DNA of 38,506 nucleotides from Anaerolineae bacterium (GTDB lineage: Bacteria; Chloroflexota; Anaerolineae; Epilineales; Epilineaceae), in assembly GCA_029262755.1 (NCBI GenBank), contig JAJCYU010000156.1:1-38506 (forward strand), in the 5' to 3' direction. The position numbers were made by a program, and so were the translations under genes. Under the pieces are notes generated by a model. That model was not told the origin of the DNA and ran no database searches. It saw nothing but the letters and a program-made list of their open reading frames with translations. Below are positions 1 to 38,506 of this stretch, piece by piece. Each line of letters opens with the position of its first letter. The stretch's first letter is position 1.

Positions 1-184
1 CGCCAGGGCCGCGGCCGTTGCCACCCCCCAACCACATCGCCCCGTCGAGCATCCGGAAGCGTGCGCAACGCAGCATGACGGCGCCAGGGCCGCGGCCGTT
101 GCCACCCCCCAACCACATCGCCCCGTCGAGCATCCGAAAGCGTGAGCAACGCAGCTTGACGACGCCAGGGCCGCGGCCGTTGCC
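1..184. repeat. 81-bp tandem repeat, about 2.3 copies
   Basis: The motif CGCCAGGGCCGCGGCCG recurs at 1, 82 and 163, giving an exact period of 81 bp. Copies one and two differ at only a few bases; the third is cut off after about 22 bp. Because 81 is divisible by three, the array stays open as the ORF at 18-284. That protein is Pro/Arg-rich and repeats with the DNA, so I do not regard it as coding. The left edge of the window truncates the array, so its full copy number is unknown. Confidence 0.85.
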
Positions 185-240
185 TTCCCACGACCAACGT
201 TATTGCCGTGGGCCTGAGGGTGTGTGGCAAGGCGGCCGTG

Positions 241-287
241 CTCCTAGGCGCGGAGGCGGGGCTTCAGCCCCGTCGAGCACCTAGGAG
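241..287. repeat. Long nested inverted repeat (hairpin)
   Basis: Outer arms CTCCTAGG (241-248) and CCTAGGAG (280-287) are perfect complements. Inside them lies CGGGGC-TTCA-GCCCCG (257-272), a GC-rich stem with a four-base loop. It sits 3' of the minus-strand gene ending at 335, so it could also end that transcript, but there is no T-run. It looks like a dispersed intergenic palindrome. Confidence 0.7.
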
Positions 288-326
288 TGCGCCCAACGCA
301 GCCACGCGCCCTCAGGGCCGCGGCCG
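268..326. repeat. Diverged extra copy of the 81-bp unit
   Basis: CCCCGTCGAGCA, then CAACGCAGC, then CAGGGCCGCGGCCG appear in the same order and similar spacing as in the 81-bp array, with substitutions and indels between them. It overlaps the right arm of the hairpin, which suggests the hairpin and the repeat belong to one repeat family. Confidence 0.55.
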
Positions 327-334
327 CCCGCCCC

Positions 335-1627
335 CTATTTAACGACGGCCGTATGCCAGGGGGAGCGGTAGGCGCGGCCAGCCTCAATGCCCGCCTCCGG
401 TCCTAGACCGTTGGCGCGGCGCACGTTCTCCGCCCACTGCTGGCGCTCGGCGAACGGGACGGAGGCCGGGTCGTAGCCGCGGACGCGGGCCGCGAAGGCC
501 GCCCAGCCTTCGCCGGGCGACGCGACGACGCGCGCCTCGTGGTTGCTGGTCAGCCGCGGCGGGCGATCGTCCGGGCCCTCGCCGATAACGATGGGCACCT
601 CGCCCGGCTGGGGACCGACGGGTGACGGATCTCCCGGTTGGTCGGGGATGACGGGCACGGGCAGCGTGTCGGGCGGCGCGCGGTGGCCGGCGGGCAGCGT
701 GCGCATCAGGTCGATGAGCAACGCGCGTTCGGCGTCGGCGTCGTCCGTGGCTAGGTCGAAGCTCAGCCACTGGGGATCGATTGTCGCGAAGCCGAAGTCG
801 ACCGCGCCGACGATGTAGGGGTCTTCGGTCAGGCGCTCGCAGTACCAGCGCACCTGGTTTGCGTAGCTGCCGTGCACGGTCTGCGTCCATGGCGTGGAGC
901 GATAGTCCTTCCAGCCCTTGGACTGGGCGGGGCCCAGTCGCGGCTGGATATCGTCGATGCCGCTCTCCGTGATGACCATGTGCACGTTGTCGAGGCCGGC
1001 GCGTACCAGCAGCCGACGCGCTTTGCGGTAGCGCAGCGTCGTCCAACCCTCGACACCCGGCGTGGTGCACAGATCGTCGATCGTGAAGTAGGTGCCGCGG
1101 TCCCAGTCCCATTGGTTGTTGCCGCAAAGTGCCTGCATGACGGGTCCGCTGTATTCGTGGAAGTGATAGAGGCAGCGGTCCTTGCCCTGCTCGTGCGCGT
1201 ATTCGAGCGCCGGCAGGAAGCGCTCCCATTCCTCCAGCGGCAGTGCCCCCGTGGAATAGCCGCCGATCGCCGCGCCGATGCCCAAGTCGTTGAGGCGGAT
1301 CGCGAGACCACGCTCTTTGCGCGCGTAATCCGTCATCGCGTCGCCGCGGAAACCCGTCTCGTTGTAGCCTTCCCAGTAGTCGATGAGGTTGCCGAACTCA
1401 CGTGCCTTGCCCAGCACCTGGTTCTGGAAGTCACCGTAGGCCGCAAGCGACTGCGGGTTCCACACGTCGCGGGCGATGATCTTCGTATCGGGCGACGCTT
1501 GCCGGATCATCTCCAGCTGCGCCCGGTCCGGCGCGATCGTCTTGACGAAGGCCGGCTGCACGCGCTCAATGTACTCACGCGCCTTGGCCGTGTTGCGATT
1601 GCTCATGAGGTGCAGGCCCATGCGCAT
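335..1627 (-). CDS. Glycoside hydrolase-like TIM-barrel protein with LysM-like C-terminus
   Basis: This 430-residue protein resembles clan GH-A glycosidases: a Glu after Asn in GYNET (about residue 90) fits the acid/base, and the Glu in ITESGID (about residue 221) fits the nucleophile. An acidic/Pro-rich linker (about 320-360) follows, then a segment with SPGEGW, a spaced Trp/Asn-rich helix and a final SPWHT that resembles a LysM-type peptidoglycan or chitin binding module. The start was moved to the internal ATG at 1627 because AGGAGG lies 6 nt upstream (1634-1639); the longer ORF start at 1693 has no such site. No signal peptide is visible from this start, so how it would reach a wall polymer is unclear. 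It could be a lysin-like enzyme, but no phage genes are nearby. The substrate is unknown. Confidence 0.7.
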   Translation of the reverse strand: MRMGLHLMSNRNTAKAREYIERVQPAFVKTIAPDRAQLEMIRQASPDTKIIARDVWNPQSLAAYGDFQNQVLGKAREFGNLIDYWEGYNETGFRGDAMTDYARKERGLAIRLNDLGIGAAIGGYSTGALPLEEWERFLPALEYAHEQGKDRCLYHFHEYSGPVMQALCGNNQWDWDRGTYFTIDDLCTTPGVEGWTTLRYRKARRLLVRAGLDNVHMVITESGIDDIQPRLGPAQSKGWKDYRSTPWTQTVHGSYANQVRWYCERLTEDPYIVGAVDFGFATIDPQWLSFDLATDDADAERALLIDLMRTLPAGHRAPPDTLPVPVIPDQPGDPSPVGPQPGEVPIVIGEGPDDRPPRLTSNHEARVVASPGEGWAAFAARVRGYDPASVPFAERQQWAENVRRANGLGPEAGIEAGRAYRSPWHTAVVK

Positions 1628-1633
1628 GGCGAG

Positions 1634-1639
1634 CCTCCT
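1634..1639 (-). promoter_or_regulatory. Ribosome binding site that fixes the glycosidase-like start
   Basis: AGGAGG on the minus strand, 6 nt before the ATG at 1627. It favours this start over the ATG 22 codons upstream. Confidence 0.7.
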
Positions 1640-1871
1640 GCGGATTCGGGGCGAACGAAGGGGGGAATGATGGGTCGTAGGGGCCGCTCGCAAAAGGTCC
1701 TACACACTACGACCGACAGCAGTCACGCAGGATGACACGCGCGCGGTTATCGCGGTAGTCCGCAGCACATCGTTGAGCCACGCGACCGGATTACCGGCGC
1801 CTCTGCTATGCCCCCGCGCCCGCCGTGTCTCCCCACAGTGTCGCGCCCCCCGCCTTCACCGTCGCCCCCGC

Positions 1872-2204
1872 TCACTCGTCCGAGAGATACCACCCGCGCG
1901 CCATCGCAACGAGCCCGCACGCCAACAGCAACCACCCGATTCCGCTCCACAACCGCGCGTCGTCTCCCAACAACAGGCGCGCGCCGAAGGCGGCCGCCGC
2001 CGCAACGAGCAGCACGCGGCCCGCGATGCGCCAGCGGCGCGGATCGCCCGCGGGCCTGGCCAGCGGCACCATACGCGATTGCCGCTCGAAGAACGCACGC
2101 GAGTACATGCTCGGGCCGGTGGTGTAGCGGATGTGGTCCTGGATCTCCCGCGGATGAGCTTCATCGTGTTCGGGTCCCGGTTGCGGCTGTTCTCGTTCGG
2201 TCAT
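1872..2204 (-). CDS. Small two-helix membrane protein, unknown function
   Basis: A 110-residue protein with a charged, Glu/Pro/His-rich N-terminal half (EREQPQPGPEHDEAHP) followed by two hydrophobic segments, about residues 60-80 and 86-103, separated by DDARLW. This predicts a hairpin inner-membrane protein with both ends on the same side. AGGAGG lies 10 nt before the ATG, supporting the start. It reads in the same direction as the glycosidase-like gene but is separated by about 240 bp with no recognised gene. I do not recognise the family. Confidence 0.65.
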   Translation of the reverse strand: MTEREQPQPGPEHDEAHPREIQDHIRYTTGPSMYSRAFFERQSRMVPLARPAGDPRRWRIAGRVLLVAAAAAFGARLLLGDDARLWSGIGWLLLACGLVAMARGWYLSDE

Positions 2205-2386
2205 GGGCAGGCGCCTCCTGGGATCATTCTACGCCCTGCGCCGCCATGTGTTGCGACATCGGTTGCGCTCTCGCCGCGAGCAGCAGCGAGGACTCTGCAG
2301 CCAGCAACGACCGCACCGCACGGCGCATCGCGAGGCGCATCGAACGGCCTCCCTACGGTCGGCCCCAACCGTTCGGCCCAATCTGC

Positions 2387-2392
2387 TACCCT
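2387..2392 (+). promoter_or_regulatory. Candidate -10 hexamer for a leaderless start
   Basis: TACCCT (TANNNT form) ends exactly 6 nt before the ATG at 2399. No convincing -35 is visible. The same spacing occurs at dnaE, the histidine kinase and hrcA. Confidence 0.35.
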
Positions 2393-2398
2393 CCGCCC

Positions 2399-2671
2399 AT
2401 GAGCTACTTCTGCGCGGACACCACACCCGAGGTCGAGACTCGCATGATCGAGGGACTGCGCGCGATGACGCCACAGCAGCGACTTTCGCAGCTCCCACGA
2501 TTCATCGCCGCACAACGCCGTCTCAGGCTGGCGGGACTGCGCCAACGCTATCCCGACGATCCACCGGAGCTGTTGCGTCGGAGGCTTGCCGACCTGTTGC
2601 TTGGCCCCGACCTGGCGGCCAAGGCTTACGGACCGCTTGAGCCGATCGACGGAGTTCGTGGTGGCCCATGA
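2399..2671 (+). CDS. 90-residue hypothetical protein (orphan first gene of a two-gene cassette?)
   Basis: The ORF track extends this frame upstream to 1808, but the natural start is the ATG at 2399, giving 90 residues. The N-terminus (TPEVETRMIEGLRAMTPQQR), the middle RQRYPDDPPELLRRRLADL and the end LGPDLAAKAYG match my recollection of a widespread helical protein usually found just upstream of a nucleotidyltransferase-like gene. Here the expected partner is missing: only about 40 codons follow before the convergent toxin gene. No catalytic motif is visible and the function is unknown. There is no Shine-Dalgarno; a TANNNT box 6 nt upstream suggests a leaderless message. Confidence 0.6.
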   Translation: MSYFCADTTPEVETRMIEGLRAMTPQQRLSQLPRFIAAQRRLRLAGLRQRYPDDPPELLRRRLADLLLGPDLAAKAYGPLEPIDGVRGGP

Positions 2672-2786
2672 CGCTGATGTCGGCACCGACGTCATCGTGC
2701 AGCACGTGGCCGACGTGCTGAGCGAGCTTGGCCACGTCGACCGTCTCGCACGACTGTTCACGGCCTCCCTACGGGTAGAACGGTGA
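2661..2786 (+). pseudogene. Possible 3' remnant of a partner gene
   Basis: Starting at the GTG just before the stop of the 90-residue gene, the +1 frame stays open for about 41 codons and contains VADVLSELGHVDRLARL, which resembles the helical C-terminal end of the nucleotidyltransferase-like partners of such genes. The conserved N-terminal nucleotidyltransferase core (GS-x9-DxD) is absent, so if related it is a deletion remnant. It overlaps the 3' end of the toxin gene on the opposite strand. It may equally be a chance ORF. Confidence 0.25.
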
Positions 2787-3195
2787 CGCCTTCCGCCACC
2801 GCCGCCTCCCACAAGGTGCGATCGTAGGTAGCCATGGACACCGGCTCGCCTAGGTTGCTGCGCCAGGCCAGCGCGGTGGCCAGGTGAACGGCGTCGTAGC
2901 CGCGCAATTGCCTGCGCCACGCCAGTTCGGCGGCGGCTTGCAGCACGGGCCGAGTAGCCGCCGCACGAAAGAGGTTCGGCCACTCGCGTGTCCACAAATC
3001 TCCTTGGCGCCGGGCGATCCTGTCCGCGATCAGGCCGACGCGAACGGCTTTCGACAACGCGGCATGGACCTCCACAAAGCAGAGTTCCGTGCTCGCCACC
3101 ACACGGGCCTGGTTCAACCAATGGTCCGTCTCGCTGGTGCCCTCTTCGATGACGTAGCGCTTGACGATGGCGCTGGCGTCGACATAGAGGTTCAC
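2758..3195 (-). CDS. PIN-domain ribonuclease toxin (VapC family)
   Basis: This 145-residue protein has the PIN-domain layout: YVDASA at the N-terminus (Asp6), FVEVHAAL (Glu42), GYDAVHLA (Asp101) and MATYDRTL (Asp125), giving the acidic set that binds Mg/Mn in VapC RNases. The start is taken as the GTG at 3195, which overlaps the antitoxin stop in a GTGA; the ATG at 3291 would add 32 residues lying inside the antitoxin frame. Known family members cut tRNA or rRNA and are held inactive by the cognate antitoxin. The target here cannot be read from sequence. Confidence 0.88.
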   Translation of the reverse strand: MNLYVDASAIVKRYVIEEGTSETDHWLNQARVVASTELCFVEVHAALSKAVRVGLIADRIARRQGDLWTREWPNLFRAAATRPVLQAAAELAWRRQLRGYDAVHLATALAWRSNLGEPVSMATYDRTLWEAAVAEGVTVLPVGRP

Positions 3196-3470
3196 GCGCG
3201 ATCCTCGACCACGATATCGGCCAGCGTCCGTGCGCCTCGGATCATCGGTCGATCCTGCGGAATCTCGGTTGCGAAGGGCCGGCCACTCCATGCCGCCGCT
3301 CCGGAAGCCACCATTTGATCCAGCTTCTGCTCCAACGTCTGCTGGTAGGGCACGATCCGGCCGACCGGTTTCCCGTGCATCGTCACGGTCACGGATTCGC
3401 CGTCCCGGACGCGGCGCAGCACTTCACTCAGCTTCGACTTTAGCTCTCGGACACCCAATCTCGGCTCCAC
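3192..3470 (-). CDS. Phd/YefM-type antitoxin
   Basis: A 92-residue protein. The N-terminal half has the Phd/YefM pattern GVRELKSKLSEVLRRV, then GESVTVTMHGKPVGRIVPY, the DNA-binding dimer fold. The C-terminal half (SGRPFATEIPQDRP and onwards) is the flexible toxin-wrapping tail. The start is the GTG at 3470 because GAGGAGG lies 5 nt upstream (3476-3482); the ORF-track start at 3608 is not supported. It is translationally coupled to the PIN toxin by a 4-nt GTGA overlap. It most likely represses its own operon; a small palindrome lies about 37 bp upstream. Confidence 0.87.
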   Translation of the reverse strand: MEPRLGVRELKSKLSEVLRRVRDGESVTVTMHGKPVGRIVPYQQTLEQKLDQMVASGAAAWSGRPFATEIPQDRPMIRGARTLADIVVEDRA

Positions 3471-3475
3471 GGCGG

Positions 3476-3482
3476 CCTCCTC
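3476..3482 (-). promoter_or_regulatory. Ribosome binding site of the antitoxin
   Basis: GAGGAGG on the minus strand, 5 nt before the GTG at 3470. It fixes the antitoxin start far downstream of the longest ORF start. Confidence 0.7.
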
Positions 3483-3506
3483 AAAGACGCGAATTGAGGC
3501 CACTAT

Positions 3507-3517
3507 ACAATACTTGT
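3507..3517. promoter_or_regulatory. Palindrome ACAA-TAC-TTGT, possible antitoxin operator
   Basis: A perfect 4-bp inverted repeat with a 3-bp centre, next to a minus-strand TATAGT (3502-3507) that could serve as a -10. It sits in the short AT-rich patch upstream of the antitoxin, where autoregulatory operators of Phd/YefM systems lie. It is too short to be more than suggestive. Confidence 0.25.
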
Positions 3518-3610
3518 GGACACTTACCCCGCCACGATGAGACGTTCCTTGCTCCCGGCTCCAGCGTAAGCTGAGCCTTGTTCCGCGCATAGCCCTTTCG
3601 CGCCACAATC

Positions 3611-3641
3611 GCGCCGCCCGTGCGCCGCCCGTGCGCCGCCC
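3611..3641. repeat. 11-bp tandem repeat, 2.8 copies
   Basis: GCGCCGCCCGT is repeated head to tail at 3611, 3622 and 3633 without mismatches, the last copy truncated. It is non-coding. Confidence 0.8.
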
Positions 3642-3849
3642 CTATCCGGCGCTTCGTCGTCGCCCAGATTCGCGAGCCCACCACGCCATGTCGCCTACCG
3701 TCGAATTGAGCGCATTCGGCCTCCGACCGGCACTTTGCGCGCCCCCTCATCTCGCCCCTACCCAACCCGTGGATAACTCGCCCCCCCGATCGTCCCGTAC
3801 CTCCGTTCGGGGCGGCGGCTGAGCCCTCCCGCGAACAGACGTTCCATGC

Positions 3850-3855
3850 TACATT
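3850..3855 (+). promoter_or_regulatory. Candidate -10 hexamer for leaderless dnaE
   Basis: TACATT ends 6 nt before the ATG at 3862. No Shine-Dalgarno precedes that ATG, and no clear -35 was found at the expected distance. Confidence 0.35.
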
Positions 3856-3861
3856 CTGGCC

Positions 3862-6800
3862 ATGGCCGGCTTTACCCACCTTCATTGTCACTCCGAATAC
3901 AGCCTGCTCGACGGGCTGGCACGCGTCCCCGACCTGGTCAGCACGGCCAAGGAGCGGGGATTCGACGCGTTGGCGCTCACCGATCACGGGGTGATGTTCG
4001 GCGCCGTGCAGTTCTACGAGCACGCGGTGAAGGCCGGGATCAAGCCCATCCTGGGTTGCGAGATCTACGTCGCCAAACGAGGCCGGGGCGATCGTGATTC
4101 GAAGATCGACCGCAAGCCCTATCACCTGACGGTGTTGGCCGAGAACCAGCAGGGCTACCGCAACCTCATGGCCCTGATCAGCCACGCGCAGCTGGAGGGC
4201 TTCTACTACCGGCCCCGGGCCGACCGCGAGCTGCTCGAGCGATACAACGAAGGCCTGGTCGTGTTCAGCGGCTGCCCCGGCTCCGAGGTGGCCAACCACA
4301 TCATCGAAGGACGCATGGATGGGGCGCGCGAGGCGGCGAACTGGTACCGCACTGTGTTCAAGGGCCGCTACTACATCGAGCTCATGGTCCATGACATCGA
4401 GTTCATCCCGCGGCTGAACGTCGGCTTGCTGCAGCTGGCGAAAGAGCTGGACCTGCCCACCGTGGCTACCAACGACGTTCACTATTGCCGCGACACCGAC
4501 GTGAGCGCCCACGAGGTCCTGCTGTGTGTCCAGACCGGCAAGACCATGCTCGATCCCGACCGCATGAAGATCGGCGACACCTTCTACCTGCGCACGGAAG
4601 CGGAGATGCGCCACCTCTTCCGGGAGATGGAGGACGCCGTTGACCGCACCGCGGAGGTCGCGGAGCGCTGTGACGTCACGCTGACGTTCAACGAGTACAA
4701 GCTACCGCTCTTCGACGTGCCCGACGGCGAAACGGCGGCCACCTTCCTGCGCAAGCAATGCGAGAAGGGCATCGCAGAGCGCTATCCGACGATTACCGAG
4801 GAGGTCCGTACGCGGCTCGAGTACGAGCTCAGCGTGATCGGCCAGATGGGCTTCGATGCCTACTTCCTGATCGTGTGGGATCTATGCGTCTTCGCCGCGG
4901 AACGCGGCATTTGGTGGAACGTGCGGGGCTCCGGCGCGGCCTCGATCGTCGCGTACAGCCTTCGCATCACCAACATCGACCCGCTGCACCACAAGCTGAT
5001 CTTCGAGCGCTTCCTGAACCCCTCCCGCGTCTCGATGCCCGACATCGACCTCGATTTTCCGGATGACCAGCGTGATCTCCTGATCCGCTACACCTTCGAG
5101 AAATACGGGCACGACAAGGTCGCCCAGATCATTACCTTCGGCACGATGGGCGCCCGCGCCTCCGTCCGCGACGCCGGACGCGCGCTGGCGATGCCGCTGG
5201 TCGACGTCGACCGCATCGCGCGCATGATCCCTGCCATCCCCGGCAAGTCCTGCTCGATCGCCGATGCGCTGCGCCCTAGCGAGGGCACCGAGGTCAACGA
5301 GTTCTTCTCGCACGACCTGGCCTCCGCATACGATCTCGATCCGGAGTCCAAGCGCCTGCTCGATAACGCGCAGCGCATCGAGGGGGTCGCTCGGCACGCG
5401 TCCACCCATGCCGCCGGTGTCGTGATCACCGACCGCCCGCTGGTCGATTACGTCCCGCTGCACCGCCCCACGCGCGGCGCAGGCGATGAGGACGACATCA
5501 CCACGACGCTCGCCGTCACGCAGTACAACATGAACGACGTCGAGAAGCTCGGCCTGCTCAAGGTCGACTTTCTCGGGCTCGCTACCTTGACGGTGCTGCG
5601 CCGCGCCGCGGAGCTCGTCGAGCGCTACCACGGCAAGCGCTACACCCTCGACACGATTCCGCTCGATGATCCCGCCATCTACGAGCTGCTCTCCAGCGGC
5701 CACGTGACCGGTGTGTTCCAGGTCGAGGGCGCGGGTATGCGGCGGATGCTGCGCGAGATGCGTCCGCAGCGCTTCGAGAACGTCGTCGCGGCGATCGCGC
5801 TGTACCGCCCGGGGCCTATGGAGTACATCCCCACTTACATCCAGCGCTTGCACGGCAAAGAGCGGGTGGTCTTCCGCCACCCGAGCCTCGAGCCCATTCT
5901 GGCCGAGACCTACGGCATCATCGTCTACCAAGAGCAGATTATCCAGATCGCGCGCGACCTGGCCGGCTACGATGCCGGTGAGGCCGACATGATCCGCAAG
6001 GCCGTGGCAAAGAAGATCGAGAAGAAGCTGCTCCTGCACCGCAAGAAGTTCGTGAAGGGCGCCGTGGCCAACGGGATCCCCGAGCACGCGGCAGAGCGCA
6101 CCTTCGAGGATATTGAGACCTTCGCGCGTTACGGGTTCAACAAGGCCCACGCCGCCGACTACGCCGTGATCGTTTGCCAGACTGCGTACCTGAAGGCCCA
6201 CTACCCGGTCGAGTATGCCGCGGCCCTGCTCGCCGTCGAGCGCGACGACACCGAGAAGATCGCGATCATCGCCGCCGACTGCCATCGCATGGGCATCGAG
6301 CTCCGCCAGCCCGACATCAACCGCTCGGAGCTGAACTTCACGATCGAAGCGGCGCAGAAGGACGTGGAGGACGGGGACAGGCGCAAGGACGAGGACAAGA
6401 ACGAGCCCAACACGCCCCACGATCCCGCGCCGACCGAGCCGGACGGCGCCGCGGTTCCCGGCCGTTCGGTGCCCGCGCTGCAACACCGCCGCGGCATCCG
6501 CTTCGGTCTTGCAGCCATCAAGAACGTCGGCACCGGGCACGTCGAGACCTTGATCGAGGCCCGCGAGGAAGGCGGCCCGTTCCGGGATCTTGAAGATCTT
6601 GCGAACCGCGTCGACCTGCGCCTCGTCGGCAAGCGGGCCCTTGAGTCCTTGGTCAAGGCCGGCGCGCTCGACCACTTCGGTGGACGCGCCACCTTGCTTG
6701 CGGCGCTCGAACGCGTGGTACAGCTCTCCACCTCGCACTACAAGGCCGCCGAGGTGGGCCAGATGAGCCTCTTCGGCGACGCGATGCCGGACTCGCAAGC

Positions 6801-8661
6801 CAGCATGCTCTACCCCCTGCCGGAGGCCATCGGCAATCCCAAGGAAGAGTTGCTCTGGGAGAAGGAGCTGATCGGCCTCTACCTTTCCGACCACCCGCTC
6901 CAACGGGCCGCGGCCTCGCTGCATGCCGTGGTGACGCACCTCACCGGCGATCTCGACCCAGATCTCAACGGGCAGCCGGCCACGATGGCGGGCATCGTCA
7001 CGAGCGTGCGCTCGATCACCACCAAAAAGGGCGCTCCGATGGCCTTCGTGCGCCTGGAAGACCTGCAGGGCGATCTCGAGTTGATCGTCTTCCCGCGCAC
7101 CTACGAGGCGACGCGCGCCGTGTGGGGCGTCGACCGCGTCGTGGTCGTGCAGGGCAAGATCGAGCACCGCGAAGACCGCGTCCAGCTGATCGTCGACCGC
7201 GCCGAACTCCACGACCCGGAGCATCCGGGCATCATCGCGGCCGCAGCCGCGGCCGCAGCCGCCGCCGTGATCGAGGCCCCTACGCCGCCCCTCGGCCCCG
7301 TAGCCACCGAAGTCGCGCTGCCCTTCGCGCACCCCACCTCCGAAGCGCCGCCCGCATGGGCCGTCGCCCACGCCGAGCGCGAAGAGGACGAGGCGCCCTT
7401 GCAGCGACCGACGCCGTCCCCGATGCAAGAGCCACCGGTCACCACGCAGGCTCCGGCGGCGTCGGCAATCGATCAACCACCGCGCGCCAATCCCGTGTTT
7501 GAGCCGGACGAGATCGAACCGCACATGAGCGCTCCAAACGCGATCGATCCCTTGGTCGACGACCGCGTCGCCGTCGATCCGCTCCCCCTCGAGACGCCCG
7601 CGGCCGCTCTGAGCGAAGGCGACCGAAGGGCAAGCGCCCCTTCCACGACCGATCCGACGGAGGTCGATGTACCCGCGGCCGCTGCTCCGACGGACGACGC
7701 CGGCGATCCGGCGATCCACGCCGCAGAGCCGGCCGCCACGGAGCCCGCAGCGGCGGAAGCACCGACTGCACGTGCAACGGAGCCCAGCGCCGATCGCCCT
7801 GCGGCATCCACGTCGCCGTCACCGCTGGCTGGGAACGCGTCCCCCAACGCGCCGTCTACGCAGACGGCCACCGCACCGTCGTCGACACCGTTGCATTCGC
7901 CGTCGAAGCCCTCCACCCGTCGGCGGGCGCCTGCCCCGTCAAGCCGCGGCTGGGCCGGTCAGCCGGACGTACCGCTGCGCAATCCGGTGGAGACGCCCGA
8001 CGTTGCGGACCCCGTGAACGAGGAGACAACCGCGACCGCCATCGACCGCAACGTCACGACCAACGCGGATGTCGCGATTGATGCGGACCCCGGGAACGAC
8101 GCCACCGCCCTTCCAGCCGACCCCAGGCCCGACGATACAGCTGCGCTCGCTCCAGACCCCGTCGATACCAACGGTTCCGCTACCAACGGTGCCGATACAG
8201 TGCGCGTCGATTCTCCGCCCGACGTCGGCACGCACCCCAACCCGGTAGAGGTCGAGAACCCCGCTGCGATCCCCGCTGCGTCCTCCCCTGCTATCCCCGT
8301 CGCGATCCCCGCCGAAGTCGCCGCCACCGACCCCGCCGCCGCCGACAACGGGGTTGCGCCAACCACGAGCGGCGGCGCGGTCCTACGCCAAGGGCCGGAC
8401 GCGCCGCGCTACGTGCTGGCCGTCACGCTGCCGCGCCGGGACACGCAGGACGAGGCGATCGCCCTCCTCGGCGAGGTCTTTCAAACCTTGATCGACTACG
8501 ACGGGGCCGACACCTTTTCCTTGATCGTGCCGAACGGCCCCGAGCTCGTGGAGCTCGATTTTCCGAACCACGCAACGTGCTATTGCGTCGACCTGCTCGG
8601 CAAGCTCAAGGGCATCGTCGGTGAAGAGCGAATCCGCGTGCGTGCGACCGTAAGCGCGTGA
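3862..8661 (+). CDS. dnaE: DNA polymerase III alpha subunit (DnaE) with very long C-terminal linker
   Basis: This is the replicative polymerase catalytic subunit. The N-terminal PHP domain is intact at motif level (THLHCHSEYSLLDG, LTDHGVMFG, TNDVHY). Catalytic aspartates are in PDIDLDF (Asp394, Asp396) and KVDFLGL (Asp569). The fingers region (YQEQIIQIA, RYGFNKAHAADYA) and helix-hairpin-helix region follow. QMSLFG at 967 fits the beta-clamp binding motif, and an OB fold spans about 1040-1120. Two additions are unusual: a charged insert near residues 835-865 (EDGDRRKDEDKNE) and an Ala/Pro/Asp-rich stretch from about 1125 to 1510, after which a conserved-looking small C-terminal domain resumes (YVLAVTLPRR). 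Bacterial DnaE is typically about 1150-1250 residues; this is 1599. The reading frame is unbroken throughout, so the insert is translated. It is not in an operon with its neighbours. Confidence 0.97.
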   Translation: MAGFTHLHCHSEYSLLDGLARVPDLVSTAKERGFDALALTDHGVMFGAVQFYEHAVKAGIKPILGCEIYVAKRGRGDRDSKIDRKPYHLTVLAENQQGYRNLMALISHAQLEGFYYRPRADRELLERYNEGLVVFSGCPGSEVANHIIEGRMDGAREAANWYRTVFKGRYYIELMVHDIEFIPRLNVGLLQLAKELDLPTVATNDVHYCRDTDVSAHEVLLCVQTGKTMLDPDRMKIGDTFYLRTEAEMRHLFREMEDAVDRTAEVAERCDVTLTFNEYKLPLFDVPDGETAATFLRKQCEKGIAERYPTITEEVRTRLEYELSVIGQMGFDAYFLIVWDLCVFAAERGIWWNVRGSGAASIVAYSLRITNIDPLHHKLIFERFLNPSRVSMPDIDLDFPDDQRDLLIRYTFEKYGHDKVAQIITFGTMGARASVRDAGRALAMPLVDVDRIARMIPAIPGKSCSIADALRPSEGTEVNEFFSHDLASAYDLDPESKRLLDNAQRIEGVARHASTHAAGVVITDRPLVDYVPLHRPTRGAGDEDDITTTLAVTQYNMNDVEKLGLLKVDFLGLATLTVLRRAAELVERYHGKRYTLDTIPLDDPAIYELLSSGHVTGVFQVEGAGMRRMLREMRPQRFENVVAAIALYRPGPMEYIPTYIQRLHGKERVVFRHPSLEPILAETYGIIVYQEQIIQIARDLAGYDAGEADMIRKAVAKKIEKKLLLHRKKFVKGAVANGIPEHAAERTFEDIETFARYGFNKAHAADYAVIVCQTAYLKAHYPVEYAAALLAVERDDTEKIAIIAADCHRMGIELRQPDINRSELNFTIEAAQKDVEDGDRRKDEDKNEPNTPHDPAPTEPDGAAVPGRSVPALQHRRGIRFGLAAIKNVGTGHVETLIEAREEGGPFRDLEDLANRVDLRLVGKRALESLVKAGALDHFGGRATLLAALERVVQLSTSHYKAAEVGQMSLFGDAMPDSQASMLYPLPEAIGNPKEELLWEKELIGLYLSDHPLQRAAASLHAVVTHLTGDLDPDLNGQPATMAGIVTSVRSITTKKGAPMAFVRLEDLQGDLELIVFPRTYEATRAVWGVDRVVVVQGKIEHREDRVQLIVDRAELHDPEHPGIIAAAAAAAAAAVIEAPTPPLGPVATEVALPFAHPTSEAPPAWAVAHAEREEDEAPLQRPTPSPMQEPPVTTQAPAASAIDQPPRANPVFEPDEIEPHMSAPNAIDPLVDDRVAVDPLPLETPAAALSEGDRRASAPSTTDPTEVDVPAAAAPTDDAGDPAIHAAEPAATEPAAAEAPTARATEPSADRPAASTSPSPLAGNASPNAPSTQTATAPSSTPLHSPSKPSTRRRAPAPSSRGWAGQPDVPLRNPVETPDVADPVNEETTATAIDRNVTTNADVAIDADPGNDATALPADPRPDDTAALAPDPVDTNGSATNGADTVRVDSPPDVGTHPNPVEVENPAAIPAASSPAIPVAIPAEVAATDPAAADNGVAPTTSGGAVLRQGPDAPRYVLAVTLPRRDTQDEAIALLGEVFQTLIDYDGADTFSLIVPNGPELVELDFPNHATCYCVDLLGKLKGIVGEERIRVRATVSA
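7237..8390 (+). repeat. Low-complexity linker-coding segment inside dnaE
   Basis: This in-frame stretch begins with two copies of GCGGCCGCAGCC (7237 and 7249), coding for poly-Ala, and continues with about 380 codons dominated by Ala, Pro, Asp, Thr and Val. It lies between the OB fold and the last domain. Confidence 0.8.
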
Positions 8662-8692
8662 TTCGTTATCCTGACGATCTTCGGGCAGTTGA

Positions 8693-9166
8693 ATGACTGT
8701 CACCTCCCAAGAGACGGACGAGTTTCGGTTGGACGTGACTCCGGGGAACCTTTGCGCGTTGAAGGCACTAGTCAACGACCAGCGACCCGATCGGCGCCCG
8801 AGGAGACGCCGGCCCCTTGCGAGGGATGTGCCTGTGGCCGACACCACACCGCCGACAGAGACGAAGCGCCTGCGCATCGTGCGCGTGGCGGAACGAAGAC
8901 GACTGAGCGACATCGAAGTTCGATTCTACGTCGCACAGGGTGAGCGCACCCTCGATCCAGGCTGGGCCATCGTGCGCAAGCCCGATGGCACGAGCGCGAC
9001 CGTATTCTGGGATCCGCTGCAACACCGCTGGGTTGGCCGCGCGTATGACGGCGGCGAATTGCGCGTCGCGCCCGGCTGGGAACGCGAATCGCTTGACGAC
9101 GTGGCGGACTGGGTCAGCGAAGGCGCGGCCTACGCACGACTGCGCCGGGAGATCAGCGAAGGCTAA
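8693..9166 (+). CDS. Hypothetical protein downstream of dnaE
   Basis: A 157-residue protein of unknown family. The first 60 residues are poorly structured and Arg/Pro-rich (RPDRRPRRRRPLARD). The remainder looks folded: DIEVRFYVAQGE, DPGWAIVRKPDG, VFWDPLQHRWVGRAYDGG and a C-terminal helix DVADWVSEGAAYARLRREI. No signal peptide, membrane segment or catalytic motif is seen. It begins 31 nt after dnaE and may be co-transcribed. The start is uncertain: there is no good ribosome binding site, and a later start at the Val before ADTTPPTE is possible. Confidence 0.55.
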   Translation: MTVTSQETDEFRLDVTPGNLCALKALVNDQRPDRRPRRRRPLARDVPVADTTPPTETKRLRIVRVAERRRLSDIEVRFYVAQGERTLDPGWAIVRKPDGTSATVFWDPLQHRWVGRAYDGGELRVAPGWERESLDDVADWVSEGAAYARLRREISEG

Positions 9167-9249
9167 AGGCTCGTCCGCGCCACCCGATGCTAGTGGACGA
9201 TGCGCATCCCGTCCGCGCCCAGTGCGCAGGGACGCGGATCGACAGCGGC

Positions 9250-9255
9250 TATCAT
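9250..9255 (+). promoter_or_regulatory. Candidate -10 hexamer for leaderless histidine kinase
   Basis: TATCAT (five of six matches to TATAAT) ends 6 nt before the ATG at 9262. There is no Shine-Dalgarno and no recognised -35. It supports the internal ATG over the ORF start at 9187. Confidence 0.4.
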
Positions 9256-9261
9256 GGTTCC

Positions 9262-10494
9262 ATGCCATCGCTCGATCCGTCTGACGATCCGTCTGCCGCG
9301 ACGTCCGCAGCCCGGTCCGCGGCGCTCCCTGCCGCCACGCCGGCGCGTGACCTGGTCGTCCTTGCCGAGGTCGCGGCTGCGCTCAACGCGCAGCCGGATC
9401 TGGAGCGCGCGCTGGAAGCCGCGTTGGCCAAGGTCGCGGCGCTCCTCGACCTGCGCACCGGGTGGGTCTGGCTGCTCGAGCCCAAAGGCGGCGCCAGCTA
9501 CGTGGCGGCGGCGCGTCACCTGCCGCCGGCACTGGCCGAGCATCCGGAGCGTCTCGCAGGCTCGTGCTATTGCCTCGACACGTTTCGGGACGGAGATCTC
9601 GAAGGCGCGGCCAACGTCAACGTCGTGCGCTGCAGCCGGCTGCGCTGGCTCGAGACGGGCACGGAGGGCCTGACACATCATGCGAGCATCCCACTCTATG
9701 CGGGGGAACAACGGCTAGGTCTGCTCAACGTCGCCGCGGACGACTGGCGCGAGCTGGACGACGACGATCTGCGCTTGCTGCATACGATCGGCGACTTGCT
9801 CGGCATCGCCATCGAGCGGGCGCGGCTCTACGACCGCAGCGTAGCGCTGGGCGCCGCCGAGGAGCGCAACCGGATCGCCCGCGAGATCCACGACACCTTG
9901 GCGCAAGGACTCACCGGCATCACGTTGCAGCTCGAAGCCGCGGAGGCCCTGCTTGAAGACAGGAGTCCCGATCAGGCAAAGCGCGCCGCCGCGGCCATCG
10001 GGCGCGCGCTCGACGCTACCCGCGAAGCCCTCGAGTCCGCACGCCGCTCCGTGCACGACCTGCGCGCCGCGCCTCTCGAGGAGCGGACGCTACCCGAGGC
10101 CCTCGCCGCGCTGGCGGCCGAGGTGGAAGCCGCCCATGGTTTGCCCGTCCGCACCGAGCTCGCGGCGCCGGCACGCCCGCTGCCGCCGCGCATCGAACAC
10201 GTCGTGTACCGCGTGGCACGCGAAGCACTCTTGAACGCGGCGCGCCATGCCGGTGCCGGCCATGCCCGTCTCGCCCTGCGCGTCGACGCCGCGCGACTCG
10301 AGCTGCGGATCGAGGACGATGGCCGCGGCTTCGACGTGTCACCAGCGCTCGGCACGGCGGGCGATCGCTACGGCCTCGTCGGCATGGACGAACGGGCGCG
10401 CGCCGAAGGCGGTACGCTTCGGATCGTATCCCACACCGACGTCGGCACGCGCGTCCGGCTGCGCATCCCTCTCTTGCACGAGACCCGCCCGTGA
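9262..10494 (+). CDS. GAF-domain sensor histidine kinase (NarL/LiaS-type, HisKA_3)
   Basis: A 410-residue kinase. After a Ser/Ala/Pro-rich N-terminus comes a GAF domain (about 30-185), then the HisKA_3 dimerisation helix with the phosphoacceptor His in AREIHDTLAQG (about His210), then a HATPase_c domain with N-box REALLNAARHA, DDGRGF and YGLVGMDERA. No membrane helix is seen, so it senses a cytoplasmic signal. The GAF domain holds CYC (about Cys102 and Cys104) and a third Cys about 20 residues later, which could bind a metal or Fe-S cluster; this is inference. Its stop overlaps the response-regulator start in GTGA, so the two form a coupled two-component pair. The start at 9262 was chosen over 9187 because the -10-like box precedes it. 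Confidence 0.9.
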   Translation: MPSLDPSDDPSAATSAARSAALPAATPARDLVVLAEVAAALNAQPDLERALEAALAKVAALLDLRTGWVWLLEPKGGASYVAAARHLPPALAEHPERLAGSCYCLDTFRDGDLEGAANVNVVRCSRLRWLETGTEGLTHHASIPLYAGEQRLGLLNVAADDWRELDDDDLRLLHTIGDLLGIAIERARLYDRSVALGAAEERNRIAREIHDTLAQGLTGITLQLEAAEALLEDRSPDQAKRAAAAIGRALDATREALESARRSVHDLRAAPLEERTLPEALAALAAEVEAAHGLPVRTELAAPARPLPPRIEHVVYRVAREALLNAARHAGAGHARLALRVDAARLELRIEDDGRGFDVSPALGTAGDRYGLVGMDERARAEGGTLRIVSHTDVGTRVRLRIPLLHETRP

Positions 10495-11342
10495 GCACGA
10501 ACGCGCGGGACGGGCGAGAGCGGGACGGGCGAGAGCGGGACGGGCGAGAGCGGGACGGGCGTGGGCGGGACGGGTCTGCGGGTGGCCGCGCAGCGAGTGG
10601 CCGCGCAGCGAGTGGCCGCGCACCGGATGGCCGCAGCATGGACGCTCTGGACCCGAACCCTGCCGCCCCCGCGCCGATCCGCGTCCTGATCGCGGACGAC
10701 CACCCGATCGTGCTCGACGGTCTGGCGGCGATCCTCGGCACGCAAGCCGGCATCACGGTCGTAGGGCGGGCGGAGGGCGGCGACGACGCCATCGCGCGCT
10801 ACGACGCGCTGCTGCCGGACGTCTTGCTGCTCGATCTCGAGATGCCGGGCACGGACGGCGTCGCCGTCCTACACGCCCTGCGTGGCCGCCACGGCGACGC
10901 GCTGCGCGCCCTCGTCTTCACCGCGTACCAGGACGATGCGCGCCTCATGGCCGCGCTACGCGCCGGCGCACGCGGCTATCTGCTCAAGGGCGCGCCGCGC
11001 GCAGAGCTCTTCGCGGCCATCCGTACCCTGGCAGCCGGGGGCGCCGCGCTTCCCCCCGCGCTGGCCGAACGCGTGCTCGACCGGGTGGCGGGCGACGCCG
11101 GTGGCGACGGCACGATCCCCACGGAGAGCCTCACCCCGCGCGAGACGGACGTCCTGGAACTGCTCGCGCAAGGCCGCACGAACCGCGAGATCGGTGCGGC
11201 GCTCACCATCGCGGAGCGCACCGTGAAGTTCCACGTGAGCCAGATTCTCGCCAAACTCGACGTGGGTAACCGCACGGAGGCCGTCAGCAAAGCAGCACGT
11301 CTTGGTATCGTCTCGCTCACCGGGCCGGATCGCGAAGGGTAG
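10491..11342 (+). CDS. NarL/FixJ-family response regulator with repeat-derived N-terminal extension
   Basis: A receiver domain starts at IRVLIADDHP (about residue 62) with phosphorylated Asp115 in LLLDLEMPG, the Thr in VFTAYQ and the Lys in YLLKGA. A LuxR-type helix-turn-helix follows (SLTPRETDVLELLAQG, ERTVKFHVSQILAKL). It binds DNA when phosphorylated by the kinase just upstream. The GTG at 10491 overlaps the kinase stop (GTGA). From that start the first about 50 residues are encoded by two families of 15-bp tandem repeats. An in-frame ATG at 10638 directly before the receiver domain would remove the whole extension, so the true start is open: overlap favours 10491, protein conservation favours 10638. 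Confidence 0.92.
   Translation: MSTNARDGRERDGRERDGRERDGRGRDGSAGGRAASGRAASGRAPDGRSMDALDPNPAAPAPIRVLIADDHPIVLDGLAAILGTQAGITVVGRAEGGDDAIARYDALLPDVLLLDLEMPGTDGVAVLHALRGRHGDALRALVFTAYQDDARLMAALRAGARGYLLKGAPRAELFAAIRTLAAGGAALPPALAERVLDRVAGDAGGDGTIPTESLTPRETDVLELLAQGRTNREIGAALTIAERTVKFHVSQILAKLDVGNRTEAVSKAARLGIVSLTGPDREG
10505..10574 (+). repeat. 15-bp tandem repeat, about 4.7 copies
   Basis: GCGGGACGGGCGAGA is repeated at 10505, 10520, 10535 and 10550 (the last with one change), then partially at 10565. In frame it reads as the pentapeptide repeat DGRER. A slippage-prone array within the 5' end of the response regulator ORF. Confidence 0.9.
10578..10637 (+). repeat. Second 15-bp tandem repeat, 3-4 copies
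   Basis: GCGAGTGGCCGCGCA occurs exactly at 10593 and 10608, with near copies at 10578 and 10623. It directly follows the first array and keeps the reading frame (ASGRA repeats), ending at the alternative ATG. Confidence 0.85.
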
Positions 11343-11465
11343 ACAGGTCCGTGCGCAAAACCTGCTCTTAAGAATCGATCCTCCGGTCGAACAACCGGGG
11401 CGCCAGACGGGTCGCGCATCCGGGCAGCGTTCCGAAAACCGCGGCACCTCGCGATTCATGCGCAC

Positions 11466-11484
11466 TCCGGGCTGATTGCCCGGA
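11466..11484 (+). terminator. GC-rich hairpin, terminator-like but without T-run
   Basis: TCCGGGC-TGATT-GCCCGGA is a perfect 7-bp stem with a 5-nt loop, about 125 nt after the response-regulator stop. No run of T follows, so intrinsic termination is doubtful; it may instead act in the leader of the next gene. Confidence 0.35.
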
Positions 11485-11692
11485 CCGACGGGCACCATTA
11501 CCATCACCGCGTTCGCGCCATCGTGAGCGCAGAAGTCCCGACCCTGCCGAACATGGTCGATCCGGCACCGGTTGATCACGATTCGATGTCCTCTATCCAT
11601 TCCCACGATCTGTTCTTAATCCCGTGGCACCACACCATCCTGCCCGGTCTCGATGCGGCGACGGCGCCTACCGGCTTGCCGATCCCGCCTTC

Positions 11693-11698
11693 AGGAGG
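11693..11698 (+). promoter_or_regulatory. Ribosome binding site that fixes the subtilase start
   Basis: AGGAGG 8 nt before the GTG at 11707. The ORF-track start at 11653 lies upstream of this site. Confidence 0.75.
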
Positions 11699-11706
11699 AA
11701 GCCGCC

Positions 11707-14700
11707 GTGTACCCACGCTCCTCGACATCCAACACGAACGCGCGTCCCAGCACGCGTCGATCGCCCGTGTCGCTCAGCGGGGTGCTCGGCACCCTGCTCA
11801 GCCCCCTGTTTGCGGCATTGCTCGCCGCGGGCTTCGCATCGTCCGCATCCGCCGCGCCGCAGCAGCGCCCCGAAGAGCCGAACACGGGCCCTGGTTTGGC
11901 GCCGATCCACGCCTCCATCTTGGAGGACGACGCCTGGGGTGATCCCACGGCCGAGCTACCCGTCCTGCTCGAGCTCGCCGGCCGCACCGGCCTGGAACGC
12001 TACCTGGACGCCGGAGGCGTGGTGGGTGCGAAGGATCCGGCCTCGGTCGCGCTTCGCGACCGCCTCTATGCGCGTCTCCACGTCGAACAAGCGCCGGCTG
12101 CCGCCTTCCTCGACAAGGTGGGCGTTTTCGTCGACCACACGTTTGACAGTGCCTTCAACGGCTTCCTCGTCTACGCCACGCCGGCGCAGATCGAGGCGCT
12201 ACGCTCTGCACCGGGCGTTTCGCGCATCCTCCGCGCACCCTATCACGAGCGCGCGCTCGACAACGCGGTGCCGACGATCGGCGCCGACCGGGTCCAGGCG
12301 GCGCTCGGCTACAAGGGCGCCGGAGTCAACATCGCGATTATCGACACCGGCATCGACTACTTCCACAAATCCCTGGGCGGAGACGGCAAGCCCAACGATT
12401 TCCGCAACAACAACCGCGCCTCGATCGAGCCCGGTTCCTTCCCGACCGAAAAGGTCGTGGGCGGCTACGACTTCGTCGGCTTCGCCTACACGGGCGGTCG
12501 TCCGGGTCCCGATTCGGATCCCGTCGACGATCAAAGCCACGGCTCGCACGTATCCGGGATTTCCGCCGGTATGCCGGGCAACCCCAACGTGCCGGCCGGC
12601 GTCGCGCCCGAGGCGAGCCTCATCGGACTGAAGGTCTTCGGCGCCCGCGGCGGGACGAACCACGTGGTACCCGCCCTGGAGTGGTGCGCGGACAGCAACA
12701 TGGACCTACCCGTTCCGGGCGTTCGCGCCCGCTGCGACGTGATCAACATGAGCCTCGGCAGTGGCTGGGCCTTCGGTATCCAGCCCTACATCGGCGTCAT
12801 CCGTCGGGTCTCGCAGGCGGGGGTCGTCATCCTTTCGGCCTCCGGCAACTCCGGCGACGTGGCCTTCATCACCGGCTCGCCCGGCGCCGCGCTGCACACG
12901 CTGTCTGTCGCCAGCACCGTAGCCGGCGGCGCGCGGGTCGACATGATCCGCGCCTATCACGGTGGGAACACCGAAGACATCGAGGCGCTGGAGGCCGATC
13001 CGCAGTTCGCGCCCCAGATGGCCGATATCGGCACCGTACGCGCGCCCATGAAGTGGTTGGGCCGCGCCTGTCTCGGCGACGTCAGCGAGAACGACGTCGC
13101 CGGCGCCATCGCGTTGATTTCCGCCGGCGGCTGCGGCCAGCGCGAGGTCATCGAGCGCGCCGCAAGCGAAGGCGCGGTGGGCGCTGTGCTCTACAACACG
13201 GTCGATCAGCTGCTGCCGGTCGGGACCGGCGGCGACAGCTTCGAGGACCGCGTGGCTATCCCCGCCTTCGGCATCGCCCTTTCCTCGGGCACGTACCTGC
13301 GTGACCTCCTCACCGGCGGCACGGCCGTCGAAGGCCACCTGGACGCAACCTTCAAGAACAGCATTCAAAAGGACAACCTCGGCGACACGATTTCCGGCTT
13401 CTCAAGCCGCGGCCCATCGCGCCTTGGCATCATCAACCGCGGCCAGGGCGGTGAGCTCAAGCCCGAGCTGGCCGCGCCCGGCTCCGCGATCCTCGCGCCC
13501 CTCTTCGGTACGGGCGATCGCGGCGCGCGCTTCAGCGGCACGTCCATGGCTACGCCCATGGTGGCCGGCGCCGCCGCGTTGCTCATCGAGCGCCTGCGCG
13601 ACATCGGGGTGCTTGCCGATGACATGCCGATCACGGCCGGCTCGAATCCGCAAAACATCGAGGCGCTCGATATCTCGGCCATGCTCGTCAACTACACCGC
13701 GACGGTCTTCGCGTCACCCGGAGTGCCCGCCGCGCTCGCCCGCGGCGGTTCGGGCCGCATCGACGTGCTCGCGGCCGCGCAGGCCGACACCATCGTGCGT
13801 GCCGGCGAGATCGCGTCGATCAACTACGGGCGCCGCCCCTTCAGCCTCAGCGAAGAGCTCGAGGGCATCTCGTTCACCATCAAGAACGTCGGCGCCACGG
13901 ACAAGACCTACCACATCCATGGCGAGATGCTCATGCGTGACGACCGCAACCGCGGGCTCGAGTTCCTCTTCACCAGCGGCGAGCTCACCGCGGACGACCG
14001 CATCATGGTGCCCGCCCAATCGAGCAAGGTGGTCACGGTGCGCCCGCTCATCACCCCCGAACGCCTGAAGCCCTTCGGCGCCTACGGCGGCGCCAACGTG
14101 TTCAGCGCAGGCCTGACCGACGCCGAGTACGATGCGCACATCTACGTCACCGAGGTCGACGGCGAGGGCGGCGATCCGCTGCCCGACGGCGACGAGGCCC
14201 GCGTGCCGATGTACCTCGTGCCGCGCGGCACCTCGCTGGTGCACGCAGCCGACGAGACCGTCACGGTCGATCGCGATACGGGTGTCGGCACGGCCGACTT
14301 CTTGAACGATTCCAAGGTCACCGGCCGCGCCGAGCTCTTCGCGCTGCTGGGCGAAGACTACGGTGACAACGTGGGCCCGCAGATGAACATCGAGCGCGTC
14401 GGCGCACGCGTTGCGGAAGACGAGGGGGGCCGGCGCTACGTCGAGTTCGCGCTGCAGACGCTGCGCCCGCGCCAGATCCCGCTCGAGAGCTCCTTCCGCA
14501 TCCTGCTCGATACGGACCGTGACGGCTCCATCGACTACATGATCCTCAACGACGACCTCGCCTGGTTCCTCGGTTCGCTCGGCGTGCGTGGGACGGGCCT
14601 CGCGGTCCAGGGCACGCAGCGCATGCTCATCGTCGAGGTCTCCGGCCAGAACCCCTTCGGCTTCAAGTTCCCGGTCGGCACCTTCGGAGGCGACTTCGCC

Positions 14701-15351
14701 CACGCAGCCTTCGCCGAGGTCACGCTCGACACGCGCCTGATCATCTTGCGCGCGCCCGTCGCAGCGCTCGACTACGGCGCCGACGAGCCCGTGGCATTCG
14801 ACGCCGTCGTGTGGCACCACGCCAACTTCGACGAGGTGCGCGGCGGCTCGCGCTGGGATACCTACGAGAGCGTGCCCGACGGCGGCTTCGTGATCAACGA
14901 CGGCGGCGGCCGCGTCAACGCCTCCGGCGTGCTGTACAACGACGTGCAGGTGACCACCGAGCGCATGACCTTCGACGAGGCGCAGCTGGGCTTCGGCGTC
15001 GACCGCTGGTCGCTCGAGGTCGAGCGCGACGGCGAGAACTTCGCGGAGGTCACCAAGCGCGCGGTCACGGGCGACAACGTGCTGGACAAAATCTGGGCCG
15101 TATACACCTTCAACACCCCGGACGAATTCTTCGAGGACGTGGTCGGCGACAACCAGATCCTGACGCTCCAAGAAGGCTCCGTCGGACCGCCGCCCACCCG
15201 GCCTCCGCTTCCGACCCCGACCTCCGGTCCCGCGACGCCCGGCCCCGTCGTCGCGACGCCGACGGCCGTGGCCACCCCGTCGGACTTCGAGCCGGTCGGC
15301 ATCATCTACCTGCCCTTGGGTGCCAAGAACGCGGAAATCCGGGCTCGCTGA
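11707..15351 (+). CDS. Secreted subtilisin-family serine protease (S8) with PA insert and C-terminal YLPL tail
   Basis: A 1214-residue exported protease. A twin-basic N-region (PSTRRS) precedes a hydrophobic core and a SASAAP cleavage site. A propeptide-like domain follows (about 90-190). The catalytic triad is Asp213 (AIIDTGID), His278 (SHGSHVSG) and Ser613 (SGTSMATPM), with Asn in SASGNSG for the oxyanion hole. The long gap between His and Ser contains a PA-type domain (AIALISAGGCGQREVIERA, GAVGAVLYNT), common in cell-envelope subtilases. About 550 residues of beta-rich C-terminal region follow, then a Pro/Thr linker (RPPLPTPTSGPATPGP) and a hydrophobic end with IIYLPLGAKN. GTG 11707 was chosen from the ribosome binding site. 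It probably degrades extracellular protein or processes surface proteins. Confidence 0.93.
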   Translation: MYPRSSTSNTNARPSTRRSPVSLSGVLGTLLSPLFAALLAAGFASSASAAPQQRPEEPNTGPGLAPIHASILEDDAWGDPTAELPVLLELAGRTGLERYLDAGGVVGAKDPASVALRDRLYARLHVEQAPAAAFLDKVGVFVDHTFDSAFNGFLVYATPAQIEALRSAPGVSRILRAPYHERALDNAVPTIGADRVQAALGYKGAGVNIAIIDTGIDYFHKSLGGDGKPNDFRNNNRASIEPGSFPTEKVVGGYDFVGFAYTGGRPGPDSDPVDDQSHGSHVSGISAGMPGNPNVPAGVAPEASLIGLKVFGARGGTNHVVPALEWCADSNMDLPVPGVRARCDVINMSLGSGWAFGIQPYIGVIRRVSQAGVVILSASGNSGDVAFITGSPGAALHTLSVASTVAGGARVDMIRAYHGGNTEDIEALEADPQFAPQMADIGTVRAPMKWLGRACLGDVSENDVAGAIALISAGGCGQREVIERAASEGAVGAVLYNTVDQLLPVGTGGDSFEDRVAIPAFGIALSSGTYLRDLLTGGTAVEGHLDATFKNSIQKDNLGDTISGFSSRGPSRLGIINRGQGGELKPELAAPGSAILAPLFGTGDRGARFSGTSMATPMVAGAAALLIERLRDIGVLADDMPITAGSNPQNIEALDISAMLVNYTATVFASPGVPAALARGGSGRIDVLAAAQADTIVRAGEIASINYGRRPFSLSEELEGISFTIKNVGATDKTYHIHGEMLMRDDRNRGLEFLFTSGELTADDRIMVPAQSSKVVTVRPLITPERLKPFGAYGGANVFSAGLTDAEYDAHIYVTEVDGEGGDPLPDGDEARVPMYLVPRGTSLVHAADETVTVDRDTGVGTADFLNDSKVTGRAELFALLGEDYGDNVGPQMNIERVGARVAEDEGGRRYVEFALQTLRPRQIPLESSFRILLDTDRDGSIDYMILNDDLAWFLGSLGVRGTGLAVQGTQRMLIVEVSGQNPFGFKFPVGTFGGDFAHAAFAEVTLDTRLIILRAPVAALDYGADEPVAFDAVVWHHANFDEVRGGSRWDTYESVPDGGFVINDGGGRVNASGVLYNDVQVTTERMTFDEAQLGFGVDRWSLEVERDGENFAEVTKRAVTGDNVLDKIWAVYTFNTPDEFFEDVVGDNQILTLQEGSVGPPPTRPPLPTPTSGPATPGPVVATPTAVATPSDFEPVGIIYLPLGAKNAEIRAR

Positions 15352-15459
15352 CCGCGTGGGTCCCTGTCCCCGCACCGGCGCGCCGGAGGCCGACGAGACG
15401 CCCGGCGCAGCGGCAGCCGTCTTCAGCGGCGCCACCACGGTGACTTCGGGGCCGACCAC

Positions 15460-17046
15460 GTGACGCGCACGCAAGCAGAACCAAGGGCGTCGATCCTCGT
15501 CGGGATCGACGCCCGCTTGCGCGCCTACCGCGGCGGCGGCATCGCCGAGCACGTGAACCGTCTCCTCGCCGGCCTCACGGCCATCGATGCCGAACACGAT
15601 GGCGTCCGCATGCGCGTCTTCGCTCACCGGAAGGAGCGTGGCGCCGACGCGTCGCGGCGGGCGGTCGGCGCGTACCGCGCGGGGTCCGCGACGGAAACTG
15701 CTGAGAGATCGATTGCCGGATCGACGGCAGGATCCACGCACGGGAAGGCCGACGGTGCGCGCGACGGTGTCGCCGGCACCGTCGACGCCGCCGGCTCGGT
15801 CGACGCCGCGGGTCCGGCACCGGATGTCGAGCGCGAGCACCGCGGCGCTCGCAAGGACGCTCGCCACGACGCTCGCCACCATCGTCCCCACCATGGTCGC
15901 CACGAGACCACCTACCTGTGGACCCCACCCCACCATCGCCTCGAAGGCCTGAGCCTGCCGCTTGAGATTGCAGTGCGCGGTCGCCTCGACCTGCTGCACA
16001 GCCCGGACGTCGTCGTGCCGGCCGCATGGCGCGGCCCCTCGGTCGCCACGGTGCACGATGTGGCCTTCTTGCGACGACCGGAGCTGCTCACCGACGAGAG
16101 CCGCCGCTACTACACCCAAGTTCACCGCAGCGTCCGGCGCGCGACCCGCATCATCACGGTCTCCGAGCACACCCGCCGCGAGCTGCTCGCCCTGACCGAC
16201 GTCGACCCCGCGAAGATCGTCGTGGTCCCGAATGCCGTCGCCCCCCATCTGCTGGATGGGGGGGAGATTGCTGGAAGCGGGAACAGCGTCGATTGCGACG
16301 GACACGGTCGCCTCGGCCCTGTTCTCGGAGTCCACGAAGTCGATGAACCCGACGTCCTCGGTCGGCGCGCGATGGATCGCGACGTCCACGGTCGCGGCAA
16401 TCTCCTCGGCGATCGCGACGAACGTGCGATCGCCGGCGCCCGTTCATCTCCCGCTCTTCCTCCCACGACCGACCACGCCCCCTACGTCCTGTTCGTGAGC
16501 ACGATCGAGCCGCGCAAGAACGTGAGGGTGCTCCTCGAGGCGTTCCGCGCCTGGATCGACGCCGGCGGCGCCCAACACGAAGGCCGCGACGTGCAGCTCG
16601 TGCTGGCCGGCGGCGACGGTTGGAAGAGCGAGGAGGTATACGCGCGAGCCAACGCGCTTCGCCTCGGTCACCGCGTCCATTGGCCGGGATGGGTAGGCGC
16701 GGCGGAGCTGGCCGGCCTTTATCGCGGCGCCCTGATGCTGGCCCATCCGGCACTGGACGAGGGCTTCGGCATGACGCCGCTCGAGGCCATGGCGTGCGGA
16801 ACCCCGGTCGTGGTCAGCGACGCGGGCAGCCTGCCGGAGGTGGTCGGCGACGCCGGGCTGCTCGTCGACCCCACGAACGTCGCGGCATGGAAGGCTGCAC
16901 TGGAACGCGTGACCGGCGATCCCAACCTACGTCGCGCGATGCGCGAATCGGGTCCGCCCCGCGCCGCACAGTTCACGATCCAGCGCCAGGCACGCGAGAC
17001 GATCGCGGTCTACCGGGCGGCCGTTGAACAGGCTGACGCACAATGA
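15460..17046 (+). CDS. Family 4 glycosyltransferase with two low-complexity insertions
   Basis: GT-B fold transferase. The N-terminal acceptor domain has GIDARLRAYRGGGIAEHV and VATVHDVAFLRRPEL; VSEHTRRELL marks the middle. The donor domain contains FVSTIEPRKNVRVLLEAF and the nucleotide-sugar motif DEGFGMTPLEAMACGTPVV. Two in-frame inserts interrupt the fold: about residues 65-150 (Gly/Ala/Asp, then His/Arg-rich DARHDARHHRPHHGRH) and about 265-340 (Asp/Gly/Arg-rich). Without them the length would be about 370, normal for GT4. The start GTG at 15460 lacks a clear ribosome binding site. Its stop overlaps the next GT4 gene (ATGA). It likely adds a sugar in surface polysaccharide or glycolipid synthesis; the donor is unknown. 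Confidence 0.88.
   Translation: MTRTQAEPRASILVGIDARLRAYRGGGIAEHVNRLLAGLTAIDAEHDGVRMRVFAHRKERGADASRRAVGAYRAGSATETAERSIAGSTAGSTHGKADGARDGVAGTVDAAGSVDAAGPAPDVEREHRGARKDARHDARHHRPHHGRHETTYLWTPPHHRLEGLSLPLEIAVRGRLDLLHSPDVVVPAAWRGPSVATVHDVAFLRRPELLTDESRRYYTQVHRSVRRATRIITVSEHTRRELLALTDVDPAKIVVVPNAVAPHLLDGGEIAGSGNSVDCDGHGRLGPVLGVHEVDEPDVLGRRAMDRDVHGRGNLLGDRDERAIAGARSSPALPPTTDHAPYVLFVSTIEPRKNVRVLLEAFRAWIDAGGAQHEGRDVQLVLAGGDGWKSEEVYARANALRLGHRVHWPGWVGAAELAGLYRGALMLAHPALDEGFGMTPLEAMACGTPVVVSDAGSLPEVVGDAGLLVDPTNVAAWKAALERVTGDPNLRRAMRESGPPRAAQFTIQRQARETIAVYRAAVEQADAQ
15772..15903 (+). repeat. 18-bp and 12-bp tandem repeats inside the GT4 gene
   Basis: An 18-bp unit is repeated at 15772 and 15790 (GTVDAA, GSVDAA). 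Further on, GACGCTCGCCAC is repeated at 15856 and 15868 with two diverged copies at 15880 and 15892 (DARH DARH HRPH HGRH). All are in frame, within the first low-complexity insert. Confidence 0.8.
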
Positions 17047-18467
17047 AGATCCTGATCGTCGCGCCTCAAGTGCCATGGCCGATGCACCAAGGCACGTCGC
17101 TGCGCAACGGCAACATCGTCTTGGAGCTTGCGCGCCGACACGAGGTCCACGTCGTGGCCTTTGCCGCGGAAGGGTCCCAGAGCGCGGTCGAAAAGAGTGC
17201 GGCCGAACAGAGCACAGTCGAGCAGAATTCGGGCGAGCAACGTGCGGAAGGGGAGCACGGCCGACGTGACCGCGACGCATCCATCCACGGTCCGCTCTCC
17301 GAAGCCGGCGTGACCGTGCACACCGTAGCCGCCCCCGCCGCGCGCCCGACGTGGCGCCGCGTTTTTGACCTGCCCACCACCCTCGTGCCCGACCTCGCGC
17401 GGCGTCTCGACAGCCGGGCGATGGACGCGCTCGCCCGGAGCGTGGCCTCTGAAGGCGCCTTCGACGTCGTCCAGATCGAAGGCCTGGAGATGGCACGCCA
17501 CGGGCTCGTCGCCGCGGCTGCGGCACGTGCGTCCGGGCGGCCGCACGGCCACGCGAACCGGCGTTCGGACAAACGTTCGCAGGACCGGTCTCAGCAAACG
17601 ATGCAGAAGCCAACGCGGGACCCGACGCAGGATCAGGAACGAAGGGTTCGGATCCTCTACGACGCCCACAATGCCGAGTGGGTGCTGCAGGACCGTGCAT
17701 GGCGCGCGGATTTACGCCGATTGCGCGGCTGGCTCGGTGCGCTCTACTCGCGCATCCAGACCGCGAAGCTGCGCCGCTTCGAGCGGACGTTGCTGGCATC
17801 CGTGGACGCCGTGGTGGCCGTCAGCGATGCCGACGCCGCCGCGTTGCGCGCCGTGGCGGATCGCGGCGCAGCGCCGATCACCGTGGTCCCCAACGGCGTC
17901 GACATCGACGCGCTCCGTCCGAGCGAGGGCGCCGTCGAGGCAGGAACGTGCCTGTTCATCGGCAAGATGGATTTCCGACCCAACGTGGACGCCATGGTGT
18001 GGCTGTGCCGGTATGTATGGCCCGAGGTGCGCCGCCGCGAGCCCGGAGCCCGGCTCTGGATCGTGGGCCGCGACCCGTCCCCCACCGTGCGGGCGTTGGC
18101 GGACGAAGACAACGGCGTCACGGTCGTGGGCGGCGTGCCCAGCGTGGAATCGTGGCTCGCGCGTGCGGCCGTGGTCGTGGTGCCGCTGCGCATCGGCGGC
18201 GGTACGCGCCTCAAGGTGCTGGAGGCGATGGCGGCCGGCAAGGCCATCGCCGCAACCACGATGGCCGTCGAGGGCCTCCGGGTCGCGGACGATCACGAGG
18301 CCCTCCTGGCGGACGCCGCCCCCGCGCTGGCCGACGCGATCGTGCGCCTGCTTGGCGACGACGCGCTCCGCGCACGGCTGGGCGCCCAAGCCCGCAGGCG
18401 CGTCGAGGACGACTACCCTTGGTCCGCGCTCGTGCCGCACATCGAGGCACGCTACACCTCCTCCTGA
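17043..18467 (+). CDS. Family 4 glycosyltransferase, second copy
   Basis: A 474-residue GT-B transferase. The N-terminus MKILIVAPQVPWPMHQG is typical of a polysaccharide/sugar transferase subgroup with a GTSLRNGN loop; then YDAHNAEWVLQ, AVSDADAAALRAV, VVPNGVDIDALRP, FIGKMDFRPNVDAMVWL and the donor region VVPLRIGGGTRLKVLEAMAAGKA. Two in-frame inserts are present: about residues 42-80 (pentapeptide repeats SAVEK/SAAEQ/STVEQ/NSGEQ) and about 165-198 (Arg/Gln/Asp-rich). ATG 17043 overlaps the stop of the upstream GT4 (ATGA), so the pair is probably translated together. Donor and acceptor unknown. Confidence 0.9.
   Translation: MKILIVAPQVPWPMHQGTSLRNGNIVLELARRHEVHVVAFAAEGSQSAVEKSAAEQSTVEQNSGEQRAEGEHGRRDRDASIHGPLSEAGVTVHTVAAPAARPTWRRVFDLPTTLVPDLARRLDSRAMDALARSVASEGAFDVVQIEGLEMARHGLVAAAAARASGRPHGHANRRSDKRSQDRSQQTMQKPTRDPTQDQERRVRILYDAHNAEWVLQDRAWRADLRRLRGWLGALYSRIQTAKLRRFERTLLASVDAVVAVSDADAAALRAVADRGAAPITVVPNGVDIDALRPSEGAVEAGTCLFIGKMDFRPNVDAMVWLCRYVWPEVRRREPGARLWIVGRDPSPTVRALADEDNGVTVVGGVPSVESWLARAAVVVVPLRIGGGTRLKVLEAMAAGKAIAATTMAVEGLRVADDHEALLADAAPALADAIVRLLGDDALRARLGAQARRRVEDDYPWSALVPHIEARYTSS
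17181..17240 (+). repeat. Degenerate 15-bp tandem repeat, four copies
   Basis: Units at 17181, 17196, 17211 and 17226 follow the pattern AGNNCGGNCGANNAG and read as SAVEK, SAAEQ, STVEQ, NSGEQ. They are more diverged than the arrays in the response regulator, suggesting an older expansion. Confidence 0.75.
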
Positions 18468-18591
18468 GCGGCCCTAGGAGCCCTGTGGTGCCCTGTAGCA
18501 CCCGAAACGAGGCGCTGAGATTGGCGCACCGACCACGACCCGCCGACCATCACGCAGTTATCCCGCGCGCCCACAACCCGGAGCTCGGAGC

Positions 18592-18825
18592 ATGGACAAC
18601 AGCGAACGAAGCGAAGCCATCTCGAGCGCCATCGCGCGCTACGAGGCGTTGATCGCGGAGCTCGACTCCGCCATGGCCCACGCCCGCACGACCATCGGCC
18701 ACTTTCAAACGGGCGAGCTCGCCCGCGCCGGCGCGCACGGCTTGGCCGTCGAAGGCCACATGGCCACGGCCCGCAAGCTCCTCGACGCAGCCGCCATGGA
18801 CTGGGCGGAGCACAGCCAGGCGTGA
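18592..18825 (+). CDS. Small helical protein coupled to the GT9 gene
   Basis: A 77-residue protein predicted to be almost entirely helical (RYEALIAELDSAMAHAR, AVEGHMATARKLLDAAAMDW), without Cys, membrane segment or known motif. A GGAGC-type ribosome binding site precedes the ATG. Its stop overlaps the next start in GTGA, so it is translationally coupled to the GT9-like enzyme and may be an accessory subunit. I do not recognise the family. Confidence 0.65.
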   Translation: MDNSERSEAISSAIARYEALIAELDSAMAHARTTIGHFQTGELARAGAHGLAVEGHMATARKLLDAAAMDWAEHSQA

Positions 18826-20435
18826 CGCCGCCCCGCCCGGTCGACCCCGACCAAGCCATCGCGTGGCGCGCCGAAGCGCGCGCGCACGCGGAGCGCGAAG
18901 CAGCACGCGACGTGCGCCGCGGCGCGTGGCTACGCTGGGCGCCGGGAGCACGCCGCACCGAGCCGCTGCACTTCGCATGGCAAGAAGCATGGGCGGAGGG
19001 CGAAGGCGATCGTGCCGGCGGCGGCGATCGCGATGAACGCGGCGATCGCGTGGGACACGGCCATCGAACTGACCGCATCATCCGCGACACCGGCGGCGAT
19101 CGCGACGGCGGCGTCGATCGTGCCGCCAATGGCATTCGCGACGGACTCGGCGATCCCACATCCCAAGGCGATCGCAGCGTCCAAGGCGATCGCAGCGTCC
19201 ACGGCGATCGAACGGGCCGCGAGCCTCACGAAGCACGCGATCCACTCGCCGACCTCCCCGCCGGCGCGGGGATCCTGTGGCTGCAGCCCGACCACTTGGG
19301 CGATGTGCTCCTGCGTGGGCCCGCGCTCGCCGCCCTGCGCGCCCGGCGGCCGGACGCGCACATCACGCTGGCCGTGGGGCCGTGGGCGACCGAGGTCGCG
19401 CGCCATCTGGAGGGGCCGGACGCGATTCGCTCGATCGCGTTCCCCGCTTTCTCGCGCCGTCCCGCCGCCGCTCGCGCGAGCGGCGTACGGCGGCTGGCGC
19501 CCTACGCGCTGCTCGCGCGTGAAGCCGCACGTCTTCGCCGCGACCGTTTCGACGCGGCGATCGTCGGGCGCGACGACGATGTGTGGAGCGCATGGCTCGC
19601 CGCGCTCGCCGGCATTCCAAGGCGCGTGGGGCATGCACATCCAGCGCTCGCGCCCTTCTTGACGCACGCGCTGACCGACGCGCGGGGAGCGTGCCACGTC
19701 GCGGCCGCGTCGCTCGGGCTCGTGGGCGCGCACGGAATCGACGCCGCGCGGCACCCGCTCCGCTGGCGAATCGATCCAACGGACCGGGACGTGGCGCGCA
19801 GGCTGATGGCGACCCTCGAGAGCAGGGCGAATCGCGATTTCGCGGCGACCACGGACGTCTCGGCGAATCGCGACATCGCAGCATCCCTCGACCATGCGGC
19901 ATCCGGCGACAAGGCAACGGCCGGCGACATCGAAACCGTGCCGATCGCAATCCACCCCGGCTCCGGATCTGCGTTCAAGCAATGGCACGCCGAAGGCTGG
20001 GCCGCGTTGCTCGACGAGATCGCGCAGCCCACAACGCCGGTCGTGCTCACGGGAGGTCCCGGCGAGGAGCGGCTGACACGCACGGTGCGAGCCGCCCTCG
20101 GCGACGCCCGGCCCGTCCTCGACCTCGGCGGCCGTACATCCGTCGCCGAGCTCGCGGCCGTCTTTGCCGCCTGCCGCCTCGTGCTCGGTCCCGACAGTGG
20201 GCCGCTGCATCTTGCCGCGGCGGTCGGCACGCCCTCGGTTCACCTCTACGGTCCCGCTGACGCGCGCCGCTTCGGACCATGGGGCGATCCCGGCCGGCAC
20301 GTGGTCGTGGCATCGGCCTTGCCGTGCGCACCCTGCCATCGTCTCGACTGGCCCGCCGCGGACGAACATCGATGTGTGCGCGGCCTTTCGGTGCCCGCGG
20401 TGGTCGCGGCAGCACGCTGTTGCGGCGGCGCTTGA
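18822..20435 (+). CDS. GT9 (heptosyltransferase-like) glycosyltransferase with repeat-rich insert
   Basis: The core matches family 9 ADP-heptose:LPS transferases: ILWLQPDHLGDVLLRGPAL at the N-domain start, IHPGSGSAFKQWHAEGWAAL, VVLTGGPGEE, and the donor site LVLGPDSGPLHLAAAVGTP. The end carries CAPC and a later Cys, as in several GT9 enzymes. Usual length is about 340-360; this is 537. The excess lies in an N-terminal extension whose residues about 60-147 are Gly-Asp-Arg repeats, plus a mid-protein insert (ANRDFAATTDVSANRDIAAS and on). The GTG at 18822 overlaps the upstream stop. Because Chloroflexota generally lack LPS, the acceptor is probably another surface glycan; this is inference. Confidence 0.88.
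   Translation: MTPPRPVDPDQAIAWRAEARAHAEREAARDVRRGAWLRWAPGARRTEPLHFAWQEAWAEGEGDRAGGGDRDERGDRVGHGHRTDRIIRDTGGDRDGGVDRAANGIRDGLGDPTSQGDRSVQGDRSVHGDRTGREPHEARDPLADLPAGAGILWLQPDHLGDVLLRGPALAALRARRPDAHITLAVGPWATEVARHLEGPDAIRSIAFPAFSRRPAAARASGVRRLAPYALLAREAARLRRDRFDAAIVGRDDDVWSAWLAALAGIPRRVGHAHPALAPFLTHALTDARGACHVAAASLGLVGAHGIDAARHPLRWRIDPTDRDVARRLMATLESRANRDFAATTDVSANRDIAASLDHAASGDKATAGDIETVPIAIHPGSGSAFKQWHAEGWAALLDEIAQPTTPVVLTGGPGEERLTRTVRAALGDARPVLDLGGRTSVAELAAVFAACRLVLGPDSGPLHLAAAVGTPSVHLYGPADARRFGPWGDPGRHVVVASALPCAPCHRLDWPAADEHRCVRGLSVPAVVAAARCCGGA
19005..19214 (+). repeat. Iterated GGCGATCG motifs with 18-bp tandem units
   Basis: About seven GGCGATCG occurrences fall within 210 bp, several extended to the palindrome GCGATCGC. 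The last part is a clear 18-bp tandem: GGCGATCGCAGCGTCCAN twice, then a diverged copy beginning GGCGATCGAACG. All keep the GT9 frame and encode GDR-type repeats. Confidence 0.85.
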
Positions 20436-20590
20436 GCCGAACCTATACTCGCCTGCCCTGAACTTCGGCGAGCAGCCGCTCATCCGGCCGAACGGGTCCC
20501 ATCACGAGCTCATCGTAGAGCGCACGTACAGACCGGATGAGGACGATCGGCAGCGCGGAGGCCAACGGTCCGGCACGCAGGGGGAGAACC

Positions 20591-21283
20591 GTGCACCAAC
20601 TCGATATTGCCGAAATCGCCGAAGAGATCCGTACGCCCTATCACATCGTTCCGCTGCTTTCGCTTGGAGCGGTAGAGGTAAGCCTCGTCATCTGCAGCGG
20701 GCCGAAGCCGTGGCATCGCAGCACGGTGCACGACGAGCTTGCGCTTGTGCTCGAGGGCGTGGTCACGCTCGACGGCCCGCGCGGACGGACCGTGGCCAAC
20801 GAGGGCGACATCGCCCGCGTGCCCGCCAAGATCGGTCACGCCTATGCGTCCGGCATGCGCTCGACGGTCGTGTTGTTCCAGGAACGCGATCTGGCGGTCC
20901 ACACCAACGGACACCGCAAGGGCCCCGCACCCGCCGACGAGCTCGAGGTCCTGGACGAAGCCAGCCGCGTCACCTTCGGCATCGACGTGCGCGCGGCCGA
21001 GCCCTTTGCGTGGCTGGCGACCGGCAACGTGGGCCCCTTTAGCGCGTCTTCAACCCGCCTCGCCGGCACGAGCGAAGAATATGAAACGCCGCCGGGCGGC
21101 ATCGTGATCCTGGTCTACCGCGGTGTCATGGACTACCGCGCCGACGGCGATTACGGCTCCATCGTGGGACTCCAACTCCTGCATGTTCCCCAAGGCAAGC
21201 GGTTGACGCTAAGCAGCGAGCGTGGTGCGACGATCGTCGTGCTGGCACGCAGCGGCGCCGCATTGCCACGCTTGAAGGATTGA
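20591..21283 (+). CDS. Cupin-domain protein
   Basis: A 230-residue beta-barrel protein. The cupin signature is visible: KPWHRSTVHDELALVLEG (His, His and Glu metal ligands), then a Gly-rich turn and VPAKIGHAYAS (third His). A second half (ETPPGGIVILVYRG, YGSIVGLQLLHVPQG) looks like a second cupin-like barrel with no metal ligands. The start is the GTG at 20591, with AGGGGGAG 4 nt upstream; the ORF-track ATG at 20537 has no such site. Substrate unknown. It precedes the MgtC-like gene by 4 nt and is probably co-transcribed with it. Confidence 0.8.
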   Translation: MHQLDIAEIAEEIRTPYHIVPLLSLGAVEVSLVICSGPKPWHRSTVHDELALVLEGVVTLDGPRGRTVANEGDIARVPAKIGHAYASGMRSTVVLFQERDLAVHTNGHRKGPAPADELEVLDEASRVTFGIDVRAAEPFAWLATGNVGPFSASSTRLAGTSEEYETPPGGIVILVYRGVMDYRADGDYGSIVGLQLLHVPQGKRLTLSSERGATIVVLARSGAALPRLKD

Positions 21284-21287
21284 CCCC

Positions 21288-21716
21288 GTGCTCGAAACCG
21301 CGCTCACGATGGCGGCCGCATACTTGATCGCCCTGCCGATCGCCTATGACCGGGAAGCCCGTTCCCGTAGCGCAGGGCTGCGCACCTTCCCGCTCGTGGG
21401 AATCGGCAGCTGCGGCTTTGTGCTCATCGCGCTGCAGAGTCCAGGTGTGGACGAATCGGCTGTCGGCCGCATCGTGCAGGGGCTCATCACCGGGATCGGC
21501 TTCATCGGCGGCGGCGCCATCCTCAAGGACAAGGGCGAGGTCCGGGGCACCGCGACGGCGGCGAGCATTTGGATCACCGCGGGCATCGGTGCGGCGGTGG
21601 CCTTCGGCCTCTACCCCATCGCGATCGCGCTCTCCGCAGCGACCACGTTGACCTTCTGGCTGATCACGCCGATCAAGCAACAGATTCCTCAGCCAGACGA
21701 AAGTCAGCTCGACTGA
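21288..21716 (+). CDS. MgtC/SapB-family inner-membrane protein
   Basis: A 142-residue protein with four hydrophobic helices. The signature of the family is clear: YLIALPIAYDREARSRSAGLR, LVGIGSCGFVL, IVQGLITGIGFIGGGAILKD, VRGTATAASIWITAGIGAAV. It lacks the cytoplasmic C-terminal domain of MgtC proper, as do many SapB-type members. In known systems these proteins affect magnesium homeostasis or membrane-energised enzymes; the role here is not evident from context. The start GTG is 4 nt past the cupin stop. Confidence 0.9.
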   Translation: MLETALTMAAAYLIALPIAYDREARSRSAGLRTFPLVGIGSCGFVLIALQSPGVDESAVGRIVQGLITGIGFIGGGAILKDKGEVRGTATAASIWITAGIGAAVAFGLYPIAIALSAATTLTFWLITPIKQQIPQPDESQLD

Positions 21717-21842
21717 TCGCGCCCTCGACCGAGCGTCCTGCCCAACAAACATCGACCGCGAGCACGAATAGTCGGGCACCAGCACAGTGTGGTTGCGTCC
21801 CCCGTCCTCACCCTCCGGCGTCATCACCCCTAAGCCTCCTCT

Positions 21843-21871
21843 ATAGTTGATCCACCGCATAGTTGATCCAC
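21843..21871. repeat. 13-bp direct repeat upstream of the second subtilase
   Basis: ATAGTTGATCCAC occurs at 21843-21855 and again at 21859-21871, a period of 16 bp. It lies about 85 bp upstream of the subtilase ATG in a locally AT-richer patch. It could be a regulator binding site or a small duplication. Confidence 0.6.
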
Positions 21872-21954
21872 TGCCGAGCCCGCCACCCCGCCCGTGTCCG
21901 GGGCTCGGACCTCGCCGGTCCGCGTCCGCGCGTACCGGCGCATCGGAGACCGTG

Positions 21955-24900
21955 ATGCGTGCTAGCCACCTACTGCGAATCCTCGGCGCCATCGCCCTCG
22001 CGGGCGTCGCCGCCACCGCATCGCCGGTCGGACCCGCGGATGCGCGCCCGGAACCGGGCCCCACGCAGCGCGTGCACGGTGACCAGGCGATGCAGCGGGT
22101 GATCGTCGTCCCCCGGGACAGCGCGGCGGACCGAGCCCTGCGCGCGTCCACGAATCGCATGAATCCGCAGCAGGTCGATGGTGCCGACCCCGTAGGTAGC
22201 GGGCGCGCTCACACCCCACCCGCTCGCGACGACAACGCACCATACCGCGATAGCGACGCGCCTGCCCCCTCCACCGCACCGCTCGACGCGACCCGCGTCG
22301 CCGCCGCCCTCCGCCGCGCCGCCGACCAGCCCGACGACGGCCTCCGCGCCGCGCTCGCGCAAGCCGTCGCGGACGGCGACGCGACGCGCCTGACGCCGCT
22401 GTGGATCAACGGCACCTTCGCCCTCGAAGCGAGCGCCTCGCTCGTCGCGGCGCTCGACGCCCGATCGGATGTCGCGGCCGTGTTGCCCGATCGCCCGCTC
22501 GCGCTGGCCTCCGCCGGCGCTCCGCGCGCTGTGCGCGCAGGTGCAGCCGGTGTGCTGATGCCCGCGCTCACCGCACTCGCGCTACCGGGCCAGAGCAATG
22601 AGGCCGTTCCCGTCGCAACGGATCCGACCTGGTCCGTGAGCGCCGTACGTGCGCCGGAGACGTGGCGTCGGTTGGGCGTGGACGGCAGCGGTGTGGTCGT
22701 CGCCGTGCTCGATTCGGGCGTCGATTACAACCACCCGGCGCTGCGCACGCGCTACCGCGGATACCGCGGCGAGGGCCGGCCCGATAACACGAACAGCTGG
22801 TGGTGCCGTAGCTGTGGAAACAGCAACATCTACCCCTACGACAGCGCCGGGCAGGCCGGGCACGGCACACACGTAGCCGGCAGCATTCTCGGCGGCGAGG
22901 GCTTCGGCGTCGCGCCCGGCGCGGAGTGGATCGCCGCACGCGCCTGTGACGGGACGGATTGTTCCGACAGCACCTTGCTCGCAGCCTTCCAGTGGGTGCT
23001 CGATCTCGGACCCGCGGCGCCGGAAGTGGTCAACACCAGCCTCGTGACGATCCTCGACACGTCGACCGCGTTGATCACGCCGGCCGTCGAGGCCGTCGAG
23101 GCCGCGGGCATTCTCTTGGTCGGCTCGACGGGCAACGACGAGGGCCCGATCACCGCGCCGGGCGGCCTGGCGTCCGCGCTGGGTGTCGGCGCGACGACCG
23201 CTGCGGGCGAGATGTGGATCAAGAGCCGCTGGGGTACCTCGCCGTTCGGGGACAATAAGCCGGACGTCGTGGCGCCGGGCGCGGGTATCGAGTCCGCGAT
23301 GCCGGGCGGCGGCATGATCCGTCAGACCGGAACGAGCATGGCGGCGCCGCACGTGGCGGGCGTCGCGGCGCTCATCCTCTCCGCGGCGCCGGACCTGCGC
23401 CCCGCCGAAGTCCGTGCGGTCATCACCCGCACTGCACGCACGCTTAGCACGTCCGCGCCGAACCCGAAGTCCGGGTGGGGGCTCGTCGACGCCTACGGGG
23501 CCGTGAAGTCCGTGAGCGAGGTCGGCAGCGTGACGGGCCGGGTCGTGCGCACGGAGGACGGCGTCGCAATCCCGGACGCGGTCGTGCGCGTGACGGACAT
23601 CGTGCGCGACCCGGTTGCCCGCCTCACGGTGGACAGCGACGGCCGCTTCGATATCGACCTGCGGCCCGGGAGCTACGTGCTCTTCATCGAGGCCTTCGGC
23701 TACGTGAGCGTCACGCGGCCGGACATCGATATCACCGCCGACGGCCAGATCGACCTCGGCGACATTGCGCTCGCGGTCGAGACGCCACGCGGCACCTTCA
23801 GCGGCCGCTTGATCGATGGCGAGAACGGCGCACCCGTGACGGGCACGCTGCGCATCGAGGGCGCTCCACGCCCCCTGCCGACCGACGAGCTCGGCTTCTT
23901 CTCCGTGCAGCTACCCGCGCGCACATACCAGGTCGACGTTGCAGAACTCGGCTACCGTGCGCTGCGCGACAGCGTCAAGGTCGTCGCAGGCCAGACCGTC
24001 ACCCGCACATATCGCATGGTGCCGGCGCCACGCGTCCTGCTGGTCGACGGCGACGCGTGGGCCTACGGCCGCGCGGCCGCCGTCATCGGCGACAGCCTGA
24101 CGCGCCTTCGCTACGTATTCGACCGCCACCATGTAACCGATGACGTCGGCGGACCGGGTCGGCCCGGTGGCGCGCCGGACCTTGCCACCCTGGCCGGCTA
24201 CGACCTCGTGCTCTGGTCCAGTGCCGTGGCGGGGCCCGCCCATGTGCGCGGCGCAGGCGCGCTGTCTGCCTACTTGGAGCAAGGCGGGAAGCTGCTGCTC
24301 AGCGGCCAGGACGCACTGTGCGTAGACGCGGGCGTCGACACGGGTCGCCGCCCCTGCGACGATCGAGCACGGCCGCACCCCTACGTCCGCGACCGACTGC
24401 ACCTGCGCGTCGTGGCTGATGCATCCGCAAGCCGTATCGTGCACGGCCTGGACAGCGGTCCGCTCGCCGGCATCACCCTGACGCTGAACGGTCCGGGCAG
24501 CCTCGACAACCAGGACGCGACGGACGTGCTGGCGAGCATCGACGATCTCCATACCGATCTGATCGCACGCTACGACAACGGCGGCGGCGCGGCGGCGCTC
24601 GTCGCCCGCTGCGAGAGCCATCGCAGCGTCGCGCTCGGCTTCGGGATCGAGGGCATCGCCGGCGACGAGGTCCGTGACGTGGTGGTGGCTCGCTTGATGG
24701 ACGCACTCGTGGCTCCGGAGCCGGCCCACGCCGCCTTCGTGCGCCCCGTCGTCGATACGCTCATCCGCGCGCCAGGCCGAACCGCGGACTTCACGGTCAC
24801 CCTGACCAGCACGGGCGTTGAAGCCACGACCTTCGACCTCGACGTGGACGGGTCCACCGGCTGGCCGGCGGAGCTGCGCACGGCGGGCTTCGGCGAAGTG

Positions 24901-26550
24901 CTCACCGAGCCGCTCGTCTTGGAGCACTGCGCCAGCGCCGTATTCGGTGCCCGCGTGCAGGTCCCGGCCGACGCACTGCCTGGTGCCGCCAATGCACCGG
25001 AGTTACGCATCCGTGCGCGCGAAGGAGCGTCGGTCTCCCTCTCGCTGCCCTTGAAGGCCCGCGCCCCCGCGCCGCTGCTGCTCGTCGATGGTGAGTTCCA
25101 GAGCGAGACGCGCGACGCTTGGTCCGCCGCGCTCGACGAGCTGGGTCTGGTCCACGACCTGTGGGCGCTCGGGGAGGAGAACCCCAGCTGGGAAGCGCGC
25201 CCACCGGACGGCCAACGGCCACCGGACGAGGCGCTGTCGCTCTACCCTGCGGTCTTGTGGTTCGTAGGCTACGACTTTCGCGACCACGGCAACCTGGGGT
25301 CCGCCGGCCAAAAGGCGCTGGCAGCCTACCTCGACCAGGGCGGACGGTTGTTGCTATCCAGCGAGGATTTCTTATGGGCTCGCGGGGAAACGCCTTTCGC
25401 GGGCGAACGGCGCTTCCACCGCGAGTATTTGGGCGTGACCGGCTACGAGGACAATGCGGGCGCCGCCCACCAGGGCCCCCTGACCGGCGCCGAGGCTTCG
25501 ATCTACGAAGGTCTTCGCGGCTGCATGCTCGACCGGCGCGATGTGGACGAAGACCGTTCGGATCGCCTTGAGCTCAAGGCAAGCGGACGACCAGCGCTGC
25601 TCGACATCTTCGACCACCCCGTCGCCGCGCAATTTGCGGGTCGCGATTTTCGCACGGTCTTCCTCGGCCTCGATGCCGGCCGCGGCGACCCGGCGTGCCT
25701 GCAACCGCTGCTCGCGAGTGCCGTTGCATGGTTCGCGCCGCTGGCCGACAGCGAGCTGCTGCTCGTGGACGCCACGGGCCGCCAGACCGATCGCCGCGCC
25801 TATGGCGACGGCGATACCGTGCGCTTGGAGTTGGTCGTGCGCCCCGCCGTAGCGCGCGATGTCGCGGGCGCCGAAATTCGCTGGTCCCTGCCGGAGGGCG
25901 CGTCGCCGCTCACCGGCACGCTACCGAGCGGCTGGACCTGGTCCGAGGCGGAGCGCACGCTCAACTGGCAGGGCGACGTACAACGCGGACGGCCCCTCCG
26001 CGCGGTCGTCGCGCTGCGCATCGATCCCGGCGCACCTGCGCCCGGCGCCATGGTGTCCGAGGCGGTCCTGATCGGCGAGGGCCTGGCAGCCTCGACGCGC
26101 GTAGGTTGGCGGGTAAACGCACCCGATCTCTCCAGCGCGAGCAAGAGTGTCGGCCGTCCAAACGAGCCTTTCGCCTACGGCAGCGAGGTGTCTTTCTTCC
26201 TCAATGTCCGGAACAACGGCACGCGCGCGGCCGACCCCTTCCTGGTCACGGACACGCTGCCCGCCGGCCTGATGTTGGTGCCCGAGAGCTGGATCATCAC
26301 CGCCGGCGCGGGCGAGGTGACGGGCGATCCGGACCAGGGCCGCCTCCACTGGCGCGGCGTGATCCCGCCCGGCGGCCTGGCCGCGCTGTCCTACCGCGCC
26401 CGCGTCGTCACCCACGAGGGCGGTCCGCGCACCAACATCGCGGTCGTCGACGACGGTACGGGCGAGCGGCGCAGCCTCACCGCCTCGGTCTTCGTCTCGC
26501 CGCGCCTCCTGCTGCCATGGGTCGCCAGCGAGATCGACACGGATCCGTAA
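21955..26550 (+). CDS. Secreted multidomain subtilisin-family protease (S8), 1531 residues
   Basis: A signal peptide (MRASHLLRILGAIALAGVA, then an Ala cleavage region) is followed by a propeptide and the peptidase domain: Asp253 (AVLDSGVDYNHP), His303 (GHGTHVAG) and Ser461 (TGTSMAAPH), with Asn in STGNDEG. CSSCG-type Cys pairs in WWCRSCG and ACDGTDC suggest disulfides. Then come two carboxypeptidase-regulatory-like repeats (VTGRVVRTEDGVAIPDAVV and SGRLIDGENGAPVTGT), two modules beginning LLVDGD/LLVDGE, and a terminal DUF11-like repeat (NNGTRAADPFLVTDTLPAG). It ends with SPRLLLPWVASE. The start is the ATG at 21955 (GGAGA 7 nt upstream); the ORF start at 21847 would precede the signal peptide with 36 non-typical residues. 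It probably remains on or near the cell surface. Confidence 0.93.
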   Translation: MRASHLLRILGAIALAGVAATASPVGPADARPEPGPTQRVHGDQAMQRVIVVPRDSAADRALRASTNRMNPQQVDGADPVGSGRAHTPPARDDNAPYRDSDAPAPSTAPLDATRVAAALRRAADQPDDGLRAALAQAVADGDATRLTPLWINGTFALEASASLVAALDARSDVAAVLPDRPLALASAGAPRAVRAGAAGVLMPALTALALPGQSNEAVPVATDPTWSVSAVRAPETWRRLGVDGSGVVVAVLDSGVDYNHPALRTRYRGYRGEGRPDNTNSWWCRSCGNSNIYPYDSAGQAGHGTHVAGSILGGEGFGVAPGAEWIAARACDGTDCSDSTLLAAFQWVLDLGPAAPEVVNTSLVTILDTSTALITPAVEAVEAAGILLVGSTGNDEGPITAPGGLASALGVGATTAAGEMWIKSRWGTSPFGDNKPDVVAPGAGIESAMPGGGMIRQTGTSMAAPHVAGVAALILSAAPDLRPAEVRAVITRTARTLSTSAPNPKSGWGLVDAYGAVKSVSEVGSVTGRVVRTEDGVAIPDAVVRVTDIVRDPVARLTVDSDGRFDIDLRPGSYVLFIEAFGYVSVTRPDIDITADGQIDLGDIALAVETPRGTFSGRLIDGENGAPVTGTLRIEGAPRPLPTDELGFFSVQLPARTYQVDVAELGYRALRDSVKVVAGQTVTRTYRMVPAPRVLLVDGDAWAYGRAAAVIGDSLTRLRYVFDRHHVTDDVGGPGRPGGAPDLATLAGYDLVLWSSAVAGPAHVRGAGALSAYLEQGGKLLLSGQDALCVDAGVDTGRRPCDDRARPHPYVRDRLHLRVVADASASRIVHGLDSGPLAGITLTLNGPGSLDNQDATDVLASIDDLHTDLIARYDNGGGAAALVARCESHRSVALGFGIEGIAGDEVRDVVVARLMDALVAPEPAHAAFVRPVVDTLIRAPGRTADFTVTLTSTGVEATTFDLDVDGSTGWPAELRTAGFGEVLTEPLVLEHCASAVFGARVQVPADALPGAANAPELRIRAREGASVSLSLPLKARAPAPLLLVDGEFQSETRDAWSAALDELGLVHDLWALGEENPSWEARPPDGQRPPDEALSLYPAVLWFVGYDFRDHGNLGSAGQKALAAYLDQGGRLLLSSEDFLWARGETPFAGERRFHREYLGVTGYEDNAGAAHQGPLTGAEASIYEGLRGCMLDRRDVDEDRSDRLELKASGRPALLDIFDHPVAAQFAGRDFRTVFLGLDAGRGDPACLQPLLASAVAWFAPLADSELLLVDATGRQTDRRAYGDGDTVRLELVVRPAVARDVAGAEIRWSLPEGASPLTGTLPSGWTWSEAERTLNWQGDVQRGRPLRAVVALRIDPGAPAPGAMVSEAVLIGEGLAASTRVGWRVNAPDLSSASKSVGRPNEPFAYGSEVSFFLNVRNNGTRAADPFLVTDTLPAGLMLVPESWIITAGAGEVTGDPDQGRLHWRGVIPPGGLAALSYRARVVTHEGGPRTNIAVVDDGTGERRSLTASVFVSPRLLLPWVASEIDTDP

Positions 26551-26655
26551 TCCCGGCGACAGCGGCCCCTGATCCAAGCGACCTTGCCCCCTGACCCAAA
26601 CGTCGCCCAGGCACCCCTTCAGTCGATGCGACCGCGCAATGCGCCGCGGCACCCG

Positions 26656-26684
26656 TTGGCCGGCCATGGGGCGCGGCTTATAAT
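26656..26684 (+). promoter_or_regulatory. Promoter for the coiled-coil/selB/glycosyltransferase operon
   Basis: TTGGCC (-35, 26656-26661), 17-bp spacer, TATAAT (-10, 26679-26684, perfect match). It would start transcription near 26691, about 50 nt before the ATG at 26743. One of the clearest sigma-70-like promoters in the window. Confidence 0.65.
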
Positions 26685-26742
26685 CGGTCGCCGCCGCCGC
26701 CGCCAGCCGCCGCCGCCAGCCGATCGTGCCCGGGAGCGACCG

Positions 26743-27975
26743 ATGGACGCCCAAGCCCTGACGACCACCGATCGCATCGAGCAGCTCGAGGACCGCACCG
26801 CCGGTTCCGCGAGCGAGCTCGAGCGCCTGAGCGCCGCCGTAACGGCCATGGACGCACGCTTGGCCGCCATGGAACGCGGTGTAGCCGCGATGCGCGAGGC
26901 GCAGGAGAGCGTCGCCGGCCGCTTGGAGCATGTGGCCGCCTCCCTTGATCACAGTGGCCGGATCGACGCCCTGGAAGAGCGCTTCGGCGCCGCCCGAGCA
27001 GCCACGGAGAACACCGCGGACCGCTTGGAACGTCTGGCCTCGGAGGTCACGCGCCAGGCCGGACTCGAGAACAGCATGGTCCACCTGCGCTCGGAGCTGG
27101 CGGAGCAGCTCGCCGAGCACGCGGAAGAGGCGCGGGTAGCCGCCAAATCCGGCGGGATCGAGTTGAGCCGGCAGGTCGAGAGCACGCGAAGGTTGCAAGA
27201 AGAGCAGCAAGCGCGCTTGGAACACCTGACGCCTCTCGTCGATCGCATGACCAACGCGGAGCGCCGCGTGACCGAGGTCGGTCGCGAGATCGGCGGGCTC
27301 GCGGTGCGCATCGACGAGGTGGCGGACGAACGTGCCGGACTGCGGGAGATCGCACAGCGCAGCGAGCAGCACGCCGCGTCGCGCATCACGGAGCTCACGG
27401 GGATCACGGACGATCTGCGCACGGAGGTTGCGGCCTGGACGAAGCGCATCGAAGGCCAGTCGGAAGCCGTCCGCGAGGCCCAGGCCATCGCCGCCCGTCT
27501 TCAAGAGACGGCGGAGCGCATGCGTGCCGAGCACAGCCAGACCGCGGAAGCACAGCGGATCGCGGAGGCGCGCGTTGAAAAGTCCCTGGAACAGATTCGC
27601 CAAGAGCAGGTTGACGCGTGGGAGATCTTCACAGCGCAACGCGCCAAGGAACGAACCGAGGCCGACCGCGTGCGACAATCGCGCGAGGAGCAGGACCGCG
27701 AGGCGCTTGCCGAGGATTTGGAGCAGCGGGAGGCGCGCGTGCGCGGAACCATTGCGGAGCTGGAGGGTCGGCTGGAGCAAGACGTGCTGGCGCTGGACGT
27801 GTTTCGCCGCGCGATGGCTGAGATCCTTGTTCGCGCGCGGGACGACAACGAAGAAGCTGTGCGCTCCATGGAGGCCCTCCTGCCGGGCTCCGCGCAGCCG
27901 GCGCTCGTATCGGAGCGCCGGCAGGCCCTGCGACGCGCGATGCGCGCGCGGCGCGAGGGCAACGAGGGGCACTAG
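26743..27975 (+). CDS. Long coiled-coil protein, unknown function
   Basis: A 410-residue protein made almost entirely of heptad-like helical repeats rich in Glu, Arg, Ala and Gln (RIEQLEDRTAGSASELERLSA, RLQETAERMRAEHSQTAEAQ, EDLEQREARVRGTIAELEGRL), ending in a basic helix RRALRRAMRARREG-like tail. There is no signal peptide or membrane anchor, so it is cytoplasmic. The start is the ATG at 26743 with GGGAG 7 nt upstream; the ORF-track start at 26584 lies before the promoter's -10 and is excluded. It ends 3 nt before selB. It may be structural or a scaffold; no specific family is recognised. Confidence 0.75.
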   Translation: MDAQALTTTDRIEQLEDRTAGSASELERLSAAVTAMDARLAAMERGVAAMREAQESVAGRLEHVAASLDHSGRIDALEERFGAARAATENTADRLERLASEVTRQAGLENSMVHLRSELAEQLAEHAEEARVAAKSGGIELSRQVESTRRLQEEQQARLEHLTPLVDRMTNAERRVTEVGREIGGLAVRIDEVADERAGLREIAQRSEQHAASRITELTGITDDLRTEVAAWTKRIEGQSEAVREAQAIAARLQETAERMRAEHSQTAEAQRIAEARVEKSLEQIRQEQVDAWEIFTAQRAKERTEADRVRQSREEQDREALAEDLEQREARVRGTIAELEGRLEQDVLALDVFRRAMAEILVRARDDNEEAVRSMEALLPGSAQPALVSERRQALRRAMRARREGNEGH

Positions 27976-27978
27976 CGG

Positions 27979-29907
27979 ATGCCGCCTGAGGAACACGGCA
28001 CCGACACGACGCCCGAACGGGTGGTCGTCGTGGGCACCTCCGGGCATGTCGATCACGGCAAGAGCACGTTGGTGCGCGCCCTCACCGGCACGGACCCTGA
28101 CCGGCTGGCCGAGGAAAAGGCACGCGGCCTGACCATCGAGCTCGGCTTCGCCTTCCGCGATCTACCCAGCGGCCGCGTGGCGAGCTTCGTGGACGTTCCC
28201 GGCCACGAGGATTTCATCCGCAACGCGCTTGCCGGCGCGGGCGGCATCGATGCCGCGCTGCTGATCGTGGCGGCCGATGAAGGCCCGATGCCGCAGACCC
28301 TCGAGCATCTGGCCATCCTCGATCTGGTCGGCGTGACCCACGCCATCGCGGTGATCAGCAAAGCCGATCTCGTGGAGCCGGATTGGCTGGAGTTGGTGCG
28401 TGAGGAGGTAGCCGAGTTGCTGGCGGGCACGCGTCTGGCCGGCTCCGCCGTGCTGCCGGTTAGTGCAAGTTCGGGCGCCGGCATCCCCGAGCTCGTCGAC
28501 GCCTTGGACGCCCTGCTCGCCGACGTGCCCGCACCGCGCGACGTGGGGCGGCCACGGTTATCGGTCGACCGCGTGTTCACCCTGGCCGGCTTCGGCACCG
28601 TCGTCACCGGCACGCTGCGCGACGGCTCGCTGCGCGCCGGAGAAGCGCTCACGGTCCAGCCCTCCGGCTTGACGGTGCGCACCCGCGGCGTACACAGCCA
28701 CGGCCGCGCGGTGGAAACCGCGCTGCCGGGCACCCGCACCGCCGTGAACCTGGCCGGCATCGACGTAGACGCCATCGAGCGCGGCGACGTGCTGATCCCG
28801 CCCGACAGCTACCAACCGACCCGCTTGATCGACGTCGCCGCCGAGGTGCTGCCGGAAGCCGTGGCCGCTATCGAGCACGACCGGCAGGTGGCGATCTTTC
28901 ACGGCGCGAGCGAGATCCTCGGCCGCGTGCGGCTGATCGATGCCGAGATCATCGAGCCCGGCGGCCGCGGCTGGCTGCAGCTGCACCTCGCGCGCCCCAC
29001 GGTCTTGGCCGCGGGCGACCGGATCGTGCTGCGCCTGCCCTCGCCCAGCCGCACCATCGGCGGTGGCGTCGTGCTCGACCCGCGCCCGCGACGGATGTGG
29101 CGGCGCTTCGACCCGGTTGTCGCAGAGCGCTTCGCCGCCCTCGCCGAGGGCTCACGCGAAGAGCGAGCCTGGTGGATGCTGCGCGAGCGTGAGCCGACGC
29201 GGGCGCAGGACATGCCGCCGCCTGACACGGGGCTTGAACCCGACGTGCGCGACGCGGCGCTCACCGCTCTTGCCGCGGACGGCCGTGCCATCGCCCTGGG
29301 CACATCGAGCTTGTGGATGACCGATGCCGGCTTGCGTACCGTGCAGGAACGCGCCCGCAGCCTCCTCGCCGAATACCACGCCCGTCATCCGCTGCGCGTC
29401 GGTCCACCGCGCGAAGAGTTGCGCGAGCGCCTCGACCTCTCGGCCGAGGCCTTCGCGGCCCTCCTCGCCCATGCAGAGACCGAGGGCTGGCTGACGCTCG
29501 ACGGAGGCCGCCCGCGCCTGCCCGAGCACAACGTCCGCTACTCCACCGAGGCCGCCGCGGCGCGTGACGCGTTGCTCACACGCTTCCGAGCCGCGCCCTT
29601 CGCGCCTCCGTCCACCGCGGACGCCCGCGCCGCCGTGGGCAACGAGGTACTCGAGGCGCTCCTGACCCAGGGCGATCTGGTCGCGGTCACCTCCGATGTG
29701 CTCTTCGACCGAGCGGGATTCCAGACGCTGCACGACTGGGTGATCGAGCACGTCGAGACGTCCGGCCAGGTTACGGTGGGCGATCTGCGCGACAAATTCG
29801 ACACGAGCCGCAAATACGCCCTCGGTCTGCTCGAGCACCTCGACCGCATCCACGTCACCCGCCGCGTGGGCGATGCACGCGTTCTGGCGCGCGAGAGCGG
29901 CGCGTGA
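27979..29907 (+). CDS. selB: Selenocysteine-specific translation elongation factor SelB
   Basis: A GTPase that delivers Sec-tRNA to UGA codons at SECIS elements. The G1 loop GHVDHGKST, G2 RGLTIELGFA (SelB-type, rather than the GITI of EF-Tu), G3 DVPGHEDF and G4-like SKADLV are seen, followed by two beta-barrel domains (LSVDRVFTLAGFGTVVTGTL) and a third. The C-terminal half has winged-helix repeats, ending in VGDLRDKFDTSRKYALGLLEHLD, the mRNA-binding end. 642 residues is a normal SelB length. There is no selA, selD, tRNA-Sec or selenoprotein gene in the window. It is followed by a glycosyltransferase gene with a GTGA overlap, an unusual neighbour for selB. Confidence 0.95.
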   Translation: MPPEEHGTDTTPERVVVVGTSGHVDHGKSTLVRALTGTDPDRLAEEKARGLTIELGFAFRDLPSGRVASFVDVPGHEDFIRNALAGAGGIDAALLIVAADEGPMPQTLEHLAILDLVGVTHAIAVISKADLVEPDWLELVREEVAELLAGTRLAGSAVLPVSASSGAGIPELVDALDALLADVPAPRDVGRPRLSVDRVFTLAGFGTVVTGTLRDGSLRAGEALTVQPSGLTVRTRGVHSHGRAVETALPGTRTAVNLAGIDVDAIERGDVLIPPDSYQPTRLIDVAAEVLPEAVAAIEHDRQVAIFHGASEILGRVRLIDAEIIEPGGRGWLQLHLARPTVLAAGDRIVLRLPSPSRTIGGGVVLDPRPRRMWRRFDPVVAERFAALAEGSREERAWWMLREREPTRAQDMPPPDTGLEPDVRDAALTALAADGRAIALGTSSLWMTDAGLRTVQERARSLLAEYHARHPLRVGPPREELRERLDLSAEAFAALLAHAETEGWLTLDGGRPRLPEHNVRYSTEAAAARDALLTRFRAAPFAPPSTADARAAVGNEVLEALLTQGDLVAVTSDVLFDRAGFQTLHDWVIEHVETSGQVTVGDLRDKFDTSRKYALGLLEHLDRIHVTRRVGDARVLARESGA

Positions 29908-30980
29908 ACATCGTTATCGTGAACTACAACACGCGGGCCCACCTTGCCGCGTGCCTGACCTCCTTGGCCGAGGGCGGTCTGGACGGCGTCGCGGCCGACG
30001 TGTGGGTGGTCGACAACGGCTCGACGGATGCCAGCGCGCACATGGTGCGAGCGCGCTTCCCCTGGGTGCGCTTGATCGAGAGCGAGGGCAACGTCGGCTT
30101 TTCGGGCGGCAATAACCTGGCCCTGCGCGCCGCCGGCTACCCCGAGCGGCCCGTCGCGCGCGACGCCGCTCCCGAGCGGCCGGCGCTGCTGCTAAACCCG
30201 GACACCGTGGTGCCCGCCGGTGCGCTCGCCGCGCTGCGCGCCGTGCTGGACGACGAGCCGGAGGTCGGCATCGTGGGCCCGCAGCTGGTGTTGGAAGACG
30301 GTTCGTTGGACCTGGCCTGCCGCCGCGCCTTCCCCACACCGGAGGTCGCCTTCTACCGCTTCAGCGGCCTATCCCGTCTCTTTCCGCGCAGCCGGCGCTT
30401 CGGACGCTACAACATGACCTTCCTCGGTCGCGACGAGCCCGCCGACGTGGACGCCGTCGTGGGCGCCTGCATGCTCGTGCGCGGCGCCGCCATCGCCGAC
30501 GTCGGGCTGCTCGACGAACGCTTCTGGATGTACGGTGAGGACCTGGACTGGGCGCTGCGGATCCGCGCCGCGGGCTGGCGCGTGGTCTACCGCCCGCACG
30601 TGATCGTCCACCACGTAAAGCGCGCCGCCTCACGCGCAAGCAACAAGGCGGCCTTCGAATTCCAACGCGCGATGTGGCTCTTCTACCACAAGCATTACCG
30701 CGCCACGACCCCCCGCTGGATCGACACCTGCGTCCTGCTCGGCCTGACGCTGCGCGGCGGCCAACGCTTGGCGCGCGAGATGTGGTCCGCGGACGGGCCC
30801 GGCGACCTGCCCGGCTTAGCAGGCGATGGGTCAGCCGATAGCGCGAACGACCCGTCGGCAGACCCTGGCGCGGGTCGTAGCGACGCGCGCTTCCACGCCG
30901 GTTCCCACAACCCTTCCGACGACCCTTCCGCCGTCGAGCAGCGCACCCCATCCTCGCCACCGTCCCCTCCCTCCCCATGA
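29904..30980 (+). CDS. Family 2 glycosyltransferase (rhamnosyltransferase-like)
   Basis: A 358-residue GT-A enzyme: VIVNYNTRAHL, VVDNGSTDAS, NVGFSGGNNLAL, LLNPDTVV (metal and nucleotide-sugar site), then VVGACMLVRGAAI and the catalytic FWMYGEDLDWALRIRAAGW. This is typical of WbbL-type polysaccharide glycosyltransferases. The last about 55 residues are a Pro/Ser/Asp-rich disordered tail (NDPSADPGAGRSD, SDDPSAVEQ) with no counterpart in the family. The start GTG overlaps the selB stop; its stop overlaps the next ATG (ATGA). It likely extends a lipid-linked surface glycan started by the next gene product. Confidence 0.92.
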   Translation: MNIVIVNYNTRAHLAACLTSLAEGGLDGVAADVWVVDNGSTDASAHMVRARFPWVRLIESEGNVGFSGGNNLALRAAGYPERPVARDAAPERPALLLNPDTVVPAGALAALRAVLDDEPEVGIVGPQLVLEDGSLDLACRRAFPTPEVAFYRFSGLSRLFPRSRRFGRYNMTFLGRDEPADVDAVVGACMLVRGAAIADVGLLDERFWMYGEDLDWALRIRAAGWRVVYRPHVIVHHVKRAASRASNKAAFEFQRAMWLFYHKHYRATTPRWIDTCVLLGLTLRGGQRLAREMWSADGPGDLPGLAGDGSADSANDPSADPGAGRSDARFHAGSHNPSDDPSAVEQRTPSSPPSPPSP

Positions 30981-32383
30981 GCGTTCACCGCACCGCGCTG
31001 GAGCGGATCTCCCTGCTCGCCATCGACGTGGCCGCATTGGCCGCCGGGGTGCGTCTGGCCTATGCGGCCTACGCACGCACCTTGATCGGCGGCGCACAGC
31101 GCGTGCCGCCCTACTCGGCCTTCACCACCTTAATCGCGGTGCACGTGGTGGTGCTGGTCGTCGTCTTCTTCTTCCAGCAGCTCTACCACCAGCCGCGCGG
31201 AGTTTCGCGCCTCGATCTAGCGGGCCGCCTCTTTCGCGGCGTTTCGATCGGGCTGGTCATCGCCTTCGCCGTCGCGAGCTTCGTCAGCCCTTCGCTGTCC
31301 GGTCTGGAGGCGCTGCGCTTCTTCCTGGTCTACACCTGGCTGGCCTCGCTGCTGACCGTGGGCGTCGCGCGCATGCTGCACCGCGGGATCTGGAGCGGCC
31401 TACGCCGCATCGGCGTCGGCCGCCTGCGCGTGCTCGTGGTGGGCGCCGGACCCGCGGGGCGCGATCTCGTGGCCCGTATCCACCGCCGCCCATGGCTGGG
31501 CTACGAGCTCGTCGGCCTGCTCGACGACACGCCCGGCCGCACCCGCGTGCGCGGCGTGCCCGTGGTCGGGCGCACGGCCGAGCTCGGCATCCTCGTCGAT
31601 CGCCTCTCCGTAGACGAGGTGCTGATCGCCCTGCCGGGCGCCACACGCTCCGAGCTGGTCGCGTTGGTCAGCCAATGCGGGCGTGAGGGGACGACGATCA
31701 AGATCCTGCCCGACGTCTTCCACCTGATGACCACCGAGGTCCAGGTCAGCGACCTGGACGGCCTACCGCTGCTGGCCATCCGCGACGTCGCCCTGCGCGG
31801 GTGGCGGCGCAGCCTGAAGCGCACCCTCGACATCACCTTGAGCGGGCTGGCACTCGTGTTCTTGTCGCCCATCATCCTGCTGCTCGCGCTGCTGGTGAAG
31901 TTCGAATCACGCGGCCCGGCCTTCTACGTGCAAGAGCGCATGGGGCTGGACATGCGGCCCTTCCCGATCATCAAGCTACGCTCCATGCGCCCCGACGCCG
32001 AGGCCAGCTCCGGCGCGGTCTGGGCCCGACGCGGCGATCCCCGCGTCACCCGCCTTGGCGCTTTCATGCGCCGCACGAACCTCGACGAGCTGCCGCAGCT
32101 GGTCAACGTGCTGCTCGGCCACATGAGCCTGGTGGGGCCGCGCCCGGAGCGCCCGCAATTCGTGGCCGAATTCCGCCGCCATATCCCTCGCTACGCCGAG
32201 CGCCACCGCGAACGGGGCGGCATCACGGGCTGGGCGCAGGTCAACGGCCTGCGCGGGAACACCTCGATCGAGGAACGCACCAAGTACGACCTGTTCTACA
32301 TCGAGAACTGGTCCATCCTCTTCGACCTGAAGATCCTCTTCCGCACGGTGATCAACTCCTTCCGCGATCCGAACGCGTACTAA
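30977..32383 (+). CDS. Polyprenyl-phosphate sugar-1-phosphate transferase (WcaJ/WbaP type)
   Basis: This enzyme starts surface polysaccharide synthesis by moving a sugar-1-phosphate onto undecaprenyl phosphate. Four N-terminal membrane helices (about 10-130) are followed by a Rossmann-like region (RVLVVGAGPAGRDLV, DEVLIALPGA), a fifth helix (ITLSGLALVFLSPIILLLAL) and the catalytic sugar-transferase domain with FPIIKLRSMRPDAE, RRTNLDELPQLVNVLLGHM, SLVGPRPERP and GITGWAQVNGLRG. 468 residues is normal for the family. It is coupled to the GT2 gene by ATGA and is the last gene of the operon beginning at 26743. The sugar is not determinable, though hexose-1-P is usual. Confidence 0.95.
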   Translation: MSVHRTALERISLLAIDVAALAAGVRLAYAAYARTLIGGAQRVPPYSAFTTLIAVHVVVLVVVFFFQQLYHQPRGVSRLDLAGRLFRGVSIGLVIAFAVASFVSPSLSGLEALRFFLVYTWLASLLTVGVARMLHRGIWSGLRRIGVGRLRVLVVGAGPAGRDLVARIHRRPWLGYELVGLLDDTPGRTRVRGVPVVGRTAELGILVDRLSVDEVLIALPGATRSELVALVSQCGREGTTIKILPDVFHLMTTEVQVSDLDGLPLLAIRDVALRGWRRSLKRTLDITLSGLALVFLSPIILLLALLVKFESRGPAFYVQERMGLDMRPFPIIKLRSMRPDAEASSGAVWARRGDPRVTRLGAFMRRTNLDELPQLVNVLLGHMSLVGPRPERPQFVAEFRRHIPRYAERHRERGGITGWAQVNGLRGNTSIEERTKYDLFYIENWSILFDLKILFRTVINSFRDPNAY

Positions 32384-32416
32384 TGCGTGTCTTCCAACCC
32401 CTCTTCGAACGCGCGG

Positions 32417-32448
32417 ACGCTCGAATAGGAGTCTGCAGGCACGCTCGA
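32417..32448. repeat. Direct repeat ACGCTCGA upstream of hrcA
   Basis: ACGCTCGA at 32417-32424 and 32441-32448, 24 bp apart, about 45 bp upstream of the hrcA -35. It does not match CIRCE. A possible regulator site or chance. Confidence 0.3.
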
Positions 32449-32493
32449 TGGCGCCTACTACGGGTGGCCGACGACGCGCGCTCGGCGACGCGA

Positions 32494-32522
32494 TTGACGC
32501 CGCGCCCGGCCCGTCCTACCGT
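32494..32522 (+). promoter_or_regulatory. Promoter of hrcA, leaderless
   Basis: TTGACG (-35, five of six), 17-bp spacer, TACCGT (-10, TANNNT form), then 6 nt to the ATG at 32529. Transcription would start at or beside the ATG. No CIRCE inverted repeat (TTAGCACTC-N9-GAGTGCTAA) is found nearby. Confidence 0.6.
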
Positions 32523-32528
32523 TGCCCC

Positions 32529-33689
32529 ATGACGAGCGAGCGCGACGACCTACTCGGGAACGATGTGCCCTCGAAGCGAAGGGCTTCGAATCCCGTTCCC
32601 TCGAGTCCTGTCCCCCCTAGCGATCTGCCCATGACCGAGCGCCGCTCGCGGATCCTCGCGCTGGTCGTACGCGAGCACGTGCGCCGCGCCCTCCCCGTGG
32701 CCTCCGGTGCATTGGTCCGCCACCACGAGCTCGACTGCAGCGCCGCGACCGTGCGCAGCGAGATGGCGGCGCTCGAAGAGATGGGCCTGCTCTCCCAGCC
32801 GCATACCTCCGCCGGCCGCGTCCCGACGGTGGCGGGCTACCGCTTCTTCGTCGAGCGCCTGATGCACAACGCGGGCCTTCCCGAGCACCACAAGCGCACG
32901 ATCCGCCACCAATTCCATCAGGCCGGCTGGGACCCCGAACGATGGATGCGCCTCTCGGCTGCCGTCGTGGCCCGCTCCTGCGGCGCCGCCGGCCTTGTCG
33001 CAGCACCCCGCGGTGGCAGCGTAGCCATCCGTCGTCTGGAGCTGGTCGATATGGGCTCCGGCAACGTCCAGGTCGTCGCGCTGCTCGACGACGGCCTCGT
33101 GCACCAGGCCCGCTGGCGCCCGGCGCACGCCTACACCCAAGCCGCGCTCGACCAGATCGCGCACGCGCTCAACGAAGACCGGGTCTGGGGGCCGCCCGAA
33201 GGCGCGACGACGCCCACGCGCGCAGGCGGCCCCTTCTCCGATGCCTCCACGCCCGCCCGGCCTTTGTCCCTGGCCGCCGAAGCCAAGGCCGCCGTCGACG
33301 AACTCGCCGGCCGTGCCAGCCAACCCGCGGCGCCCCGGTTGTACCACGCGGGCCTGTCGCAGATCCTCGTTGCGCCGGAGTTGGCCGATGGCGATCGCCT
33401 GCGTGAGGTCGTGGCGCTCCTCGAACACGGCCGCGGCCTCGAGTCGATCCTTGGCGGCCTACCACCCGGCGGCGTGCACGTGTTCATCGGCGGCGAGCCG
33501 CCCTTGGAACGCGTGCCCTACCTCACCCTCGTCCTCTCGCGCTTCGGCCGCGCACGCACACCGGCCGGCGTCCTCGGCGTCGTCGGCCCGACCCGCATCG
33601 CTTACGAGCGCGCCGTACCCACCGTGGGCTTCGTCGCCGACCTCATGACGCGCATGCTCGCCGGCGACCCGGAGCCGGAAGCAGCGTAG
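32529..33689 (+). CDS. hrcA: Heat-inducible transcription repressor HrcA
   Basis: HrcA represses heat-shock operons at CIRCE elements. The N-terminal winged helix is clear: MTERRSRILALVVREHV, LDCSAATVRSEMAALEEMGLL and SQPHTSAGRVPTVAGYRFFV (the hallmark HTSAGRxPT). The C-terminal sensor part has VFIGGEPPLERVPYLTLVLSRF and VVGPTRIAYERAVPTVGFVADLM. From the ATG at 32529 it is 386 residues; the family usually runs about 340-350. The extra is a 34-residue Ser/Pro-rich N-terminus and an insert near residues 217-245 (PPEGATTPTRAGGPFSD). An internal ATG at 32631 would match the family start, but the promoter position favours 32529. Confidence 0.93.
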   Translation: MTSERDDLLGNDVPSKRRASNPVPSSPVPPSDLPMTERRSRILALVVREHVRRALPVASGALVRHHELDCSAATVRSEMAALEEMGLLSQPHTSAGRVPTVAGYRFFVERLMHNAGLPEHHKRTIRHQFHQAGWDPERWMRLSAAVVARSCGAAGLVAAPRGGSVAIRRLELVDMGSGNVQVVALLDDGLVHQARWRPAHAYTQAALDQIAHALNEDRVWGPPEGATTPTRAGGPFSDASTPARPLSLAAEAKAAVDELAGRASQPAAPRLYHAGLSQILVAPELADGDRLREVVALLEHGRGLESILGGLPPGGVHVFIGGEPPLERVPYLTLVLSRFGRARTPAGVLGVVGPTRIAYERAVPTVGFVADLMTRMLAGDPEPEAA

Positions 33690-33901
33690 TCGTAGCAGCA
33701 GGTAGGCGGGCGAACGAGAGACAGGCAGGCAAGAGGCAAGAAAGCGGCACGTGAGTCGGCGAGCAAACGTTTGGCGAGTCGTAGGCCGGCGAACAGCAGG
33801 ACAACGAATCCGAAGACACGAACGCCCTCCCACCGACCCCGCGCCGCACCGACCCCGTGCCGCCACGGCCCGCTCCTCCACCGCTGCATATACGTTTCTA
33901 A

Positions 33902-33919
33902 CGCGGCCCACGTGCCGCG
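33902..33919. promoter_or_regulatory. Inverted repeat CGCGGC-N6-GCCGCG upstream of dnaJ
   Basis: A perfect 6-bp inverted repeat centred on CCACGT, ending 16 bp before a TATACT hexamer, so it occupies the expected -35 position. A candidate operator; it does not resemble CIRCE. Confidence 0.35.
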
Positions 33920-33935
33920 GCCACCGTAGGCACCC

Positions 33936-33941
33936 TATACT
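33936..33941 (+). promoter_or_regulatory. Candidate -10 of the dnaJ-prmA-rsmE operon
   Basis: TATACT (five of six), about 120 nt upstream of the dnaJ ATG. No good -35 at 17 nt; the region is occupied by the inverted repeat at 33902-33919. Confidence 0.35.
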
Positions 33942-34061
33942 CTTGCGCGTGAGGCGGGGGCGCTCCATGCGCCGCCGCCCAATCCGCATCGTGCGGCGGA
34001 CCGGCATTGCGCCCGCTGCACGGTGAACCGCCGACCGACCACACCGCGAACGAGACGATCC

Positions 34062-35204
34062 ATGGCACAACAGGACTACTACGCGGTATTGGGTGTGGAG
34101 CGCGGTGCGGCCCCGGAGGACATCCGGCGCGCCTATCGGCGCAAGGCCAAAGAACATCATCCAGACGTCAACGCGGACGACCCCGACGCCAACGTCCGAA
34201 TCAAGCAGATCAACGAAGCCTACGAGATCCTGAAGGATCCGCAGAAGCGCGCCGCCTACGACCGCTACGGCCATGCGGGCGTGCGCGGCACGGGCGGCGG
34301 CGCTCCGCCGGGCAGCGTCGATATCGGAGATCTGGGCGATCTCTTTGAGCAGGTGTTCGGCTTCGGCACCCGCGGTCGAGGCGCACCACGGCCACGCAGC
34401 GGCCCGACCCCCGAGCGCGGCGCAGACATGCGCGCGCGCGTCACCCTCGACCTCGAAGAGGCCGCCTTCGGTGTGACGAGCTCCGTGGACGTCGTTCGGC
34501 GCGAAACCTGCGACGACTGCGAAGGCGTCGGCGCAGCCGAAGGCAGCAAACCGGTCCCGTGCTCGCAATGCGACGGCACCGGGCAGGTGCGCAAGGTCCA
34601 GCAGAGCGTCATCGGCAGCTTCGTCAACGTCCACACCTGCCCGCATTGCCAGGGCCAGGGCTTCGCGATCGAGAACCCCTGCCCCTCTTGCATGGGCCGC
34701 GGCCGTACGCAGCGACCGCGCACCCTTGAGGTGGACGTCCCCGCCGGCGTCGAGCGCGGCATCCAAATCCGGCTCACCGGCGAAGGCGAGCACGGTCGCT
34801 ATGGCGGCCCGCCGGGTGATCTCTTCATCGCGATCGACGTCAAGCCCCACCCGCGCTTCCGGCGCGACGGCAACGACCTGCACGTCGAGGTCCGCCTCAA
34901 CCCGGCCGACGCGGCCTTGGGCGCGCAGATTCCGGTGCCGTCCTTGGACGGCGAGCAGTCCGTGCGCGTGCCCAGCGGCACCCAATCCGGCGACGCGCTG
35001 CGCGTGCCCGGCCTCGGCGTGCCCCGCCTGCGCGGCATCGGCCGCGGCGATCTCGTGGTCACTACGGTCGTCGCCACGCCGGAGAAACTCACCCGCGAGC
35101 AGCGCGAGCTCATGGAGAAACTGCGCGACACCCTACCCAGCGCCGAGGTCATCGAGCAAGACCGCGGCTCCTTCTGGAACCGGGTGCGCGAGCGCTTCAC
35201 GTGA
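34062..35204 (+). CDS. dnaJ: Chaperone DnaJ (Hsp40, type I)
   Basis: Co-chaperone that stimulates the DnaK ATPase. The J domain (DYYAVLGVERGAAPEDIRRA, with HPDVN) is followed by a short Gly/Phe region, four CxxCxGxG zinc repeats (CDDCEGVG, CSQCDGTG, CPHCQGQG, CPSCMGRG) and the C-terminal substrate-binding domains (GDLFIAIDVKPHPRFRRDGN). 380 residues is normal. The start is the ATG at 34062; the ORF-track ATG at 34023 adds 13 non-conserved residues. Its stop overlaps prmA (GTGA). DnaK and GrpE, its partners, are not in the window. Confidence 0.97.
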   Translation: MAQQDYYAVLGVERGAAPEDIRRAYRRKAKEHHPDVNADDPDANVRIKQINEAYEILKDPQKRAAYDRYGHAGVRGTGGGAPPGSVDIGDLGDLFEQVFGFGTRGRGAPRPRSGPTPERGADMRARVTLDLEEAAFGVTSSVDVVRRETCDDCEGVGAAEGSKPVPCSQCDGTGQVRKVQQSVIGSFVNVHTCPHCQGQGFAIENPCPSCMGRGRTQRPRTLEVDVPAGVERGIQIRLTGEGEHGRYGGPPGDLFIAIDVKPHPRFRRDGNDLHVEVRLNPADAALGAQIPVPSLDGEQSVRVPSGTQSGDALRVPGLGVPRLRGIGRGDLVVTTVVATPEKLTREQRELMEKLRDTLPSAEVIEQDRGSFWNRVRERFT

Positions 35205-36259
35205 GCCCCGCCGCGGACTCGCCGTCGCCGATGTCACCGCCCAATTCCGACCCGAGCGACTCGATCGACCCCGCTACGAACCCCGCAATCGACCCCTCCA
35301 CCGACCACGCGATGGACCCCGCAGCCCGCGCCCGCGCCAACGCGCGCCGCGCGGACGGCAGCGTCGGTCCGCTGATCGAGATCTCCGTGCCGGCCGAAGG
35401 GGAGCTCGTCGAGCCGCTCTACGAGCTCTTCGTGCGCCACGGCGCGGGCGCCGCCATCGAGACCCGACTGCGCGACGACGTCTCCGGTGCGCCCGACGCG
35501 CCCGAAACGTGGGTGCGCACGTGGATCGCCGCCGACGACGCGGACGCGCGCACCGCCATCGAAACCGGTCTGTGGCATCTGGGCCGCATCCTGCCGCTGC
35601 CCGAAGCCACGGTGCGCGAGCTCGCCGAGGCCAACTGGGCCGAGGCGTGGAAGGCCCATTGGACCGCACAGCCGGTCGGGCCCTTCCTGATCACACCCAC
35701 CTGGCTCGATCCCGAGTCCACCGACCCCGACCGCCTGCCGCTACGCCTCGATCCCGGCACCGCGTTCGGCACGGGCCAGCACCCCACGACCCGCCTGTGC
35801 CTCGAAGCCGTGGCGGAAGCGGTGGCCGAAGCGCCCAACGCGCGCGTGCTCGATGTCGGCACGGGCAGCGGGATCCTCGCCATCGGCGCCCGCCTGCTCG
35901 GCGCGCGCGAAGTGCTCGGCGTCGACATCGACCCACGCGCCGCGGAGACGGCCGCCGCCAACGCGGCCGCCAACGGTGTGCCCTTCCCCACCCGCGCCGG
36001 TTCGCTGGACGTGGTGGAGACCGAGCCGCCCTTCGACATCGTGCTGGCCAACCTGCTGGCGCCCATCGTCATCGAGCTCGCGCCCGGCATGGCCGCACGC
36101 ACACGCACCGGCGGCCTGCTCATCGCCTCGGGCGTGCTCGACACGCAGGTCGACGAGGTCACCGCAGCCCTACGCACGGCCGGCTTCGGCGAAGCGGAGG
36201 TGCGCTCGGACGGCGATTGGGTGGCCATCCTGACCCGCAAGGAGCCGCCCGGCGCATGA
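35201..36259 (+). CDS. prmA: Ribosomal protein L11 methyltransferase PrmA
   Basis: SAM-dependent methyltransferase that trimethylates ribosomal protein L11. The L11-recognition N-domain (PLIEISVPAEGELVEPLYELF, EANWAEAWKAHW) is joined to the Rossmann domain with DPGTAFGTGQHPTTRLCLE, VLDVGTGSGILAIGA and LANLLAPIVIELAP. The first about 50 residues (SDSIDPATNPAIDPSTDHAM) are a low-complexity extension absent from the family, whose members are about 290-315 long; this is 352. Reads through a GTGA overlap from dnaJ and an ATGA overlap into rsmE. The dnaJ-prmA-rsmE order is common in bacteria. Confidence 0.95.
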   Translation: MSPAADSPSPMSPPNSDPSDSIDPATNPAIDPSTDHAMDPAARARANARRADGSVGPLIEISVPAEGELVEPLYELFVRHGAGAAIETRLRDDVSGAPDAPETWVRTWIAADDADARTAIETGLWHLGRILPLPEATVRELAEANWAEAWKAHWTAQPVGPFLITPTWLDPESTDPDRLPLRLDPGTAFGTGQHPTTRLCLEAVAEAVAEAPNARVLDVGTGSGILAIGARLLGAREVLGVDIDPRAAETAAANAAANGVPFPTRAGSLDVVETEPPFDIVLANLLAPIVIELAPGMAARTRTGGLLIASGVLDTQVDEVTAALRTAGFGEAEVRSDGDWVAILTRKEPPGA

Positions 36260-37029
36260 GCCAGCCGCCCTCGTTGCGCCTCTTTGTCCCCTTGGAGAGC
36301 CTGGTCGACGGCCGCCTGCGCCTCGCCGGCGGCCCCGCCACCCGCGCCTACCTGCGCGGCGCCCGCCCCCAGCGCATGCTCTTCGCATTGGACGGCGCGG
36401 GCTGGCAGCACGAGGTCGCCATCGAGCACGCCTCGTGGGAGCGCATCGAGGGGCAGGTGATCACGCGCAGGCTCGCTCCGGAACGGCGCACCAAGATCTC
36501 GCTGCACCAGGGCCTCCTGCTCCCCGCCGACTCGCGCCGTCTGGTCTTTGCTGCCGCGGCCGCCGGCGTTGTGTCCTTCGCTCCGCTCATCACCGACCAC
36601 AGCGTCCTTCCGGGTCTGGACGCCGCCACGGACGATCTGGTCGATCTCGCGGAGCTGGCGCTCGAGGGCGCGGAGATCGCCGGCCGCGGACGTCGCCCCG
36701 CCCTACGCGAGCCCGCCCTCTTCGACCGCGCCCTGGATGAAGCCGAACGTGCCGGTGAATCGATCGTGCTGGTGGACCCCCAGGGCAAATCCTTTTCGGA
36801 GGCCACCGACCGCCGCCCCTTCGCCCTCGCCCTTCTCTGCCCACCCCCGGACGGCTTCTCCACCGCCGAACGCGAGCGCGCCGTAGAGCGCGGAGCCACA
36901 GTGCTCGCGGTGCCGCCCGATTCTCTACCCGATTCCGTAGCGGCTCCTTCCCGGCCGCTCCGCCTTGCGCTCGCCGCACTCGACCTGCTCTATGCGAGCC
37001 TCGAACCCGACAACTTCGAATCTGTTTGA
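36256..37029 (+). CDS. rsmE: RsmE-like 16S rRNA m3U1498 methyltransferase, divergent
   Basis: A 257-residue protein, the last 257 codons of a long ORF whose earlier part is only a shadow of dnaJ/prmA. It is in the rsmE position after prmA. The N-terminal PUA-like domain is recognisable (LRLFVPLESLVDGRLRLAGG, ATRAYLRGARPQ), and ISLHQGLLLPADSRRLVFAA matches the start of the SPOUT domain in outline. The SAM-binding knot motifs are degraded: the usual GPEGGF reads CPPPDGF, and the LGxRILRTETA segment is replaced by VPPDSLPDSVAAPSRPLRLA. It may have altered or no catalytic activity. The ATG at 36256 overlaps the prmA stop. Confidence 0.75.
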   Translation: MSQPPSLRLFVPLESLVDGRLRLAGGPATRAYLRGARPQRMLFALDGAGWQHEVAIEHASWERIEGQVITRRLAPERRTKISLHQGLLLPADSRRLVFAAAAAGVVSFAPLITDHSVLPGLDAATDDLVDLAELALEGAEIAGRGRRPALREPALFDRALDEAERAGESIVLVDPQGKSFSEATDRRPFALALLCPPPDGFSTAERERAVERGATVLAVPPDSLPDSVAAPSRPLRLALAALDLLYASLEPDNFESV

Positions 37030-37055
37030 CCCACCGCCGGCCGGCATCGTATAAT
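37026..37055 (+). promoter_or_regulatory. Strong promoter for the hypothetical gene pair
   Basis: TTGACC (-35, five of six, overlapping the rsmE stop), 18-bp spacer, TATAAT (-10, perfect). It would start near 37062, about 64 nt before the ATG at 37126. The best consensus promoter in the window. Confidence 0.7.
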
Positions 37056-37125
37056 CGCAAGGTTGTGTCTGGCCCCGGCCGAGCGCACCGTTGCGCCGGC
37101 CTTTCCGAGAGGCGACTGTTCCAAT

Positions 37126-37878
37126 ATGCCCAATCGCATTGACACGCCCGAATACTGGATCGAAGACTTCCAGCCGCAGAAAGAAGAACTCGCCGCGTTG
37201 GAAGCGCATATGCTCGAGACGTTGGCCCCGGCCGGCGTCGAGACCTTGGCCGGCTTGCTCATCCGCGGCCGCGTAGACCGCGCCTTGGCTTCCCGCAAGA
37301 AGGCCGCGGACGGCAAGGGTGTTCCCTACATGCCCACCGATAGCTACGAGAAGGGCCAATCTCTTGTCTTCCCGGCCCTCGATGGAGCCAAGGGCACCAT
37401 CGGCAAGGTGCGCAAAGGCAACAACCCGATGTACGGCGATTACCAAGTGCTGTCGGTCAAGATCGGCAGCGACGCGCGTGAGTTCGCAGCCGGCATCGGC
37501 TGGGACCACGCTCTGACGTCCACCCAAGCGGATCTGGACGCGGACCTGCTCGTCGACCGCTACGCCTCCGTCATCGCGCCCCAACTGCGCGAGCGGCTGC
37601 ACGGCACGGGCGACTGGCTCGGCGCCGGCAACAGCTGGATCCTCAAGTCCTTGCTGCCCGAGGTCAACGCGGGTCATCGCAACCTGGCCGAGGCCATCCT
37701 TATGCTTGCCAACGAGCCGCTGAGCGCCGACAAGCTGCTCGACGAGATTGATCTGGACGGCTCCGTGTCCGAAGAGTCACGTCGCCTCGCGTTGGAGCTG
37801 GCCCTCGAAGACGACAAACGATTCCGCAACGTGGGCGCGATCGAGTCGCCTCTCTGGACGCTCGACTCCCAGACCTAG
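37126..37878 (+). CDS. Conserved hypothetical protein with SH3-like middle and HARE-HTH-like C-terminus
   Basis: A 250-residue cytoplasmic protein. An N-terminal helical part (EYWIEDFQPQKEELAALEAH) leads into a beta-rich segment YMPTDSYEKGQSLVFPALDG, GKVRKGNNPMYGDYQVLSV, EFAAGIGWDHAL that looks like a small barrel. The C-terminal LAEAILMLANEPLSADKLL, then LALELALEDDKRFRNVG and WTL, follows a HARE-HTH/winged-helix pattern. I recall similar proteins in Chloroflexota but cannot name a family. The ATG at 37126 was chosen because the longer ORF start (37063) would begin at about the predicted transcription start. Likely role: transcription- or nucleic-acid-associated factor (inference). Confidence 0.7.
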   Translation: MPNRIDTPEYWIEDFQPQKEELAALEAHMLETLAPAGVETLAGLLIRGRVDRALASRKKAADGKGVPYMPTDSYEKGQSLVFPALDGAKGTIGKVRKGNNPMYGDYQVLSVKIGSDAREFAAGIGWDHALTSTQADLDADLLVDRYASVIAPQLRERLHGTGDWLGAGNSWILKSLLPEVNAGHRNLAEAILMLANEPLSADKLLDEIDLDGSVSEESRRLALELALEDDKRFRNVGAIESPLWTLDSQT

Positions 37879-37960
37879 CCGCGTCGACCGCACTACACCG
37901 ACGCGCTTCTCGTTCTCGCCTCGCGGGCCTCTCGGCCACGCCGCATCCCCTGGACGGACT

Positions 37961-38371
37961 ATGCACGCTCTCGCGGATATCTCGACCCCCTTCCACATCG
38001 ACTTCGACTGGTGGCGGAGGAACGAGCGCAACCTCGGCCGTTTCCTCTCCGAGATTCTCGGCGAGCAGACCCCGGAGCTGCCCTCCGAGGATGCCATCGA
38101 CTACATCGACCCTCACACCGCCGAGGTCCACCAACTCGATCCGCTGTGGGTCAAGGTCCTTGTCCAGCGCGCTCACCAGCCCGACTTCATAACATCCGGC
38201 ACACCCATGACCAGCGCCGTCCTGCGCGCGCTCGTCGAGAACCGCAACGTGCCGATGTCCCCCGTGGAACTGCAGCGCCGCATCAACCGCTCCACCCCGG
38301 AGACCATCCTGCGCGTGCTGCGCACCGCCCAGCAGCGCTACGGCATCTTCCCGATCGAGCGCACCGCGTAG
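37961..38371 (+). CDS. Conserved hypothetical protein with DFDWW motif and winged-helix-like C-terminus
   Basis: A 136-residue protein starting at the ATG at 37961; the ORF-track start at 37748 lies inside the preceding gene. The N-terminus has FHIDFDWWRRNERNLGRFL, then DYIDPHTAEVHQLDPLW. The C-terminal half (SAVLRALVENRNVPMSPVEL, then INRSTPETILRVLRTAQ and YGIFPI) has the spacing of a helix-turn-helix. Trp/Asp residues are unusually concentrated in the N-terminal motif. It sits 82 nt after the previous gene in the same direction, probably co-transcribed. I recall related Chloroflexota proteins; function unknown. Confidence 0.7.
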   Translation: MHALADISTPFHIDFDWWRRNERNLGRFLSEILGEQTPELPSEDAIDYIDPHTAEVHQLDPLWVKVLVQRAHQPDFITSGTPMTSAVLRALVENRNVPMSPVELQRRINRSTPETILRVLRTAQQRYGIFPIERTA

Positions 38372-38396
38372 GCATCTCGCTGCGCGCTCCGGCAGC

Positions 38397-38410
38397 CTGC
38401 CTGCGGGCAG
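38397..38410 (+). terminator. Weak hairpin after the last gene
   Basis: CTGCC-TGCG-GGCAG, a 5-bp stem with a 4-nt loop, 26 nt after the stop of the DFDWW gene. Only a short T-poor tail follows, so termination is uncertain. Confidence 0.3.
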
Positions 38411-38417
38411 TGCTTCC

Positions 38418-38506
38418 ATGCGGAAACCGACCAACCCGACCCCGCGGCCGCGCCTCGACGCCGGCCGCGTTGTCGTTGCACGCTGCGGCGGGTCGATCGC
38501 CCGACG
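38418..38506 (+). CDS. Possible 5' end of a gene running off the window
   Basis: An ATG at 38418 opens a frame with no stop to the window edge (about 29 codons; MRKPTNPTPRPRLDAGR, then VVVARCGG). There is no ribosome binding site and too little sequence to judge. It may be chance in GC-rich DNA. Confidence 0.2.
   Translation, partial: MRKPTNPTPRPRLDAGRVVVARCGGSIAR

Follow-up and report, generated by a model that had tools for sequence, protein, structure and literature searches.

HARE-HTH fusion proteins of restriction and modification systems were reportedly described by Aravind and Iyer in 2012, and B3 domains are otherwise known in restriction enzymes and in transcription factors of plants. 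It has been proposed that HARE-HTH domains read modified DNA (PMC11037411), and the RNA polymerase delta subunit has been described as Firmicutes-specific (PMC11156646). Here we describe two adjacent genes of the chloroflexotal class Anaerolineae, ORF1 and ORF2, which resemble components of a DNA-binding or transcription complex not yet described. The window, i.e. the whole stretch of DNA that was analyzed, has 38,506 nucleotides and is one contig (C156) in full; the assembly is fragmented and 84% complete, and the contig stops 135 bases past ORF2, so that the region 3' of the pair is unreadable. The pair and its upstream neighbour lie as follows.

36256..37029, + strand: rsmE, 16S rRNA methyltransferase gene (PF04452, Pfam E 6.4e-9); upstream neighbour, outside the module
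37026..37055, + strand: promoter TTGACC-18-TATAAT, 11/12 consensus (-35 TTGACC at 37026-37031, -10 TATAAT at 37050-37055)
37126..37878, + strand: ORF1 (P0001, 250 aa), ATG start; short form of an SH3-HARE protein, without the B3 half; homologues in 54/60 relatives
37961..38371, + strand: ORF2 (P0002, 136 aa), ATG start; homologues in 55/60 relatives

Judged by these homologues, whose frames are mostly intact in 54 and 55 of the 60 relatives respectively, ORF1 and ORF2 are real genes. An earlier note on this DNA could assign neither of them, and the profile and sequence libraries do not name them either: neither protein has a significant match in Pfam, NCBIfam, PHROGs, PADLOC or the PDB sequences. 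A viral fold library gave no convincing match, and literature searches turned up no account of such a gene pair.

Both genes are present in 53 of the 60 relatives, and their co-presence and co-absence is significant (Fisher p 1.5e-4). Four relatives lack both (G003, G047, and G017 and G052 of family f15); a joint loss in family f15 is likely, as both of its sampled members, one of them 96% complete, are without the pair. The three relatives with only one of the genes appear to reflect contig ends, because of the position of the surviving gene. In a sample of 251 Chloroflexota genomes, all 31 Anaerolineae had both genes, and the pair is single-copy, with one copy per genome. A scan of genome contigs with the window protein alone returned no matches. 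When 84,980 species genomes were scanned with an ORF2 alignment, 407 loci came up, and all but one of the best 80 were titled Anaerolineae, Anaerolineales, Caldilineaceae, Litorilinea, Bellilinea, Ardenticatenia or Chloroflexi/Chloroflexota. Beyond Chloroflexota the distribution was covered by this contig scan (best 80 of the 407 loci) and by searches of plasmids, phages and viruses, in which no copy of the pair was found.

The earlier note had named a lack of conserved adjacency in other genomes as the result that would speak against a functional unit. Across 120 loci, the two genes were adjacent, on the same strand and with ORF1 first, at all 118 where both could be read; in the remaining two, ORF2 sits at the edge of its contig, with ORF1 unreadable. 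Overlaps of 4 bases occur at three loci. Gene trees group the sequences by family (8/8 families tested for ORF1, 7/8 for ORF2, the exception being poorly supported). It is near certain that this is a conserved two-gene module of Anaerolineae. No other neighbour is conserved, the larger neighbour clusters in the 120 loci being antisense or out-of-frame ORFs lying over the pair itself; apart from ORF1 and ORF2, real genes recur in about 20 of the 120 loci at most, and gene neighbourhood was therefore rejected as a clue to function.

Outside Anaerolineae, the same 251-genome sample had an ORF1-like gene alone in 32 genomes and an ORF2-like gene alone in 34, and both in none. The homologues that the earlier note placed in Chloroflexota are thus there, and the part of its claim that saw a module stands, in that the pair co-occurs and adjoins across Anaerolineae; the module is not one of the phylum, however, since elsewhere in Chloroflexota the families stand apart, which makes the pairing a trait of the class. 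As each family is found outside the class without a detectable copy of the other, either could work alone. The ORF1-like proteins elsewhere in the phylum (540-725 aa) are alike over model positions ~150 to 516, covering the HARE, B3 and C-terminal winged-helix regions, but differ by having another N-terminus. Ten of their loci (L172-L181, e.g. L175:7460-9445 and L177:7768-9480) have the ORF1-like gene followed mostly by HEAT-repeat-like and LmbE/PIG-L-like deacetylase genes (named from translations); this operon-like arrangement may be undescribed as well. The ORF2-like proteins have the N-terminal signature region in common with ORF2, and likewise the Cys set and the helix-turn-helix, while their genes, unlike those of the Anaerolineae pair, stand without ORF1, as in the further Chloroflexota lineages of L162-L171 (e.g. 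L164:9060-9590 and L167:8301-8792); in L164 and L167 they lie directly 3' of yebC and a rhomboid-like gene.

In the window the pair follows the genes hrcA-dnaJ-prmA-rsmE (named from translations, rsmE by PF04452), an order also present in both other genomes of the same family; the pair sits after prmA-rsmE in 3/3 genomes of that family. The stop codon of rsmE (37027-37029) falls within the -35 box of the promoter of the pair. This promoter had been singled out earlier as the best consensus promoter of the window, and the coordinates proved correct: with 11/12 it is the top-scoring sigma-70-like site in the 38,506 nt, where the sole other such site is TTGGCC-17-TATAAT at 26656. Its strength is a feature of the class as well, for a promoter-like site of at least 10/12 was found upstream of ORF1 in 65 of 101 non-redundant regions, compared with 33 of 484 other ORFs from the same loci that served as controls (p 2e-35), a ratio that is only rough since the starts of the control ORFs are mechanical first starts. 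A near-consensus promoter throughout the class suggests that the pair would be highly expressed. When aligned, the 65 ORF1 promoters read TTTGTCAA-n-TGGTATAAT, and conservation is restricted to the -35, extended -10 and -10 elements. The recurrent TTTGTCAA -35 with its extended -10 (TGGTATAAT) could be the consensus of the Anaerolineae housekeeping sigma factor.

A two-gene operon whose B3 and helix-turn-helix domains can be sequence-specific might encode a conventional regulator with its co-regulator, acting on a limited regulon or on its own promoter. Nevertheless, no conserved operator beyond the promoter elements lies beside the 65 aligned promoters, no neighbouring target gene is conserved in the 120 loci, and near-universal presence would be unusual for such regulators; we consider this reading improbable.

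Most ORF1 homologues have about 530 residues, about twice the window form, and this class-typical form includes a B3-like domain. The 250-aa ORF1 of the window's order is one clade in the gene tree, and the B3 half is lost in that order. The possibility that the missing half is encoded elsewhere in the genome was considered, and neither a second ORF1 copy nor a detached C-terminal half was found in this 84%-complete assembly. The structure of ORF1 was read from the AlphaFold model of a long homologue, L084 (pLDDT 94.6, pTM 0.84), which is 35% identical to P0001, and not from P0001 itself, which aligns to L084 model positions 4-259 only. The predicted domain order in L084 is N-terminal helices, an SH3-like barrel (~66-135), a helix and hairpin, a winged helix (193-257), a B3-like barrel (~313-446) and a C-terminal winged helix. 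An origin of the C-terminal half by duplication of the N-terminal one found no support (hhalign 1.1%). The SH3-like barrel and HARE-HTH-like C-terminus that had been proposed for ORF1 are both seen in this homologue's model, and the window protein has the following parts.

37126..37311, + strand: ORF1 residues 1-62, acidic helical N-terminal domain (alignment to the L084 AlphaFold model)
37321..37521, + strand: ORF1 residues 66-132, SH3-like beta barrel (L084 strands E79-82, E88-100, E103-113, E119-124; chromo-barrel Foldseek matches)
37675..37866, + strand: ORF1 residues 184-247, HARE-like winged helix, acidic (pI 4.4; hhalign 90.4%; TIGR04567 match of L131)

The top four Foldseek matches of L084 were plant B3 domains (prob 0.99-1.00, TMt 0.56-0.69, E 0.01-0.08), and the next were B3 domains of bacterial restriction enzymes, including R.NgoAVII and LlaJI. 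Further matches were to RNAP delta (8x6g_E, prob 0.89, TMt 0.61) and MSL3 chromo-barrels, with weak ones to the SH3-like domains of EF-P and IF5A; no match reached E 0.001 for either the ORF1 homologue or the ORF2 model. The B3 domain was placed at L084 313-446 from the order of secondary-structure elements, as the Foldseek table came without query residues. A B3 fold is predicted in the long relatives only and is not present in P0001; by sequence, Pfam gave no B3 match in 52 members.

The R.NgoAVII and LlaJI matches would fit a role in anti-phage defence, whether in restriction, in the sensing of DNA modification or otherwise, given that restriction enzymes contain HARE-HTH, B3 and winged-helix domains and that the genuine HARE-HTH domains of Anaerolineae sit in restriction-like proteins. 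Such a role is very improbable: a nuclease or methyltransferase domain is absent from both proteins and from conserved neighbours, PADLOC has no match, no phage, plasmid or viral copies turned up, and the pair is near-universal, single-copy and inherited true to family, not patchy or mobile. The weak EF-P/IF5A matches, along with the rsmE neighbourhood in the window's family, could instead point to an RNA-binding pair in translation or RNA metabolism, in which the SH3-like barrel would bind RNA. However, the rsmE neighbourhood is not kept outside that family, the pair has its own promoter, and the combination of HARE, B3 and helix-turn-helix is typical of DNA and transcription proteins, so that we would call this reading quite improbable.

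For the HARE-like domain, a profile was made of B. subtilis delta (identical in sequence to the PDB chains) and HARE domains of Anaerolineae. Against this profile, the ORF1 185-262 block gave an hhalign value of 90.4% (score 35.7), while 100 column-shuffled controls reached at most 3.2% (score 16.8) and no other domain of the pair exceeded 45%. One ORF1 relative, L131, matches the delta model TIGR04567 with residues 198-267 (23.3 bits, E 5.6e-5), below the 42-bit cut-off; acidic low complexity was rejected as the source of this match, for these residues cover the HARE-like domain. The other 51 aligned members, P0001 included, had no TIGR04567 match at E 0.1, and PF05066 matched neither P0001 (E up to 10) nor any of 25 relatives (E up to 1) or 52 relatives (E up to 0.5). 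The sole above-cut-off PF05066 match in this genome is L187 (G000:C234:6598-6819), a small gene among short ORFs on another contig. The L084 model contains the three helices and beta wing (H193-206, H212-219, H227-239, E244-246, E255-257). HARE-HTH domains have an extra helix inserted in the helix-turn-helix (PMC11037411); DSSP assigned L084 no helix of at least 4 residues between H212-219 and H227-239, where a shorter turn is possible. There is no delta-type disordered acidic tail, as P0001 ends right after the HARE-like domain and the L084 model is without a disordered tail, and acidic residues number at most 14 per 40 in any aligned ORF1 member. Because the tail is absent and the curated score is not reached, we call the domain HARE-like and not a delta subunit.

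In ORF2, two features stand out.

37991..38014, + strand: ORF2 residues 11-18, FHIDFDWW signature (F11, H12, I13, D14, W17 and W18 invariant in 49 aligned sequences)
38198..38353, + strand: ORF2 residues 80-131, basic helix-turn-helix (pI 11.7; AlphaFold helices 83-93, 101-108, 113-127 and strand 129-131, pLDDT mostly 91-97)

The DFDWW motif of the earlier note lies in this signature, and its helix-turn-helix-like C-terminus appears as a tri-helical helix-turn-helix in the ORF2 AlphaFold model (pLDDT 86.2). Predicted structures without helix-turn-helix folds would have counted against the proposed unit; the HARE-like winged helix in the ORF1 homologue and the helix-turn-helix in ORF2 were both modelled. 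The fold search with ORF2 gave weak helix-turn-helix matches only, and weak Pfam matches to HTH_20 and WH_GDS1 fall at the same positions. A Cys set (CxxC/H ... C) is present in 111 of 120 ORF2 relatives, jointly gone in 8 and partly in 1, and hence is not the conserved ligand set of a metal-binding helix-turn-helix throughout. It is missing from the window's family, and was lost jointly in several lineages (ORF2 of L042, L043, L065, L070, L071, L135, L150, L151 and the window); this loss as a unit is as expected of a putative metal site.

The charges are unevenly spread over the pair. Most of ORF1, and the whole of the window's short form, is acidic; the HARE-like domain has a median pI of 4.6 (4.4 in the window), the B3 domain is basic (pI 9.3), and ORF2 combines an acidic N-terminal half with a basic helix-turn-helix (median pI 9.5, 11.7 in the window). 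Acidity of the HARE-like domain against basicity of the B3 domain and the ORF2 helix-turn-helix suggests that the former docks a protein and the latter two hold DNA; with no B3 in the window's order, it is mainly ORF2 that could hold DNA there. With several DNA-binding-type domains in one long protein, basic B3 and helix-turn-helix domains, a near-universal core presence in the class and a strong promoter that suggests abundance, the two proteins might also be a nucleoid-associated architectural pair that binds the chromosome broadly without contacting RNA polymerase, the HARE-like and SH3-like domains serving for oligomerisation or bridging. We regard this as rather unlikely, because ORF1 is mostly acidic, and wholly so in the window's short form, unlike typical nucleoid proteins, and because B3 domains are usually sequence-specific (PMC4267653).

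A role in transcription is the best of several readings, and we tentatively favour the view that the pair is a core-genome operon of Anaerolineae encoding a chromosomal, transcription-associated DNA-binding complex. The acidic HARE domain of ORF1 would dock a protein partner, plausibly RNA polymerase, and the hold on DNA would fall to the basic helix-turn-helix of ORF2, joined in most Anaerolineae by ORF1 through its basic B3 domain; in the window's order, where the B3 half was lost, ORF2 would supply the DNA contact. The two proteins would act together at high copy number, and their effect could be a tuning of promoter use or of polymerase occupancy across the genome, not at a single gene. 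Against this reading stand the absence of transcription machinery genes among the neighbours (120 loci), the lack of any member matched by PF05066, the delta-model match below cut-off and no Foldseek match at E 0.001, as well as the occurrence of each family alone outside the class and a window ORF1 without the basic B3. A more specific version, possible but doubtful, is a class-specific, constitutive RNA polymerase accessory factor in which a delta-like HARE domain, an SH3 barrel and a plant-type B3 domain are joined with a dedicated helix-turn-helix partner, the whole being polymerase-bound and DNA-anchoring, with the B3 arm lost in the window's order.

Anaerolineae abound in soils, sediments and wastewater, and to our knowledge their transcription machinery has been little studied. 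A near-universal, strongly promoted pair that joins a polymerase-type HARE to a B3 domain is a candidate, open to test, for a core part of transcription or of chromosome organisation that has so far been missing in the class. If the more specific version is true, the Anaerolineae would have an RNA polymerase accessory complex without counterpart in model bacteria.

Each of the known systems shares only a part of this design. With the RNA polymerase delta subunit (RpoE of Firmicutes; TIGR04567 / PF05066), ORF1 shares an equally acidic HARE-like winged helix, by profile similarity and fold match, but it scores below the curated threshold, has no long acidic disordered tail, and adds an N-terminal helical domain, an SH3-like barrel and a dedicated partner gene, to which the long forms add the B3 domain and a second winged helix. 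Like the HARE-HTH fusion proteins of restriction and modification systems, ORF1 joins a HARE-like domain to other DNA-related domains; unlike them, the pair has neither a catalytic domain nor a defence context, and is near-universal and single-copy. Finally, the long ORF1 relatives resemble the B3 proteins (plant VAL1 and VRN1, R.NgoAVII and LlaJI) in the fold of a domain that is basic there, whereas ORF1 has no nuclease domain and no B3 sequence match, P0001 is without the B3 half, and the gene belongs to the chromosomal core.
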